Origin: Acidobacteriota bacterium
GTDB taxonomy: Bacteria > Acidobacteriota > UBA4820 > DSQY01
Direction of reading: 5' to 3'
Length of the DNA: 58,815 nt
Assembly: GCA_040752915.1 (NCBI GenBank)
Contig: JBFMHB010000009.1
Location: forward strand, 1-58,815
Shown here: positions 1-58,815 of the stretch, one piece after another
How the letters are laid out: each line of letters begins with the position of its first letter
Numbering within the stretch: the stretch's first letter is position 1
The notes under the pieces: generated by a model
The model's database searches: none
What the model saw: only the letters and a program-made list of their open reading frames with translations
Told to the model about the DNA's origin: nothing
Position numbers and translations under genes: made by a program

Positions 1-1749
1 GCCGGCCTCCTTCGAGGCCACGCAGAGCACCCCGCAAAGGGTCCCGTATTGCCGCAGGGGAAGGAAGGCGCGGTGGGTGCCGCCCTCGGTGAGAACAAGG
101 GGAGTTGAGGGGAGGGGGTCGGGCAACGCTTGATCGGCGCATCCGGAAAGGGGTTCCTCGGGATAGCCCGCGACCGCGACGGCGCTGCCGGCTTCAACGG
201 GCGGCTGGAGGGCTACGCAGGCCCTCCCGAAGCCGCCGTAGTCCACGAGGACCCGGCACGTCTGCTTCAACAGGTCCTCCCGGGAGGCGGCTCGCACGAG
301 GGCCTGGTTGGCCTCGGAAAGGGTCCGGTAGAGGCGGTTCAACTTGAGGATGCGCTGCTGCTGGGCCTTGCGCTCCGAGATGTCGCGGATGATTCCCGCC
401 AGGAGCCGCTCACGACCGAGGGTAACCGGCTGGGCCTGAATCTCCACCGGGAATTCGACTCCAGTCCGGGAAAGGTGGAGGGTTTCGTGAAGGCTGCCCT
501 CCGGACGCAAGGCGGCGGCGCGAGCGGCGGGGAGGGAGGCCCGCGCGGAGGGGGCACGCAGGTCCACAATGTTCATCCGGAGCAGTTCAGATCGGCCATA
601 GCCGTAGGCCCTCTCCGCGGCGGCGTTGGCCTCCACGATGGTCCCGTCGGGCCGGGCCAAAATGAAGATGTCATGGGTCTGTTCGCTCAGGGCGCGGTAG
701 AGGCCCTCCTGGCGGGAAAGGTCCTCGAGAAGGCGAAGACGCTGGCGCCGGAGGATGCCGTAGACGAGGAGGGCCAGAGACAGGGCGGCCAGAACCGCGA
801 ACAAAATGTACCGGACCATCCAGCCGCCCAGTCGTTCGAAGGCCTCGGCGCGGTCCACCTTGGCCACCAGGCCCCAAGGAGTTCCGTCGATGCGCCGCGT
901 GGCGGCGAGGACCTCCTCCCCCCGGTAATCCGAGAACTCGCCGAAGGTCTCCTGCCCCTCCAGGGCCGCCTTCAGGGCCAGTGTCTTTTCCGGCGTCGCC
1001 ACCGGGTAGGAGGGGGGCGTGGGACTTCCGAAACGCAGGGGCGAGAGAAAGGCGAGCTTCCCGTGCCACACGGCTCCGATGAGGGTCTCGGCCGTGCGGG
1101 TGGGTGTCGGCTGGCGCAGGAGGAGGGGAAAGAGCCGCCGGTCGGGATCCGACTCCAGGACGACGAGGCCCAGGGCGCTCCCGCCCGCGGGGTTGCCGAC
1201 GAGGGCGTGGTGGCTGAAGGTCAGCCGGCCCGACTCGCGGCGATGGAGGTCCACGAACCGGTCGGCGCCCCCTTCCAGCGTGCGCCGGACCTCGGAAACG
1301 CACACGGGGTCCAGGGTCGGGGCACCCGGTGAGGAGGCCACCGTACGGCCCTCCGCATCGAGGCAGTACACGGCCACGTATCCGAAGTTCGCCCTGAGGT
1401 GCGACAGATGGGTTTCGAGCCGGATCCGTGAGGCGTCCACCCGGTCGGGTGGAAGGCCCGAGCGCACCGCCTCCAGGTGCTCGGCCACGCGGGGGAGGTC
1501 GGCGAGGGTCCGGGCGTCCCCGGACCGTTCCGCGAGGTAGTCTTGAATGGACTGGTCCCGGTCGTCGGCCAGGGCCATCAGGTGATCGCGCCAGTGCTCC
1601 CGAACTTCGTCCCGTTCGTTCCGGACAAGCGGAACGTATAGGCCTGCCGATACCAGGAGCGCAAGCCCGAAGGACGCCAAGGTCCATAGGCGCGAGTGGC
1701 GAAGACTCCGTTCGGCTTCCGTTCGAGGCGCCTCCTCCGCCTTGGGCAT
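1..1749 (-). CDS. Membrane sensor with PAS and GAF domains (C-terminus beyond window)
   Basis: The frame is open for 583 codons from ATG 1749, with a GGAGG-type site just upstream, to the window edge, so the C-terminus is missing. TM1 lies at about residues 20-41, an extracytoplasmic sensing region at 42-300, and TM2 at about 306-330. A PAS domain follows (about 350-465), ending in the typical RDISERKAQQQR linker, then the start of a GAF domain (about 475-583, reading LRQYGTLCGVLCVASKEAG at the edge). This is the layout of a sensor kinase or of a cyclase/phosphatase input half; the output domain cannot be seen. Long frames on the opposite strand are antisense. Domain calls are firm and the output is unknown. 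Confidence 0.85.
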   Translation of the reverse strand, partial: MPKAEEAPRTEAERSLRHSRLWTLASFGLALLVSAGLYVPLVRNERDEVREHWRDHLMALADDRDQSIQDYLAERSGDARTLADLPRVAEHLEAVRSGLPPDRVDASRIRLETHLSHLRANFGYVAVYCLDAEGRTVASSPGAPTLDPVCVSEVRRTLEGGADRFVDLHRRESGRLTFSHHALVGNPAGGSALGLVVLESDPDRRLFPLLLRQPTPTRTAETLIGAVWHGKLAFLSPLRFGSPTPPSYPVATPEKTLALKAALEGQETFGEFSDYRGEEVLAATRRIDGTPWGLVAKVDRAEAFERLGGWMVRYILFAVLAALSLALLVYGILRRQRLRLLEDLSRQEGLYRALSEQTHDIFILARPDGTIVEANAAAERAYGYGRSELLRMNIVDLRAPSARASLPAARAAALRPEGSLHETLHLSRTGVEFPVEIQAQPVTLGRERLLAGIIRDISERKAQQQRILKLNRLYRTLSEANQALVRAASREDLLKQTCRVLVDYGGFGRACVALQPPVEAGSAVAVAGYPEEPLSGCADQALPDPLPSTPLVLTEGGTHRAFLPLRQYGTLCGVLCVASKEAG

Positions 1750-1813
1750 CCCCCCCTCCCCCCGGTGCTCCCCAGCGACCGCGCCTTTCCATTTCCTAAC
1801 GCACTTGTAGGCA

Positions 1814-1842
1814 AAGGTACGCCCTTTTTGCCGATTCGGCAA
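1814..1842 (-). promoter_or_regulatory. Candidate promoter for the PAS/GAF sensor
   Basis: Minus strand reads TTGCCG, 17 bp, TACCTT, about 65 bp upstream of ATG 1749. The -10 is only a partial match, so this is tentative. Confidence 0.35.
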
Positions 1843-1899
1843 CAACGCGGGCGATAGGCGGAAGGAACGGCCGGGGCGAGGAGGGGAGAGGCGGCCGGA

Positions 1900-2340
1900 T
1901 CAGGTGGGGTATTTGTCGGCGATGTAATTGATGAGGTGCTTGATGGTGAAGTCCTGGTTCCGGGAGACCCATCGCGTGCAGTCCCCGATGGACACGAGGC
2001 CCATGAGGCTCTTCCCGTTCATGACGGGGAGATGGCGGTGGCGGCGGGTGGTCATGATGGCCATGGCCTCCCCGATGGTGGTCTCGGGCGTCACGTACAC
2101 CACATCGCGCGTCATGACCTCCTCCACGCGGCAGGTTTTGGGGTCCCGGCACGCGAGAACGATCTTGGTCAGGACGTCCCGCTCGGTGAACATGCCCACC
2201 GGGACCCCCTCCGAGGCCACCACGACGCCTCCGATGTGCCGGTCCGTCATCATGCGCACAGCATCGAACACCGTGGTGTCAGGCTTTACCGTGAAGACCT
2301 CGCGCCCCTTTTCGCCGAGCAGACGATCAACCTTGTCCAT
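1900..2340 (-). CDS. CBS-domain pair protein
   Basis: A 146-residue protein made almost entirely of two CBS domains (about residues 9-65 and 73-130), including the signatures HIGGVVV, GMFTERD, EAMAIMTTRRHRHLPV and GLVSIGD. CBS pairs bind adenosine nucleotides such as AMP, ATP or SAM and normally regulate another protein. Stand-alone forms are common but rarely assigned a partner. The start at 2340 follows GGGAGGTGG at good spacing. It lies between the sensor gene and a repeat-rich spacer with about 150 bp on the sensor side, so no operon partner is evident. No membrane segment or signal peptide is visible. Confidence 0.85.
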   Translation of the reverse strand: MDKVDRLLGEKGREVFTVKPDTTVFDAVRMMTDRHIGGVVVASEGVPVGMFTERDVLTKIVLACRDPKTCRVEEVMTRDVVYVTPETTIGEAMAIMTTRRHRHLPVMNGKSLMGLVSIGDCTRWVSRNQDFTIKHLINYIADKYPT

Positions 2341-2394
2341 GGACGTCCACCTCCCGTTCAGTGCGTGAAACAGTCAGACAGGGGGGAATATTCG

Positions 2395-2577
2395 AGAGGG
2401 AAGGCGGAAGGCGGAAGAAAAAAGGGGCATTGGGGATTTGGGATTTCGGATTTGGGATTGAGAGAAAAATAGGGACAGCCACCTAATTTCTTTGGTGCCG
2501 AAGAGGCAAGGCGGAAGGCGGAAGGAGGAAGGAGGAAGAAGAGGCAATTGGGGATAGCGGATTTGGGATTTGGGACC
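2395..2577. repeat. Two imperfect copies of a GGCGGAA / GGGATTT unit
   Basis: Unit A (about 2395-2461) and unit B (about 2504-2577) share the same order: a purine block with AAGGCGGAAGGCGGAAG, then CATTGGGGAT or AATTGGGGAT, then G-tracts separated by ATTT (GGATTTGGGATTT). Each unit holds four G-runs in about 25 bases, a possible G-quadruplex. A related, more degenerate block lies at 16790-16826, also just before a copy of the hairpin repeat. Confidence 0.6.
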
Positions 2578-2774
2578 ATGCCTGTCTAAGGTTTTTTTGC
2601 GCGTCTTATGCGGCCTGCCTTCCGGAGCGAAGCGGAGGAAGGCGCGTCCCGGCGCGCGGGGAGGCTAGCATGGACGCGCCCGGACCAGGCCCTCCGTGCC
2701 GCGCCAGGGGCGCGGCCAGGGCCCGGCCGACGTTCGAAGGAGACACGCTGCCTTATTTTGGACACGCATGATTT
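2576..2774. repeat. Dispersed MITE-like repeat, copy 1
   Basis: The left end reads CATGCCTGTCTAAGG. The right end, read on the opposite strand, gives AAATCATGCGTGTCCAAAAT, so the ends form an imperfect inverted repeat. Just inside the left end is a T-tract and GCGCGTCTTATGC, then a 7-bp stem (GCCTTCC at 2617 pairing with GGAAGGC at 2637). The same left half occurs at 16821, and a diverged form at 30823. No transposase is present, so a non-autonomous element is inferred. Confidence 0.55.
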
Positions 2775-2835
2775 GGGAAGAAACAAGACGGGAAGCGGGA
2801 AACGGAAATCCAGGTCTCCCTGAATCCCGGCCGCC

Positions 2836-4029
2836 CTACACGTACCACAATTCCCGCTGGGGTTCGGCGAAGAAACGGGGGCCACCTGGGGTGACGAGGA
2901 CGTCCTCCTCGATGCCCACCGCGCCGAAGCCCGGGACGTTCAGGGAGGGCTCGAGGGTGAAGACCTGGTTCTCCCGGACGGGTAGAAGGATGGTGTTCTT
3001 GTACCGGGGCCAGCGGGGCCCCAGCAGGCACCCGCCGTCGTGGGCGTGGCGTCCGAGCTGGTGTCCCAGGGCGTGGGGGTATTCGGGGTAGCCGGCCCCC
3101 ACGACCACCGCTCGGGCGGCGGCGTCGGCCTCGGTCCCCGGGATCCCCGGCCGGAGGATGGCCGCGGCGGCGTCGATGGCCCGGACGATGGTGTCGAAGC
3201 CTTTCTGAACGGGTTCGGGCGCCGCCGTTTCCCCGGGCTTGCGGACGTACCACGTCCTCTGCATGTCCGAGGCGTAACCGCCCACGAAGACGCCCATATC
3301 CACGTGGACCAGGTCTCCCTCGCGGACGGCGTTGTCCGTGGCGGTCCCGTGGCCCATGCCCGCCCCGCGGTCCCCCGCGAAGACCAGGGTCTGGAAGCTC
3401 GGGGAGACTCCCTTGGCGGCCATGCGGCCCTGGACGAAATCGTAGATTTCCTTTTCGGTCCGGCCCGGCCGAAGGAACCCGTCGATGTCCCGGAAGAGGT
3501 CCACCGTGTGGTTCACGGCCGCCTGGAGGTGGGCCTGCTCGATGGGGGATTTCTGGGAGATGAGGGCGCCGATGATGGACTCGGCGGAGACAACCTGGGC
3601 GCCCGGGGCGAAGGACTTCAAAAGCTCCTCGAGGTAGAGGAATCGGCCGTGGGGGATGCCGTCCGCCGCCGTGTCGTTCGTGGAGAAGTTCACGGCCACG
3701 CGCCGGGGCTTCAGCCGGGCCATGAGCCCTTCAAAGGGCTCGCGGAAGTCCTGGACGAAGGTGATGACTTCGGTGAAGAGCCTGGAGGCCTCGAAGACCT
3801 GCTGGTCGAAGCGGCCGCAGATGAGAAAGCGCTCCCCGGCGGGCGTGATGGCGATGAGGCTCTCCCACGTGAGGTGTCCCGGGGAGATGTAGTAGAAAAT
3901 CCGCTCGGCGCCGGCGCTCGTTTCCTGGACGAACGTGAGCCACAGGTCGGCGCCCGACTCGCGGAGGGCGTCGGCGGCCTGGTCCAGTTTCTGGGCGATG
4001 ATGTCCGGCGTGCTGAGTTCATGCCCCAT
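2836..4029 (-). CDS. M24 family metallopeptidase (Xaa-Pro aminopeptidase/dipeptidase type)
   Basis: A 397-residue cytosolic peptidase. The N-terminal creatinase-like domain spans about 1-155 and the pita-bread catalytic domain about 165-397. The five-ligand dinuclear metal site is visible: D244 (HVDMG), D255 (SDMQRT), H323 (HALGHQLGRH), E360 (FTLEPSL) and E374 or E375 (GIEEDVLVT). Members of this family release residues N-terminal to proline or cleave Xaa-Pro dipeptides. The sequence does not settle which activity this one has. Start 4029 follows GAGGAG at about 7 bp. It is transcribed alone, with its own leader region. Confidence 0.93.
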   Translation of the reverse strand: MGHELSTPDIIAQKLDQAADALRESGADLWLTFVQETSAGAERIFYYISPGHLTWESLIAITPAGERFLICGRFDQQVFEASRLFTEVITFVQDFREPFEGLMARLKPRRVAVNFSTNDTAADGIPHGRFLYLEELLKSFAPGAQVVSAESIIGALISQKSPIEQAHLQAAVNHTVDLFRDIDGFLRPGRTEKEIYDFVQGRMAAKGVSPSFQTLVFAGDRGAGMGHGTATDNAVREGDLVHVDMGVFVGGYASDMQRTWYVRKPGETAAPEPVQKGFDTIVRAIDAAAAILRPGIPGTEADAAARAVVVGAGYPEYPHALGHQLGRHAHDGGCLLGPRWPRYKNTILLPVRENQVFTLEPSLNVPGFGAVGIEEDVLVTPGGPRFFAEPQRELWYV

Positions 4030-4049
4030 CGGGTGCTCCTCGAAAAGGG

Positions 4050-4083
4050 GCGGCCCGCTTTCGGGCCGCTCGGTTCGATTCTA
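4050..4083 (-). promoter_or_regulatory. Candidate -10 and 5' leader hairpin of the M24 peptidase gene
   Basis: A TAGAAT hexamer on the minus strand (4078-4083) is followed by a perfect 8-bp stem, GCGGCCCG/CGGGCCGC with a four-base loop (4050-4069), then CCCTTTT and the ribosome-binding site. No good -35 is seen. The hairpin would sit at the very 5' end of the message. Confidence 0.35.
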
Positions 4084-4238
4084 ACACGCGGGCGAACCCC
4101 GCGGCGCGTCCTCGAAAGGGTGTTTACGAAAACCCGTTTTGGTTCGTTGCACCGCTGGGAGGGATGGGCGCCCGGGCGGGGACGAATTGTACGCAGAAGG
4201 GGCCGGAACGCGCGTCCACGCCGCCCCGGCCCCCCATA

Positions 4239-4275
4239 CTCAGCTACTCACTTACTCACTTACTCACTTATTCCC
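4239..4275. repeat. ACTTACTC microsatellite
   Basis: Three or more head-to-tail 8-bp units (ACTTACTC) lie just past the stop of the RCC1 gene. A shorter form (CTCACTTACTCAATTGCTC) occurs at 12100, in another 3' flank. Confidence 0.7.
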
Positions 4276-4291
4276 CAGGCTCCTTCGAAGC

Positions 4292-7231
4292 TCAGTACTG
4301 CCACGTCGTGAAAACTTCTCCGCCGTCGGGGTTGAGGAATCGGAAGACGGTGGGCGTCCCCTTGGGAACGGCGGTCTTCAGCGTGGAGCCCTTGAGGACG
4401 ATCTTCGAGGCGCTCTTCCATGTGACGGGGGTCCATTCGATGCCGTTGATGAAAACGCGGACGCCCTGCTGAAGGTTGGAGCCGCTGACGAGGAGCCGGA
4501 AGGGTCCCGTCTTCTTCACGATGGAGGTGATCTGGGGCGCGAGGGCCGTGGCCGCGATGGCGAGGGTCTCGGTTGCGGTCTGGTTGGTGGTGTCGCGCAC
4601 CGTGAAGGTGACGGTGTAGTCCCCTTTGGTGGTGTAGAGATGGGTGGGGTTCGCTTCGGTGCTGGTGCCTCCGTCACCGAAATCCCAGAGGTAGGTGTAC
4701 GGAGCGATTCCCCCCGTGCCGGAGCCGGTGAAGTGGACCGTGAGAGGAACGTTACCTGTGAGCGTGTCGGCCTGGGCATCGGCGTAGAGGGGAGGCGCGG
4801 CCACGCTGAAGTTGCCTCCGGCGGAGGCCGTTAGGCTCCCGAGGGTGACGGTCAAGGTCCACGCGTAGGTCCCCGCGGAGGCGTAGGTGTGAGAGGGGTC
4901 CGCTTCCGTGGATTCGGCGCCGTCCCCGAAGGCCCACAGGTAGGCCGGAGTCCCCGTGCAGTCGCCCACGAGGTTGAGCGTGGAGCCAAAGGCCACGGGC
5001 TGGCCCATGACGCCCGAAGAGGGAACGGAGGTGGAGAGGTCCAGGGCGCAGGTCACAACGGCCAGGCCGTGGTTGGCGCCTGATCCGATGGTCAAGACGG
5101 AGGCCGCGACCTGCACGGGGGCGGTCCCGGTGGAGACGCTGAAGGGCTGGGCCAGCTCCCCGTTCGTGTTGTCTCCGAAGGTCCAGAGGGTGCCGTCGCC
5201 CTGGAGGACCAAGCTGCTCTGGATGGTGGCCGCCAGGCCAGTGGCTCCGACGAGCCCGGGAACGGGGACGGGGGAATATCGGTTCTGCGTCGTCCCGTCG
5301 CCGAGCTGTCCCCGGTCGTTGGCTCCCCAGCCCGAGACGGTCCCGTCGTCGTGAATGGCGAGCACGTGGTTGTAGCCGCCGGCGATGGAGGCCACGTTGG
5401 AGATGTTGGCGGGTTGCGGCGTGAAGTGGTCCGTGCTGGTGCCGTCGCCCAGTTGACCGGAGTCTCCTTGCCCCCAGGCGTAAACCCCCCCGTCCTGGAG
5501 TACGGCCGCCGTGAAGTCCATGCCTCCCGCCGCCATGGCTACGGGAGGGATTCCCGCCAATTGGAAGGGATAGGATGCGTTATCCGTGGTTCCGTTCCCC
5601 AGGGCGCCGTAGTACCCCCGGCCCCACATCCACAGGGTCCCGTCGCTCTTCACGGCGAAGGCGTGCCACCAGGCCGCTCCGATGAAGACGATATCGGAGA
5701 GGTTCTCCACCTGGCCCACGGTGAGGTAATCGCCGTCCCGGCCCAGAAGGCCGTAATACCGGCTTCCCCAAGACCACACCGTGCCGTCGGACTTGAGGGC
5801 GAAGCCTCCTCCGCCCCGCGCCGCGGCGATCCGGATCACGCCGCTCAGGCCCGGTATCTGGACGGGGACGTCGCTCGGGGTCCGGGTGCCGTTGCCCAAG
5901 GCGCCATTGGAATTCTCTCCCCAGGCCCAGACGGTGCCGTCCTCTCGAAGGGCCATGGACCAGCCGCCCCCACCGGCCAGGGAGACGACGCTTCCGAGTC
6001 CGGCGACCTGGACCGGGCTCCACTTGACCGGTTCGCGTCCCGATCCCAATTGCCCGTTCTGGTCCTGTCCCACGGCCCAGGCCTGACCGTTCGAGGCGAG
6101 AAGAAGGGTATGGTCGCGACCTGCCGAGGCGGCCGTGGTGAGGGTCTGAATGCCGCATTCCGTGGGAGAGTACCGATCTGTCGTTGTCCCGTCCCCCAAT
6201 TGGCCCACGTCGTTCTTGCCGAAGACCCAGACCGATCCGTCGGCCTTCAGGACCACGGAATGCTCCTCCCCCGCGCTCGCCGAGACCACGTTCGAGAGGG
6301 GGGAGAGAGCGGGTGAAGCCTGCCCGGAGGTGTCCCCCAGCCCAAGCTTTCCATGGTTTCCGCTCCCCCAGACGTATAGGGTCCCGTTCTCCAGGACCGC
6401 CAGGTTGTGGCTCGATCCGGCGGCCACGAAGGCCACGTCCGCGAGCCCGGGGACCTGGACAGGGGACAGGCGCGTCGTGGTGGTTCCGTCCCCCAGTTGA
6501 TTGGAGAAGTTGCCGCCCCAGGCCCACAGGGTCCCGTCGGACCGAATGGCCAGGGAGTGGTACCCGCCTGCGGCGATGAAAACGATGGACGTGAGCCCCG
6601 GTACTTGAACGGGCGTCTGAGCCGTGCCCGTTGTCCCCGTGCCCAGCTGGCCGTACTCGTTGCTCCCCCAGGCCCACACCGTCCCATCGGCGGAAAGGGC
6701 CAGGGAGTGGTTGTGGCCGCCGGCTGCCTGGGTCATCGGGGGAAGACCGCTCACGGCGCCCGGACTCGCATAGCAGGTGAGGGGCGAGCAGGTCCGGCCG
6801 AGCTTGTACGCGTCACGGCTCCCCCACGTCCAGAGCGAGCCGTCGGCCTTCACGGCCAGGGCGTGCAGGGGCCCCGCGCCGATGGATACGACCTCGGCCA
6901 GTCCGGGGACCGCCTGCGGCGTGCCCGACGCCCCGCCGTAGAAGCCTTGCCCGAGGGTGCCGTTCCCGTTGGTTCCCCAGGTCCACACGGTGCCGTCGGC
7001 CTTGAGGCCCATACCCCAGTATATGCCGGCGCCAAGCTGGACGAAGGGGTCCGAATCCGCCACCTGGACGGGAAGGGACCTCTGGACGGGGACACCCGTC
7101 CCGATCTGGCCGTAGTCGTCCTTGCCCCAGGCATAGGCCGTTCCCGTCTGGGCCCAGGCCGACCAGGCCAGGGACATGGCGGCAAGAAAGATGACAAACG
7201 TTTTGTAGCCTTTTCCCCTGCTTCGAGTCAT
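4292..7231 (-). CDS. Secreted RCC1-repeat protein with two PKD domains and a TIG-like C-terminus
   Basis: A 979-residue exported protein. ATG 7231 is chosen because it follows GAAGGAG and begins a clean signal peptide (MTRSRGKGYK, hydrophobic core, then AWA before QTGTAYAWG). The frame stays open about 80 codons upstream, but that stretch is not protein-like. Fourteen RCC1 blades follow (about residues 32-725), each with a G[TS]xWxWG core, consistent with two seven-bladed propellers. Then come PKD domains at about 729-814 (WAFGDG) and 815-895 (WDFGDG) and an IPT/TIG-like end (about 896-979). Such proteins are usually surface or secreted adhesion or scaffolding proteins. No catalytic site is seen. 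It lies 131 bp downstream of the anti-sigma gene on the same strand, so co-regulation is plausible. Confidence 0.9.
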   Translation of the reverse strand: MTRSRGKGYKTFVIFLAAMSLAWSAWAQTGTAYAWGKDDYGQIGTGVPVQRSLPVQVADSDPFVQLGAGIYWGMGLKADGTVWTWGTNGNGTLGQGFYGGASGTPQAVPGLAEVVSIGAGPLHALAVKADGSLWTWGSRDAYKLGRTCSPLTCYASPGAVSGLPPMTQAAGGHNHSLALSADGTVWAWGSNEYGQLGTGTTGTAQTPVQVPGLTSIVFIAAGGYHSLAIRSDGTLWAWGGNFSNQLGDGTTTTRLSPVQVPGLADVAFVAAGSSHNLAVLENGTLYVWGSGNHGKLGLGDTSGQASPALSPLSNVVSASAGEEHSVVLKADGSVWVFGKNDVGQLGDGTTTDRYSPTECGIQTLTTAASAGRDHTLLLASNGQAWAVGQDQNGQLGSGREPVKWSPVQVAGLGSVVSLAGGGGWSMALREDGTVWAWGENSNGALGNGTRTPSDVPVQIPGLSGVIRIAAARGGGGFALKSDGTVWSWGSRYYGLLGRDGDYLTVGQVENLSDIVFIGAAWWHAFAVKSDGTLWMWGRGYYGALGNGTTDNASYPFQLAGIPPVAMAAGGMDFTAAVLQDGGVYAWGQGDSGQLGDGTSTDHFTPQPANISNVASIAGGYNHVLAIHDDGTVSGWGANDRGQLGDGTTQNRYSPVPVPGLVGATGLAATIQSSLVLQGDGTLWTFGDNTNGELAQPFSVSTGTAPVQVAASVLTIGSGANHGLAVVTCALDLSTSVPSSGVMGQPVAFGSTLNLVGDCTGTPAYLWAFGDGAESTEADPSHTYASAGTYAWTLTVTLGSLTASAGGNFSVAAPPLYADAQADTLTGNVPLTVHFTGSGTGGIAPYTYLWDFGDGGTSTEANPTHLYTTKGDYTVTFTVRDTTNQTATETLAIAATALAPQITSIVKKTGPFRLLVSGSNLQQGVRVFINGIEWTPVTWKSASKIVLKGSTLKTAVPKGTPTVFRFLNPDGGEVFTTWQY

Positions 7232-7362
7232 GGGCCGCTCCTTCGGGCGCCGTTCGGCGCTCCCTCCACCCCGCCATTGGGGCCTCTTATTCCGGATACA
7301 CGCTTGGTTCCTTCCTCGGGGTGAACCGCGAGGAAACACGGACACGGTGCGGCCAACGGGGA

Positions 7363-8064
7363 TCAGAACACGGTGAAGGGGAAGCGATAGAGGACCGCGC
7401 CGGTGGCGGGATCGAGGATCTCCACCGAGGCGGGGCCGGGAGGGAGGAGCCCGGAGGGCATCTGGAGAAGCCATGGGGCGCCGCCCGAGGAAGGGAGGGT
7501 CCCCCTCCAGATTTCCCGTCCCGAGGGGCCCGAAAGGCGGGCCACGGCGCCTTCCGGCAGGGGTTCAAGAGTGGTGAGCAGCAGGGCCGTGGGCTCGCTG
7601 GAACGCAGGGAGGGAAGGTCCTCGGCCGCCCCCCTGACCGCGAAGGAATCGGGGAGAAGCTCCACGAGCCGTGCCGCCCTTGGTGCCGGTGCGACGCTCT
7701 GGATCCGGGCCGATTCGGCCAGACGGAGGTTCAAGGCTCGGGCTTCCCTCCACAACCATGCCGAAACGCCCGCCCCGAGAACCGCGACGGCGAGGGCGGC
7801 CGCGAGGGCCCAATCCCGGCGCCCCAGCCCGTTGCGATTTGTTGGGACCCGCGTCGGTGAGCGCGAGATGGAGGCGGAGAGGGACCGCCCTTCCAGCCAG
7901 ATTTCCAGACACGCCGGACAGGAGGAAAGATGAGCGCGGAGGGATTCCGCGTCCGGTTCCGGAGCCGTTCCCGCGGCGAGGGCGAGGACCGCATCCGGGG
8001 AGGGGCACGGTCCCCCTTCCAGGCCAAAGGGCTCCAGGGCGCGGCGCAGATCTTCGCGGTTCAC
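7363..8064 (-). CDS. Membrane anti-sigma factor with zinc-finger motif
   Basis: A 233-residue protein whose GTG start overlaps the stop of the ECF sigma gene (8061-8064). The cytoplasmic part carries an H-x3-C-x2-C zinc anti-sigma motif (H45, C49, C52 in HLSSCPACLE). One membrane helix lies at about 84-104, and a proline-rich periplasmic domain of about 125 residues follows. Gene order and motif identify the cognate anti-sigma factor of the upstream sigma gene. The periplasmic domain has no recognised fold and would be the sensing part. It probably holds the sigma factor at the inner membrane until a signal releases it. Confidence 0.88.
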   Translation of the reverse strand: MNREDLRRALEPFGLEGGPCPSPDAVLALAAGTAPEPDAESLRAHLSSCPACLEIWLEGRSLSASISRSPTRVPTNRNGLGRRDWALAAALAVAVLGAGVSAWLWREARALNLRLAESARIQSVAPAPRAARLVELLPDSFAVRGAAEDLPSLRSSEPTALLLTTLEPLPEGAVARLSGPSGREIWRGTLPSSGGAPWLLQMPSGLLPPGPASVEILDPATGAVLYRFPFTVF

Positions 8065-8621
8065 GGTCCCCCCTGGTTGGCGGGTTCGAGTCCCGCCCGG
8101 AGGAACTCAAGCCCGCGCCGCAAATGGGTCTTCACGGTGTTCACCGAAAGGCCGAGGAGGTCCGCAGCCTCCTGGGGCCCCAGGTCATGGACGTACCGGA
8201 GGAGGAGGCAGCGGCGCATCATCTCGGGCATCTCTCGGATGCGGGCGTGAAGCGCCGCAATCTCTTCGAAAGAGGCGGCCCGGCCCTCGGGGTTCGGAGC
8301 CAGTTCATCGGGCGCCTCCGCGGGCGGTTCCACCATGGAGAGGTGCCTTCCCTGAAAGGCGCGCCGGCGATGTTCGGAGATGGCCTTGTTCTTCACGACC
8401 GTCACCAGCCAGGGCACCCGGCGCTCCTCCGGCTCCAGGTGCTTCCGATTGAGATACACGCACAAGAAGACATCCTGGGTGAATTCGAAGGCCTGCTCTC
8501 TCGGGAAACCCTTGCGCACGAAATACCCCACGGCCCACGATTGGTGCCTCGCGTAGACCTCCGAAAAGGCCGGGTCGTCGGGCAACGAAGTGTCCGAGGC
8601 CCCCGGGCCCGTTTCCAGCAT
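8061..8621 (-). CDS. ECF-type RNA polymerase sigma factor
   Basis: A 186-residue two-domain sigma-70 factor. Region 2 lies at about 18-85 (YFVRKGFPREQAFEFTQDVF, then WLVTVVKNKAISEHRR) and region 4 at about 120-175 (MPEMMRRCLLLRYVHDLGPQ, EAADLLGLSVNTVKTHLRRG). Region 3 is absent, as in extracytoplasmic-function sigmas. ATG 8621 follows GGGGAG. The next gene is its anti-sigma factor, and the CHAT gene is divergent with 132 bp between. Tandem GGAAC boxes in that gap (8683-8694, minus strand) resemble an ECF -35 and may mark autoregulation, but no convincing -10 is seen. Confidence 0.93.
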   Translation of the reverse strand: MLETGPGASDTSLPDDPAFSEVYARHQSWAVGYFVRKGFPREQAFEFTQDVFLCVYLNRKHLEPEERRVPWLVTVVKNKAISEHRRRAFQGRHLSMVEPPAEAPDELAPNPEGRAASFEEIAALHARIREMPEMMRRCLLLRYVHDLGPQEAADLLGLSVNTVKTHLRRGLEFLRAGLEPANQGGP

Positions 8622-8753
8622 GTGAATCTCCCCGTTCGCGAGGGCCCTGGGTCATATGGCGCGGCCGCCGGCTCTCCCGCGGCGTTCCGTTCCGATGGGC
8701 CCTCAACGCGGCGACGATTGTATCCCAGGATGGGTCGAGTCGGGGAGGGTTCA

Positions 8754-11700
8754 ATGAAGGAAGCGCGACCGGGAGCGGTTCGCCGGAGGTGGAGCGCTGG
8801 TCTGACCGCGGTTCTCGCGGGGTTTGTCCTCCTTTCCCTTCGGGCCGAAGTGGTCGTGGAGTCCGTCGCGCCCCTTTCCGCCCCCGAGAAAGCGGGCCTC
8901 GCGGCGGGGGACCGGCTCGCGCGGGCGGCGGTCCTTTCGGAGGACGGGCGCCCGGGCGAGTGGGTAGTCCTGTCGTCTCCCTTTGCGTGGGAGCGGTTCG
9001 AGGCCTTGAGGGCCGGTTATGGCACCGCCCTTCTCGAGGGCGAGAGAAATGGAACGCCGGTCAACTGGAACCTTGGACCGGGCCGCGGGGGGCTCAAGGT
9101 CTGCCCCGGCCGCAAGGACGTCCGCATGGACGGCTGTTGGGAAAGGGTCCAGGCCGCTCGGAGCGCGGCGTCTGAAAGCCGGTGGCCAGAGGCCCTGAGC
9201 GCTCTGGAAAAGGCCGAAGCCCTGGCGGGCGATCTGCCGACCGAGGTGCTCCCCGGGATCCTACTGGAACGGGGAAACCTGCTTCGCAAACAAGGCGACC
9301 TGGCGGGTGCTGGAGAGGCCTTCGCGCGGGCCGCGGCGATCTGCGCGGCCCGTTACGGCGAGGCGGACCTCTGGAGGGCCGAGTGCCTGTACCGCCAAGG
9401 GGCGGCGGCATGGGTGAGGAGGGACCTCGCCGCCGCCGAACCGCCCCACCGGGAGGCCCTTGCCGCAAGGAGAAAAGCGGCCCCCGGCAGTCCCGACGAG
9501 GCCGAGAGCCTAAACAGCCTGGGCGGTATCGCCTTCGCACGGGCCGATTTCGAAGGAGCCGCGGCCCTTTACGCCGAGGCGCTTGCGCTCTTCGAAAAGT
9601 CCGAACCGGGAGGGGTGGGCTCCAGTAAAGTTCTTTCGAACCTGGGGAGCGTCCACCGGAACCTGGGCGATCTTTCCGAGGCCGAAGAGTACGTCGGACG
9701 GGCCCTGGCGATCCAGCGGCGCCTCGATCCGGGAAGCCTGGTCCTGGCCAATTCGTTGAACAACCTGGGCCTCATCGCCCACGAGCGGGGAGACCTCTCG
9801 AAGGCCGAATCGTGCCACCGAGAGGCTCTGGCCCTCCGCGAACGGCACGACCCCGAGGGCCCGGCCGTGGCCGCCAGCCTGAACAACCTGGCGGGCGTGG
9901 CCGAATCTCGGGGCGACGCGCTGCAGGCCGAAGCGTGGTACGCGCGTGCCGTGGTCCTTATGGAGAAGAAGGCGCCGGGGAGCCTGGATCTGGCCTCCTG
10001 TCTGAGCAACCTCGGGGCCGTTCTGGGGGCCGAGGGCAAGAGCGCCCGGGCCCGGGAAGCCCACCTCCAGGCGCTTGCGATCGAGGAGTCCTTTGCGCCC
10101 GAAGGGGCAGGCGCAGCCGGGAGCCACTTCAACCTGGGCATGGAGGCCCTTCGCACAGGGGACCTAAAGGAGGCGAGGTCCCGCTTCGAGAGGTCCGAGG
10201 TCCTGTTCCGCAAGGCGGCGCCGGGGGGGCTGGGTCTGGCCGGAGCCCTGTATCATGAAGGTCTTCTCGATTTGAAGGGCGGCGACGTCGCCGCCGCCAG
10301 GGCTCTCCTCGAAGAGGCCCTCTCCATCCGCTCCCGCCTTGCCCCTGGAAGCCTGGCCCAAGCGGAGGCCATGCGGGCGCTCGGAGGGGTGGCCACACGG
10401 GAGGGGAAGAGGGACGAGGCCATCTCTTGGTCTCTGCGGGCTCTGGACGCGCTCGACTCCCAGATGGGCCGTCTGGGCGGCTCCCACGAGGTGCGCGCCG
10501 AGTACCGTTCCGGTGTGTTCCCCTTCTACGAAGAGACCATGGACCTCCTGCTGTCCTCCGGGCGAGGCGAGGAGGCCTTCTCGGCGCTGGAGCGCGGGAA
10601 GGCCCGGGTCTTGCTCGAGATCCTCGGAGATCGGGATCTCCACCGGTCCATTCAGGTGTCCCCGGATCTGGCGCGGGAGGGGCGCCGGCTCGACAGGGCT
10701 TGCGGGCGGGTCCTGGAGGCCCTTGCGGAATCAGGAGAAGAGGCCGGCTCTGCGGGTTTCAAACGCCTGACGCTCCGCCTCTCCGAACTGCGCGCCGAGC
10801 GGGCGGCTTTGGCCGTCAAGGTGCGCGAGCAGTCGCCGGCCTTCGCTTCGCTGGCCTATCCGAGGCCGCTCGGGGTGGAGGCCGTCCAATCTCGGCTCTC
10901 CAAAGGGACCTGCCTCGTGGCCTATTCCGTGGGGGAGTCCTCCACGCGCCTCTTCGCCGTGGCCTCGGGCGGCGGCTTTCGAGCGGTCGTCCTCCCCGTC
11001 GGACGGGACGCGCTCGGACAGAGGGTAAGCGCCTTTCGGGAGGCCATCTTGGAGGCCCGGAGCCCGGCGCGGAGCATCCACCGGGTCACGGCGCGGGGGC
11101 AGGACCTCTACGATCTCCTTCTGGGCCCCGTCGATGCGATCGTCGGCCCCTCGCGCCATCTCGTGATCGTGCCCGACGGGCCTCTGCACGGCCTTCCCTT
11201 CGGTGCTCTCGGCTCCAAGAGGGACGGATCCTTCCTCGGGGCGCTGAAGACCCTTTCCGTATCCCCTTCCGCCACGGCCTACGTCGAACTGGGCGGGCTG
11301 CTGAAAGCGACTTCCCAAGACGGGGCGGTGGCCGCATTCGCGTATAGCGGTGAGGAGGGCACGGCTCGCCCGAGCCTCGCCGCCACACTCCCGGAGGCCC
11401 GCGAACTCGGCCGCCTCGGTCGGGAATGTCGCTTCTTCCAGGGGGAGGAAGCGACGGAGAAGCGCTTTCGGGAGGCCGCCAGAGCCTCCTCAGTGCTCCA
11501 CGTCGCCTGTCACGCCACCCTGGACAACCGCTTTCCCATGAATTCCTGCCTCCTCCTCGAGCACACGCTCGACGGGCGCCCCGAGGAAGACGGGCGGGTA
11601 CGTGCCTGGGAAGTGCTCGAGGAGATGAGAATACCGGCTCGACTGGTGGTCCTGTCGGCCTGCGAGACGGGTCTGGGGAGCGAGGTGGCAGGGGAGGGCC

Positions 11701-11948
11701 TTCTGGGCCTCGTGCGCGCATTCCACGCCGCGGGAGCGCCCGCGGTGGCGGCTTCCTTGTGGAAGGTGGAGGATTCCGCTACGGCGCGTCTGATGGGGGC
11801 CTTCTACGAGCACCTCGGACGGGGCGCGGGCCCTTCCGAAGCCCTTCGGAAGGCCCAGTCCGCCCTGCGAGACGGAAAGGCTACAGGCCTCCCGCTCCCC
11901 CCTTACTACTGGGCCGCCTTTCAAATCTACGGACGGGGGGAAGGCTGA
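8754..11948 (+). CDS. PDZ-TPR-CHAT protein (caspase-like protease domain)
   Basis: A 1064-residue protein. ATG 8754 follows GGGGAGGG and gives an N-terminal signal anchor (about 12-30); the open frame upstream is antisense to the sigma and anti-sigma genes. A PDZ-like segment (about 36-75, ending KAGLAAGDRLARA) is followed by tandem TPRs (about 130-560, with repeated SLNNLG and LSNLG helices). A CHAT domain occupies about 770-1064, with the clan CD dyad H920 (VLHVACHATLDNRF) and C970 (VVLSACETGLGS). CHAT domains are caspase/separase relatives, several acting as proteases in signalling or defence. The substrate is unknown. Divergence from an ECF sigma/anti-sigma pair suggests shared control. 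Both catalytic residues are intact. Confidence 0.93.
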   Translation: MKEARPGAVRRRWSAGLTAVLAGFVLLSLRAEVVVESVAPLSAPEKAGLAAGDRLARAAVLSEDGRPGEWVVLSSPFAWERFEALRAGYGTALLEGERNGTPVNWNLGPGRGGLKVCPGRKDVRMDGCWERVQAARSAASESRWPEALSALEKAEALAGDLPTEVLPGILLERGNLLRKQGDLAGAGEAFARAAAICAARYGEADLWRAECLYRQGAAAWVRRDLAAAEPPHREALAARRKAAPGSPDEAESLNSLGGIAFARADFEGAAALYAEALALFEKSEPGGVGSSKVLSNLGSVHRNLGDLSEAEEYVGRALAIQRRLDPGSLVLANSLNNLGLIAHERGDLSKAESCHREALALRERHDPEGPAVAASLNNLAGVAESRGDALQAEAWYARAVVLMEKKAPGSLDLASCLSNLGAVLGAEGKSARAREAHLQALAIEESFAPEGAGAAGSHFNLGMEALRTGDLKEARSRFERSEVLFRKAAPGGLGLAGALYHEGLLDLKGGDVAAARALLEEALSIRSRLAPGSLAQAEAMRALGGVATREGKRDEAISWSLRALDALDSQMGRLGGSHEVRAEYRSGVFPFYEETMDLLLSSGRGEEAFSALERGKARVLLEILGDRDLHRSIQVSPDLAREGRRLDRACGRVLEALAESGEEAGSAGFKRLTLRLSELRAERAALAVKVREQSPAFASLAYPRPLGVEAVQSRLSKGTCLVAYSVGESSTRLFAVASGGGFRAVVLPVGRDALGQRVSAFREAILEARSPARSIHRVTARGQDLYDLLLGPVDAIVGPSRHLVIVPDGPLHGLPFGALGSKRDGSFLGALKTLSVSPSATAYVELGGLLKATSQDGAVAAFAYSGEEGTARPSLAATLPEARELGRLGRECRFFQGEEATEKRFREAARASSVLHVACHATLDNRFPMNSCLLLEHTLDGRPEEDGRVRAWEVLEEMRIPARLVVLSACETGLGSEVAGEGLLGLVRAFHAAGAPAVAASLWKVEDSATARLMGAFYEHLGRGAGPSEALRKAQSALRDGKATGLPLPPYYWAAFQIYGRGEG

Positions 11949-12095
11949 GGCGCGAAGTCCAGAGCACGAGGGGACACAAGAGCGATGAGCGGGTGCAGGC
12001 TTCGAAGGCGAGGGTCGGAGAAGGCCGTCAGCCGTGGCTGTGCCTGAGATTCTCGTTCCCCGGACTTTCTCGGAGACCCTCCTTCTCCCTGCTCG

Positions 12096-12121
12096 CCTGC
12101 TCACTTACTCAATTGCTCGCT
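12096..12121. repeat. Second ACTTACTC-type block
   Basis: CTCACTTACTCAATTGCTC lies between the convergent CHAT and proline dehydrogenase genes and resembles the microsatellite at 4239. The rest of the 184-bp gap shows nothing else. Confidence 0.5.
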
Positions 12122-12132
12122 TTCTGACGCCC

Positions 12133-13044
12133 TCAATGGCCCCTCACGAAGAGGTTCTTCAGAACGAGCAGGGACATGGAAGGGCTCTCCAGCATGCGGC
12201 GGCGCAGGTACGCGATGGCGTCGTCCCAGTCGGAGGCGAAGGGGACGTATAGACGCACCGTCTCGCCGGCGGCGACGAGTTCCTTCTGGACGCGGTCCCG
12301 GGGGACGCCGAGGAGCATCTGGAATTCGTAGCGGTCCTTCAGAACGGCCTTCCGGCGGAGGAGGTCCCGGGCCTTGGCGAGGTACTCCATATCGTGGGTG
12401 GCGACGCAGACGTAGTGGCCACGATCGAGGAGCTTCTCGATGAGAAGCAAGAGGTTTTCCTTCATCTGCCGCCGGTTTGTCAAGGCCTTGTCGGGGCCCA
12501 CGTTGTATATGCCGATGCAGGCCCGCACGTGGGCGTTCAGCCCGTCGAGACGGTCCACGTCGTCGAGAGTGCGGTGAAGACGGGACTGGAGGACCGTGCC
12601 CAGAATCGGGTACTTGGGTTTGAGGTCCCGGTAGAGGTCCAAGGTGAAGTCCGTCAGGTCCGTGTCCTCCATGTCCACCGTGAGACCCCTTCCGGCGGCC
12701 TGGCAGGCGGCGGCCATTTCCTCCACGTTCCGGCGGCAGAGGTCCGGACTGACGTAGAAACCGAAATGGCCGGGTTTGATGGACAAGGTGCAGTAGCCTC
12801 GAGTCTTCACGGCCTCCAGGGCCCTCAGGTAGTTCTCCACGGCCCCGCGGACCTTGGCTTCGGTCTTCTCGGCTTCGCCCAAGACGTCAAGGGTCGTGTG
12901 AATGCCGCGCTCCTCGAACAAGCGATCCGCCACGGCCAATCCCTTGTCCAGCGAGTCGCCGGAGACGTACGGGGCGGCGAAGACGCGGACGAGACGCCCC
13001 GGAATCAGGTTGACGATGGATTTCTTCACGGCGTACAGGGACAT
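12133..13044 (-). CDS. Monofunctional proline dehydrogenase
   Basis: A 303-residue FAD-dependent (beta/alpha)8-barrel enzyme oxidising proline to pyrroline-5-carboxylate. It matches the short stand-alone form rather than bifunctional PutA. Family signatures include YCTLSIKPGHFG, TVDMEDTDLTDFTLDLYRDL, CIGIYNVGPDKA, CVATHDMEY and the C-terminal YEFQMLLGVPRD box. Start 13044 (MSLYAVKKS) follows GAGGAGG at 7 bp. The frame runs on upstream, but that sequence overlaps the divergent promoter region and is not protein-like. No P5C dehydrogenase gene is adjacent, so the second step must be encoded elsewhere. Confidence 0.92.
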   Translation of the reverse strand: MSLYAVKKSIVNLIPGRLVRVFAAPYVSGDSLDKGLAVADRLFEERGIHTTLDVLGEAEKTEAKVRGAVENYLRALEAVKTRGYCTLSIKPGHFGFYVSPDLCRRNVEEMAAACQAAGRGLTVDMEDTDLTDFTLDLYRDLKPKYPILGTVLQSRLHRTLDDVDRLDGLNAHVRACIGIYNVGPDKALTNRRQMKENLLLLIEKLLDRGHYVCVATHDMEYLAKARDLLRRKAVLKDRYEFQMLLGVPRDRVQKELVAAGETVRLYVPFASDWDDAIAYLRRRMLESPSMSLLVLKNLFVRGH

Positions 13045-13087
13045 CGTGCCCCTCCTCACGCGGCGGGGCTTCGGGCCCCGAGGCCGG

Positions 13088-13096
13088 AGTATAGCA
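13088..13096 (-). promoter_or_regulatory. Extended -10 element for proline dehydrogenase
   Basis: The minus strand reads TGCTATACT, an extended -10 box, about 45 bp before ATG 13044. No -35 match is seen. Confidence 0.45.
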
Positions 13097-13186
13097 CCGG
13101 GAAGGGTCCTCCCTCCTCGTTCTCGGCCTTGCGCGGGGTTGGGCCTGGGGGAAAACCCCCCTTGCCCGGGCAGGTCCGGAGGGGCC

Positions 13187-13215
13187 TTGAAGGCGTTGAT
13201 TTCTTTGGATATGCT
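13187..13215 (+). promoter_or_regulatory. Promoter of the DUF1015-serA-serC operon
   Basis: TTGAAG, 17-bp spacer, TATGCT; predicted transcript start near 13222, about 70 bp before ATG 13291. It reads toward the serine operon. Confidence 0.65.
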
Positions 13216-13290
13216 GACCTTCCGGCCGGGAGCCATCGCGGGCGCTCCGGGCCTCCACCCCACATCCGGAGCCCGCCAGAGGGTCGCCGC

Positions 13291-14532
13291 ATGTCGAAGT
13301 TGAAGCCGTTCCGCGGCTACAGGCCCAGGCCTGACCTCGCGGAGAAGATCGCCAGCCACCCCTATGACGTCATTGACTCGGACGAGGCCAGGAATCTGGC
13401 CCGGGGCAATCCCTACTCCTTTCTCCACGTGGGCAAGCCCGAAATCGACCTGGACCCCTCCGTTCCCCTCTACGACGATCGCGTTTACGCTCAGGGCGTG
13501 GAGAACCTCCGCCGCTTCATCGCCGAGGGAGTCCTGCTCAAGGAGCCCCAGCCCTGCTTCTACGTATACCAGCAGAGGATGGGAGACCACGTCCAGGCGG
13601 GCCTCGTTGGCCTATGCGCCGTCACCGAGTACGAAAACGGTCTCATCAAGCGCCACGAGTTCACGAGGAAGGACAAAGAGGACGACCGCACGCGCCACGT
13701 GATGGAGCAGAACGCCAATGCGGAGCCGGTCTTCCTGACTTACCGGGCGGTTCCCGCCATCGACGAGATCGTGGACCGCGCCCGCTCCTGCGATCCCGTC
13801 TACGACATCGTGACCGACGACGGCTTCGGCCACACGGTCTGGGTGATCGCCGACGAAGAGGACCTGAAGGACATCGAGCGCCTCTTCGCCGAAAAGGTCC
13901 CCGCCCTTTACGTGGCCGACGGCCACCACCGCACCGCCGCCGCCGTCCGGACGGGCCAGGCTCTGCGCACCAGGGCCGCCGCACGCACGGGGGAGGAGCC
14001 CTTCGAGTACTTCATGGCCGTGGTCTTCCCCCACGACCAGTTGAAGATCCTCGACTACAACCGCGTGGTGAAGGACCTCAACGGCCTGAGCCCGGAGGCT
14101 TTCCTTGCGAAGATCGGAGGGGCCTTCTCCGTGGAAAAGGGCGTCGCGCCCAAACCCGAACGCCCGGCCACGTTCGGAATGTACCTGGGCGGAGAGTGGT
14201 ACCGCCTGGCGGCCCGCCCGGGCACCTATCCGGCGCAGGACCCGGTGAAGGGGCTGGACGTTTCCATCCTCCAGGACAACCTGCTGGGGCCCGTCCTGGG
14301 GATCGCGGACCCGCGCACCGACAAGCGCATCGATTTCGTCGGGGGGATCCGCGGGACGAAGGAGCTGGAGCGTCGGGTCAAGGAGGGCTGGGCCGTGGCC
14401 TTCGCCCTCTATCCCACGAGCCTGCCCCAGCTCATGGCGGTGGCGGACGCGGGGCAGGTCATGCCGCCCAAGTCCACGTGGTTCGAGCCCAAACTGAGAA
14501 GCGGGCTCATCGTGCGGCTTATTGAGGATTAG
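13291..14532 (+). CDS. DUF1015 family protein in a serine operon
   Basis: A 413-residue protein of the DUF1015 family, near the usual family length. It opens with KPFRGYRPRPDLAEKIASHPYDV and carries a VADGHHRTAAAV box (D210-R214). This DGHHR box resembles the ParB/sulfiredoxin-like motif of free-serine kinases (SerK/SbnI), an analogy made here rather than an established assignment. ATG 13291 is chosen because it gives the standard N-terminus and follows GAGGG; the frame upstream is antisense to proline dehydrogenase. It is first in an operon with serA and serC, a linkage recurrent in other bacteria, which suggests a role in phosphoserine chemistry. Biochemical function is unproven. Confidence 0.88.
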   Translation: MSKLKPFRGYRPRPDLAEKIASHPYDVIDSDEARNLARGNPYSFLHVGKPEIDLDPSVPLYDDRVYAQGVENLRRFIAEGVLLKEPQPCFYVYQQRMGDHVQAGLVGLCAVTEYENGLIKRHEFTRKDKEDDRTRHVMEQNANAEPVFLTYRAVPAIDEIVDRARSCDPVYDIVTDDGFGHTVWVIADEEDLKDIERLFAEKVPALYVADGHHRTAAAVRTGQALRTRAAARTGEEPFEYFMAVVFPHDQLKILDYNRVVKDLNGLSPEAFLAKIGGAFSVEKGVAPKPERPATFGMYLGGEWYRLAARPGTYPAQDPVKGLDVSILQDNLLGPVLGIADPRTDKRIDFVGGIRGTKELERRVKEGWAVAFALYPTSLPQLMAVADAGQVMPPKSTWFEPKLRSGLIVRLIED

Positions 14533-14630
14533 TATTGGGGGAGGCCGATCGTAGGGACAGGGATGGAGAGGCTCAACGTTTCCATTCCCCCCCTCCCTCT
14601 CGTCTTCCCTGTCCAAACGGAGGGTAAGCG

Positions 14631-15500
14631 ATGAAGATCCTGATTGCGGACGCGTTCGACAAGGGGCTCCCCAAGAGGCTGGAGCGTTTCGGCGAAGTGT
14701 TCGAAGACATGGGCCGATTGGCGGAGGCGGAAGTTCTGCTGATCCGCTCCAAGACCAAGGTGACGCCCGACCTGATCGAGAAGGCCCCGGCCCTGAAACT
14801 CGTGATTCGGGGGGGGGTGGGGCTGGACAACGTGGACAAGGCCGCGTGCAGCGCGCGGGGCATCGAGGTGATGAATACGCCCGAAGCTTCCTCGGTGGCC
14901 GTGGCCGAGTTCGCCATGGCGCTCATGCTGGCCATCCCCAACCGCATCGTGGAAGCCCACACCTCCATGAAGGAGGGGAAGTGGCTCAAGAAGGAGCTCA
15001 AGCGCACGGAACTCTACCAGAAGACCCTCGGCCTCCTCGGGGTGGGCCGCATCGGCTCCGAGGTGGCTACCCGGGCCAGGGCCTTCGGCATGACGGTGAT
15101 CGCGTACGACCCCTACCTCAAGGAGCACCCCGTGGCGCGCCTCGTCCCCCTGGACGAACTCCTCGCCAAATCGGACTACATCTCCTTCCACACGCCGCTG
15201 ACCGAGGAGACCCGTGGCATGGTCAACGCGGCCCTCATCGGCAAAATGAAGGACGGGGTCATCCTGATCAACACCGGGCGGGGCAAGATCCTCGACGAGG
15301 CGGCCCTGGCGGAGGCCCTGAAGAGCGGAAAGGTGGCCGCCTACGGCACCGACGTATGGTCCAGCGACCCGCCCCCCGCCGACTGCCCCCTGCTGACGGC
15401 GCCCAACGTCCTCATGGCGCCCCACATCGGGGCCTCCTCCAAGGAGAACCTCCTGCGCATCGGCGACATCGTGGTCGAGATCCTGAAGAATCGGAAATGA
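14631..15500 (+). CDS. serA: D-3-phosphoglycerate dehydrogenase, short form
   Basis: A 289-residue D-isomer 2-hydroxyacid dehydrogenase, the NAD-dependent first step of serine synthesis from 3-phosphoglycerate. The Rossmann motif GLLGVGRIGSEVA, the substrate loop RGGVGLDNVD and catalytic R217 (NTGRGKILDE) and H265 (APHIGASS) are present. The usual catalytic glutamate is aspartate (D246 in DVWSSDPP). No ACT domain is present, so allosteric serine inhibition by the long-form route is not expected. Position between DUF1015 and serC makes serA far likelier than another 2-hydroxyacid dehydrogenase. The 98-bp gap upstream shows no terminator. Confidence 0.88.
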   Translation: MKILIADAFDKGLPKRLERFGEVFEDMGRLAEAEVLLIRSKTKVTPDLIEKAPALKLVIRGGVGLDNVDKAACSARGIEVMNTPEASSVAVAEFAMALMLAIPNRIVEAHTSMKEGKWLKKELKRTELYQKTLGLLGVGRIGSEVATRARAFGMTVIAYDPYLKEHPVARLVPLDELLAKSDYISFHTPLTEETRGMVNAALIGKMKDGVILINTGRGKILDEAALAEALKSGKVAAYGTDVWSSDPPPADCPLLTAPNVLMAPHIGASSKENLLRIGDIVVEILKNRK

Positions 15501-15610
15501 CTCACGGCAAGGAAGGGAAGTTCGGGAGAAGGAATCCGTCGCATGGGGAAGGAAACCCTCCCATCCTCCCGTACTCCCGGCAAAATGGTCCGAACGATTA
15601 GGAGATGACG

Positions 15611-16708
15611 ATGGCAAAGCGGGTGATCAACTTCTACGCGGGGCCGGCGGGTCTTCCCCTCCCGGCGCTGGAACGGGCCCAGGCTGAACTCCTGGATTTC
15701 GAAAACACGGGCATGTCGGTGATGGAGATCTCCCACCGGGCGAAGGAGTACGACGCCGTCCACAACGAGGCCATTTCCCTCGTGAAGGAGCTCCTGAACG
15801 TCCCCGACAACTACAAGGTCCTCCTTCTCCAGGGGGGGGGGAACCTCCAGTTCGCCATGTTGCCCATGAACCTCCTTCATTCGGGGCGCAAGGCCGACTA
15901 CATCGTGACGGGCTCGTGGGCCAAGAAGGCCTACAAGGAGGCCGTGATCGTGGCCGGCGAAAACGCCCGCTGCATCGCCTCCACCGAGCCCGAGAAGTTC
16001 TGCCGCCTGCCCCGGCCCGAGGAGATCAAGGTCAACGCGGATGCCGCCTACGTCCACATCTGCTCGAACAACACCATCTACGGGACGCAGTGGAAGACCT
16101 TTCCCGAGACGGGGGGCATCCCCCTGGCCGCCGACATGTCCAGCGACTTCATGTGGCGCCCCTTCGACGTAAAGCCCTTCGGCTTCATCTACGCCGGCGC
16201 CCAGAAGAACCTGGGCCCCTCGGGACTGGTGGTGGCCCTCATCCGGGACGACGTTCTGGAGATGTGTACGGACAAGATCCCCACCATGCTCCGGTACAGG
16301 ATCCACGCGGACAAGAACAGCCTTTTCAACACCCCGCCCTGCTTCTCCATCTACATCCTGCGCAACGTCCTCAGCTACAACAAGCAGATCGGCGGCCTCG
16401 AGGTCATCTACAAGAACAACCTGAAGAAGGGCGAGCTGCTGTACGGCTGCATCGACCGCCACGCGGGCTTCTACAAGCCCTGGGTCACGGTGAAGGAAGA
16501 CCGCTCCTACATGAACGTGGATTTCTTCCTCCCCACCGAGGACCTCACCGCGGCCTTCATCGCCGAGGCCAAAAAGAACGGCATGGTGGGCCTCAAGGGC
16601 TATCGCGACCTCGGAGGCATCCGGGTCTCCATGTACAACGCCGTCACCGTTCCCCAGATCGAGACCCTTGTTTCCTTCATGGAGGAGTTCGTCAAGAAGA
16701 ACGGCTGA
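15611..16708 (+). CDS. serC: Phosphoserine aminotransferase
   Basis: A 365-residue class V PLP aminotransferase making phosphoserine from phosphohydroxypyruvate and glutamate. K199 (YAGAQKNLGPSG) is the Schiff-base lysine; FYAGPAGLP, SHRAKEY and the TIYGTQW segment are typical SerC features. ATG 15611 is preferred over ATG 15605: the AGGAG site at about 15600 directly abuts the upstream ATG but is 6 bp from the second. It is last in the serine operon and is followed by an intrinsic terminator. Confidence 0.95.
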   Translation: MAKRVINFYAGPAGLPLPALERAQAELLDFENTGMSVMEISHRAKEYDAVHNEAISLVKELLNVPDNYKVLLLQGGGNLQFAMLPMNLLHSGRKADYIVTGSWAKKAYKEAVIVAGENARCIASTEPEKFCRLPRPEEIKVNADAAYVHICSNNTIYGTQWKTFPETGGIPLAADMSSDFMWRPFDVKPFGFIYAGAQKNLGPSGLVVALIRDDVLEMCTDKIPTMLRYRIHADKNSLFNTPPCFSIYILRNVLSYNKQIGGLEVIYKNNLKKGELLYGCIDRHAGFYKPWVTVKEDRSYMNVDFFLPTEDLTAAFIAEAKKNGMVGLKGYRDLGGIRVSMYNAVTVPQIETLVSFMEEFVKKNG

Positions 16709-16730
16709 TCCCCCGCACCGTTCCTCCAGG

Positions 16731-16763
16731 GCCGCCCGCCTCGCGCGGGCGGTCTTTCTTTTG
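16731..16763 (+). terminator. Intrinsic terminator of the serine operon
   Basis: Perfect 8-bp stem CCGCCCGC/GCGGGCGG with a five-base loop, followed by TCTTTCTTTT, 23 bp after the serC stop. Confidence 0.9.
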
Positions 16764-16789
16764 TGTGAGACGTGAGACGTGAGGCGGAA

Positions 16790-16910
16790 GGGCATTTCGA
16801 ATTGCGAATTCTGGATTTGGAATCATGCCTGTCCAAGATTTTTTTGCGCGTCTTATGCTGCCTGCCTTCCGGAGCAAAGCGGAGGAAGGCGCGTCCCGGC
16901 GCCGCCGGCG
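16790..16910. repeat. Dispersed repeat, copy 2
   Basis: AATCATGCCTGTCCAAGAT at 16821, then a T-tract, GCGCGTCTTATGC and the GCCTTCC...GGAAGGC stem with the following GCGCGTCCCGGCG, all nearly identical to 2576-2655. The right inverted end seen in copy 1 is not found here, so this copy looks truncated. It lies just 5' of the histidine kinase gene. Confidence 0.65.
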
Positions 16911-17070
16911 CAACGCCAGAGGAGAGGGAGGGGGAAAGAAAAGGGCGTTTTGGATTTGTGAATGAGGGGGCGAAGGGCGGTGGGGACGCCCGAATCGGAA
17001 AAGGAGCCGGGCCGGGGAGGTACGTCCCCTGTGGTAAACTGGGCCCCCTCGCAACGGGCGGAGGTTCGGC

Positions 17071-18837
17071 GTGGCGCTGGACGTAAAAACGCTGATCTTT
17101 TGCAACTTCCTCCTCGGCACCTTCCTGGTGGTCCTGCTCTTGATGTACCGGGCGCGTCAGAGGACGTGTCCGGGCTATCTCGCCTGGGTCTTCGGCACGG
17201 CGCTCCAGATGCTGGGTCTCCTGTCCCTCGCCGTGCGGGAGGCGGTCCCCCTCCTTCCCGGCGTCCTGGTGACGAACGCATGTATTTACTTCGGCATGGT
17301 TCTCGAACTGGAGGGGGCCCTCCGGTTCGTGCGGGACACGAGGGCCTCCCGCCTGTGGTACTGGAGCGCCATTCCCTTTCTTCTTCTCCAGGGGTGGCTC
17401 GCGGTGGGGCGCGACGAGGTCGTCCTTCGAAGCCTCGTGGTGGCCGTCTGCATCGCCTGGGTCAGCTTCCGAATCAGTTGGGTCTTTCTGGCCGGACAGG
17501 GGTGGACGAACCACCTCTACCGTCTCTTCGCGGTCCTGTACGTCCTCATGGGCGCGGCCGTCCTGGTTCGGGCCCTCCTATGGATGACCAACCCGTCCCA
17601 CGGCCTTTTTGATTCGCCGTACTTCCACACGGCCTACTTCTCCCTGACCCTCGTGGCGGCGACGGGCGGCTCCATCTGCTACATCCTCCTGACGAGCCAG
17701 CGCCTGGAGCAGGAGGTGCGGACAGGGGAGGAACGCTTCCGGCGGCTCGTGGAGGCGTCCACCATGGGCATCGTGTTCTTGAGGGAGGAGGCGGGCGGGG
17801 GGCTTGTCCTCACGGGGGTCAACCCCGCCGCGTGCGGAATCCTCCATCTTTCCGAGGATCAAATGGTCGGGAAACCTCTGCGGGAGGTGTTCACCGGCGA
17901 AGCCGCCGGAGAGATGGAAGCGGCCTACCTGAACACGTGCCGCACGGGCCAACCCCTCCACCTCGTGGGGGCCGAGTACCGGGACTCGCGCGTCGCCGGG
18001 TTCTTCGACGTTTTCGCCTACAGGACCGGTCCAGGCCGGGTGGCCGTGCTCTTCAACGACGTGTCCGAAAGGAAGCGTTTGGAAGCCGAGCGCCTGGCGC
18101 TCCAGGCCCGGGAACACCACGTATCCATGGTGGAAAACCAGGGCCGGCTCGTGCAGGGGCTCGCCCACGAAATCCGGAACCCCCTCTTCGCGCTCCACAC
18201 CAACACCCTGGCGGCGATCCGGGCGGCCAAGGAAGGGAAGGACGGCGCGCCCTTCACGGGCTTCGTGGAAGAACAGGTCCGCCGCCTCGACGCGCTCTTG
18301 CGTGACCTGATGGAATTGGGCCGGCGGCCCGAGGCGGGCGAGGAAATCCTGGACCTGCCGGCGCTCGTCCGGGCGACGGCGGCCTCGGTGGGGGAGTCGA
18401 GTCTTCCGAAGGGGAGGACCGTTCGCATGCGGACTCCGGAGGGTTCCGTCCGCGTCCGGGGGGACGCGCCTACCCTGAGTCGGGCCTTCTCGCACCTTCT
18501 GGAAAACGCCCTGGACTTCACGCCTGCCGGAGAGGCGGTGGAGGTGTCGGTATCCACCGAGGGAGACCGGGCCAAGGTGGAGATCCGCGACCGGGGTCCA
18601 GGGATCCGGCAAGACGTCCAGGGCTCCCTCTTCGAGCCCTTTGTGACGAGCCGGACGGGCCACACGGGGCTCGGTCTGGCCCTGGCGCGCCACTACCTGC
18701 GGTCCCACGGGGGAGAGCTTTCGGGCAGGAACCGCGAGCCGGGGCCAGGAGCCATATTCACGATCACCCTCCCGCTTGGCCCGGAGTCCCCCGAGGCCGG
18801 CGCGGCGGCCGAGCCGAGCCGGGAAGCCAGCGGATGA
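17071..18837 (+). CDS. Membrane PAS histidine kinase with seven-helix sensor
   Basis: A 588-residue sensor kinase starting at GTG 17071 after GGAGG. Seven hydrophobic helices fill about 1-210. A PAS domain follows (about 215-330, ending NDVSERKRLEAERL), then HisKA with H366 (GLAHEIRNPLFALHTN) and a HATPase (about 440-575; N-box HLLENALDF, DRGPGIRQDV, GHTGLGLALARHYL). No receiver domain or adjacent response regulator is present, so the partner is unknown. Its stop overlaps the ATG of the transporter (ATGA at 18834), so the two are translationally coupled, and the kinase may sense or regulate something linked to transport. Confidence 0.9.
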   Translation: MALDVKTLIFCNFLLGTFLVVLLLMYRARQRTCPGYLAWVFGTALQMLGLLSLAVREAVPLLPGVLVTNACIYFGMVLELEGALRFVRDTRASRLWYWSAIPFLLLQGWLAVGRDEVVLRSLVVAVCIAWVSFRISWVFLAGQGWTNHLYRLFAVLYVLMGAAVLVRALLWMTNPSHGLFDSPYFHTAYFSLTLVAATGGSICYILLTSQRLEQEVRTGEERFRRLVEASTMGIVFLREEAGGGLVLTGVNPAACGILHLSEDQMVGKPLREVFTGEAAGEMEAAYLNTCRTGQPLHLVGAEYRDSRVAGFFDVFAYRTGPGRVAVLFNDVSERKRLEAERLALQAREHHVSMVENQGRLVQGLAHEIRNPLFALHTNTLAAIRAAKEGKDGAPFTGFVEEQVRRLDALLRDLMELGRRPEAGEEILDLPALVRATAASVGESSLPKGRTVRMRTPEGSVRVRGDAPTLSRAFSHLLENALDFTPAGEAVEVSVSTEGDRAKVEIRDRGPGIRQDVQGSLFEPFVTSRTGHTGLGLALARHYLRSHGGELSGRNREPGPGAIFTITLPLGPESPEAGAAAEPSREASG

Positions 18838-20171
18838 AAGAAGGGGAGTGCGCCGCCGAGGATGGGAAGGTCCGCCTGACCCCCGGGCGGATTTTCCGCT
18901 TCTGGTATCCCCTGGCCCTGACGTGGCTCATGATGTCCCTCGAAGGGCCCTACCTGGCGGCCATCCTGGCGCGCCTGGAGAACCCCGTGCCCAACCTGGC
19001 GGCCTACGGCGTGGCCTTCGTGCTGGCCATGCTCTTCGAGTCGCCCATCATCATGCTCCTGAGCGCCTCCACGGCTCTCGTGGCGGATCGGGAGAGCTAT
19101 CGGCGCCTGAGAAACTTCACCTTTCTTCTCAGCGGCGCCTCCACGATTCTCATGGCCGTACTGGCTCTCCCTCCCGTATTCGGTCCCTTCGCACGGGATC
19201 TCCTCGGGCTTCCGGAGGAGGTGGCGGAGCTGGCGCACCGGGCCGTCGTCGTGCTCCTGCCCTGGCCCGCGGCCATCGGATACCGCCGCTTTTACAACGG
19301 CGTGGTGATCCGGAGCGGGCGAACCCGGCGGGTGGCCGTGGGCACCGCCGTGCGGATCGGGGCCATGGGCGCCGCCATGGTGCTCTTCGGTGTCGCCTTG
19401 AATCTGGACGGGGCCGTGGCGGGCGCCTCGGCCCTGGCCACCGGCGTGCTGGTGGAGGCCGTGGCGAGCCGGCTCATGGCCCGCCCCTCCTTGAAGGACC
19501 TCGCGGAGGAGGGGCCGCCTGGAGACCCCCCGCCCACCTACGGTGCCATCGCCCGGTTCTATTATCCCCTGGCCTTGACGGCGATCATCTTTCTCGCCGT
19601 CCACCCCATCGTCACCCTCTTCCTCGGGCGCGGGCGCCTTCCGCTCGAGTCGCTTGCGGCCCTTCCGGTGGTCAACGCCCTGGTCTTCCTCTTCGGAAGC
19701 GCGGGCATCTCCTACCAGGAGGTGGCCATCGCCCTCATGGGCCGGAGGAAGGAGCACTTTCCTGAGCTGAGCCGCTTCGCCGTGGTCTTGGGGACCGTCC
19801 TGGTGGCCCTCTTCGCGTCCATCGTCTTCACCCCGTTAGCGAACGTCTGGTTCGTGAAGGTCTCGGGCCTGACGGAAGACCTCCTGGCGGTGGCCCTCCC
19901 GGCTTCCCGGATCCTCGTGATCCAGCCCGCCTTGACCCTGGCCCTGGCCTTCCTCCGGTCCATCCTGGTGGTGGACCGGACCACGGCGCCGGCCACCTGG
20001 GCCACCGTTGTGGAGGTGTCGGGGATCGTGCTCGGGCTCAGCCTGGGCATCTTCCTGTGGGATTGGGTGGGCGTCGTGGCGGCGGCGGCGGGGTACGTGC
20101 TGGGCCGGTCCGCCGCCACCGCCTACATCGCCTTTCCCGCTTGTCGGGCCCTTCCGGGCCGCCAGGGATGA
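18834..20171 (+). CDS. MATE/ANK-like multidrug-oligosaccharide-lipid superfamily transporter
   Basis: A 445-residue integral membrane protein with about 12 hydrophobic helices in two halves, each opening with a similar FRFWYPLALTW or ARFYYPLALTA segment. This internal repeat is typical of MOP flippases. The RF(W/Y)YPLALT starts resemble bacterial relatives of the ANKH progressive ankylosis protein (ATP/pyrophosphate/citrate export in animals), but that match rests on remembered pattern only. Substrate is unassigned. It overlaps the histidine kinase gene by 4 bp, and a UUCG-capped hairpin lies 50 bp after the stop (20220-20236). Confidence 0.75.
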   Translation: MKEGECAAEDGKVRLTPGRIFRFWYPLALTWLMMSLEGPYLAAILARLENPVPNLAAYGVAFVLAMLFESPIIMLLSASTALVADRESYRRLRNFTFLLSGASTILMAVLALPPVFGPFARDLLGLPEEVAELAHRAVVVLLPWPAAIGYRRFYNGVVIRSGRTRRVAVGTAVRIGAMGAAMVLFGVALNLDGAVAGASALATGVLVEAVASRLMARPSLKDLAEEGPPGDPPPTYGAIARFYYPLALTAIIFLAVHPIVTLFLGRGRLPLESLAALPVVNALVFLFGSAGISYQEVAIALMGRRKEHFPELSRFAVVLGTVLVALFASIVFTPLANVWFVKVSGLTEDLLAVALPASRILVIQPALTLALAFLRSILVVDRTTAPATWATVVEVSGIVLGLSLGIFLWDWVGVVAAAAGYVLGRSAATAYIAFPACRALPGRQG

Positions 20172-20277
20172 CGACACGGGTCTGCAACCTTGGCGGGCGG
20201 CTTCCCGTAAACGACCTTTCCGGCCTTCGGGCCGAAGACCCTCTGTCGGGTCGGTCGAGAATCGAGAGGAGAGCGGA

Positions 20278-21807
20278 ATGAGAAAGGTCGAGCGCAGGGA
20301 CTTCATCAAGGTGGCGGGTACGGGCCTCGGCGCCTTCGCCGTCTCGGGCCTCTTTTCGGACCGGCTCGCCGCGGACCGGGCGGTCGTGCCGGCCGGGACG
20401 GTCCTTCAGACGCAGTTCGGAGTGGCCGTCGAAGACGCCAGAAAGGTGCTGGAGGCGGCCCTCTCGCGAGGAGCGGACTTCGCGGAGATCTATTTTGAGC
20501 ACAAGATCGCCGGCTCCCTGACGGTGGAAGACGACATCGTCAAGGAATCGGCGGAGGAAGTCGTCCACGGCGCCGGGGTCCGCGTCCTGAAGGGGCCCCA
20601 GTGGGGCTACGGCTACACCAGCGATCTGTCCCTCGAGGCCATGAAGGGGGCGGCGGTGGCCGCGGCCTCGGTGGCCGAGGCCGCAGCGGGCGCGCGGGTG
20701 GTGCCCTTCTCTCCGCAGGAGGCGGGGCGAAGGATCTATTCCCTCGAAGGCCCCGTGGCGAAGGCCGAACTGCCGGCCAAGATCGCCCTCGTCAAGGAAG
20801 CCTACGCGGCCGCCTTGGCCTACGACAAGCGCGTCATCAAGGCTTCCGCCACCCTGCTCGACGAATGGCAGAGCGTGGCCATCGTCAACAGCGAGGGGCT
20901 CCTTACGAGCGACACGCGGCCCCAGACCCGCCTCATCGTCCGCGCCACGGCCGAGCAGAACGGCGAGCGCAGCACGGGAGCGGGGAGCGCCGGCGGGCGC
21001 GTGGGCATGGCCTTCTACGGCCAGGAAGGGACGCGCCCCAAGGACGTGGGGGTGGAGGCGGCCCGGGAAGCGATCACCCTCCTCGGCGCGGTGAACGCCC
21101 AGGCCGGCGAGCAGGCGGTGGTGCTTGGACGGGGCCAGTCCGGCGTCATGGTCCACGAGGCCGTGGGCCACCCCCTGGAGGCGGACGGGAACTGGAAGAA
21201 GACCTCCATCATGTGGGACAAGCTCGGCCAGATGGTGGCGACGCCCGTGGTGACGATTTACGACGACGCCACGATCCCCGGCTTCCGGGGCAGCCTGGCC
21301 CTGGACGACGAGGGCACTCCCACGCGCCCCGTGACCCTCATCGAGAAGGGGAAGCTCGTCGGCTTCCTCCATGACCGCCTCTCGGCGCGGATCATGAAAC
21401 TGGAGCGCAACGGCCACGGCCGGCGGGATTCCTACCGCAGTCCCGCCATCCCCCGCATGTGCAACACGGTCCTCGCCAAGGGGGAGACGCCGCCCGAGGA
21501 GATCCTCCGCTCGGTGAAGAAAGGGTTCTACGCGCAGACCTACCAGGGGGGGATGGTGCAGGGAACGGGGAAGTTCACCTTCTCCGTGAACCTCGGATAC
21601 CTCATCGAGGACGGAAAGCTGACCCGGCCCGTGAAGAACGCCACCCTCATCGGCACCAACGTCCAGATCCTGAAGGACATCGAAATGGTCGGCAACGACA
21701 TGGACTTTTTCCTGGGCAATTGCGGCAAGGGGGGCCAGTGGGCCACCGTCACGGCCGGAACGCCCACCCTCAAGATCCGCAGCATGACCGTGGGAGGCAG
21801 GGCATGA
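20278..21807 (+). CDS. tldD: TldD-family metalloprotease subunit with Tat signal
   Basis: A 509-residue TldD homologue. ATG 20278 follows GAGAGGAGAG; upstream frame overlaps the transporter and lacks protein-like features. The zinc site is visible as H293-E294-x3-H298 (MVHEAVGHPLEAD) with the conserved C482 (NCGKGGQ). The N-terminus MRKVERRDFIKVAG, followed by a hydrophobic stretch, is a twin-arginine signal, so export across the inner membrane is predicted. TldD pairs with PmbA/TldE to degrade or trim unfolded peptides and modified peptide natural products. pmbA follows with a 4-bp overlap. An exported TldD with an unsignalled PmbA partner is odd. Confidence 0.92.
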   Translation: MRKVERRDFIKVAGTGLGAFAVSGLFSDRLAADRAVVPAGTVLQTQFGVAVEDARKVLEAALSRGADFAEIYFEHKIAGSLTVEDDIVKESAEEVVHGAGVRVLKGPQWGYGYTSDLSLEAMKGAAVAAASVAEAAAGARVVPFSPQEAGRRIYSLEGPVAKAELPAKIALVKEAYAAALAYDKRVIKASATLLDEWQSVAIVNSEGLLTSDTRPQTRLIVRATAEQNGERSTGAGSAGGRVGMAFYGQEGTRPKDVGVEAAREAITLLGAVNAQAGEQAVVLGRGQSGVMVHEAVGHPLEADGNWKKTSIMWDKLGQMVATPVVTIYDDATIPGFRGSLALDDEGTPTRPVTLIEKGKLVGFLHDRLSARIMKLERNGHGRRDSYRSPAIPRMCNTVLAKGETPPEEILRSVKKGFYAQTYQGGMVQGTGKFTFSVNLGYLIEDGKLTRPVKNATLIGTNVQILKDIEMVGNDMDFFLGNCGKGGQWATVTAGTPTLKIRSMTVGGRA

Positions 21808-23144
21808 GCGCGAACACGCAGGATCCCCGGGCCCTCGCCGAAGGGCTCGTGGAGTTCGGGAAGCGCAAGGGGGCCTCGGACGTGGAGGTCTCCGTCGAGG
21901 AGACCAAGGAATTCCGGGTCAGCGTGAGGGACCAGAGCGTGGAGAGCCTCCAGCAGTCGGACTCCCGAACCCTGTCCCTGCGGGTCTTCGTGGAGGGAAG
22001 GACGGCGAGCGCCTCCTCCACCGACTTGGCCCAAGAGACCGTCGAGGGCCTTCTGGAGCGGGCCGTCGGCCGGGCCCGGCTGTCGGAACCGGATCCCTAC
22101 GCCGGCCTTCCCGAAAAGGAGGACCTGTCCTTCGACGAATCGGCCCTCAAAATGTACGACCCTGAGACGTCCGCCCTTCCCGCCCACAAGAAAGTGGAGG
22201 CGGCCCTGAAGACCGAGGCGGCGGGGCTCAAAGACCCTCGGATGAAGAAGAGCCTCGGCGCCAATTACGGTTCAGCGGAGCAGACCTTTCATCTCGCCAA
22301 TTCGCGCGGCGTTTCGGCCTCCTACCGGCAATCCGGAGTCTGGGCCGGGTGCTATTTCCAGGCGGGGGAGGGGGACAACCTCATCCAGGACGGGTGGACG
22401 GACGGCTCCGTGACCGTTTCGGGCCTGATGGCGCCCGAGGCCATCGCCGCCAAGGCCGTGGGGCGCGTGGCGCGCCTGGTGGGGGCCCGCAAGGTGGAAA
22501 CCCAGGAGGTCCCCGTCGTCCTCGAACCCACCATGACGGCCTGGCTCCTTCGTTTTCTCTCCGAATGCGTGTCCGGCTTTGCCGTCGCGCGCAAGCGATC
22601 CTTCCTGGCGGGCAAGCTCGGGGAGCCGGTCTGCGCCCCCAACCTGAGCGTCGTGGACGACGGGCTCATTCCCGGAGGTCCCGGCACCCGGCCTTTCGAC
22701 GCCGAGGGAGTCCCCACTCGCAGGACGCCCATCCTTGCGGGGGGCGTCCTCCAGAACTACCTCCTGGACACCTACCACGCCAAGAAGTTGGGCCTCAGGT
22801 CCAACGGCCACGCCGGCGGGACCACGAACCTCATTCTGGAGGCGGGGCCCTCCTCCCCGGAGGAGATCCTCAAGTCCGTCGAGAAGGGCCTCCTGCTCAC
22901 GGGCACCTTGGGGCAGGGCACGGTGGCCACAACGGGAGACATTTCCGTGGGCGCCTTCGGCCTCTGGATCGAAAAAGGGGAAATCGCGTATCCCGTGGCG
23001 GAGGTCACCCTTTCGGGCAACCTTGGAGAGATCCTCAAGTCCGTGGAACGCGTCGGCAGCGACCTCGAGCTGCGCCGCGCCGTGGCGGGGCCCACCGTGA
23101 AGATCGCCTCCTTGACCGTGGGCGGAAAGGCCTCGAAGGCCTGA
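21804..23144 (+). CDS. pmbA: PmbA/TldE family subunit
   Basis: A 446-residue PmbA homologue starting in ATGA overlap with tldD, with GGGAGG upstream. Family features are the N-terminal DVEVSVEETKEFRVSVRD segment, NSRGVSASYRQSGVW, the NGHAGGTTNL motif and the C-terminal GDISVGAFGLWIEKGEI region. As in the family, it lacks the HExxxH zinc motif and acts as the non-catalytic partner of TldD. No signal peptide is visible, in contrast to the Tat-signal TldD. It ends 22 bp before the promoter of the metal-efflux operon. Confidence 0.93.
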   Translation: MSANTQDPRALAEGLVEFGKRKGASDVEVSVEETKEFRVSVRDQSVESLQQSDSRTLSLRVFVEGRTASASSTDLAQETVEGLLERAVGRARLSEPDPYAGLPEKEDLSFDESALKMYDPETSALPAHKKVEAALKTEAAGLKDPRMKKSLGANYGSAEQTFHLANSRGVSASYRQSGVWAGCYFQAGEGDNLIQDGWTDGSVTVSGLMAPEAIAAKAVGRVARLVGARKVETQEVPVVLEPTMTAWLLRFLSECVSGFAVARKRSFLAGKLGEPVCAPNLSVVDDGLIPGGPGTRPFDAEGVPTRRTPILAGGVLQNYLLDTYHAKKLGLRSNGHAGGTTNLILEAGPSSPEEILKSVEKGLLLTGTLGQGTVATTGDISVGAFGLWIEKGEIAYPVAEVTLSGNLGEILKSVERVGSDLELRRAVAGPTVKIASLTVGGKASKA

Positions 23145-23166
23145 GAACCGATTCCGCAGGGTTCGT

Positions 23167-23195
23167 TTGACGGTCTCCGATCGGCGTGCTATGTT
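23167..23195 (+). promoter_or_regulatory. Promoter of the metal-efflux operon
   Basis: TTGACG, 17-bp spacer, TATGTT, about 24 bp before ATG 23219. Confidence 0.7.
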
Positions 23196-23218
23196 GCACC
23201 GCTCATGGAGTGCTTCGC

Positions 23219-23671
23219 ATGAAGCGAGTCGGATGCGCGGCGGCAGTCTTGGTGGTGACCCTCTGGGGTTGCTGGACCGCCGCGCCCCGTGTCTGGTGCA
23301 GCGCGCCCGGAGGCCATGGCGCTGTGGAATTCCTTTTCTCGGTCTGCTGCCAGGATCCGGCCCCCGCCTGTCCTTCCGGGACCGATCCCGATGGTCTCCC
23401 GGAGGCCGCGGAACCCGGATGCCGCCCGGTTCCGGAATCGTCCGCCGTCCCCATCGGTGAGGCCGGGTGCACCGACACCCTTCTCGCTTCGCTCCTTTTG
23501 CGGACAGATCGCGGCCCGGTTCTCCCCACGCCCGCGTGCGGAGGGGGCTTGGGGATCGGCGGGCGGGCGCCGTCCACGACCGTCCCGCTCGGCGCCTTGG
23601 AGGTTCTCGGCTTCCTCCGAGACGAATCGCCGCCTTCCTGCCGGGGCTTTCGGGTCTCCCTCCGGATCTAG
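23219..23671 (+). CDS. Cys-rich exported leader protein of the metal-efflux operon
   Basis: A 150-residue protein with a signal peptide (MKRVGCAAAVLVVTLWG, then CWTAA) and about ten cysteines, including WCSAPGGHGAVEFLFSVCC and GCTDTLLAS. Small exported proteins with a GH...CC...C pattern occur as first genes of some czc-type operons, and this one lies directly between the operon promoter and czcC. A periplasmic metal-binding or sensing role is inferred. ATG 23219 follows GGAG at 9 bp and is preferred over an in-frame ATG 11 codons earlier, which precedes the signal peptide and overlaps the -10. No named family is recognised. Confidence 0.65.
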   Translation: MKRVGCAAAVLVVTLWGCWTAAPRVWCSAPGGHGAVEFLFSVCCQDPAPACPSGTDPDGLPEAAEPGCRPVPESSAVPIGEAGCTDTLLASLLLRTDRGPVLPTPACGGGLGIGGRAPSTTVPLGALEVLGFLRDESPPSCRGFRVSLRI

Positions 23672-23752
23672 CATCCCCCTGCGCCGTCCACGTGTTCCCG
23701 CGCCCGGGGGCTCCTCGCCTTCCGGGATGGACACCGGTTGCAGGAGCGAAAA

Positions 23753-25033
23753 ATGGTCCGGTTCCGTTGCTTACCCTTGATTTGGATCTCCTTCTTGACC
23801 GCCCTGGTCTCGGCCGCGCAAGCGCCTTCGGCCGGAGAATCCACCCGAGCGGTCACCCTCGAGGAATGCAAGGAGATCGCCCTTCGGCACAGCCCTGACC
23901 TCGCCTCCGCCTCCGCCGCGCTGAGGGCGGCGCGAGGCGCGGCCCGTCTGGCGCGGGGCCTGTCCAATCCCACTCTGGAGGTCGGCCGAGACGATTTTGG
24001 GGGCCAGAGTCCGTCCATCGAAAGGGCGCCCCTCGAATCCATCGGCCTCTCCCAGACAGTCCGCCTGGGAGGGAAACGGCGGGCCGAAGCGGAGGCCGCC
24101 GATTCGGCACGGGCCGCCGCGGAGGAGGAATACCGCCGGCGGAGGCTGGACCTCCTGGCGGAGGTGGAGAGGGAATTCGCGCGATGGCTGGGCGCACAGG
24201 CGAGCGAACGGATCGCCGCCGAAAACCTGGACACGGCCCGGGCGGTGCGCGAGGCGGTTCTTTCTCTCGTGGAGGCCGGCGAGGCATCGGCCATCGAGGC
24301 CGTCAAAGCCCAGAACGAGATGGACCTGGCGGAAATCGATCTCCGCGGGGCGGAACGTGAGCGCACCCTTGCGAGGGAACGGCTCGCCAGGGTGCTGGGA
24401 ATGGACGCGGCGGGTCTCGGTTCCGCCGCGGGAGAACTCCCTGAGAGGGCTGAAGTGCCCGATGAAGCCGCCGTTCTCTCCGCCGTAGAGGGGCTTCCGG
24501 ACCTGGGCCGGTGGAGGGAGGAAGCCAGACGCCTGGAGGCCACCGTCGATCGCGCCCGGCGCGAGGCGATACCGGATCCGACTTTCTCCTTTGGAGTGAA
24601 GCGATACACGGTTACGCGCGAGAGGGCCTATTTCGCCTCGGTCTCCATCCCGCTCCCCCTCCTGAACCGCAACCGCGGGGGGGTCATCGAGGCCTCCGCG
24701 AGACTGGACCAGGGACGCATGGAATGGCGCGCGGAGGAGCTTCGCCTTCGAACTTCGGCGTCGGCGGCGCGTTCGGCGCTCCGGAGCTCCGCCGCGGAGG
24801 TGGAGGCGCTTCGGGATCGAATCCTTCCCAACGCGGAGCGCGTCTACGCCGCCGTCCACGAGGGCTACCGGCGGGGGAAATTCCGGCTTCTGGACCTTTT
24901 GGAGGCCCGTCGGTCCCTGGCGGCCCTTCGTTTGCGGTTTGTCGATGCCCGAATTCGACTCAGCCTGGCCAAAACGGACCTGGACCGCCTGACCGGAGCC
25001 CAGGACGCGGCGTCGGAGGAGACTGAACCATGA
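23753..25033 (+). CDS. czcC: TolC-type outer-membrane factor of a Czc efflux pump
   Basis: A 426-residue outer-membrane efflux protein. ATG 23753 follows AGGAG at 6 bp and begins the signal peptide (MVRFRCLPLIWISFL, cleavage near VSA-AQA). A TTG five codons upstream precedes the site badly. The two OEP repeats show typical long helical blocks and the LSNPTLEV and GLSQTVRLGGKRRAEAEAA segments. It forms the outer-membrane channel of a CBA tripartite complex with the two downstream genes. Its stop overlaps the czcB ATG by 4 bp. Confidence 0.88.
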   Translation: MVRFRCLPLIWISFLTALVSAAQAPSAGESTRAVTLEECKEIALRHSPDLASASAALRAARGAARLARGLSNPTLEVGRDDFGGQSPSIERAPLESIGLSQTVRLGGKRRAEAEAADSARAAAEEEYRRRRLDLLAEVEREFARWLGAQASERIAAENLDTARAVREAVLSLVEAGEASAIEAVKAQNEMDLAEIDLRGAERERTLARERLARVLGMDAAGLGSAAGELPERAEVPDEAAVLSAVEGLPDLGRWREEARRLEATVDRARREAIPDPTFSFGVKRYTVTRERAYFASVSIPLPLLNRNRGGVIEASARLDQGRMEWRAEELRLRTSASAARSALRSSAAEVEALRDRILPNAERVYAAVHEGYRRGKFRLLDLLEARRSLAALRLRFVDARIRLSLAKTDLDRLTGAQDAASEETEP

Positions 25034-26346
25034 ACGGAAAGACCTGGCCTGTAGCTCCCCTGGCGTGCCTGGCCTGCGCGACGATTCTCTCGCTCGCATC
25101 CGGTTGCGGGGGAGGGGGAGTCTCCGCGAGGGCGGACCACGCGCAGGCGGGTGCCCCCGAGGCGGAGCGCTCGGACCTGGACCGCACCGTGGAGGAGCTG
25201 AAGTCCGAACGGTGCGAACACGAAATCCCCGCCTACACGTGCGACGAATGCCGCTACGAGGTGGGCGTGGCGAAGGTACCCCGCGAAATCCTGGATCCAC
25301 GGGAGGGGGGTACGGTGGAGACGGTTCGGGCCGGGGTTCGCGAGGTGGGTGGAGGAAGGGACCTGAACGGGGAGGTCCAGCTCGACGCGGAACGGTCCGT
25401 GTTCGTCGGCCCGGTAGTGCCCGGCACAGTCCGGAGCATCCTGGTGGATGTGGGCGAACGGGTTTCGGAGGGGCAGGTCCTCTACCAGGTGGATAGCCCC
25501 GAGCTTCGCCGGACGAAGGCGGAGTATGCGCGTTCGGCTTCCGCGCTGGATCTCGCCCGGGCGACGGAGCGACGGGAGTCCGACCTCTTCGCGAAGGGGA
25601 TCTGCCCCGAGCGGGACCTCCTCGAAGCCCGGGCCGCCCTTCGGATGGCCGAGGCCGAGCACGGGGCGGCGGCAGGGGCGCTGGTCAGCATGGGAATGAC
25701 AGACCGGGACCTTTCCACGCTCGCTCGCTCACCCGATTCCTCCGGTCTCATGCCCGTCCGCGCTCCCTTCTCCGGAGTCGTCCTCGAGCGTTCCCTGAGC
25801 CTGGGCGCCCTGGTTCAACCGGGGGACCGGGCGCTCCTGCTCGCCGACACCTCGCGCATGTGGGTTCAAACGACGCTGTACGAACAGGATTTTGCCGCCC
25901 TCCTGGCGGCCCCTCCCGGAGAACCCGTGGCGGCGGAGGTCACCCTCGCCGCCTATCGGGGGCGCGTTTTCAAGGGCCGGGTCGAACGGGTGGGCGGAAC
26001 GATGGACGAGGCCACCCGCACGGCCACCGCGAGGGTCGTCGTGGACAACCCGGACAACCTTCTGCGGGCGGGAATGTTCGCCCGTGTGAAACTCCGGCTC
26101 GACACCAGGGGAGGGCTCGCCCTTCCCGAGGAGTCCATCCTCGAAGACGAGGGGCGCTTTTTCGCGTTTGTTCACTTGGAGGGCCCTTATTTCATCCGCC
26201 GGCCCGTCACCCCGGGCAGGAGGGAGGGGGGATGGGTGGAGGTCCTCGCCGGGGTTTCGCCCGGGGAGACGGTGGTCTCCAGGGGCGCGTTCCTCTTGAA
26301 GTCGGACGTCTTGCGCTCCAAGATGGGCGCCGGATGCGCGGACTGA
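25030..26346 (+). CDS. czcB: Periplasmic adaptor lipoprotein of a Czc efflux pump
   Basis: A 438-residue membrane-fusion protein. A lipobox (ASGC, about 23-26) predicts inner-membrane lipidation. After it comes a Cys/His block (CEHEIPAYTCDECRYEVGV, about 62-80) found in CzcB-like adaptors and likely to bind metal. Then the lipoyl/barrel-sandwich parts (GTVRSILVDVGERVSEGQVL and APFSGVVLERSLSLGALVQPG), a hairpin and the beta-barrel domain. It bridges CzcA to the outer-membrane factor. It overlaps czcC by 4 bp, with 10 bp to czcA. Confidence 0.9.
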   Translation: MNGKTWPVAPLACLACATILSLASGCGGGGVSARADHAQAGAPEAERSDLDRTVEELKSERCEHEIPAYTCDECRYEVGVAKVPREILDPREGGTVETVRAGVREVGGGRDLNGEVQLDAERSVFVGPVVPGTVRSILVDVGERVSEGQVLYQVDSPELRRTKAEYARSASALDLARATERRESDLFAKGICPERDLLEARAALRMAEAEHGAAAGALVSMGMTDRDLSTLARSPDSSGLMPVRAPFSGVVLERSLSLGALVQPGDRALLLADTSRMWVQTTLYEQDFAALLAAPPGEPVAAEVTLAAYRGRVFKGRVERVGGTMDEATRTATARVVVDNPDNLLRAGMFARVKLRLDTRGGLALPEESILEDEGRFFAFVHLEGPYFIRRPVTPGRREGGWVEVLAGVSPGETVVSRGAFLLKSDVLRSKMGAGCAD

Positions 26347-26356
26347 GGCGGCGGCC

Positions 26357-29300
26357 ATGGACGCGCTCTTCGGTTGGATCCTTCGAAAGAGATGGCCGGT
26401 CCTCCTGGGAACCGCGATCGGGGCCGCCCTCGGGATCGTCGCCTGGGTTCGGCTCCCCGTGGACGCCTTTCCCGACGTCACGAACGTCCAGGTCATGGTG
26501 CTCACGAAGGCCCCCGGTCTGTCGGCCCTGGACGTGGAGCAGCGGGTCACCCACCCCATCGAACTGGTCATGGGAGGGCTCCCCAAGGTCACGCAGGTCC
26601 GATCCCTCTCCCGGGCCGGGCTCTCGCAGGTGGTGGTCGTTTTCAAAGACCATGTGGACCCGTACTTCACCCGCCAGGTCGTCTTCGAACGCCTACTGAG
26701 CGCGCGGGAGGACCTCCCGCAAGGGGTGGAGCCCGAGTTGGCCCCCCTGAGCACCGGCCTCGGGGAGATCTTCCAGTACACCCTCGAGGGCGAGGGCTTT
26801 TCCCCGATGGAAAAGCGGAGTCTGCAAACCTGGCTGATCGCGCCGAGGTTGAGGAGCATCCCGGGCGTCACGGAAGTCAACAGCTTCGGCGGCGAGGTCA
26901 AGCAGTACCAGGTCGTTGTGGTGCCCGAACGATTGGTGAAGTACGGCCTGACCCTTCGCGATGTGATGGAGGCGCTGGAAGAAAGCAACCGAAACGCCGG
27001 GGCCGGTTACATCCTCAAGGGTTGGGAGCAGATGTACATCCGAGGGATCGGCCTTTTCGAGAGCGTCGAGGACGTGGGAGCGGTCCCTCTCCGGGCCAAG
27101 GACGGAACCCCGGTCTGCATCCGTGACCTCGCGGATGTCCGCGTCGGGCCACAAGTCCGCCAGGGGGCGGTCACCCGCGACGGGAGGGGGGAAACCGTCT
27201 GCGGCATGGCGATCATGCTCCGCGGGGAGAATTCCAAAACGGTCGTTTCGGCCGTGAAGGCGGCGGCGGAGGAACTTCAAAGGAGCCTGCCCGAGGGACT
27301 TCGCCTGGACGTCTTCTACGATCGGACGGCCCTCATCGAGGCGTGCATCCACACGGTGACCAAGGCGCTCCTGGAAGGGGGAGTCCTGGTCATCCTCGTC
27401 TTGCTGCTCTTTCTGGCCGAATTCCGGACGGCCGTGATCGTGGTCGCCTCCCTTCCCATCACCTTCCTCTTCACCTTCATCGTCATGAGCGCCCTCGGCC
27501 TGTCCTCAAACCTCATGACGCTCGGCGGCATCGCCTTCTCGGTCGGCATGGTCGTCGACGCCTCCATCGTCGTGGCCGAGAACGCCCGGCGCCACCTCGC
27601 GGAGAACCGCGATCCCGCTCGGAAGGGTCTGATCCTGGTGAAGGCGATGGCGGAGGTGGCCCAGCCCGTGAGCTTTTCGGTCCTCGTCATCGCCCTGGTC
27701 CTCGTGCCCCTGTTCACTCTGCAGGGCCTGGAGGGCAAGATGTTCGCCCCCCTCGCGCTCGCGCTCCTGATTTGCCTCCTCGTCTCCATCGGCGTGGCGA
27801 TGGTCGTCGTCCCAGCGCTTTCGTCCCTCCTGCTCCGACAGGTGGAGGAAAAAGAGTTCATGGCCGTTCGCCGGTTTCACGAGGGATACCTGAGGGTCCT
27901 GCGGAGGGCCATGGACCACCCCAAGGCCACGTTCGGCGCCGCCCTGGCTGTCCTGGTCCTTTCCCTCGCCCTCGTGCCCTTCCTCGGGACCGAGTTCATG
28001 CCCCCCCTGGACGAAGGTTCCATCGCCGTCAACGTGGTGCGGCTTCCCAACGCCTCCCTCGAAGGGTCCGTGGCCGTCGGAACGATGCTGGAGAAGCGCA
28101 TCCTGAAGTTCCCCGAGGTGGCGACGGTGGTCAGCAAGACGGGTCGCGCGGAAATCTCGGAGGACCCCATGGGGCCCGAGCAAACCGACATCTTCATCAT
28201 GCTCAAGCCCCGCAGGGAGTGGAAAACGGGCCGGTCCAAGGGCGAACTCGTGGAGGCCCTCAACCGGGACCTCTCCCAGGTTCCGGGCATTCGGCTTTCC
28301 TTCTCCCAGCCCATCGCGCTGCGGGTGAATGAGCTGATTTCGGGCGTGAAGAGCGACCTGGCGGTGAAGGTGTTCGGCCCGGACCTGGAGGTTTTGAAAG
28401 CCTTCGCGGACCGGGCGGCGGCCGATATCGGGAGCATCCGGGGATCCAGGGACGTGAAAGTAGAGCAGGTTACAGGGATGGCGGAGGTTCAGGTCCTGCC
28501 CGACGCGGAAGTCCTCGCACGGCACGGCGTGCGGATCGGGGCGGTGAACGACCTCCTCGAGGCCGCCTACGCTGGAAAGACCGTCGGGCGTTTCCTCGAG
28601 GGGGACCGGAGGTTCGACATCGTCGTGCGCTTTCCGGAGGGGGCCCGGGCCGACGTCGAGGCCCTCGCGGGCCTCCTGATCCCCACGCCCGGTGGCGGGC
28701 GCGTCCCCCTCGGGCAGGCGGCCGCCATCCGGGTTTCGGAAGGTCCCATGCAGGTGAGTCGGGAAGGAGGAATGCGGAGGGTCGTCGTCGAAGCCAACGT
28801 TCGCGGGAGGGACCTCGGGGGATTCGTGCGGGAGGTGAGGGATCGTCTGGCCCCGGCCGTTCGAGACCTTCCGGCGGGCTATTTCGTGGAATACGGAGGT
28901 CAGTTCGAGAACCAGCGTCGCGCCATGCGCCAGCTGGCTCTCGTCGTGCCCATGGTCCTCTTCCTGATCCTCTTCTTGCTGTACACCGCGCTCGGGACCG
29001 CCCGCAACGCCCTCCTGGTCCTGTTGAACCTACCATTCGCCCTGGTGGGCGGGGTTCTGGCGGCCACGGCCTTCGGAATGACCCTTTCCGTTTCCGCCGC
29101 GATCGCCTTCATCGTCCTTCTGGGCATTGCGGTCCAGAACGGAGTGGTGCTGGTGGCCTTTTTCAAGCAGTTGAGGGAACGGGGCCTCGCCCTGGAAGAG
29201 ACCGTGACCGAAGGCTGCCGCCTGCGGTTCAAACCGCTTTTCATGACGGCGCTCGTGAGCTTCATCGGACACCTTCCCATGGTCTACGCCGCGGGTTCCG

Positions 29301-29458
29301 GAGCGGACATCCAGAGGCCCTTGGCGGTGATCGTCATGGGAGGGATTGTGACCTCGACCCTTCTGACCCTCCTGGTCCTGCCGGTGCTCTACTACGCGAT
29401 CGAATCGCGTTCAGGGAGGGCGTCGGGCGGTGAGGCTGGGCGGCGCGACCCCGGCTGA
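26357..29458 (+). CDS. czcA: Heavy-metal RND efflux pump (CzcA family)
   Basis: A 1033-residue inner-membrane proton/metal antiporter. It shows the RND layout: TM1 near 13-30, porter domain, TM2-6 at about 335-475, second porter domain, TM8-12 at about 865-1015. Family signatures include VDAFPDVTNVQVMVLTKAPG, GGIAFSVGMVVDASIVVAEN in TM4, DPMGPEQTDIFIMLKP and FSQPIALRVNELISGVKSD. The last segment is CzcA-like; the methionine cleft of CusA is not seen, so Zn/Co/Cd/Ni is likelier than Cu/Ag. Exact metal is not readable. It ends 15 bp from the stop of the convergent slyD. Confidence 0.93.
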   Translation: MDALFGWILRKRWPVLLGTAIGAALGIVAWVRLPVDAFPDVTNVQVMVLTKAPGLSALDVEQRVTHPIELVMGGLPKVTQVRSLSRAGLSQVVVVFKDHVDPYFTRQVVFERLLSAREDLPQGVEPELAPLSTGLGEIFQYTLEGEGFSPMEKRSLQTWLIAPRLRSIPGVTEVNSFGGEVKQYQVVVVPERLVKYGLTLRDVMEALEESNRNAGAGYILKGWEQMYIRGIGLFESVEDVGAVPLRAKDGTPVCIRDLADVRVGPQVRQGAVTRDGRGETVCGMAIMLRGENSKTVVSAVKAAAEELQRSLPEGLRLDVFYDRTALIEACIHTVTKALLEGGVLVILVLLLFLAEFRTAVIVVASLPITFLFTFIVMSALGLSSNLMTLGGIAFSVGMVVDASIVVAENARRHLAENRDPARKGLILVKAMAEVAQPVSFSVLVIALVLVPLFTLQGLEGKMFAPLALALLICLLVSIGVAMVVVPALSSLLLRQVEEKEFMAVRRFHEGYLRVLRRAMDHPKATFGAALAVLVLSLALVPFLGTEFMPPLDEGSIAVNVVRLPNASLEGSVAVGTMLEKRILKFPEVATVVSKTGRAEISEDPMGPEQTDIFIMLKPRREWKTGRSKGELVEALNRDLSQVPGIRLSFSQPIALRVNELISGVKSDLAVKVFGPDLEVLKAFADRAAADIGSIRGSRDVKVEQVTGMAEVQVLPDAEVLARHGVRIGAVNDLLEAAYAGKTVGRFLEGDRRFDIVVRFPEGARADVEALAGLLIPTPGGGRVPLGQAAAIRVSEGPMQVSREGGMRRVVVEANVRGRDLGGFVREVRDRLAPAVRDLPAGYFVEYGGQFENQRRAMRQLALVVPMVLFLILFLLYTALGTARNALLVLLNLPFALVGGVLAATAFGMTLSVSAAIAFIVLLGIAVQNGVVLVAFFKQLRERGLALEETVTEGCRLRFKPLFMTALVSFIGHLPMVYAAGSGADIQRPLAVIVMGGIVTSTLLTLLVLPVLYYAIESRSGRASGGEAGRRDPG

Positions 29459-29473
29459 CAGTGAGGCCGGGCG

Positions 29474-29968
29474 TCAGTGGTCGTGGTGGCAACCCGGGCC
29501 GTGGGCGTGGCCGTGGGCGAGTTCGTCCGTGGTGGCCTCGCGGACATCAAGCACCCGGACGGCGAAGTGAAGCGTCTTGCCCGCGAGGGGATGGTTACCG
29601 TCCAGGGTCACTTCGGCCTCGTCCACGGCCACGACCTGGAAGGGATGCTGGGATCCGTCCTCGAGCTGGGCCTGCAGGATCATCCCGGCCTGCACGTCGA
29701 AACCGAAACGCTTTCGGGGCTCTCGCACCACCCGTTCGGGATCGTGGGGCCCGTACCCGTCCTCGGGCGCCACCACGAAGGTCCCCGTGTCCCCCGGCTT
29801 CTTTCCGAAGAGGGCCTTTTCGAGCCCCGGGATCACGTGCCCGTGGCCGTGAAGATAGGTCAGGGGCTCGTCGCCCTCGCTGGTCTCGATCACCTGGTCG
29901 CCGTCGGTGGAAAGGGTGTAATGGATGGAGACGATGCGATCGGGCCCGATGGTCTCGGTCTGGCTCAT
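29474..29968 (-). CDS. slyD: SlyD-type FKBP peptidyl-prolyl isomerase with His-rich tail
   Basis: A 164-residue cytosolic FKBP prolyl isomerase/chaperone. FKBP strands (LTYLHGHGHVIPGLEKALFG) flank an insert-in-flap domain (about 75-120), as in SlyD. The C-terminal HGHAHGPGCHHDH tail (about 150-164) matches the metal-binding tail of SlyD used for nickel delivery. ATG 29968 follows CAGGAG. It converges on the metal efflux operon, which fits a metal theme but does not prove a link. Confidence 0.92.
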   Translation of the reverse strand: MSQTETIGPDRIVSIHYTLSTDGDQVIETSEGDEPLTYLHGHGHVIPGLEKALFGKKPGDTGTFVVAPEDGYGPHDPERVVREPRKRFGFDVQAGMILQAQLEDGSQHPFQVVAVDEAEVTLDGNHPLAGKTLHFAVRVLDVREATTDELAHGHAHGPGCHHDH

Positions 29969-30132
29969 GGGTTCTCCTGCGGAGGGGTGGGAAGGACTCC
30001 TCAGCCGTCGTCTGCGGCAAGCGGGCTAAAGGAGCCTTCCGGGTTGTCCGGCGGGGCCTCTCGAAGGTCTGCCCAAGTGAGGGGCGGGTCGTCGCGCCAA
30101 CGCCGGTGAGGCCGGTTCCGACGGGCTGCGGG

Positions 30133-30142
30133 GAGTATACTC
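30133..30142. promoter_or_regulatory. Palindrome between slyD and the flavoprotein gene
   Basis: GAGTATACTC is a perfect 10-bp palindrome containing TATACT on either strand, within GGGAGTATACTCTCCC. It may be a -10 or an operator for either divergent gene. No -35 partner is clear. The rest of the 29969-30240 gap shows nothing else. Confidence 0.3.
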
Positions 30143-30240
30143 TCCCGGAGCGGGAATTGTACACCATCCGGGAAGAAGGGGGGCTTCGAGCGGGTTGAAA
30201 TCGATTCGCGACGGAACCTCAAGACGAAGGAGGAGAATCC

Positions 30241-30819
30241 ATGAACGTTCTGATCGTCTATGCCCACCCCAACCCCCTGAGCTTCAACCATGCCGTGAAG
30301 GAGGAGATCCGTCGGGGATTGGAACAGGCGGGCCACGCCGTCCGGGTGAAGGACCTCTACGGTGAGAATCCCAAGGTCACGCTGGACGCCCTGGATTTTG
30401 GCTCCATCACGGGGGGCCGGGTGCCCGAGGATATCCTGCGGGAGCAGGAGGTGGTGCTCTGGGCGGAAGGCCTTGTCTTTGTCTATCCCATCTGGTGGTT
30501 TTCCCCCCCGGCCATCCTCAAAGGGTGGATCGACCGGGTATTTCTGAACGGATTCGCCTTCGAGATCGGTCCCGATGGGGCCCGCGGTCTGCTCAAGCAC
30601 CGCAAGGCCCTGGTGGTGACCACGACGGGCGCACCCGAAGCGAGCTACGAGGCGGGGAAGGCCAAGGAGGTCATCCTGCGGCCCATGACCGACGGCACCC
30701 TGCGTTTCTGCGGCATCCCGGACGTGGCGGCCAAGGTCTTCTTCGGGGTGCCTTCGGCCACGGAGAACCAACGCAAGGCCATGCTGGTGGAGGCCGGGGC
30801 CCTCGGCCGAAACTTCTGA
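30241..30819 (+). CDS. NAD(P)H quinone oxidoreductase-like flavoprotein
   Basis: A 192-residue flavodoxin-like protein of the NQO/KefF family, which use FMN or FAD to reduce quinones or similar acceptors by two electrons. Features are the MNVLIVYAHPNPLSFNHAVK phosphate-binding start, VFVYPIWWFSPPAILKGWID and a TTTGAPEASY loop at about 120. The start follows AAGGAGGAG at good spacing. No neighbour indicates the substrate. It ends just before copy 3 of the dispersed repeat. Confidence 0.88.
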   Translation: MNVLIVYAHPNPLSFNHAVKEEIRRGLEQAGHAVRVKDLYGENPKVTLDALDFGSITGGRVPEDILREQEVVLWAEGLVFVYPIWWFSPPAILKGWIDRVFLNGFAFEIGPDGARGLLKHRKALVVTTTGAPEASYEAGKAKEVILRPMTDGTLRFCGIPDVAAKVFFGVPSATENQRKAMLVEAGALGRNF

Positions 30820-31124
30820 GGCACTGGTGTCCAAAATAATTCTGGGGCGCTTTTTACGGCTTGCGCCCGGAGCGAAGTGGAGGTGCGATCGGCCTCCACC
30901 TGCGCCCGAACAAGCCACGATATCGAAGCGAAAGGGGGTGGAGGGACGTTTCCAGAGCACCCGAGCCTCCTCAATCCGCCTGGAACAGGGGTTTCCGTCT
31001 CTTCGGACGGGTCGCTCACGGGGAGGTTTCGTCAGGATGCACAAATGAAACTTCCGTGTTACATTAGTCGTCTGAAGGGGGAGACGGTAGGAGCGCCAAA
31101 GGGGGCCGTGAAGGCGGTGTCTGA
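30820..31124. other. Intergenic spacer with repeat copy 3
   Basis: This 305-bp gap holds repeat copy 3 (30823-30905), then about 200 bp with no supported gene. A TTACATT at about 31060 could be a -10 but has no -35. Confidence 0.6.
30823..30905. repeat. Dispersed repeat, diverged copy 3
   Basis: CTGGTGTCCAAAATAATTC, then GGCGCTTTTTACGGC and CGGAGCGAAGTGGAGG, align with the left end, T-rich segment and hairpin loop of copies 1 and 2 at lower identity. GTGTCCAAAATAA also matches the right end of copy 1 in inverted form. Confidence 0.45.
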
Positions 31125-33959
31125 ATGCCAGGGATCCTTGCGGGACGACCCTTTAAGACATTCCTCCTCCTGATTCTGACCCTGGCCAACGTCCTGTTCC
31201 TGGGCTTTCAATTTCGAGAAATCCTCTCCTCCCAGTACCGGCCCTCCCTGGAGTCAGCCGGCCTGGTTCTCAAAGTCGTGGGGGACCATCTTGTCGTGGA
31301 ACCGCCGTTTCCATTCGGGAGCGACGGGTCCGGCGAGCAGACTCCTCATCTCCCGCTGAGGGCGGGGGACCGGATCCTGGCCCTCCAGGCCGAGGGCCGG
31401 ACGCCCATCGAAGCGGGCGGCCTCCTGGACTGGGTTCAGGCCCTCCGTCAGCTCCAGTTTGGGGCCCCCTGGAGCTTGTTGATCGAAAGGCCCGGGGGCG
31501 AACCCGAGCCGAAGCGGATGTGGGTCCCCATGCCCCCCATCGAAGCCCCCGAGGTCCCGCCGGCGTTTCCCTGGGTGGATCTGTCCCTGAAGGTCCTGCT
31601 GCCCCTGCTGTGCCTCGTCACCGGCCTGTTCATCGGCCTGGCTCGCAGGGAGGATCCTCGGGCCTTCACGGCGGCCATGCTGTTCTTGAGTTTCGCGAAC
31701 GCCTCGCCGGCGCGGGGGTACATCATTCTGCCGCCCGGTCTGCGCGAGGCGGAGCTGGTTCTGGCGGTGGGGCTCTTCTCCGGGTGGTCCTATCTTTTCT
31801 ACCGGTTCTTTTCCAAGTTCCCCGTCCCGTCTCCGTTGGAGAGGAAGTTCCCCAGGCTCAAGGGGTTTCTTCTCGTCTTTCCCATCCTCTTTGCGACCTG
31901 GAATTTCATCTGGACCTACACCCAAGGGGTGTCCCTGGCGGCCTTTCACTCCCTGGACCGGACCCTGGGATGGCTGGATATTACGCTGGATCTTGGTTTT
32001 GTGTGCCTGTTTGGAGCGGGATTCGTAGCCATTGCGACCAACCTGAAAGGGCCCCTGGGTCCCGACGACCGGAGGAGGCTTGCCATCCTGGGCGTCGGTT
32101 CCCTTGGGGTTCTGCCGGCCATGGCGCTTTATCTTCATCGGGTCGTACTTCGAGGTCCGGATCCCGAGCCGTGGGTCCTTTCCGCGGCCGGTGCGGCGGT
32201 GGGGTTGTTTCCCCTCTCTTTCGCCTACGCGGTGGTCAAGCACCGGGTCTTCGGAATCCGGCCCATCGTGCGAAGGGGGCTCCGGTACGCCCTCCTGTCC
32301 AAGGGGTTCCTCTTCTTGGAGGGCGCCATCGTCTTCGTGTCGCTCTTCTACGTGGCCGGGCCGCTGCTGGCCCGCGTTTCGAAGGGACAAAACCTGAGCG
32401 TCGCGGCCCTCATCACGGCCGCCCTCACCATGGTGGCCATCCAGGGGCTCAAGCGGGCGAACCGGAGCTTCATGCTGGCCCTGGACACGAGGTTTTTCAG
32501 GGAGGCCTACGACGGCGCGCGGATTCTGAAAGACCTGGTGCGAGAGACCGAACAGTTCGCCCAAGACCCATCGGGCCTGGCCAGGCTCGTTCTCGGCAAG
32601 ATCCACGATTCGCTTCATCCGGATCAGGTCTGTCTCTTCATTCGGGGCGATCTCCTTTCCAAGCTTCCCCTCCAGGGGGTTCTGGCGAGGCGGGCCTTGA
32701 TGGTCCTGTCCATGGGGCAGCCTGAGGATTTTTACTGCTTCTGCAGGATGGTCCGGGGGACCTCCGCCGACGAGCCTCCCGCCGTTTCGGAAACCTGTCC
32801 TGGCCCCTTTCTTCCAAGCCTGTCACGGGTGGGCCGGCGGCTGGCGGCCATGGTGGGGACGGAGCCGGCCGCCTTGGACCTCGTGGACGGAGAATTGATT
32901 TCGTGGCCCCAGCGACCTTCGGGAGAAGAACCTCATGAAGCGTTGGAACGCGAAAGGGCTCTCCTGAGGGAAATGAACGCCCGCCTGTTCGTTCCTCTCG
33001 CCGCCCACCGGCAGATCCTCGGTTTCGTCAGCCTGGGCGAAAAGCGGTCCGAGGAGCCCTACTCCAGGGAAGATAAGGAACTTCTGCTCACAGTCGCGCG
33101 ACAGGCGGGAGCGGCCTTCTCCTATGCGGGGTCCGTGCGCCAGGACGCGGAGCGGCTCCGGCTCAAGCAGGACATGGAAATGGCCCGGAGGGTTCAGGAG
33201 CGGCTCCTTCCTCAGCGAAGACCTACGGTGGAAGGGCTCGAATACGTCGGCCATTGCCGGCCTGCGCTCGAGGTGGGCGGGGACTGCTTCGACTTCATTG
33301 AATTGCCCGACGGCCGCCTGGGGATCGCCGTGGGGGACGTGGCGGGAAAGGGCGCGGCGGCGGCCCTTCTCATGGCCAGTCTGCAGGCCATGCTGCGCGT
33401 CCACGCGGGGGTTCACGGCGACGACGTGGAACACCTCGCCATGGACGTGAACAAGCAACTGTGTTCCATCACCGAGCCCAACCGGTTCGCTTCACTCTTC
33501 TACGGAGTCTTCGATCCGCCGGGCCGGACCCTGACCTACGTGAACGCGGGGCACAATCCCCCGCTTCTTCTTCGGGCGGGTCTGGGACGAAGTCTGGGGG
33601 CCGGCGCGGTTCAGATGGACCGCGCGGAGGTCCGGGTCGAGCGTCCGGAGTGGCTTCATTCCACGGGACCCGTGCTCGGGGTCGTCAAGGAGGGGAGGTA
33701 CCGGCGTTCGGTCCTGCGGATGGAGCCGGGCGACACGCTCGTCATTTACACAGACGGGATCGCCGAGGCCGCGAACTCGACCGGAGAACTCTATGGGGAG
33801 GCCCGGCTGGAAGATTCCTTGCTTCGGCACCGGGGCCTGGCCGCCAGGGACCTCGCCGAGGCCCTCTTCGAAGACGTGGCACGGTTCGCGGGAGAGGCCC
33901 CCCAGGGAGACGACATGACCCTCGTCGTCGCAATCGCCGCTCGAGGGGGAGGGCGATAG
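31125..33959 (+). CDS. Membrane SpoIIE-type PP2C phosphatase with PDZ-like, 7TM/8TM and GAF domains
   Basis: A 944-residue signalling phosphatase. TM1 (about 10-32) is followed by a PDZ-like extracytoplasmic segment (about 45-135, LPLRAGDRILALQAEG), then seven or eight helices (about 150-445), a GAF domain (about 480-685) and a SpoIIE/PP2C domain (about 700-944). The two-metal site is intact: GGDCFDF, GDVAGKG, YTDGIAEA, DDMTLVV. Such enzymes dephosphorylate STAS anti-anti-sigma proteins. A STAS/RsbW pair lies about 10 kb away, but a second SpoIIE gene is closer to it. The ribosome-binding site at ATG 31125 is weak (AAGGCGG). Confidence 0.9.
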   Translation: MPGILAGRPFKTFLLLILTLANVLFLGFQFREILSSQYRPSLESAGLVLKVVGDHLVVEPPFPFGSDGSGEQTPHLPLRAGDRILALQAEGRTPIEAGGLLDWVQALRQLQFGAPWSLLIERPGGEPEPKRMWVPMPPIEAPEVPPAFPWVDLSLKVLLPLLCLVTGLFIGLARREDPRAFTAAMLFLSFANASPARGYIILPPGLREAELVLAVGLFSGWSYLFYRFFSKFPVPSPLERKFPRLKGFLLVFPILFATWNFIWTYTQGVSLAAFHSLDRTLGWLDITLDLGFVCLFGAGFVAIATNLKGPLGPDDRRRLAILGVGSLGVLPAMALYLHRVVLRGPDPEPWVLSAAGAAVGLFPLSFAYAVVKHRVFGIRPIVRRGLRYALLSKGFLFLEGAIVFVSLFYVAGPLLARVSKGQNLSVAALITAALTMVAIQGLKRANRSFMLALDTRFFREAYDGARILKDLVRETEQFAQDPSGLARLVLGKIHDSLHPDQVCLFIRGDLLSKLPLQGVLARRALMVLSMGQPEDFYCFCRMVRGTSADEPPAVSETCPGPFLPSLSRVGRRLAAMVGTEPAALDLVDGELISWPQRPSGEEPHEALERERALLREMNARLFVPLAAHRQILGFVSLGEKRSEEPYSREDKELLLTVARQAGAAFSYAGSVRQDAERLRLKQDMEMARRVQERLLPQRRPTVEGLEYVGHCRPALEVGGDCFDFIELPDGRLGIAVGDVAGKGAAAALLMASLQAMLRVHAGVHGDDVEHLAMDVNKQLCSITEPNRFASLFYGVFDPPGRTLTYVNAGHNPPLLLRAGLGRSLGAGAVQMDRAEVRVERPEWLHSTGPVLGVVKEGRYRRSVLRMEPGDTLVIYTDGIAEAANSTGELYGEARLEDSLLRHRGLAARDLAEALFEDVARFAGEAPQGDDMTLVVAIAARGGGR

Positions 33960-34015
33960 ACTGACGGCTTGCCCTCCGGCCTCCGGGACGCTAACGTGGT
34001 GGGGGAGGATACCGG

Positions 34016-34735
34016 ATGGCGCCCAATCCCCAGAGGCGCGCGGCCTGGATCTGGCTCTCGATCTCCTTCGTCGGTCTTGCACTCCTGTTCCTTCCTCCGA
34101 TCGCCGGAATCGACGGGATGAACGGAGGCTTCGCCCTTCAGTTCATCAGCATCGCATTGATCATCCCCGCGGGAATCGTCGGTGCGTACCTCTACTTCCG
34201 GAGGGCACGCGTCCTCGACAGGATACGGAACGGGACGGGACTCCTGGCCCGGTGGTCGTACGATCCCGTGGAGTGGGCCCGGTACACCGAGGCGGAGGTG
34301 GTTCGGGACCGGAGCTGGAAGATCGGTCTCTTCTGGATCATCTCCGGATGGTCCCTGTTTTTCGGCGTGCTGTTCCTGATTTTCGATCGAAAGGCGGGTT
34401 TCGCGGTCTTCCTCGTCATGCTTGGGCTCATCGCCTTGGTCGGCGCCACGGCCGCACTGAGCATCTGGCTGCCGTACCGAAGGAACCGGCGGGGAAGCGG
34501 GGAGGCTCTGATTCACCCGGAGGGCGTGTTTCTGAACGGGGCCTTGCACGCTTGGGGGGTGGGCGGCGCAACCCTGGACGAGGTTCTCCTCCATCGCGAG
34601 GAGGGCCTGATCCTGTCCTTCAGCTACTCCTTTCCGGCCAAGGGGGGCCGCGACAGCCGGACGGTCAACGTGCCCGTTCCCCTCGGGAAGGAAGAGGAGG
34701 CGGACCGGGTGGTCCGCCACTTTCGAGGCGAATGA
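34016..34735 (+). CDS. Membrane protein of unknown function
   Basis: A 239-residue protein with four clear hydrophobic helices at about 10-28, 39-62, 102-124 and 128-152, followed by a soluble C-terminal domain of about 85 residues with alternating strands (GVFLNGALHAWGVGGATLDE). ATG 34016 follows GGGGAGG. It is co-oriented with and 56 bp after the SpoIIE gene, so co-transcription is possible. No family is recognised. It converges on dinB with 7 bp between stops. Confidence 0.75.
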   Translation: MAPNPQRRAAWIWLSISFVGLALLFLPPIAGIDGMNGGFALQFISIALIIPAGIVGAYLYFRRARVLDRIRNGTGLLARWSYDPVEWARYTEAEVVRDRSWKIGLFWIISGWSLFFGVLFLIFDRKAGFAVFLVMLGLIALVGATAALSIWLPYRRNRRGSGEALIHPEGVFLNGALHAWGVGGATLDEVLLHREEGLILSFSYSFPAKGGRDSRTVNVPVPLGKEEEADRVVRHFRGE

Positions 34736-34742
34736 TCCGCCC

Positions 34743-35930
34743 TCATCGCTGCTTCTGTCCCCCTCCCCTCGACCCGCCCCAGTCGAGGGCATGGGGTCCG
34801 AATCGGGCACGGAGGGCGTCCACCGTGCGCTCCAGGGTGCGCTCCCGTTCCCTCCCGGAGTCTTCAAACAGCTCTCCCTGAACGGCCGTCCCAGCGGGCC
34901 TGAGGTCGATGGCGGCGAGGCCGACCAGGCGCATGGGCTCGGTCAAATCGAAGCGGGGAAGCAGTCCCTCGGCGGCCTGGAATATCTCTTTCCAGGAATC
35001 GGAAGGCCGGGAGAGGGGGGCCTGACGAGTCAGGAGCCGGAACCGGGAGGTCTTGAGCTTGACTCGCACGGCACCGGCCTTGAATCCCTCGCTCCGGAGC
35101 TGTTCGGCCACGCGCTCGGCGGCCCTGCGGAGGTGCGGAAGGAGAGACTCCGCTCCTGACGCATCGAAGTCCAGCGTCTTCTCGGCGCCCACGCTGCGGG
35201 TATCCCGATCAGGCACCACCTCCCGGTCGTCGAGCCCCCTGGCCAGGCGGAGGACCTGGGCCCCCGATTCCCCGAGGCGGCCGCGGAGCGAGAACTCGGA
35301 GGCGCTCGCCACGTCCCCGATGGTGGCCAGTCCCATGGAGAGGAGGATGTCCCGGGTCCGCGGCCCGACACCCCAGATCTTCGATGCGTCCAAGGGCCGG
35401 AGAAAATCCGTCGTTCCTTCCGGCGGCACCACCGTGAGTCCATCGGGCTTGCGGTGGTCGCTGGCCACCTTCGCGACGAACTTGGTGGTGGCCAGTCCCA
35501 CGGATGCTGTGAGGCCCCCCGTGGCCTCCCTCACGGCCTTCTTGAGGGCGCCGCCCATGGCTCCTGGCGGTCCGAAGAGTCCTTCGGAACCCGTCATGTC
35601 AAGAAAAGCCTCGTCCAGGCTCAGAGGTTCAACCAGGGGCGAAAAAGCGCGGAACACCTCCATGACGCGCTGGGAGGCTTCCCTGTACCGTCCAAAATCA
35701 GGAGCAAGAAAGACGGCCTGGGGACAGCGGCGTCGGGCCTCCAGGATGGGCATGGCGCTGCGGACGCCGAAGGCCCGGGCCTCGTAACTGGCCGTGGAGA
35801 CCACGCCTCTGGGCCCCAAGCCGCCCACCACCACGGGCCGCCCCTTCAGGCCCGGGTCGTCTCTCTGCTCCACGGACGCAAAGAAGGCGTCCATGTCCGC
35901 GTGGAGGATGATCCGAGTCCAGACCGCCAT
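34743..35930 (-). CDS. dinB: DNA polymerase IV (Y-family translesion polymerase)
   Basis: A 395-residue Y-family polymerase. Catalytic acidic residues are D12 (HADMDAFFASVE) and the SLDEAFLD pair near 105. STASYEARAFGVRSAMP, the HhH motif IWGVGPRTRDILLSMG and the little-finger domain (about 240-350) follow. QGELF near 362 fits the sliding-clamp-binding motif. It performs low-fidelity bypass of damaged template. No LexA-type palindrome is evident upstream, and the gene is transcribed alone. Confidence 0.95.
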   Translation of the reverse strand: MAVWTRIILHADMDAFFASVEQRDDPGLKGRPVVVGGLGPRGVVSTASYEARAFGVRSAMPILEARRRCPQAVFLAPDFGRYREASQRVMEVFRAFSPLVEPLSLDEAFLDMTGSEGLFGPPGAMGGALKKAVREATGGLTASVGLATTKFVAKVASDHRKPDGLTVVPPEGTTDFLRPLDASKIWGVGPRTRDILLSMGLATIGDVASASEFSLRGRLGESGAQVLRLARGLDDREVVPDRDTRSVGAEKTLDFDASGAESLLPHLRRAAERVAEQLRSEGFKAGAVRVKLKTSRFRLLTRQAPLSRPSDSWKEIFQAAEGLLPRFDLTEPMRLVGLAAIDLRPAGTAVQGELFEDSGRERERTLERTVDALRARFGPHALDWGGSRGGGQKQR

Positions 35931-36057
35931 GACCGCACCTTGCCAGCACCTTTACCTCACGATGCTAGCACACGGTCCGGAGGGCGGTCCTTGGCCTCGT
36001 GAAAACAGGTAGGGTGCGGAAGCGGCCGCCCCGCAGGCAGCCGCTCCATGAAGGCTC

Positions 36058-36402
36058 CTAGCCTTGCGCTTGGCGGGGATAGGCCAGGAGGGAGAGGTCC
36101 AGGGGCGGGTCCGTCTCGACGGGAGTCAGAACTTTGCGCCCGCTTTCCCCGTCCTCGCGAACGTAGCCGTCCTCGACCAGTTCCTGGACCAGGCCGTCGA
36201 AGCCCTTGATCCAGAGGAAATAGCCCGCCTGGTTGTCCTCCACGGACCAGTCCACGTCATCCCTGGAAGCGCCGGTCAGCGCCCGGAAAACATCGCGTTC
36301 CCATGCTTCGGGCGTGGTGGGGCCCAGTTTCCACAGCTGGCGGAGCATTTCCGACTTGACGAGCGACTTGGTGTCGCTGACGATCACGCCTTCGTTCATC
36401 AT
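36058..36402 (-). CDS. Small conserved-looking protein, possibly winged-helix
   Basis: A 114-residue soluble protein. ATG 36402 (MMNEGVIVSDTKSL) follows GAGGAGG; frame upstream lacks protein-like sequence. The region about 10-85 (SEMLRQLWKLGPTTPEAWER, LVQELVEDGYVRED) is predicted helical with a terminal basic/acidic wing-like segment, suggesting a DNA-binding or effector-binding winged helix, but no family is recognised. It is transcribed alone, divergent from the DUF948 operon. Confidence 0.65.
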   Translation of the reverse strand: MMNEGVIVSDTKSLVKSEMLRQLWKLGPTTPEAWERDVFRALTGASRDDVDWSVEDNQAGYFLWIKGFDGLVQELVEDGYVREDGESGRKVLTPVETDPPLDLSLLAYPRQAQG

Positions 36403-36500
36403 AGGAGCCTCCTCGAAATGAGACCTACAAACTGCGAAGGCCCCCGGGGCTATTCCACGTCCGCCGACGGCGCTTGGGTTCAGGCCCTCTTGGAAGCCAC

Positions 36501-36529
36501 TTGTCACCCGGAGGAGGGCGGGCTAAGAT
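36501..36529 (+). promoter_or_regulatory. Promoter of the DUF948-YtxH-REC-rsmA unit
   Basis: TTGTCA, 17-bp spacer, TAAGAT; predicted start near 36537, about 57 bp before ATG 36594. Confidence 0.65.
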
Positions 36530-36593
36530 GGTGGAAACGGCGTACCCCAGGTATGCGAGGCCAAGCCCTTGAGGGGAGCCGCGGGAGAACCCC

Positions 36594-37037
36594 ATGGGAT
36601 CCATGACGATCACGTTGACGTTCCGGGACGTGTTGCTCGCTCTGGTGGCCATCGCGGTTCTGGCGGGGACCGCCTACTTCATCGCCGTCCTGCGCCGGGT
36701 CCTGGCGGTGGCGGAGGAGTGGAGGCGCATGCTCCAACAGGTCCAAGTTCTGGTTCCCCAGGTGCAGAGGGTGGTCGAACACGCCGACGAAACCCTCCTG
36801 TCAGCCCGCCAGCTCATCGTGAGGAGCCAGGCCCTCGTGGAGGACGCGGCGGTGGTGACGGGGGCCACCCGGTCGGTTGCGGAGGATCTCCTTCGGGATC
36901 TCGCCGTGATCCTCGGCCCGATTCACCTTGTCGCCACGCTGTTTCAGAAGATTCAATCGGGGATATCTCGCCTGAGCAGTTTTCGGACAAAGGACGAACC
37001 AACCCAGGAGGACGACGATGAAGAGAGAAACCTCTAA
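36594..37037 (+). CDS. DUF948-like membrane-anchored coiled-coil protein
   Basis: A 147-residue protein with one N-terminal helix (about 10-30) followed by amphipathic helices with heptad-like VLVPQVQRVVEHADETLL and an acidic tail. This matches the DUF948 type often found beside YtxH genes and linked to general stress in Firmicutes. ATG 36594 follows GGGAG. The last 20 bp overlap ytxH. A membrane-envelope stress role is inferred from the pair. Confidence 0.7.
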   Translation: MGSMTITLTFRDVLLALVAIAVLAGTAYFIAVLRRVLAVAEEWRRMLQQVQVLVPQVQRVVEHADETLLSARQLIVRSQALVEDAAVVTGATRSVAEDLLRDLAVILGPIHLVATLFQKIQSGISRLSSFRTKDEPTQEDDDEERNL

Positions 37038-37284
37038 CGTTCTGGTCGCGTTTCTTCTTGGCGCCGTGGCAGGGGGAGTGACCGCCCTGCTTCTGGCTCC
37101 GGCTTCGGGCGCCGAAACCCGGAAGAAGATCAAGGATTCCTTGATGACCGCCAAGGACAAGGCCCTCCAGGAACTGGAGCACGCCAAGGAGTATGCCTCG
37201 GTCCAGAAGGAGGCCATCAAGGAGGCCTACATCGAGGGCAAGGAGGCCTACCAGCGCTCCTTGAAAAAGCACTCCGAGGCCTAG
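37018..37284 (+). CDS. YtxH-like protein
   Basis: An 88-residue protein with the YtxH pattern: a glycine-rich transmembrane helix (FLLGAVAGGVTALLLAPASG) followed by a long charged amphipathic helix with many Lys/Glu residues. It overlaps the DUF948 gene by 20 bp. YtxH proteins are stress-associated and of unknown biochemical role. AGGAGG sits inside the preceding gene at good spacing. Confidence 0.8.
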   Translation: MKRETSNVLVAFLLGAVAGGVTALLLAPASGAETRKKIKDSLMTAKDKALQELEHAKEYASVQKEAIKEAYIEGKEAYQRSLKKHSEA

Positions 37285-37311
37285 CGCCACCCCCCGAGTG
37301 GGGAAGAGCCC

Positions 37312-37983
37312 ATGAAGGACCAAGAGGCGCCCCAGGACGGAGAACCGTACGCCAGGCTGTGCGGGCGTTGCGGACGGCCCTACGACGCCGCGTCGAGTGA
37401 CTGGTGCGAGTGCATCACGGACCACCCCACGCTGGTGTGTCCCCACTGCCGTGCCTGCTTCTGCGACGCGGGCCGGGAGGAGATCACGGCCTTCTGGAAC
37501 GATGCCCCGCCCTCCCTCTGGAAAAGGCGGCTCAAGAGACGCCTCGAACGAGAGGAGGAGCCGCCTTCCCAGGAGGGAAATCCGCTGCGCAGGCCCCTGA
37601 TTCTGGTGGCGGACGACAACGACGACGCCCGGCTGATCTCGTTCCGGGTTCTGGAGGAGTTGGGCTACGGGGTGGTCCTGGCGAAGGACGGCATGGAGGC
37701 CTACGTCCTGGCCTGCAAGTACTTGCCGGATCTGATTCTGACCGATCAAGTCATGCCCCACATGGACGGCCGGAACCTGAGCCGGATGGTCAAGTCGAGT
37801 CCGGAGCTTTCGGGTGTCCGGGTCATCCTGATGACGGGCTTGTACAAGCGGGACCGCGAACGCATCGAACTCCTCAGGGAGAGCCTCGCCGATGACTTCC
37901 TGCCCAAGCCCATCTCCTTCGAGAAGCTCGGAGAGGTGCTCGCGGGATGGCTGAAGCGTCCGGAAGGTCCAGGCGAGCCGTGA
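37312..37983 (+). CDS. Receiver-domain protein with N-terminal double zinc-ribbon
   Basis: A 223-residue protein. The N-terminus has eight cysteines in four pairs (C17/C20, C32/C34, C43/C46, C49/C51), fitting two zinc sites. A basic linker (KRRLKRRLERE, about 71-81) leads to a receiver domain (about 95-223) with D101/D102, phosphoacceptor D145 (LTDQVMPHMDG), T175 and K199. No output domain follows, so the zinc part may be the output. It lies between ytxH and rsmA, overlapping rsmA by 37 bp. No kinase is adjacent. Confidence 0.85.
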   Translation: MKDQEAPQDGEPYARLCGRCGRPYDAASSDWCECITDHPTLVCPHCRACFCDAGREEITAFWNDAPPSLWKRRLKRRLEREEEPPSQEGNPLRRPLILVADDNDDARLISFRVLEELGYGVVLAKDGMEAYVLACKYLPDLILTDQVMPHMDGRNLSRMVKSSPELSGVRVILMTGLYKRDRERIELLRESLADDFLPKPISFEKLGEVLAGWLKRPEGPGEP

Positions 37984-38771
37984 CCGGTCCGGCTCGAGCG
38001 AAAAAGAGTCTCGGTCAGCATTTCCTCGTCTCCGAGGCCGTCCTTGGCAAGGTGGCGGGACTCTGCCGCGGGGCGTCGGAAGGGGTCGAGGCCATCCTGG
38101 AGGTGGGTCCCGGTCGTGGGGCCCTCACCCGGCGGCTCCTGGATTTTGGATTGCCGGTTCGGGCCGTGGAGCTCGATGAAGATCTCGCCCGGGTGTTGGG
38201 GGGCCAGTTGCCCGCGCTGGACCTGGTCGTAGGGGACGGTCGGGCGGTGAATTGGCGGGGCCTTTCCGAGAGCACGGGGTGGACGTCCTGGCTCCTTGCG
38301 GGAAATCTGCCCTACAACGCCGCCACGGAGATCCTTCTGAACGCGCTGGCGCACCCCGTCGAAGTCATCGCCGTCGCCGTGATGGTTCAACGGGAAGTGG
38401 CCCTGAAGTTCACGGCCCGACCCGGCGGGGTGGGATACGGGTGGATGGCGGCATGGACCGCCGGCTGGTGGGAAGGGGGGGTGCGCCTTCACGTGCGGCC
38501 GGGGTCCTTTTCGCCTCCCCCCAAGGTCCAGTCTTCGTTTCTCGTTCTGAGGCGCCGGAGCGCGCCGCGGCTTCCTCCACATTGCGCCGGGGCGTACAGG
38601 GAGTTCTTGGAGGCCGCCTTCCGGCAGCCCCGGCGGACTCTTGCCTCCAACTTGGCGCGGAGACCGGGAACGGTGGAAGGCTCCCGGTCGGATCCGCGGG
38701 CGGAAATCCCTCCAGGCATCCGCGCGGGCCAGATGGCTCCGGAGGACTTGGAGAGGCTGTTTTTGGCCTAG
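37947..38771 (+). CDS. rsmA: 16S rRNA dimethyltransferase RsmA (KsgA)
   Basis: A 274-residue methyltransferase that dimethylates two adjacent adenines near the 3' end of 16S rRNA during small-subunit maturation. Signatures are KKSLGQHFL (19-27), EVGPGRGALT (52-61), N120-LPY-123 and FSPPPKVQSS. The start lies inside the REC gene (37 bp overlap). The final TAG shares the palindromic CTAG with the stop of the convergent gene at 38768. Confidence 0.95.
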   Translation: MAEASGRSRRAVTGPARAKKSLGQHFLVSEAVLGKVAGLCRGASEGVEAILEVGPGRGALTRRLLDFGLPVRAVELDEDLARVLGGQLPALDLVVGDGRAVNWRGLSESTGWTSWLLAGNLPYNAATEILLNALAHPVEVIAVAVMVQREVALKFTARPGGVGYGWMAAWTAGWWEGGVRLHVRPGSFSPPPKVQSSFLVLRRRSAPRLPPHCAGAYREFLEAAFRQPRRTLASNLARRPGTVEGSRSDPRAEIPPGIRAGQMAPEDLERLFLA

Positions 38772-39439
38772 GGAACCACCAGCAAATCCGGAGGGTCGCT
38801 GGGGAAGGAGCGGTACAGCGCCGCCCCCTGGACCGCGTCGAGGCGGAGCCGGATGCGGAAAGGGTCGGCGGGCCGTAAGCCGAGGCCCTGGAGGAACTCC
38901 TCCCAGCGGATCCTCCAGCCATTGAGCTCCATCCGAGCCCCGGGGATCTCCCCCTCCAAGACCACGAGCAGGGTTCGCCCGCCTTCGAACTGGATCCGGT
39001 AGGAGGGCGGGACCGGGATGAGGTCTTCGAGCGTGGGAGGTTCGACTCCGGCCGTTCCGGGGGTGGGGGTGGTGGTCTCGTCCCCCGGGATGATTCGGAT
39101 GCGATGGACCTGGGCCGGGGGATCGAGGTGTCCCTGGGACCAGGTGGTGGCGATCCACGGGTCCTCGGACTCCCTGTCGAGAAGAAAGCGACGGGGGGAT
39201 CCCACCTCCAGCGTCCGGGCCGGATAGGCGGCGATCATGGCTCCCGTGTGGCAGAGGCGCACTTCTCTGCGGGAGAGGTCCAGTTCCAGGTAAAACCTCT
39301 TGGAGGCGGCCAGGGCGGCGCGCTCCAGGAGAACCGCCTCCTGGATGGAGGAGGGAGCCTGTGCAGGGGTGGAAAGAACCGCCCACAGGGTGAGCAGCAG
39401 GGCGGAGAACGTCCGAATCGTTTTCGGGCTCATGGCCAT
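38768..39439 (-). CDS. Exported protein in L,D-transpeptidase operon, catalytic motif absent
   Basis: A 223-residue protein with a signal peptide (about 1-27, ending TPAQA). The segment FYLELDLSRREVRLCHTGAM (about 48-67) resembles the opening strand pair of YkuD L,D-transpeptidases, but no HG...SHGC catalytic motif is present. It starts in TGATG overlap with the upstream transpeptidase gene (an ATG at 39433 is an alternative). It may be a degenerate YkuD fold or a regulatory partner. No family is firmly recognised. Confidence 0.65.
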   Translation of the reverse strand: MAMSPKTIRTFSALLLTLWAVLSTPAQAPSSIQEAVLLERAALAASKRFYLELDLSRREVRLCHTGAMIAAYPARTLEVGSPRRFLLDRESEDPWIATTWSQGHLDPPAQVHRIRIIPGDETTTPTPGTAGVEPPTLEDLIPVPPSYRIQFEGGRTLLVVLEGEIPGARMELNGWRIRWEEFLQGLGLRPADPFRIRLRLDAVQGAALYRSFPSDPPDLLVVP

Positions 39440-40191
39440 CAGTACATGAAAACGGCGGCGCCCACGGGGACCTTCTTCCAGATCACCCGGAGGTCGTCGC
39501 GGCCCACTCGGATGCAGCCGTGGCTCACGTTCTTTCCCAGGAGCCGGGTATAAAGGGTCCCGTGGATCATGTAGCCGGGCGGGCCTCCGCCGAGATCCAG
39601 GGCGTACTCCCCCAACATGCCCTCCTGGATGCGGTCCGAATGGCGTTTGGGGATCGGCTCTCCCGATTCGATGTAGTCCCAGTCCGGCGCCACCCAGACG
39701 GGATTCTCACGTTTTCCCTTTACGTAGAACCGTCCCGCGGGGGTGTCGAATACCCATCGGCGGCCGGTCTTGGGATCGTCCAGGACGGAGCCCGCTCCCG
39801 CCGAGATGACGGCCGTGAGCAGGACCGCGTCTCCCTCCCGCAGATGGAGGAGGTTTTTTACCCGGTCGATGACGATGAAGACCCCCTTGGGGCGGATCTT
39901 GGCCAGGGAAGCCTCCGCCGCCGAGACGGCCTTGGCGCGGGTCATGCCGGGGGGAGGGTCGCGCGGGGGGGCGGTGTGCTCGAGGACGTAGTCCTCGCGA
40001 AGGGCCGAGTAGCGGTAGCCCGTGGAGAGGAAGACGAAGAGACCGAGGCAGATCAAGGGGATGCCCACGAACAGGAGGAGGAGGACGAGGGCCCTCAGGA
40101 CGCGGACGACTCCCCCCCTCCTGGGAGGGGTGCCTTGGGGCGCAGGGGGCTGGGCCGGGAACTCGGGGCGAACGCCTTCGCTTTCGGTCAT
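39439..40191 (-). CDS. L,D-transpeptidase (YkuD), membrane-anchored
   Basis: A 250-residue protein with a proline-rich cytoplasmic N-terminus, one membrane helix (about 33-57) and a YkuD domain (about 100-250) with HGTLYTRLLGKNVSHGCIR, containing catalytic Cys in SHGC. It would form 3-3 cross-links or attach proteins to peptidoglycan in the periplasm. It overlaps both neighbours (ATGA with 40188 and TGATG with 39439), so the three are translationally coupled. Confidence 0.9.
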   Translation of the reverse strand: MTESEGVRPEFPAQPPAPQGTPPRRGGVVRVLRALVLLLLFVGIPLICLGLFVFLSTGYRYSALREDYVLEHTAPPRDPPPGMTRAKAVSAAEASLAKIRPKGVFIVIDRVKNLLHLREGDAVLLTAVISAGAGSVLDDPKTGRRWVFDTPAGRFYVKGKRENPVWVAPDWDYIESGEPIPKRHSDRIQEGMLGEYALDLGGGPPGYMIHGTLYTRLLGKNVSHGCIRVGRDDLRVIWKKVPVGAAVFMY

Positions 40192-41348
40192 CGGTACGAC
40201 TCCGCCCTCCTGAGCATGGACCGGATGGGGCCTTCCCCGCCATCGGAACCGACGATGGCCACCACCGTGTTCAGCGGCGTCTCATTATATAGGACCGCCA
40301 TGTCGCGGTCGTCGGGTGCCACGCACCCGTCCGTCCAGTCGTATCCAAGGCCTCCCTGACCGTGAATCTCGATGAGCCCTCCGATGCCCGTGCGCCGGGT
40401 CAGCTGGCCGCGGGCCTTCAACTCCGCAAAGCGCCTCCGGTCCTCCTCGTTGGGATAGTTCAGAAGGAGGGCGAGGCCGAACTTGGACTGGCCATGGCCC
40501 TTCTTCTTCACAACCCGGTACAGTCCCTCCGGCGTGGCGCGGTCCCCGGCGTGCATCTTCTGGTTGATGGACTTCGCGCCGAGGTCCACTGGGACGGTCC
40601 GGACGAGTCGGCCGTTCTTGTAAACCTGGAGGACGTGCTGCTCCTTGTTCACGACCAAAGCGATTCCCGCGGGGCCCTTGGAGGCTTCCACCGCCTGGCG
40701 GATCCATCCCCTCCACCGGCTCACGTTGCCGGGGTCCGAGAACCGGGAAAGCGAGAGCCTGGAACGCGCGTGGGCGTGGCCGCTGGAGGATCTGGAGGCC
40801 CGGGCCTCGGCGGCCGCCTCGTCGTAGCGGGCGGCGGCGAGGTAGGTTTGGGCTTTCTTCAAGTGCATTTCGGCGGCCGCGATGTGGGAGCGGGTGGAAA
40901 CGACGGGGAGGCTCGCCTCCACCAGGTCGAGGGAATCGTCGAGCGATTCGCGTGCCTCCGCGATCAGACGCTCCGCTTCCTTGCGCATCCGATCCTGGTG
41001 GGCCTCCGTGTCCTTCCAGAGAAGGAAGGCCTTCCTCTGGGCCTCGTCCATGGACTTCTGGGCCCGGGTGAAGTCGCGTGTCCCCCAGAAGCCCGCAACC
41101 TGGAGGTTCATCTCGAAGCGGGCCCGCTTGAGCGCATCCTTGGCCGACTGGTAGCGCTGGGGATGAACCCGCTGGGCGCCCGAGGCCCGTGCGGCCTCGA
41201 GAAACCTCTGGGCGCCCCGTCCAAGGGAGTCGGGAGGGGGATCCTGGCTGCCGTCCAGAAGCGGAACGATTCGCGCGGAAACGAACCAGACAGCCGCAAG
41301 AAGAATCGTCCAGGTTGTAAGCCTGAGAAAACGGCTGGCTCGGGGCAA
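40188..41348 (-). CDS. L,D-transpeptidase with helical N-terminal region
   Basis: A 386-residue exported protein. The TTG start at 41348 follows AGAGGA. A signal anchor (about 8-26) is followed by an alpha-helical, Ala/Arg/Glu-rich region (about 40-200, repeated QYQSAKDALKRAR-like helices) and a YkuD domain (about 225-370) ending IHGQGGLGYDWTDGC, the DW(T)xGC variant of the catalytic motif. The helical region may bind peptidoglycan or a partner. It lies downstream of a strong terminator, so it may be poorly transcribed from the lipoprotein promoter. Confidence 0.88.
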   Translation of the reverse strand: MPRASRFLRLTTWTILLAAVWFVSARIVPLLDGSQDPPPDSLGRGAQRFLEAARASGAQRVHPQRYQSAKDALKRARFEMNLQVAGFWGTRDFTRAQKSMDEAQRKAFLLWKDTEAHQDRMRKEAERLIAEARESLDDSLDLVEASLPVVSTRSHIAAAEMHLKKAQTYLAAARYDEAAAEARASRSSSGHAHARSRLSLSRFSDPGNVSRWRGWIRQAVEASKGPAGIALVVNKEQHVLQVYKNGRLVRTVPVDLGAKSINQKMHAGDRATPEGLYRVVKKKGHGQSKFGLALLLNYPNEEDRRRFAELKARGQLTRRTGIGGLIEIHGQGGLGYDWTDGCVAPDDRDMAVLYNETPLNTVVAIVGSDGGEGPIRSMLRRAESYR

Positions 41349-41364
41349 CGGGTCGGTCCTCTCT

Positions 41365-41401
41365 AAAAAAGGGGGGCGGCAGGGCCGCCCCCCTTCTCTT
41401 T
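41365..41401 (-). terminator. Bidirectional intrinsic terminator after the lipoprotein gene
   Basis: Perfect 10-bp stem GGGGGGCGGC/GCCGCCCCCC with a three-base loop. On the minus strand it is followed by TTTTTT, and on the plus strand by TTCTCTTT. Confidence 0.9.
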
Positions 41402-41425
41402 AGGGGTTCGCGAGGTAAACGAAGC

Positions 41426-42016
41426 TTACCTCTTGCCCTTCTTCATCTCGATGGCGGTCTGGACGTCGGCCACAACCTTGTCGGCCTTCGCCTTGGCGCC
41501 GTCGGCCTTGGCCTTGGCGTCAAAGAACTTCTCGGCGGTCATGTCGGCCTTGGCAGCCTCGATCTCCTGGGCGGCGGCGTCCACGTCACCGGTCATGGCC
41601 TCGAGGTCAGCCTTGGAGCCCTTGCCCTTGGGGGCCTTGGTGAGGGCCTCGCGGGCGGCGACGACGGCGGCGTCGGCGGCGGTGATGGCGGCTTCGGCGT
41701 CAGCCTTGGCCTTGGCCTTGCCGGCCTCGGCATCGGCCTTGGCCTGGTCGGCCAGACCCTGCAGCTCGGTGGTCAGCTGGGTGGCGACCTTGTAGCTCTT
41801 GAAGAACTTGCTCTGCTGGGTGGCGAGTTCCTGGTCCAGGGCGGCGAGCTTGTCCTCGGCGGCCTTGAGGGACTCGGGGGCGTAGATGTCAGCCTGGGCG
41901 GCCTTGGCGGCGTCGAGAGCGGCCTTGGCGGCGTCGATCTGCTGCTGCGGGGGCTTGGCGCAGGCGACCAGGGCGATCAAAGCGAGAACCAACAGGCTTC
42001 CAAGAATCTTCCTCAT
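41426..42016 (-). CDS. Ala/Lys-rich coiled-coil lipoprotein
   Basis: A 196-residue lipoprotein. ATG 42016 (MRKILGSLLVLALIALVACA) gives a lipobox ending at C19 and follows AAGGAG. The mature part is almost wholly Ala, Lys, Asp and Glu in long helices (AKADAEAGKAKAKADAEAAI), as in envelope-spanning or DUF4398-like lipoproteins. Codon use here is strongly GCC/AAG. The helical part resembles the N-terminal region of the adjacent L,D-transpeptidase, so it may be an attachment partner, as Lpp is in enterobacteria. This link is inference. Confidence 0.8.
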   Translation of the reverse strand: MRKILGSLLVLALIALVACAKPPQQQIDAAKAALDAAKAAQADIYAPESLKAAEDKLAALDQELATQQSKFFKSYKVATQLTTELQGLADQAKADAEAGKAKAKADAEAAITAADAAVVAAREALTKAPKGKGSKADLEAMTGDVDAAAQEIEAAKADMTAEKFFDAKAKADGAKAKADKVVADVQTAIEMKKGKR

Positions 42017-42050
42017 GTCTCCTTCACTCCTTTCGGTTGACCTTCCGGCC

Positions 42051-42090
42051 GGCATAAGCCACTTATGCCGTTACCTCGACCCACGTTCAA
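42051..42090 (-). promoter_or_regulatory. Promoter with overlapping palindrome for the lipoprotein gene
   Basis: Minus strand TTGAAC (42085-42090), 17 bp, CATAAG (42062-42067). The -10 lies inside a perfect 8-bp inverted repeat, GGCATAAG-TGG-CTTATGCC (42051-42069), reaching to the predicted start. The rest of 42091-42234 shows no gene. Confidence 0.55.
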
Positions 42091-42234
42091 CGGATTGTCC
42101 GCTTAGTTGCTTTTGGTTTGGCAACCGGCTTGGTGGTTCGATCACCGCGCGCTGCCTCCACCCCCGAAATACGGGGGGTTCATCTCACGGGGAGGGTACA
42201 CCCAAAGCCCCCCCTTGTCAAGGCCCCGGGGGGC

Positions 42235-43134
42235 TCACGGGAAGGGGACCGGGACGAAACAGAGGGCGAAGGCGAGGACCGAGGCGCCTCCCCGAAAGGC
42301 CTGCCCCGCCGTCAGAGGGCGGGCGTCATCGAGGGTAGGGGGGTGACGGAGGCCCAGGACGAAGAACAGGAGGCCCACCCAGACCAGCCACTGGGGGTGG
42401 AAGAGGCCGAAGATCAGGAAAAGAACGGCCGCGGCGAGGGAGACGTGGCGGTGGCGGTGGCCCAGAAAGGCGTACAGGACGTGTCCCCCGTCCAGCTGTC
42501 CCGTGGGAAGCAGGTTCAATCCCTGGACGAAAAAGCCCAGCCACGCGGACAAAAGAAGAGGGTTTTCGAAGAAGGTGATGGTCAGGTCCCATCGATCCCA
42601 GGCCAGCCCTCGAAGGAAGGAGAAGGCCAGGGGGAGATTGACGTTGAACCCCAGGTCCGCCGGGGCCCTGTATCCAAGCGGGCCCGCCGCCAGGCCGCAG
42701 AGGGCGACGAAAAGGGAGGCGCTGAGCCCCCAGAGGGGACCGTTCGCTCCGACTTCCATCAGGGCTCCGCGGTTGGGCACCGCTCCCTTCAGGCGGATGA
42801 AGGCCCCGAAGGTTCCCAAGGACAGGAGGGGGGGGCCGGGGATGAAGGTGGGCCACGTGGCGGGAATCCCGTGTTTTCGCGCCGTCAGGAAATGGCCCAT
42901 CTCGTGGACGCCGAGTATGAAAAGCAGGGAGAGGGAAAAGGGGAGCCCGAGGAGAAGGGAGGAGGGGGTGTGAAGGACCACCCCCGCCGCTTCAACTGGA
43001 CCCAGGTCCGAAAACCTGGGGTGGACGAGCACTCCCGAAAACAGGGTGGTCAGGAACGTGACCAGCAGGAGAAGCCCCTGGCTCGGTCGCAAGGGCTCCT
43101 CCTCGCCACGGATGCGTGCCGGGTAGCCGTCCAA
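42235..43134 (-). CDS. Site-2 protease family membrane metalloprotease (M50)
   Basis: A 299-residue intramembrane protease homologue with 6-8 helices. The zinc site is H77-E78-x2-H81 (HEMGH) with the second motif NLLPTGQLDGGH (N207, D215). Resemblance is to the M50 branch that includes plant EGY proteins. It may cleave membrane-bound anti-sigma factors or other substrates; none is identified. The TTG start at 43134 has a poor ribosome-binding site; TTG 43092 after GAGGAGGAG is a good alternative. The gene lies 3 bp after the HU gene. Confidence 0.88.
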   Translation of the reverse strand: MDGYPARIRGEEEPLRPSQGLLLLVTFLTTLFSGVLVHPRFSDLGPVEAAGVVLHTPSSLLLGLPFSLSLLFILGVHEMGHFLTARKHGIPATWPTFIPGPPLLSLGTFGAFIRLKGAVPNRGALMEVGANGPLWGLSASLFVALCGLAAGPLGYRAPADLGFNVNLPLAFSFLRGLAWDRWDLTITFFENPLLLSAWLGFFVQGLNLLPTGQLDGGHVLYAFLGHRHRHVSLAAAVLFLIFGLFHPQWLVWVGLLFFVLGLRHPPTLDDARPLTAGQAFRGGASVLAFALCFVPVPFP

Positions 43135-43137
43135 CCG

Positions 43138-43401
43138 TCAGTCGAAGAAATGGCTGGAGGGCTTGAACTTGATGGTCTTTCCCGGGGGGATCTGGACCGA
43201 CTCGCCGGTCTTCAGGTTTCGGCCCACCCCGCGCTTGCGTTCCTTGACGCTGAAGACTCCGAATCCGCGGAACTCCACCCGCTCGCCCTGCGCCAGCGCG
43301 TCCCGGATCGCGTCAAACACGAGGTCCACCGAATCTTGCGCCCTCAAGCGTGGAAGGTCGGCCACTTTGGAAACTTCCGCCACGATGTCTGCCTTGATCA
43401 T
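43138..43401 (-). CDS. HU/IHF-family DNA-binding protein
   Basis: An 87-residue histone-like protein with the HU signature FRGFGVFSVKERKRGVGRNL and the C-terminal IPPGKTIKFKPS segment. It binds and bends DNA as a dimer. ATG 43401 follows GGAGAGG and a near-consensus promoter. It is the first of two HU/IHF genes in the window; the other is at 48147. Confidence 0.93.
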   Translation of the reverse strand: MIKADIVAEVSKVADLPRLRAQDSVDLVFDAIRDALAQGERVEFRGFGVFSVKERKRGVGRNLKTGESVQIPPGKTIKFKPSSHFFD

Positions 43402-43430
43402 TGCCCTCTCCTTCGGTCCCAGGGCGGTGT

Positions 43431-43459
43431 ACTATAGGGCCCGCCCTCCCCCCTGTCAA
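43431..43459 (-). promoter_or_regulatory. Promoter of the HU gene
   Basis: Minus strand TTGACA, 17-bp spacer, TATAGT, about 30 bp before ATG 43401. This is the closest consensus match in the window. Confidence 0.8.
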
Positions 43460-43468
43460 GACGGGTGT

Positions 43469-43486
43469 CGGCGTCCCGAGACGCCG
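43469..43486 (-). terminator. Hairpin after the STAS gene
   Basis: CGGCGTC/GACGCCG 7-bp stem with a four-base loop, 22 bp after the STAS stop. No T-tract follows, so termination is uncertain. Confidence 0.35.
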
Positions 43487-43507
43487 GAACGCCCTTGGGT
43501 GGAAAGG

Positions 43508-43852
43508 TCACTTCTTGTAAGAGGAGACAGCCTCGTCAAAGCTCTCGTAGTACTCGAAGACGGTGGCCAGCTGGGTGATGGTGAGAAGATCGTGGATCTT
43601 CTTGGTCAGGTTCACGAGCTTCAGGGTGGCGTCGTGGTGGCGGGCCGTGGTATAGGCCGCGACGAGCTCCCCCAGCCCCGTGGAATCCATGAAGGACACG
43701 CCGCCCAGATCCACGAGAATCTGCTTCTTCCCCTGCTCCAGGAGCCCCTTGATCAAGTCCCTCATGGTGACGTCCCCGCCGCCCATGGTGATCGAGCCCT
43801 TGAGCTCCAGGACGCTGATTCCGCTCTTTTCGTAGACGCGATGGTTCATCAT
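43508..43852 (-). CDS. STAS-domain anti-anti-sigma factor
   Basis: A 114-residue SpoIIAA/RsbV-like protein. The STAS core (about 5-105) carries the phosphorylatable serine S57 in VSFMDSTGLGELV. Unphosphorylated STAS proteins bind the anti-sigma kinase and free its target. It overlaps the kinase gene by 4 bp (ATGA), and AAGGAGG precedes the start. SpoIIE phosphatases in the window could restore the unphosphorylated form. Confidence 0.93.
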   Translation of the reverse strand: MMNHRVYEKSGISVLELKGSITMGGGDVTMRDLIKGLLEQGKKQILVDLGGVSFMDSTGLGELVAAYTTARHHDATLKLVNLTKKIHDLLTITQLATVFEYYESFDEAVSSYKK

Positions 43853-44307
43853 TCGTCTGCCTCCTTGTCCTTTGCAGAATCGAGATCCACGGACATGCAG
43901 ATGCCGAAGCGGCCGTCCGCGGAACGTGCGAAATCGGCATGGTCTGTAAATTGTCGGATCAGGAAGATGCCGCGCCCATTGGGCTTGAACAGGTTTTCCG
44001 GACGGCGGGGGTCCGACAGGACGCCGGGGGAGAAGCCCGCCCCCTCATCCCACACCCGGATCGTGAAGACGGACCCGGAAACTTCCATTTCCACCTCGAC
44101 CCATTTGGTGAAGTCGTTCTTGTTCCCGTGCAGAACCGCGTTGTTCACGGCCTCCCTGAGGGAGAGGGCGATCCAGTCCAGCCTCTCCGGAGGGAGGGGG
44201 ACCAGCCGGGCGACCTGTCCGAGGACGGTGTGAAAAAGATCCGAGTAGCGAAGGTGGGAGCGGACGCGGATGCTGATCTTGAGGTCGTTCCGGGTTTCAG
44301 GCCCCAC
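43849..44307 (-). CDS. RsbW/SpoIIAB-like anti-sigma serine kinase
   Basis: A 152-residue GHKL ATPase/kinase. N-box REAVNNAVLHGNKND (N55/N56), D87 (WDEGAGF) and the GRGIFLIRQFTD lid (about 111-122) are present. It would bind a target sigma factor or phosphorylate the STAS protein. The GTG start 44307 has a weak GGGGGAC site. It heads a two-gene unit from its own near-consensus promoter. No sigma gene is adjacent, so the target is unknown. Confidence 0.92.
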   Translation of the reverse strand: MGPETRNDLKISIRVRSHLRYSDLFHTVLGQVARLVPLPPERLDWIALSLREAVNNAVLHGNKNDFTKWVEVEMEVSGSVFTIRVWDEGAGFSPGVLSDPRRPENLFKPNGRGIFLIRQFTDHADFARSADGRFGICMSVDLDSAKDKEADE

Positions 44308-44498
44308 GTCGTCCCCCGTCCCGATGGAAGGAGTCCCGGTCTCTCAACCTGGAGGCGCCGCGGATAATTCCTGAACGCGGGTCCGATCCGGCTCCGCAGC
44401 CGCAACGGATCGGGACGGCGCCTGGGTCCCGCCCGAGACGGAGGGGACGATGGGTCAGACCGAAGGGAACCCGCACTCCATTGGCCTCCAGGGTGTGG

Positions 44499-44527
44499 AT
44501 TATAGGGTAGGGAAGGAGAAGGGTCAA
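44499..44527 (-). promoter_or_regulatory. Promoter of the RsbW-STAS unit
   Basis: Minus strand TTGACC, 17-bp spacer, TATAAT, giving a leader of about 180 bases before GTG 44307. The leader (44308-44490) shows no gene. Confidence 0.75.
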
Positions 44528-44553
44528 ACCCGCGGCAACCCCGCTCCAGAACC

Positions 44554-46314
44554 TCAAGCGGACCACTCGATCCGGTTCTTGCCCGCCTGCTTGGCGCGGT
44601 ACAGGGCCTCGTCGAGCCGCCGGAGAAGGGTGGGAAGATCCTGCTCTCCTTTCAGGTCGTCCGAGTGGAGGATGCCCGTGGAGCAACCGATGCTGAGCCC
44701 CTGCGCCTCCTCCTTTGGAAGGGCTTTGGTTCCGATGAGGGATCGGAGTTTCTGGGCCTTCTCCAGAGCCGCATCCCGGCGGCAGCCGAGAAGGAGGAGG
44801 ATGAATTCGTCGCCGCCGTACCGGGCGGGCACGTCCTCGCGGCGGGTCTCCCTTCTGAGAAGGTCCCCGATCCGGCGCAGAACCAGGTCGCCGCTGGCGT
44901 GCCCCAGGTGATCGTTCACGGCCTTGAAATCGTCGAGGTCGACCATCATGAGGGCAAAGGGGGCCCTGTGGCGGGCCGAAAAAGAGAGTTCCTCCTGCAG
45001 CCGGTACAGGAAGTAGGATCGGTTGTACAAGCCCGTCAAGGGATCCTGGATGGCCTGAAGGTGGAGGAAGCAGTTCTCCAGCCCGACGACCAGGGACTGG
45101 GCGCAGAGTTCGAGTAGCTCGCGCTTGTCGGAAAGCGGAACGTCTGGCTGGTAAGAATACACCACGATTCCGCCGAACGGCTCTCCTCCGTGGAGGAGGG
45201 GAAGCCCGAACACCGACGGTGGAATGAGGAAGGGGGCCGTCTCGAGGGGCTGGAGGAACTCGAAAAGGCGCTCCCCCAGTTTCCTGCTCGGCTCCGAGAG
45301 GGGGAGCTGGTCGTACTGGAATCGGCGCTCCTCGGGGAGATAGGTCGAACGACTCTTCTCCCCCTCCACCTGGACGAGGTAGATGGTGGTCGCGTACCGC
45401 TGGTAAAAGATGACGCCGATCCCGTCGGCGGGAAGGTGGCGCGCGAGGGACCGCGTGAAGGACTCCACCATGGGCATTAGATCCAGGTCCGAGCTGGCGG
45501 CGGCGGAAACCTTGCTGAGGATGGTCAGGTCCTCCACCTTGCCGCGGAGGTCCTTCTGGGCCCGGGTGAGGGCCGACAGCCCCATGGTGGCGGCCACGAT
45601 GAAGGTGGCGGTCAGCAGGAAGGCCGACAGGCCCACCTGGAGGGCCACGAGGCTCATGATGAAGCCGAGGGCCAGGATGGCGAAGGAATAGGGGAGGTCG
45701 TCCCGGAGGGCCTCCCGCAGGTAGCCTCGAAGATCCGATCGCTCTTGCAGCTCAAGGGGCAGAAACGCCAAGTTGTTGACGAGATAGTAAACCCCGAAGG
45801 CCGCGAACCCCGCCACATAATCCCTCGCGGACCCCGTGAAGGGCCTGTCCCCGGTGATGGCGTAGAAGCAAGCGAAGGAAGCCCCCAGGCGCAGCAGGCG
45901 GTTTCCCGCCATGCTCGCGAACATGCGGTAAAGCTTTGGAGGTCTGAGGGCCCCGCTTCGGAACCGGCGGAGGTAATCGGCGAGCGTGGTCGCGAAGGCG
46001 AGGGCCATGCCCGAAAGCGGTGAAACGAGAAAGAAGGCCGCCATGGCGAAGGAGATGTCGAACGAGACGAAGAACTTCCCCGTGTTCATGGCGAACTTGT
46101 ACCGGTTGGCCACGAGGGAGCCCACGAGAAGGACGCCCAAGAGGATCAGTGGGCCCGCGGCGCCGAAGGGCTCCAGGGCGGGGATGGGAAGAGAGGTGGA
46201 CCCGAGCGTGACGTCCCGGGTGGCCGGCATGAAAAGCAGGGCCGCCCAGAGAAGAAGACCCGCCGGGAGTTGAAGGACGTCCAAGAGGGCGAGGATCTGG
46301 CTCCTGCGGGCCAT
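44554..46314 (-). CDS. Membrane diguanylate cyclase with GAF and GGDEF domains
   Basis: A 586-residue protein. Seven or so helices (about 18-250) form the input, then a GAF domain (about 280-420) and GGDEF (about 425-586). The active motif is intact at G500-GDEF-504, with the product-inhibition RxxD (RRED) five residues upstream, so it should make c-di-GMP with feedback. It begins 2 bp after the stop of the SpoIIE gene, so the two are co-transcribed and probably coupled. Confidence 0.93.
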   Translation of the reverse strand: MARRSQILALLDVLQLPAGLLLWAALLFMPATRDVTLGSTSLPIPALEPFGAAGPLILLGVLLVGSLVANRYKFAMNTGKFFVSFDISFAMAAFFLVSPLSGMALAFATTLADYLRRFRSGALRPPKLYRMFASMAGNRLLRLGASFACFYAITGDRPFTGSARDYVAGFAAFGVYYLVNNLAFLPLELQERSDLRGYLREALRDDLPYSFAILALGFIMSLVALQVGLSAFLLTATFIVAATMGLSALTRAQKDLRGKVEDLTILSKVSAAASSDLDLMPMVESFTRSLARHLPADGIGVIFYQRYATTIYLVQVEGEKSRSTYLPEERRFQYDQLPLSEPSRKLGERLFEFLQPLETAPFLIPPSVFGLPLLHGGEPFGGIVVYSYQPDVPLSDKRELLELCAQSLVVGLENCFLHLQAIQDPLTGLYNRSYFLYRLQEELSFSARHRAPFALMMVDLDDFKAVNDHLGHASGDLVLRRIGDLLRRETRREDVPARYGGDEFILLLLGCRRDAALEKAQKLRSLIGTKALPKEEAQGLSIGCSTGILHSDDLKGEQDLPTLLRRLDEALYRAKQAGKNRIEWSA

Positions 46315-46316
46315 GG

Positions 46317-47531
46317 TCAGTACTGCCGCTTCAGGAAGATCACGGTGCGGTCGTCCAGGTAGGCGCCCCCGGTGGAGAAGTCCGCCGCCGCCTCGAGAAT
46401 CCGGTCCACCATCTCCCGGGCGGAAAGGCGGGAAAGGTTCTCCCGGACGATGGCCTTCACGCGCTCCTCACCGAATTGCTCTCCGTCCGGGCGCATGGCC
46501 TCGGTGATGCCGTCGGTGTAGAAGAGGACGGCGTCTCCCGGGTCGATCTTGTAGAAGCCCCGTCGATAGCTCGCGTCGGACGTGGGCCCGAGCACGCGCC
46601 CCCCTTCTTCGAGAGGATAGAACCGATCTTTCTTCAGGCGGTAATAGAAGGGGGGATTGTGGCCCGCGTTCACGTAGATGAAGTGTCCCCCGGGCTCGAG
46701 CTCTCCGTAGAACAGGGACACGTACCGGGAGGTCAAGCGGGACGAGTGGATGACCCGGTTCAGCTTCTCGAAGACCTTGACCATCTTCTGGTCTTCGGAG
46801 ATCCCCATCCGGAGGCCCATGACCACGTCCCTCGCCTGAAGGGCGGCGGGCAGGCCGTGGCCAGTGGCGTCCCCGATGGCGATCCCGAGGATCTTGGGGG
46901 AGATGTGGAGGAAATCGTAGAGGTCCCCCCCTACGAGTTCCGCCGGCTGGGAACGGCCGGCGATGTCGAAGCCTTCGAACCGGACGTCTCCTTCGGGCAG
47001 AAGGGAGAGCTGGATTTCCCGGCTTTGGAGGATCACGCTCTCGAGCTTTTCCTGGGCCAGCTTGAAGTTGATCGCATGCCGGATGCTCGAGAGGGCGAAA
47101 AGAACGTCGTCCACTTCCTCCCGCCGATGGGCCTCCACGGTGAAGGCGATGAGGTGTTTCTTTTCGGGCCCCACGGTGATGGCCGCGAATCTCTCGACTC
47201 CCAGGTCACCCTCGATCTTGGGGTCCACCCCCTGGCTTCCGACCTCCATGTACGCGATGCCCTTGCGCAAGACCACCTGGATGGGGTTGTAGGCGACGGG
47301 TATGGCGTAGCCGATGGGCGCGGGGATGTCGGACCCGAACTTGGCGACCAGACGATAGGCCTGGCTCTCCTCGTCCAGGGCGTAGAGACGGGCGCCCGCC
47401 AGTCCAAGGTCCACGGAGAAGTCGGCGAGCAGGCTCTCTATGAGGCGACCGATGGTCCGGTTGAGGCTCGGCTGGCTCTCGATCCTCGAGAGCTGGAATT
47501 CGAGCTTCCGGAAGAGCTCGTGGTAGTTCAT
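46317..47531 (-). CDS. Soluble GAF-SpoIIE phosphatase
   Basis: A 404-residue protein. ATG 47531 (MNYHELFRKLEF) is chosen because the frame upstream runs through the tRNA gene and terminator. A GAF domain (about 15-170) precedes SpoIIE/PP2C (about 195-404) with metal aspartates in GGDLYDF, GDATGHG, YTDGITEA and DDRTVIF. It probably dephosphorylates the STAS protein encoded 3.6 kb downstream on the same strand. It lies just after the tRNA-Pro terminator and is followed by the diguanylate cyclase gene. Confidence 0.92.
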   Translation of the reverse strand: MNYHELFRKLEFQLSRIESQPSLNRTIGRLIESLLADFSVDLGLAGARLYALDEESQAYRLVAKFGSDIPAPIGYAIPVAYNPIQVVLRKGIAYMEVGSQGVDPKIEGDLGVERFAAITVGPEKKHLIAFTVEAHRREEVDDVLFALSSIRHAINFKLAQEKLESVILQSREIQLSLLPEGDVRFEGFDIAGRSQPAELVGGDLYDFLHISPKILGIAIGDATGHGLPAALQARDVVMGLRMGISEDQKMVKVFEKLNRVIHSSRLTSRYVSLFYGELEPGGHFIYVNAGHNPPFYYRLKKDRFYPLEEGGRVLGPTSDASYRRGFYKIDPGDAVLFYTDGITEAMRPDGEQFGEERVKAIVRENLSRLSAREMVDRILEAAADFSTGGAYLDDRTVIFLKRQY

Positions 47532-47557
47532 CGCCGAAGTCCCTTCCCGGGGGGGGC

Positions 47558-47592
47558 CAGAGAAAGAGACCCGGGCCGAGTCCCGGGTCTCA
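47558..47592 (-). terminator. Terminator of the tRNA-Pro unit
   Basis: Perfect 10-bp stem GAGACCCGGG/CCCGGGTCTC with a six-base loop, followed on the minus strand by TTTCTCTG, 18 bp after the tRNA 3' end. Confidence 0.85.
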
Positions 47593-47609
47593 TCGGATTC
47601 GGGGAAAGA

Positions 47610-47686
47610 TGGTCGGGACGACTGGATTTGAACCAGCGACCCCTTGCACCCCAAGCAAGTGCGCTACCAGGCTGCGCCACGTCCCG
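47610..47686 (-). tRNA. tRNA-Pro, anticodon GGG
   Basis: A 77-base cloverleaf. Acceptor CGGGACG pairs with CGTCCCG, the D-arm has GCGC, the anticodon stem CTTGC/GCAAG carries loop TTGGGGT (anticodon GGG), and the T-loop is TTCAAAT. Discriminator A is followed by an encoded CCA (47612-47610). It has its own promoter and terminator. Confidence 0.97.
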
Positions 47687-47721
47687 ACCTTGAGGGCACC
47701 GGAGTGCCCAGGGCAACGGGG

Positions 47722-47750
47722 AGTATGCCACAGCACGCCCTACCTGTCAA
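47722..47750 (-). promoter_or_regulatory. Promoter of tRNA-Pro
   Basis: Minus strand TTGACA, 17-bp spacer, CATACT, predicted start near 47715. The -35 overlaps the last codons of the merR-like gene. A GGGCAC/GTGCCC hairpin (47694-47709) lies in the leader. Confidence 0.75.
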
Positions 47751-48150
47751 AAGGAGCGGGCCGTTGAAGAAGTGAGGAGAGACGGAGCAGACCCTCCTTG
47801 AGCCGCCCCAAACGGGCTCCCGGCTCCTGGGGCGAGGGGGTCTGAGGAGTCAGCGGGGCGGAGGAGGCCAGGAACTCCCGCGCGCCCCGGATCGTGAACT
47901 TGCGGTCGTAGAGGAGGTTCTTGATCTGCAGAACGGTTTGAATATCGCGCTTCTTGTACAGCCTGTGCCCGGACTGGGTCTTGTTGGGCGCGAGTTGCGG
48001 AAACTGCTTTTCCCAGAAACGCAGGACGTGGGAGGGAACCTGGGTGATATCGCAGACCTCCCCGATCTTGTAATAGATTTTTTCGGGCATTCCCGCGGGA
48101 AGTGACGGAGAAGGTTCGGGGACGGATCCCTCGCTGACCGGGTTCTTCAT
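47740..48150 (-). CDS. MerR-family transcription regulator
   Basis: A 136-residue protein with a MerR winged-helix-turn-helix (about 25-95: YYKIGEVCDITQVPSHVLRF and SGHRLYKKRDIQTVLQIKNL). Start 48150 is chosen for its ATGA overlap with the IHF-like gene; a start at 48171 would overlap more. No cysteine or effector domain follows, so the signal is unknown. MerR-like genes next to ihf genes recur in several phyla; the pair probably acts together in nucleoid or condition-linked control. Confidence 0.88.
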   Translation of the reverse strand: MKNPVSEGSVPEPSPSLPAGMPEKIYYKIGEVCDITQVPSHVLRFWEKQFPQLAPNKTQSGHRLYKKRDIQTVLQIKNLLYDRKFTIRGAREFLASSAPLTPQTPSPQEPGARLGRLKEGLLRLSSLLQRPAPFDR

Positions 48151-48425
48151 GGCGCGATCTCGTTCAGCCACTGGCGGGAAGGCACGAAGACCACGGTCCG
48201 CCGGGTGGGGATCTGGACCGGATTCCCCTTGCCGAGGTCCCGGCCGGTCCGGGCCTTCCTTTCCACGACCTTGAAGGTGCCGAAGCCGGAGACGAGGAGC
48301 CGCCCCTCCCGGCAGAGGCCCTCGGACATGAGGGTCAAGACCGACTCCACCACCTCCCGGGCCTCCTGGTACGTGATGCCCCCGTGTGCCTCGTGTACTC
48401 GCTTGGCCAGTTCAGCGCGCGTCAT
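48147..48425 (-). CDS. IHF/HU-family DNA-bending protein
   Basis: A 92-residue protein with the family core SGFGTFKVVERKARTGRDLG and IPTRRTVVFVPS. ATG 48425 follows GAAGGTG; a TTG five codons earlier is less likely. It resembles the IHF-alpha branch by length and by linkage to a MerR-like gene. Its promoter is AT-rich. The second protein of an IHF heterodimer is not obvious, though the HU at 43138 is a candidate. Confidence 0.9.
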   Translation of the reverse strand: MTRAELAKRVHEAHGGITYQEAREVVESVLTLMSEGLCREGRLLVSGFGTFKVVERKARTGRDLGKGNPVQIPTRRTVVFVPSRQWLNEIAP

Positions 48426-48446
48426 GCAGTGCACCTTCAAGGATAG

Positions 48447-48475
48447 ATATTAAATCATAAAATGCTAGAAATCAA
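48447..48475 (-). promoter_or_regulatory. Promoter of the ihf-merR unit
   Basis: Minus strand TTGATT, 17-bp spacer, TAATAT, in an AT-rich pocket about 22 bp before ATG 48425. Confidence 0.65.
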
Positions 48476-48569
48476 GAACCTTTTATTTGGTGACGGAATT
48501 CCCGCCTTCCCGGGTCGGGTCTGGATCGGCCCTTGTGGCCGGAGCCGGCCAGGCGGGTGCGAGAGGTCC

Positions 48570-49358
48570 CTACATGGGGACCGTGTGATTGAGCGGTTGT
48601 CTGCCCTTGCCGAGCACGAAAGGATGCTGGGCGGCCTTGGCCACGTACTTCTTGGCCTTGTCCACCGCCTCGCCGACGACTGCTCCCCGCACCAGGAGGG
48701 CCGTGAGGGCGGCGGCGAAGGTCGTGCCGATTCCGAGCGTGTTCCGAGTCGCAAGGCGTGGGGCATCGAACAGGTGAAAGGATGTTCCATCGTACCAGAG
48801 ATCCATGGCGCGGCCGGAATCGGGGGCGAAGGAAGTGAGCACCACGTGCCTGGGGCCCATGGCCTGGATGGCGCGGGCGGCCTCCTTCGCGGAGTTCGCG
48901 TCGTGGATCCTCAAGCCGGTGAGCGCCTCGGCGTCCGCGGCGCTCGGGGTCACGGCGAAGGCGAGGGGCAGGAGCCTCTCCTTGAGGGCGGCGAGCCCCG
49001 CTTCGTCCAGGAGGGACTCCCCCGTGGAGGCCTTCAGGACGGGATCCACCACCAGCAGGGAGCGAAGGCCGAAGGCCTCGATGAGGCTGGCGAGGATCTG
49101 AACGATGGGGGCGTTGACCACCACGCCCACCTTGACGGCGTGGATGGCGAGATCCGAAGCCACCGCTTCGAGCTGCTGACCGACCATTTCCATGGAAACG
49201 GGGAAGAGGCCTTGAATCCCCGTCGTATTCTGGGCCGCGATGGCCGTGGCCACCCCCGCACCATACACCCGGAAGGTCTGGAAGCACTTCAGGTCGGCGC
49301 CGAGGCCCGTGGCCCCGGAGGCGTCGAAACAGGAAACGGCGAGAACGGTCTTGTTCAT
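48570..49358 (-). CDS. thiD: ThiD-like hydroxymethylpyrimidine (phosphate) kinase
   Basis: A 262-residue ribokinase-fold enzyme. The sugar/pyrimidine-binding start FDASGATGLGADLKCFQTF and the DPVLKASTGESLL loop match ThiD, which makes HMP-PP for thiamine synthesis. The nucleotide-site motif reads NTLGIGTTFAAAL where ThiD usually has a Cys (GTGC); Thr replaces it here. A pyridoxal kinase-type activity cannot be excluded. thiE is 5.6 kb away. ATG 49358 follows GGAGG. Confidence 0.82.
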   Translation of the reverse strand: MNKTVLAVSCFDASGATGLGADLKCFQTFRVYGAGVATAIAAQNTTGIQGLFPVSMEMVGQQLEAVASDLAIHAVKVGVVVNAPIVQILASLIEAFGLRSLLVVDPVLKASTGESLLDEAGLAALKERLLPLAFAVTPSAADAEALTGLRIHDANSAKEAARAIQAMGPRHVVLTSFAPDSGRAMDLWYDGTSFHLFDAPRLATRNTLGIGTTFAAALTALLVRGAVVGEAVDKAKKYVAKAAQHPFVLGKGRQPLNHTVPM

Positions 49359-49381
49359 GGGCCCCGGTCCTCCAACCTTTC

Positions 49382-49387
49382 ATTATA
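49382..49387 (-). promoter_or_regulatory. -10 element upstream of thiD
   Basis: Perfect TATAAT on the minus strand, 24 bp before ATG 49358. No -35 match at 16-18 bp, so activation by a factor or false match is possible. Confidence 0.35.
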
Positions 49388-49564
49388 GGCGAGAGAGATC
49401 GGCGCGCCGAGTCCCCGGAGCCCAAAAGGCGTAGTACACTGAACCAGAGGGCGGGGCGAGCCGGAGGCGGGGAGAGGCGCGGAGAGGGCCCGCCATGTTC
49501 GGGTCGGGCGGTGCGGAGCACGTCGCCCCGGCACCGGTCAGGCCCAGGGGCTCGGAGGATCTCG

Positions 49565-50911
49565 ATGGCCGGGTTTCCAGAGGAAAACCCCGTTGTGTCG
49601 AAGCAGTCGGCGCTCCGGAAGGAGGGCATCCTGGCGTCCGTGGTCTTTGCCGCCATTTTTCTCACGGTGGTCGGGTTCGGTGCCACGATCATCATTCGGG
49701 ACCTCGGAAAGCGCGAGACCGCCAAGGTCCTCCAGGGGTACTCCGAAGAGCTGAGGGCTCTCATGGCCCGCATCCCCACGACGGAGGTGCAGAAAGGGTT
49801 CAAGGAGCAGACCATCGTGACCACGCGGCTCAACGAGTTCGCGGCCGAAAAGAAGTTCTTCGAGTCGGTGGAGCTGTACGACGAGAAAGGAAACCTGGTC
49901 TTCCGCGACGACAGGCTGAAGGGCGGCCAGCTTCTGGGGGGGGATGTCGAGATCCTCGGCCTCAAGCCGGGGCAACAGCGGGTGGAGACGAAGAACCGGA
50001 TCCCCATCGAGGTCTCCGTCCCCATGGAGCCCGGCAAGATGGGCAGGGCCGTCCTGTCCGTCAGCGAGAGCGTCTTGATCCGGCAGGCTGACGAGTTCCG
50101 GCGGGAGCTGATCACCAAGTTCGTCCTGCTCGTGGCCGTCATCCTCGTCATGGTCGGGCTCGCCTACCTGTACGTCTTGAGGGTTCTCAAGCTCAGCCGG
50201 CGGATGGAGCAGGAGGTTCAGAGTCAGCAACGCCTCTCGTACCTGGGCCTCCTGAGCTCGGGCATCGCGCACGAGATCAAGAACCCCATCAACTCCATTC
50301 AGATGAACCTGCAGATGTTGGAGGAAGAAGTGACTTCCGGGGCCTCCCAGGAAGACATCCGGTCCTGGCTGGACCCCATCCGAAAGGAGATCCGCCGGTT
50401 GGAGCGCCTGGTCAACGACTTCCTCCTGTACGCCCGCCCGCTGTCTCCGACCATTCAGACCACGAGCCTCCAGCGCGTACTGGAGGAGTTGCGGCGGCTC
50501 GTGCACGAAGAGGCGAAGGCCTCGGGGGTCAGACTGAGGGTGGAAGTCCCCGAGGATCTCCCCTCCCTGGAGACCGATGAGGGACTGCTCCGAACCGCGC
50601 TGTTGAACCTCGTGCTCAACGCCATCCAAGCCTCCCCGGAAGGGGGCGAGGTAGTCGTCTCGGCGGTTCCCGAGGGCAATGGGGAGATGTCGGTGGAAGT
50701 GCAGGACGAAGGTCCGGGGGTTCCGGAGGACCAGCGCGAGAGGGTCTTCGATATCTTCTTCACGACCCGCCAGGGCGGGACGGGGCTGGGGCTTCCCATT
50801 GCGCGGCGGCTGGCGGAGACCCTGGGCGGACGCCTGTCCATCGTGGGCCCCTCCGCCGCGGGGGCGCGATTCAAGCTGGTGCTTCCCGCCGAGGTTCCAT
50901 CCCATGGATAG
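49565..50911 (+). CDS. Membrane histidine kinase with periplasmic sensor
   Basis: A 448-residue kinase. ATG 49565 follows GGAGG at 6 bp; earlier in-frame starts lack a site. TM1 (about 24-46), a periplasmic single-Cache-like segment (about 50-178), TM2 (about 183-205), HisKA with H236 (SGIAHEIKNPINSIQMNLQ) and HATPase (about 330-446: NLVLNAIQASPEGG, DEGPGVPEDQ, GTGLGLPIARR). No response regulator is adjacent. It overlaps ligA by 8 bp. Confidence 0.9.
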   Translation: MAGFPEENPVVSKQSALRKEGILASVVFAAIFLTVVGFGATIIIRDLGKRETAKVLQGYSEELRALMARIPTTEVQKGFKEQTIVTTRLNEFAAEKKFFESVELYDEKGNLVFRDDRLKGGQLLGGDVEILGLKPGQQRVETKNRIPIEVSVPMEPGKMGRAVLSVSESVLIRQADEFRRELITKFVLLVAVILVMVGLAYLYVLRVLKLSRRMEQEVQSQQRLSYLGLLSSGIAHEIKNPINSIQMNLQMLEEEVTSGASQEDIRSWLDPIRKEIRRLERLVNDFLLYARPLSPTIQTTSLQRVLEELRRLVHEEAKASGVRLRVEVPEDLPSLETDEGLLRTALLNLVLNAIQASPEGGEVVVSAVPEGNGEMSVEVQDEGPGVPEDQRERVFDIFFTTRQGGTGLGLPIARRLAETLGGRLSIVGPSAAGARFKLVLPAEVPSHG

Positions 50912-52937
50912 GGCAGGGGCTGAAGCGAGGGCGAAGGCGCTGCGGGCGGAGATAGAGCGCCACCGCCGGCTCTACTATGAACTCGACGCTCCCGAAATCA
51001 GCGACGAGGCTTACGACCGGCTGGAGGAGGAACTGCGCCTCCTGGAGGCCTCCCATCCCGAAATCCGCCTTCCGGACAGCCCCACCCAGACCGTGGGAGG
51101 AAGGGTGGGCCGGGCCTTCTCGCCCGTCCGCCATCCCTCGGCCATGCTCAGCCTGGACAACACCTACGGGCGCGAAGACCTCCTGGAGTGGAACGAGAGG
51201 TTGGAGAGGATTCTGGGGCGGGGTGACCTGGATTTCGTCTGCGAGATCAAACTCGACGGGCTCTCAGTGGCCCTTCAGTACGAATCGGGGGAATTTCTCC
51301 GGGGCGCCACGCGCGGAGACGGACTCGTGGGGGAGGACGTGACCGAGAACTTGAGGACGATCCGGACCCTTCCCGTTTCCCTGCGCGGCGCTCCCGAACG
51401 GCTCGTGGTCCGGGGGGAGGTGTACATTCCGGTCCGGGCTTTCGCGGAGATGAACCTCCGGCGAGAAGAGGACGGAGAATCGCCCTTCGCCAACCCTCGC
51501 AACGCCGCGGCGGGGAGCCTGAGGCAGATCGATCCCCGGGTCACCGCGGGTAGGCCTCTTTCCCTCTTTTGCTACGAGATTCTGAGTTCCGAAGGCCCCG
51601 TCCCCGAGTCCCAATGGGAAGTGCTGGAGGCGCTGCGGGGCTGGGGCTTCCCTGTGGAGGAAAACGGGAGGCTGTGCCGGGGCATCGGGGAAGCTCTGGA
51701 CTACTGCGAGGCCTGGACGCGGGAACGCCGCCGGCTGGATTACGACGCCGACGGCGTGGTCATCAAGCTCAACGATGGAGACCTCCGCAGGCGCGCGGGC
51801 GCCACCGCCAAGTCGCCCCGATGGGCCGTAGCCTTCAAGTTCCCTCCCGAACAGGCGGAGACGCGGGTGGAGGACATCGCGGTCCAGGTGGGGCGGACCG
51901 GGGCCCTGACTCCGGTGGCCAGGCTCCAGCCCGTGCGGATCGGCGGGGTCACCGTGACGAGCGCCTCCCTCCACAACGAAGAGGACCTCAGAAAAAAGGA
52001 CGTGCGCGTGGGAGACACGGTCCTCGTGGAGCGCGCCGGCGGGGTCATCCCTTACATCACGGGCGTGCGGTTCGAGAAGCGTCCCGCCGGGGCCGTGCCC
52101 TTCCAGTTCCCTTCGGCTTGCCCCGTGTGCGGAGGGCCTGTCCACAAGTCCGAGGGTGAGGCGATCCTCCGCTGCGCGAACCGGTCCTGCAAGGCCCAGC
52201 TCAAGGAGGGATTGCGACACTTCGCCTCGCGGGACGCGATGGACGTGGCGGGGCTCGGCAAGGCCCTCGTGGACCAACTCGTGGAAAGGACCATCGTGAA
52301 ATCGCTTCCCGACCTCTACGGTCTCGACCTCGGGACCCTGGCCTCCCTTCCGAGAATGGCGGAGAAGTCCGCCTCCAATCTGTTGCGCCAGCTCGAAGCC
52401 AGCCGGGAGCGTCCCTACAGGAACGTTCTCTACGCCCTGGGGATCCGACAGGTGGGATTGGAAACGGCCAGGGCCCTGGCCGGCGCCTTCCCGGACGTGG
52501 ACGCCCTGGTCGAGGCTTCGGAGGAGGATCTCCAGAAGGTCGAGGGCGTGGGGCCGAAGGTGGCCGGAGAAATCAGGGCCTTCTTCCAGGTTCCCGGAAA
52601 CCGGGAGATGGTGAACCGCCTTCGGGCGGCGGGCCTGAGGATGTCCGGCGGGGGGCCTCCCCTGGAGGAGGGTCCCCTGAAAGGCCTGACCTTCGTTCTG
52701 ACCGGCGCCCTCGAGTCCATGACGCGCTCTCAGGCCAAGGAGGCGCTCGAGGCCCTGGGGGCTTCCGTTTCGGGGTCGGTCAGCGCTCGGACCTCGGCCG
52801 TGGTGGCGGGGCCGGGCGCCGGATCGAAGCTGGAGGAGGCCCGCAGGCTGGGGGTCCGGATCCTGGACGAGGAGGGCTTGAAGGCCCTGATTTCGGGCCG
52901 CGGGCGACCTTTCGGACCGGAGCCCCCCCCGTCGTGA
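50904..52937 (+). CDS. ligA: NAD-dependent DNA ligase
   Basis: A 677-residue ligase that seals nicks in replication and repair. ATG 50904 ([11 protein letters not shown]) gives the normal N-terminus; the frame upstream lies inside the histidine kinase. Order: adenylation domain with K116 (EIKLDGLSV), OB fold, four-Cys zinc finger (CPVCGGPV and CANRSCKAQ, about 405-430), HhH repeats and a C-terminal BRCT (about 595-665). All catalytic features are intact. Confidence 0.97.
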
Positions 52938-52947
52938 AGGCGTGTGC

Positions 52948-52978
52948 TTGACGCGGGTCCGGGGGGACGTGGTACTAA
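52948..52978 (+). promoter_or_regulatory. Candidate promoter of accB-accC
   Basis: TTGACG, then TACTAA at 19 bp (or GTACTA at 18 bp), about 25 bp before ATG 53002. The -35 is good, but the spacing is long. Confidence 0.45.
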
Positions 52979-53001
52979 TGAGGGCGCCGGAAGGGGTGGA
53001 C

Positions 53002-53553
53002 ATGGCCAAGCCCGACATCGAGAAGGGGAACACTGTGAAGATTCAAGACATCCAGAAGCTCGTGGATATGCTCGACAAGAGCAATCTGAACGAGATCGAG
53101 ATCGAGGGCGACGGCATGCGCCTGCGCCTTTCGAAAGGGCTTCGAACCACCGAGGCGGCCCCGTCCGCCGGACCCTCCTACTTCATGGTTCCCCAGGGCG
53201 GACCGTCGCTTCCGGCCGCCCCGGCGCCTCCCGCGCCGCCCGTTTCAGGTCCTCCTCAGACGGGAGGCGAGGCCCCGTCCACCGGTGAGGCCGCCCCGAC
53301 GCCCGCCGCCAGGGGCACGGAGATCAAGAGCCCCATGGTCGGCACCTTTTACCGCTCTCCGGCTCCGGGAGCGGAACCCTTCGTCAAGATCGGAGACACC
53401 GTCCGCAAAGGCCAGACGCTCTGCATCATCGAGGCCATGAAGCTGATGAACGAGATCGAGAGCGAGTTGGACGGCGTCGTGCTGGACGTGTATCCCGAAA
53501 ACGCCCAGCCCGTGGAATACGGCGAGCGGCTGTTCCTCATTCAGCCGGCCTGA
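53002..53553 (+). CDS. accB: Biotin carboxyl carrier protein of acetyl-CoA carboxylase
   Basis: A 183-residue BCCP. ATG 53002 (MAKPDIEKG) follows GGAAGGGG and is preferred over a GTG at 52942, which would lie inside the promoter. N-terminal helical part (about 10-50), a Pro/Ala-rich linker (about 60-105) and a biotinyl domain with K147 in EAMKLMNE. It carries biotin between AccC and the transferase. accC follows at 8 bp. Confidence 0.93.
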
Positions 53554-53561
53554 GCGAAGCC

Positions 53562-54896
53562 ATGTACAGGAAGGTGCTCATCGCGAACCGGGGGGAGATC
53601 GCGCTCCGGATCATCTGGGCCTGCAAGGAGCTGGGAATCAAGACGGTGGCCGTCCATTCGGACGTGGACATCGATTCCCTCCACGTTCGGTTCGCGGATG
53701 AAAACGTCTGCATCGGGCCCGCGCCGAGCCGGGATTCCTACCTCAACATCACGAACCTGATCGCCGCCGCGGAAGTGAGCAACGTGGACGCCATCCACCC
53801 GGGATACGGCTTTCTGTCCGAATCGGCAGAGTTCGCCCAGGTCTGCCAGGCGTGCAACATCGCCTTCATCGGCCCGTCCCCAAGGACCATTTCCCTTATG
53901 GGGAACAAGGCCGAAGCCAAGCGGACCATGAAGAACGCCGGCGTACCCATCCTTCCCGGGTCCGACGGGCCCGTGGCCGACGTGGACACGGCCAAGGGCA
54001 TCGCCGCGGAAATCGGCTATCCGGTGATCCTCAAGGCGTCGGCGGGCGGCGGCGGCAAGGGGATGCGGGTGGTTCCCGAAGAGAAGGACATGGAACTCGC
54101 CTTCCAGATGGCGGGCGCGGAAGCGACGGCCGCCTTCGGGAACGGGGACCTGTACCTGGAGAAATTCCTGGAAGCCCCCCGGCACATCGAGATCCAGATC
54201 CTTGGCGATCAGTTCGGGAACGTCATCCACCTGTTCGAACGGGAATGCTCCATCCAGCGGCGCCACCAGAAGCTCATCGAGGAGGCGCCCTCGCCGGCCC
54301 TCAGCGAGTTCCTCCGGAGGGAAATGGGCGAGGCGGCGGTGAAGGGGGCCCAGGCGGTGGGGTACCACACCGTGGGGACCATGGAGTTCCTCTTTTACGA
54401 CCGGAAGTACTACTTCATGGAGATGAACACGCGAATCCAGGTGGAGCACCCCGTGACCGAGAACATCACGGGTATCGATCTGATCAAGGCCCAGATCATG
54501 GCCGCGGCCGGAGAGAAGATGACCTGGCGCCAAAAAGACATCAAGATCAGCGGTCACTCCATGGAGTGCCGGGTCAACGCCGAGGACCCGGTGCGTTTCA
54601 CGCCGAGTCCGGGCCGGATCACGACGTTCCACGCCCCGGGCGGCCCCGGCGTGAGGGTGGACACGGCGGCCTACGCAGGGTACTTCGTGTCGCCCCATTA
54701 CGATTCCCTCATCGCCAAGCTCATCGTCCGCGGGAACACCCGGCAGGACGTGATCATGCGCATGAAGCGGGCCCTCGACTCCTTCGTGGTGGAGGGGATC
54801 AAGACCAACATCCCCATGCACCTGAAGATCATGGACGAACCGGACTTCATCGAGGGCCGCCTTTCCACGAAGTTCATGGAACGGTTCATGGCCTGA
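53562..54896 (+). CDS. accC: Biotin carboxylase of acetyl-CoA carboxylase
   Basis: A 444-residue ATP-grasp enzyme that carboxylates the biotin of AccB, the first step of fatty-acid synthesis. Signatures: [23 protein letters not shown], the glycine loop [19 protein letters not shown] and the [14 protein letters not shown] active-site segment. Length is normal. The carboxyltransferase genes accA/accD are not in the window. Confidence 0.97.
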
Positions 54897-54942
54897 GGCG
54901 CTCCGGGGCCGCCTCCCGGCCGCAGGCGCGAACTGAAACGAG

Positions 54943-55584
54943 ATGAGGACGCCTCCCCTGGAGTTCCCGCCGGTCTATCCCATCACTCCCGACGCCCTGC
55001 GTGGGGAAGCGCTCCGCGCATGGGCCGAGTCTCTGATCGGCGCGGGGTGCGCCGTGGTTCAGTTCCGCCGGAAGAGCGGTGCCGACGAAGAAAGCTTGGC
55101 GGACCTGAGGGATCTGGTGGGCCTGGCCAGGCCGTCGTCGTGTCGGGTCATCGTGGACGACCGGGTGGACCTCTGTCTCCTGGCGGAGGCCGACGGCGTC
55201 CACCTGGGTCAGGCCGACCTTCCCGTCCCCGAAGCCCGGGTCCTGCTCGGGAGGGACAAGATCATCGGGTATTCCACGCACAACCTGGAGCAGTTTGAGC
55301 AGGCCCTGGACCTTCCCCTGGACTACGTGGCCCTGGGACCGGTCTATCCGACCGCCACCAAGGCCGATCCGGACCCGGTCGTGCCCCCGCTCGTTCAAAG
55401 GGAAGTGATCGCCCGGTCGCCTTGGCCCGTGGTGGCCATCGGCGGGATCACGGCCGCGAAGGCGGAAACGCTCTGGCGAAGGGGGTTCTCGAGCGTGGCC
55501 GTCGTTTCGGCCCTACGCGAACGGCCCGCGGAGTCCTTCCGGGAATTCCTGAGCCGACACCGGGTTATTCCGAGCCGGGGCTGA
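54943..55584 (+). CDS. thiE: Thiamine-phosphate synthase
   Basis: A 213-residue (beta/alpha)8 enzyme joining HMP-PP and THZ-P to make thiamine phosphate. Motifs: VVQFRRKS, VDDRVDLCLLAEADGVHLGQ, GYSTHNLEQ, ALGPVYPTATK and VAIGGI near the C-terminus. The usual INDR is VDDR here. The ribosome-binding site is weak. It follows accC at 46 bp, and its stop overlaps the -35 of the queD promoter. Confidence 0.9.
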   Translation: MRTPPLEFPPVYPITPDALRGEALRAWAESLIGAGCAVVQFRRKSGADEESLADLRDLVGLARPSSCRVIVDDRVDLCLLAEADGVHLGQADLPVPEARVLLGRDKIIGYSTHNLEQFEQALDLPLDYVALGPVYPTATKADPDPVVPPLVQREVIARSPWPVVAIGGITAAKAETLWRRGFSSVAVVSALRERPAESFREFLSRHRVIPSRG

Positions 55585-55609
55585 CATCCTTCCTCCCATC
55601 CGATATGCT
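55581..55609 (+). promoter_or_regulatory. Promoter of the queD-queE-queC unit
   Basis: CTGACA, 17-bp spacer, TATGCT; start near 55616. The roughly 55-base leader has a GCCGGCC/GGCCGGC stem (55629-55655). No preQ1 riboswitch motif is seen. Confidence 0.6.
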
Positions 55610-55670
55610 GTTAATTCCGCAAGGAGCGCCGGCCCAGGCGTCTGAAAGGCCGGCCCACCGGGAGGCCACC

Positions 55671-56024
55671 ATGTTCGAGGTCAAAGTCGTTCGGCACTTT
55701 TCGGCGGCCCACCGCGTGGAGGATTACCCCGGAAACTGCGAGCGGCTCCATGGGCACAACTGGAGGGTGGAGGTGGTGGCGGGTTCGGTGGAGCTGGACC
55801 CCCTCGGGATGGTAGTCGATTTCCGGCGGCTGAAGGAAAAGGTCGATCGGGTATTGGAGAGGCTGGACCACCAAGTGCTGAACGAGGTGCCTCCCTTCAC
55901 GGAGGTGAACCCGACGGCGGAGAACATCGCCCGCCATGTCTTCGAGTGCCTCGCGGGCGAGGTCCCCGTATCCAGGGTCAACGTATTCGAGACGGACACC
56001 TCCGTCGCTTCCTACTACTTGTGA
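55671..56024 (+). CDS. queD: 6-carboxytetrahydropterin synthase
   Basis: A 117-residue PTPS-family enzyme. ATG 55671 follows GGGAGG; the long upstream frame runs through thiE. Zinc ligands H14 (SAAHRV), H27 and H29 (RLHGHNW) and catalytic C23 are present. It turns dihydroneopterin triphosphate into 6-carboxytetrahydropterin in queuosine synthesis. queE follows after 7 bp. Confidence 0.94.
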   Translation: MFEVKVVRHFSAAHRVEDYPGNCERLHGHNWRVEVVAGSVELDPLGMVVDFRRLKEKVDRVLERLDHQVLNEVPPFTEVNPTAENIARHVFECLAGEVPVSRVNVFETDTSVASYYL

Positions 56025-56031
56025 GGTTCCC

Positions 56032-56730
56032 ATGACGGATGCCGACGGAGGCTCCGGGGCGTCCCGGTACCTCGGGGCGAAGCCAGCGGCCGAGAGCCTC
56101 CTCGTGAACGAGATCTACCCGTCCCTGCAGGGGGAGGGTCCCGAGACGGGCTACCCCACCACCCTGGTTCGGCTCACGGGCTGCAACCTGCGCTGCCGGT
56201 ACTGCGACAGCACCTTCGCCTACTTCAAGGGCGAGAGGATGTCATTGGAAGCCGTCTGTTCCAGGGTGGAGTCGTACGGGATTTCCCGGGTTCTCGTGAC
56301 CGGCGGAGAGCCCATGGCCCAGGCCGCCACCCCGGCCCTCTGCCGGGCCCTGCTCCTCGGAGGCCATCGGGTGTCGATCGAAACGAGCGGCGCCTTTTCC
56401 CTGAAGGCGCTTCCCCCGGAGGTGACCAAGGTCGTGGACGTGAAGACGCCGGGAAGCGGCGAAGCCGATTCGTTTCAGACCGACATCCTCGGCGACTTGA
56501 CCCCGAAGGACGCGCTCAAATTCGTCCTGCGCGGGCGCGAGGACTACCTCTTCGCCCTCGATTTCCTGGAGCGCACCCCGGGAGCCCTCACGCCCCAGGT
56601 CTTCCTGTCCCCCGTCTGGGGGGAACTGGATCCGAAAGACCTGGCGGACTGGATGCTAAAGGACCGTCCCGAGGCGCGCCTGATGGTCCAGCTCCACAAG
56701 GTCCTCTGGGGAGACCAGCGGGGCCGCTGA
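56032..56730 (+). CDS. queE: 7-carboxy-7-deazaguanine synthase
   Basis: A 232-residue radical-SAM enzyme. The cluster motif is C51-x3-C55-x2-C58 (GCNLRCRYCDS), preceded by EIYPSLQGEGPETGYP and followed by VTGGEPM. It contracts the pterin ring to CDG, the second dedicated step. ATG 56032 follows GAGG, and queC follows at 43 bp. Confidence 0.95.
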   Translation: MTDADGGSGASRYLGAKPAAESLLVNEIYPSLQGEGPETGYPTTLVRLTGCNLRCRYCDSTFAYFKGERMSLEAVCSRVESYGISRVLVTGGEPMAQAATPALCRALLLGGHRVSIETSGAFSLKALPPEVTKVVDVKTPGSGEADSFQTDILGDLTPKDALKFVLRGREDYLFALDFLERTPGALTPQVFLSPVWGELDPKDLADWMLKDRPEARLMVQLHKVLWGDQRGR

Positions 56731-56773
56731 CTCGAATCGCCCGATCGCCAGGGGCGAATGGCGAGGAGGAACC

Positions 56774-57547
56774 ATGGAAACGGTGGACGGGAGGCCCCTG
56801 GCCGTGGTCCTGCTCAGCGGGGGCATGGACTCGCTGACGGCCGCGGGCATGGCCCGGAGGGACGGGTACGATCTGGCGCTGATCCACTTCAACTACGGCC
56901 AGCGGACCGAGGAGGCCGAGCTGAGGTCCTTCGTCCGGATCGCTGATTCCCTCGGCGTTCCGGGTCCGAGGCGCCTGGTGGTCCACACGAACTTCTTCAC
57001 CCTCGTGGGGGGATCGGCGCTGACGGACCGTCGGTTGCCCGTGCCCGGAGCGGACCTCGATTCAGGCCGGATCCCCGTGACATACGTGCCCTTTCGAAAC
57101 GCCGTCCTCCTGTCCATGGCCGTGGGCTGGGCCGAGACCCTCGGAGCCCGTGCGGTCTACTACGGCGCCGTGTCCCAGGATTCCTCGGGATATCCGGACT
57201 GCCGGCCGGAGTTCGTGGCGGCCATGCAGGCCCTCGTGAAGGCGGGGACACGGCCCGACACGAACATCCGGGTGCGTGCGCCCCTCGTGGACCTGACCAA
57301 GGCGGACATCGTGAAGGCCGCGTCGGAGATGGGCCTGCCCCTGGGTCTCACCTGGTCGTGTTATCTGCGCAACGACCGCGCGTGCGGGACCTGCGATTCG
57401 TGCGCGCTGAGGCTGCGCGGCTTCGAACGGGCGGGCCTGGTGGACCCCATCGAGTACGCCCCCCTCGGGTCGCCGGACCGGGAGGCCATGCGGGACCGCA
57501 TCCGCAGGCTGGGGCGCCTCCTGAACGCCCTGAAGCGCTCGCCATGA
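56774..57547 (+). CDS. queC: 7-cyano-7-deazaguanine synthase
   Basis: A 257-residue PP-loop ATPase converting CDG to preQ0. Motifs: LLSGGMDSLTA (about 13-23), FNYGQRTEEAE, TYVPFRN and a zinc cluster with WSC and CGTCDSC near the C-terminus. ATG 56774 follows GAGGAGG. The stop overlaps the EamA gene ATG. With queD and queE it completes preQ0 synthesis; queF and tgt are elsewhere. Confidence 0.96.
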   Translation: METVDGRPLAVVLLSGGMDSLTAAGMARRDGYDLALIHFNYGQRTEEAELRSFVRIADSLGVPGPRRLVVHTNFFTLVGGSALTDRRLPVPGADLDSGRIPVTYVPFRNAVLLSMAVGWAETLGARAVYYGAVSQDSSGYPDCRPEFVAAMQALVKAGTRPDTNIRVRAPLVDLTKADIVKAASEMGLPLGLTWSCYLRNDRACGTCDSCALRLRGFERAGLVDPIEYAPLGSPDREAMRDRIRRLGRLLNALKRSP

Positions 57548-58503
57548 CCGCCGCGGGCCGCGGTCGGGCGGTGGCGGCGGTGGTTTTCATGTCGGTCCTC
57601 TTCGGGGCCTCCTTTCCCGCGACGAAGATCGCCCTCGAGGGTTTCTCGCCCTCCCAGCTCATCTTTCTCCGCTTCGTCCTGGCCTCCCTGGTGTTTCTCG
57701 CTCTTTCCCCCTGGACGGGGCTGGGTGGGATGGACCGGCGGGGTGCGCTCCAGGTCCTCGTGCTGGCCCTCTTCGAACCCGGGGCCTACTTCTTCCTCGA
57801 GGCATGGGGCATCCAGAGGACGCTGGCCTCCACTGCGGCCGTGCTCATCGCGACCATCCCTGTTTTCGTGATGGTGCTGGAGGCGGTCTGGTTGAAGGTC
57901 CCCGTCTCGGCCCGCGAGGTCGCTCTCATCGTCCTATCCCTCGGTGGGATCGCCCTGCTTGTGGGCGCTTCCGGGTTCGGGGAGGCCCTCGGAGGGAGCC
58001 TTTCTGGCAATTTGCTCATCTTGGGGGCCGCCCTCGCGGCCTCTATGTACACCGCGATGGCCCGCCGCCTGGTTGTGGCCTATTCTCCGATCGCCGTCAC
58101 CCGCCTCCAGGCCTTTTACGCCGTGGCCATGTACTGGCCGTTCGCCGCATGGGACTGGCTCCAGCACAAGGGGCCCCCGCCGGAAACGAAGTCGGTCCTC
58201 GCCCTCGCCTACCTCGGGATCGGCTGCTCTTTCTTGGCGTACGTATTGCTCAATTACTCCTTGAGCCGCCTCAAGGCGTCCACGGTGGCGGCCTTCACCA
58301 ACGTGATTCCCGTGGTGGCGACGGCCCTCGCCATTCTGCTTCTCGGCGAGACCCTCCTCGCGGGCCAGCTCCTCGGCGGGATCGTTGTGATCGCGTCGGT
58401 CACGCTTCTCACCCTGGAATCCGGTCGGGCGGGCGGAAAAGGGGAGCGGCCATCGGGGGTGGGACGGGGCGAAGCGGTCCCCCCTATTCCGCCAGGCGCT
58501 TGA
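57544..58503 (+). CDS. EamA/DMT-superfamily transporter
   Basis: A 319-residue permease with about ten helices in two EamA repeats (SVLFGASFPATKIALEGFSP near the start; YSLSRLKASTVAAFTNVIPV in the second). The start overlaps queC by 4 bp (ATGA). Substrate is unknown; linkage to queuosine genes hints at a preQ0/queuosine precursor or purine substrate, but this is inference. The C-terminal 20 bp overlap the convergent partial gene. Confidence 0.88.
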   Translation: MTAAGRGRAVAAVVFMSVLFGASFPATKIALEGFSPSQLIFLRFVLASLVFLALSPWTGLGGMDRRGALQVLVLALFEPGAYFFLEAWGIQRTLASTAAVLIATIPVFVMVLEAVWLKVPVSAREVALIVLSLGGIALLVGASGFGEALGGSLSGNLLILGAALAASMYTAMARRLVVAYSPIAVTRLQAFYAVAMYWPFAAWDWLQHKGPPPETKSVLALAYLGIGCSFLAYVLLNYSLSRLKASTVAAFTNVIPVVATALAILLLGETLLAGQLLGGIVVIASVTLLTLESGRAGGKGERPSGVGRGEAVPPIPPGA

Positions 58504-58815
58504 GCCGGTACCGGCCCGGGGCCAAATGGAGGTACTGGACCCCCGCCTCCAGGGTTTCGAGCACGCCCTCCACCGGCCGTCCCTTCTCGTCGGCAACGGA
58601 ACGGACCCCCGCCTCCCCGACAACCACATACCAGTGCGTCCCCGAGGGGGGCGCCGCGCCCTCCGGGAGTTGCAAAGAAGCGTAACGCGTGCGGTCCAGG
58701 GTCTGCAGGGAGCACAGTACGAGGGGTTCGGGAGCCGGAACGGCGGCGGCCTCGGGGATCGACTCTTTGGAGCTCCGGGCCTTGCCGTTGGCCGATGAAA
58801 AGAGGGACGGCGAAG
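58484..58815 (-). CDS. C-terminal part of an unidentified protein
   Basis: The frame is open from the window edge for 110 codons to TAG 58484. It reads LVLCSLQTLDRTRYASLQLP, GTHWYVVVGEAGVRSVADEK and VQYLHLAPGRYRLKRLAE at the end, with normal amino-acid composition and no in-frame stop. The N-terminus lies beyond the window and the family is unknown. It overlaps the EamA gene by 20 bp convergently. Confidence 0.65.
   Translation of the reverse strand, partial: SPSLFSSANGKARSSKESIPEAAAVPAPEPLVLCSLQTLDRTRYASLQLPEGAAPPSGTHWYVVVGEAGVRSVADEKGRPVEGVLETLEAGVQYLHLAPGRYRLKRLAE

Follow-up and report, generated by a model that had tools for sequence, protein, structure and literature searches.

The DUF1015 protein described here is probably an enzyme of the SerK fold whose substrates are free O-phospho-L-serine and serine; in its operon with serA and serC it would take the final step of serine synthesis in place of SerB. 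The window (the whole 58,815-nucleotide stretch of Acidobacteriota DNA that was analysed) carries the three genes, and five lines of observation bear on the proposal: the operon, the predicted fold, the equivalence of motifs, linkage across phyla and an inverse relation to SerB. From these we infer the substrate, the direction and the phosphate acceptor. The relevant features are as follows:

13291..14532, + strand: DUF1015 (PF06245) gene, 413 aa, from an ATG at 13291 to a stop codon ending at 14532; probable SerK-like phosphoserine/serine enzyme
13654..13665, + strand: H122-E123-x-T125 codons of DUF1015; universally conserved H-E motif, counterpart of SerK H29-E30 (catalytic Glu)
13918..13932, + strand: D210-G-H-H-R214 codons of DUF1015; universally conserved box, counterpart of SerK D69-G-H-H-R73 and SbnI D-G-V-H-R
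14470..14499, + strand: K394-S-T-W-F-E-P-K401-L-R codons of DUF1015; conserved C-terminal motif for which no SerK counterpart was found
14631..15500, + strand: serA-like 3-phosphoglycerate dehydrogenase gene, short form, 289 aa, without ACT domain
15605..16708, + strand: serC phosphoserine transaminase gene, 367 aa
16728..16756, + strand: intrinsic terminator at the end of the three-gene unit (12 pairs; folding z = -2.68)
Contig 19 of the same genome, 13188-13772: CobC/PspA-like histidine phosphatase gene, 206 aa, PF00300 match of 202.7 bits

An earlier note on this DNA had described a DUF1015-serA-serC operon with one promoter and one terminator. The cluster and its strong terminator stand: the genes share a strand, with gaps of 98 bp (DUF1015-serA) and 104 bp (serA-serC) by ORF coordinates. 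The single promoter is unproven: a consensus scan of this GC-rich region found no sigma-70-like site on the + strand. Spacing, strand and conservation suggest that the three genes are co-transcribed. The serC product scores 466.8 bits against TIGR01364, over the cut-off. The serA-like ORF matches TIGR01327 PGDH at 310 bits over the catalytic part and falls under the full-length cut-off because the protein is short (the C-terminal ACT domain is absent), not for want of homology. DUF1015 itself is a full-length member of PF06245 (372.6 bits, profile positions 1-325); profile scans found no HAD match in it, and it does not belong to the SerB family TIGR00338.

The note had also stated that the window lacks a phosphoserine phosphatase, which is correct. 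A TIGR00338 profile search of the genome, which is 98% complete, found no HAD SerB over the cut-off (the best match is a Cu P-type ATPase, and other HAD matches are phosphoglycolate-phosphatase-like), but the contig 19 gene listed above encodes a histidine phosphatase, the only one found there with kinship to the metal-independent phosphoserine phosphatases.

Across phyla, serA/serC-like genes adjoin DUF1015 in 108 of 200 loci, in both gene orders. Chance linkage is ruled out by the many phyla involved, by the shared strand of linked ser genes and DUF1015 (168/172) and by their median gap of 8.5 bp. In a set of 80 GTDB loci spread over many phyla, 46 have serA nearby and 42 have serC; no other gene cluster exceeds 16, and the commonest same-strand one (YggS-like) reaches 10. 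By its clustering with both genes across phyla, DUF1015 belongs to the phosphorylated serine-synthesis operon, and the linkage has been gained or lost at least 21 times on the tree. The family occurs in the majority of the Acidobacteriota and Bacteroidota sampled, in about half of the clostridial-phylum sample and in all sampled Thermotogota. In this last phylum DUF1015 occurs in 61 of 61 genomes, yet it is ser-linked in only 2 of 20 loci.

SerB scores over the cut-off in 1 of 50 DUF1015 genomes and in 10 of 297 Acidobacteriota genomes. Among serC-bearing Acidobacteriota, a SerB-like gene (at least 65 bits) is found in 6 of the 7 genomes without DUF1015 versus 11 of the 166 with it (Fisher p = 2e-6; genomes in these counts are phylogenetically non-independent, and the family-level Fisher p is 0.013). 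A plain presence/absence anticorrelation fails in Bacteroidota, where SerB is over the cut-off in 49/172 genomes with DUF1015 and 6/26 without it. SerB-bearing Bacteroidota have only divergent and unlinked DUF1015, and the inverse pattern emerges once that branch is split off: SerB is over the cut-off in none of the 52 genomes with canonical DUF1015 (E < 1e-94, a threshold chosen after the data were seen). Both genes do occur together in two Acidobacteriota (G013 and G269, with the DUF1015 operon) and also in two control genomes, Bacteroides ihuae and Methanosarcina acetivorans.

A comparison with SerK, which the earlier note had suggested as a check, was run with an AlphaFold (AF2) model of DUF1015 (pLDDT 92.7, pTM 0.88). 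Foldseek returned nine significant matches among 350,542 PDB chains, all of them free serine kinases (E 4e-7 to 3e-5, probability 1.00): SerK (5x0k, 5x0j, 5x0e, 5x0g and 5x0b), its Pyrococcus furiosus homologue (1vk1) and SbnI (6nr6, 5uje and 5ujd). These matches have moderate TM-scores (0.35-0.37 by query, 0.51-0.58 by target) and an identity of 12-14%. ParB, Noc and sulfiredoxin are all absent from the significant matches, which speaks against DUF1015 as a ParB or a sulfiredoxin. A viral structure library gave no significant match to the model, and PHROGs gave a weak ParB-like match over the D210 box (E = 0.013).

The resemblance of D210-GHHR-214, numbered correctly in the earlier note, to the box of SerK and SbnI holds in a box search, in alignment and in the position of the catalytic Glu. 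Used alone as a query against the PDB, the DGHHR box matches only SerK, 1vk1 and SbnI, and these rank first when the HE segment is added. A global profile alignment places H122-E123 at SerK H29-E30 and D210GHHR214 at D69-G-H-H-R73 (pairwise E 2e-6); given that the E30Q mutant 5x0j reads ‘PHQQ’ where the wild type reads ‘PHEQ’, SerK E30 is assigned to the H-E motif. All 178 homologues, those of the divergent branch among them, keep H122, E123 and D210-R214 (100% conservation). K394, T396, P400 and K401 are near-universal, and the C-terminal K-S-T-W-F-E-P-K motif is possibly an extra substrate/phosphate site. Full-length sequence searches against the PDB (phmmer/hmmsearch) found no SerK match, the likeness being at the level of motif and fold only; with no full-length homology detectable, DUF1015 is classed as SerK-like, not as SerK. 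It has the fold, the upstream H-E catalytic Glu and the D-G-H/V-H-R box of a free serine kinase, and departs from the usual build of about 240 residues without large insertions in its 413 aa, its inter-motif insertion and its extra C-terminal region.

Going by family membership, SerA would oxidise 3-phosphoglycerate and SerC would transaminate the product to phosphoserine. This would be held in the ParB/SerK-type pocket of DUF1015, where D210-G-H-H-R214 would grip the phosphate and E123, beside H122, would act as acid/base, as SerK uses its Glu on the serine hydroxyl; the phosphate would then go either to water or to Pi or AMP as acceptor. Transfer of phosphate from phosphoserine to AMP is energetically uphill, so hydrolysis, or Pi transfer with PPi removal, is likelier than simple reversal of ADP-dependent SerK. 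The role in phosphoserine/serine interconversion that the earlier note had raised is supported by independent tests: the fold, the motifs with the catalytic Glu, the cross-phylum operons and the lack of SerB in most genomes with DUF1015.

The same fold and motifs could also serve the forward reaction. SerK phosphorylates serine with ADP, a reaction suggested as the entry to a serine-to-3-phosphoglycerate route (PMC5120207), and a DUF1015 that worked like the archaeal enzyme would send phosphoserine to cysteine synthesis, or serine to glycolysis via reversed SerC/SerA, with serine coming from glycine via GlyA. We consider this quite unlikely: the operon partners SerA-SerC already yield phosphoserine, which makes a forward kinase redundant for synthesis, and DUF1015 tracks the absence of SerB, where the opposite direction is needed. 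Nor does DUF1015 look like a mere nucleotide-binding ParB-like switch or regulator, linked to the ser genes through regulation. Proteins of the ParB-CTPase fold often act as switches, a survey of 2025 includes ‘DU1015’ in its ParB-fold fusions but assigns it no function (PMC12704722), and SbnI is also a regulator by its PDB title. However, the fold matches of DUF1015 are limited to the serine-kinase branch, its H-E catalytic motif is invariant and a Pfam scan found no known DNA-binding domain in it, all of which makes such a switch very improbable.

A different possibility is that the unlinked contig 19 protein, as a metal-independent phosphatase of the PspA/SerB2 type, dephosphorylates phosphoserine in this organism and that DUF1015 serves the serine operon in some other way, for example as a ParB-pocket sensor or regulator. 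Besides its PF00300 score, residues 3-203 align with Hydrogenobacter PspA 4ij5 (E 2e-24), the C-terminal CHL is common to both, and there is a precedent in SerB2, proposed from 32% identity to PspA (PMC9026213). Its best NCBIfam model, however, is the alpha-ribazole phosphatase CobC (145.6 bits, cut-off 162.9), and at 118.6 bits against a cut-off of 350 it falls far outside the PspA model NF045917. PspA H85, which we take to be important in that enzyme, is replaced by Cys. The family is promiscuous, with PF00300-type matches in 13 of 14 control genomes, the gene does not adjoin ser genes, and the reading, an unlikely one, does not account for the SerK-type fold or the universally conserved catalytic motifs of DUF1015.

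In bacterial amino-acid pathways, few gaps without an explanation are as frequent as the one at the end of serine synthesis. Of 2,856 gut genomes, 450 were reported to have SerA and SerC without a known phosphatase, most of these from Firmicutes (PMC9026213); the step is also reported as unfilled in Dehalobacter, although D. restrictus still grows without serine (PMC4751268), and in Desulfovibrio, Clostridium perfringens, Enterococcus faecalis and others (PMC7311316, PMC5764234). DUF1015 was found in several Clostridium species other than C. perfringens. Because of its ser operon, predicted fold and active-site motifs, it is the best candidate for this step in many SerB-less bacteria. We favour, by a small measure, the broader view that DUF1015 is a new SerK/ParB-fold class of phosphoserine-to-serine enzyme, as widespread as the distribution above, that fills in for the ‘missing SerB’ of hundreds of bacteria and may preserve the phosphate bond by handing the phosphate to Pi or a nucleotide rather than to water. 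If so, thousands of ‘DUF1015’ proteins would be re-annotated, the serine kinases of the ParB fold, so far known from a few archaea and staphylococci, would become a branch that takes in much of the bacterial world, and one SerK-fold family beside serA/serC in many phyla would make the SerB gap directly testable. A search of the open-licence literature found no report of DUF1015 with serine. A pyrophosphate-dependent serine kinase of Thermotoga may exist, though the same literature gave no report of it; should it exist and be DUF1015, the proposal would be less new.

Among known systems, the 2025 survey of the ParB-CTPase/sulfiredoxin superfamily has ‘DU1015’ among its ParB-fold architectures and assigns no enzymatic role; in the portion seen, it does not place DUF1015 among the named NTP binders (PMC12704722). 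SerB (HAD phosphoserine phosphatase, TIGR00338) would share the proposed pathway step with DUF1015, is unrelated to it in fold and family, and is largely missing where operon-type DUF1015 occurs. The PspA-type metal-independent phosphoserine phosphatase (PF00300) and SerB2-SerB4 (PMC9026213) are also non-orthologous replacements of SerB; they have histidine-phosphatase or HAD folds, and none is DUF1015. SbnI, the staphylococcal O-phosphoserine synthase/regulator (5uje, 5ujd, 6nr6), is a significant fold match with LHE and DGVHR motifs, but it is siderophore-linked, a forward kinase and shorter, with DGVHR instead of DGHHR as its box. SerK of Thermococcus kodakarensis (TK0378; PDB 5x0b-5x0k), for which ATP and PPi are not donors (PMC5120207), has H-E and D-G-H-H-R in the same order and a context of serine/phosphoserine metabolism. 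Unlike SerK, which has about 240 aa, DUF1015 has 413 aa, with an insertion of about 50 residues that separates the H-E motif from the box, and with the extra conserved C-terminal motif, and it sits in a bacterial operon with serA-serC, where the expected direction of the reaction is reversed.

The DUF1015 protein (PF06245) is predicted to be a phosphoserine/serine enzyme, an assignment that computation supports well. Its gene lies in a unit with serA and serC, and the observation made in the earlier note is confirmed: its placement of the three genes, all on the + strand, agrees with ours, and so does its single terminator. The features of the region are as follows.

4292-7474, - strand, ORF of 1,060 aa with about 12 RCC1 repeats and two PKD domains
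7671-11948, + strand, large ORF carrying TPR repeats and, at the C-terminus, a caspase-like CHAT domain
12133-13044, - strand, Thermus-type proline dehydrogenase gene, upstream of the serine operon and divergent
13291-14532, + strand, DUF1015 gene, 413 aa (Pfam DUF1015, 372.6 bits)
14631-15500, + strand, serA-like gene, 289 aa, matching the catalytic part of phosphoglycerate dehydrogenase
15605-16708, + strand, serC gene, 367 aa, above the NCBIfam cut-off
16728-16756, terminator (12-pair hairpin, then T-rich sequence) ending the three-gene unit
17071-18837, + strand, PAS-containing sensor histidine kinase lying past the terminator, its N-terminus membrane-like; no adjoining response regulator was noticed

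By Pfam and NCBIfam profiles, SerA is short and lacks the regulatory domain at its C-terminus. The "one promoter" also claimed for the operon is unsupported, because a promoter scan gave no sigma-70-type promoter upstream on the + strand. Both intergenic gaps (14533-14630 and 15501-15604) contain purine-rich/pyrimidine-rich inverted stretches, but their folding shows no advantage over shuffled sequence (z -1.2 and +1.1).

The association recurs across phyla. Eighty DUF1015 loci were taken from GTDB genomes spanning many phyla. A homologue of serA lay within 4 kb in 46 of them and one of serC in 42; every other neighbour cluster reached at most 16 loci, the larger ones being opposite-strand shadow frames, and the commonest on the same strand was YggS-like (10/80). 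Adding loci from Bacteroidota, Acidobacteriota and Thermotogota brought the total to 200, of which 108 were linked to serA/serC, these neighbours sharing the DUF1015 strand in 168 of 172 cases at a median gap of 8.5 bp. Acidobacteriota, Gemmatimonadota, Phycisphaerae and Anaerolineae have the order DUF1015-serA-serC. Bacteroidota and Clostridium have serC-serA-DUF1015, with a different class-V aminotransferase that probably corresponds to SerC3 in PMC9026213. Linkage switches at least 21 times on a FastTree tree. All 61 Thermotogota genomes (G341, G544-G603) carry DUF1015, with ser linkage in only 2 of 20 loci; there it often adjoins a membrane-metalloprotease-like ORF ('FFYDPTFLLLIPALLLA...').

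A missing phosphatase in serine synthesis is a documented gap (450 of 2,856 genomes, PMC9026213; also PMC4751268, PMC7311316, PMC5764234). A search of the whole genome to which the window belongs (3.07 Mb, 98.3% complete) found no HAD SerB, the top match (21.8 bits) falling inside a copper P-type ATPase; the remaining HAD candidates resemble phosphoglycolate phosphatase. A possible rival is the genome's one CobC/PspA-like histidine phosphatase (206 aa; contig 19, 13188-13772; L235:1492-2112), encoded on a different contig from the operon, with no adjoining ser genes in the stretch read. Its residues 3-203 align with Hydrogenobacter PspA, a metal-independent phosphoserine phosphatase, but CobC is the closest family model (145.6 bits, slightly below the cut-off of 162.9), it scores far under the PspA cut-off, and it has Cys at the position of PspA His85. 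Judged from its sequence, this intermediate CobC/PspA type could possibly be a metal-independent phosphoserine phosphatase.

The distribution of SerB bears on DUF1015 itself. Of 297 Acidobacteriota genomes, 269 have DUF1015 and 10 a SerB above cut-off. DUF1015 occurs in 166 of the 173 with SerC, and a SerB-like HAD (>=65 bits) in 6 of the 7 lacking DUF1015 versus 11 of the 166 with it (Fisher p = 2e-6, inflated by genome kinship; p = 0.013 counted by family). Of 50 DUF1015 genomes outside this phylum, 1 has a SerB above cut-off; in a clostridial-phylum sample of 149 genomes, 76 of them with DUF1015, none does. Across 198 Bacteroidota genomes, plain presence and absence of DUF1015 and SerB showed no relation. 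The DUF1015 of Bacteroidota with SerB (loci L112-L131) is divergent (24-33% identity), adjoins serA/serC in 0 of 20 loci, and keeps HE, DGHHR and KST while mostly losing R126, K129, E130, R342 and G351; this branch may differ in function, perhaps as a forward kinase or on another substrate. SerB was found in 0 of 52 Bacteroidota genomes with operon-type DUF1015 (E < 1e-94, a threshold picked after the data were seen). Two Acidobacteriota, G013 (L203) and G269 (L211), are exceptions in which a full-length SerB above cut-off, possibly acquired recently, accompanies a DUF1015-ser operon. In another acidobacterial genome, G274 (assembly 91% complete), SerC is present and neither DUF1015 nor a SerB-like gene was found, which may reflect either an assembly gap or yet another enzyme.

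Structure points the same way. An AlphaFold model built from an alignment of 31 DUF1015 proteins was confident (pLDDT 92.7, pTM 0.88), and its nine significant matches among 350,542 PDB chains were all free serine kinases (E 4e-7 to 3e-5, probability 1.00; next match E = 0.12). They comprise several ligand states of T. kodakarensis SerK, P. furiosus 1vk1, and the SbnI proteins of two staphylococci. Target-normalised TM-scores are moderate (0.51-0.58), as expected because the 413-residue protein contains a 240-residue core plus insertions. No sequence search detects the whole-length relation to SerK. The SerK/SbnI-like box proposed in the earlier note, D210-GHHR-214, held up: a 24-residue query around it matched only SerK, 1vk1 and SbnI in the PDB, and with the upstream segment added the serine kinases stayed at the top, ParB and sulfiredoxin far lower. 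In alignments, the SerK motif K-P-H29-E30-Q, which holds catalytic Glu30 (P-H-Q-Q in the E30Q mutant 5x0j), corresponds to L-H-E in SbnI and K-R-H122-E123-F-T125 in DUF1015. Global profile-profile alignment pairs both motifs unaided (pairwise E 2e-6), and H122, E123 and D210-G-H-H-R214 are invariant across 178 homologues, the most divergent branch included.

Most likely, then, SerA and SerC make phosphoserine and DUF1015 would remove its phosphate in a SerK-type pocket, the DGHHR box taking the phosphate and E123 serving as acid/base. This direction is favoured because the pathway of SerB-less genomes needs it. Reversal of the SerK reaction onto AMP would be uphill, so hydrolysis or transfer to Pi would be the leading options for the phosphate. 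In the open-licence literature searched we found no proposal of a serine role for DUF1015; a 2025 survey lists 'DU1015' as a ParB-fold architecture, assigning it no function (PMC12704722). SerK itself takes ADP as donor and uses neither ATP nor PPi (PMC5120207). Compared with SerK, the DUF1015 model is collinear after the H-E motif (helix, strand, inserted block, strand, DGHHR, helix) except for that block of about 55 residues, and it has an extra near-invariant C-terminal motif, K394-x-T396...P400-K401.
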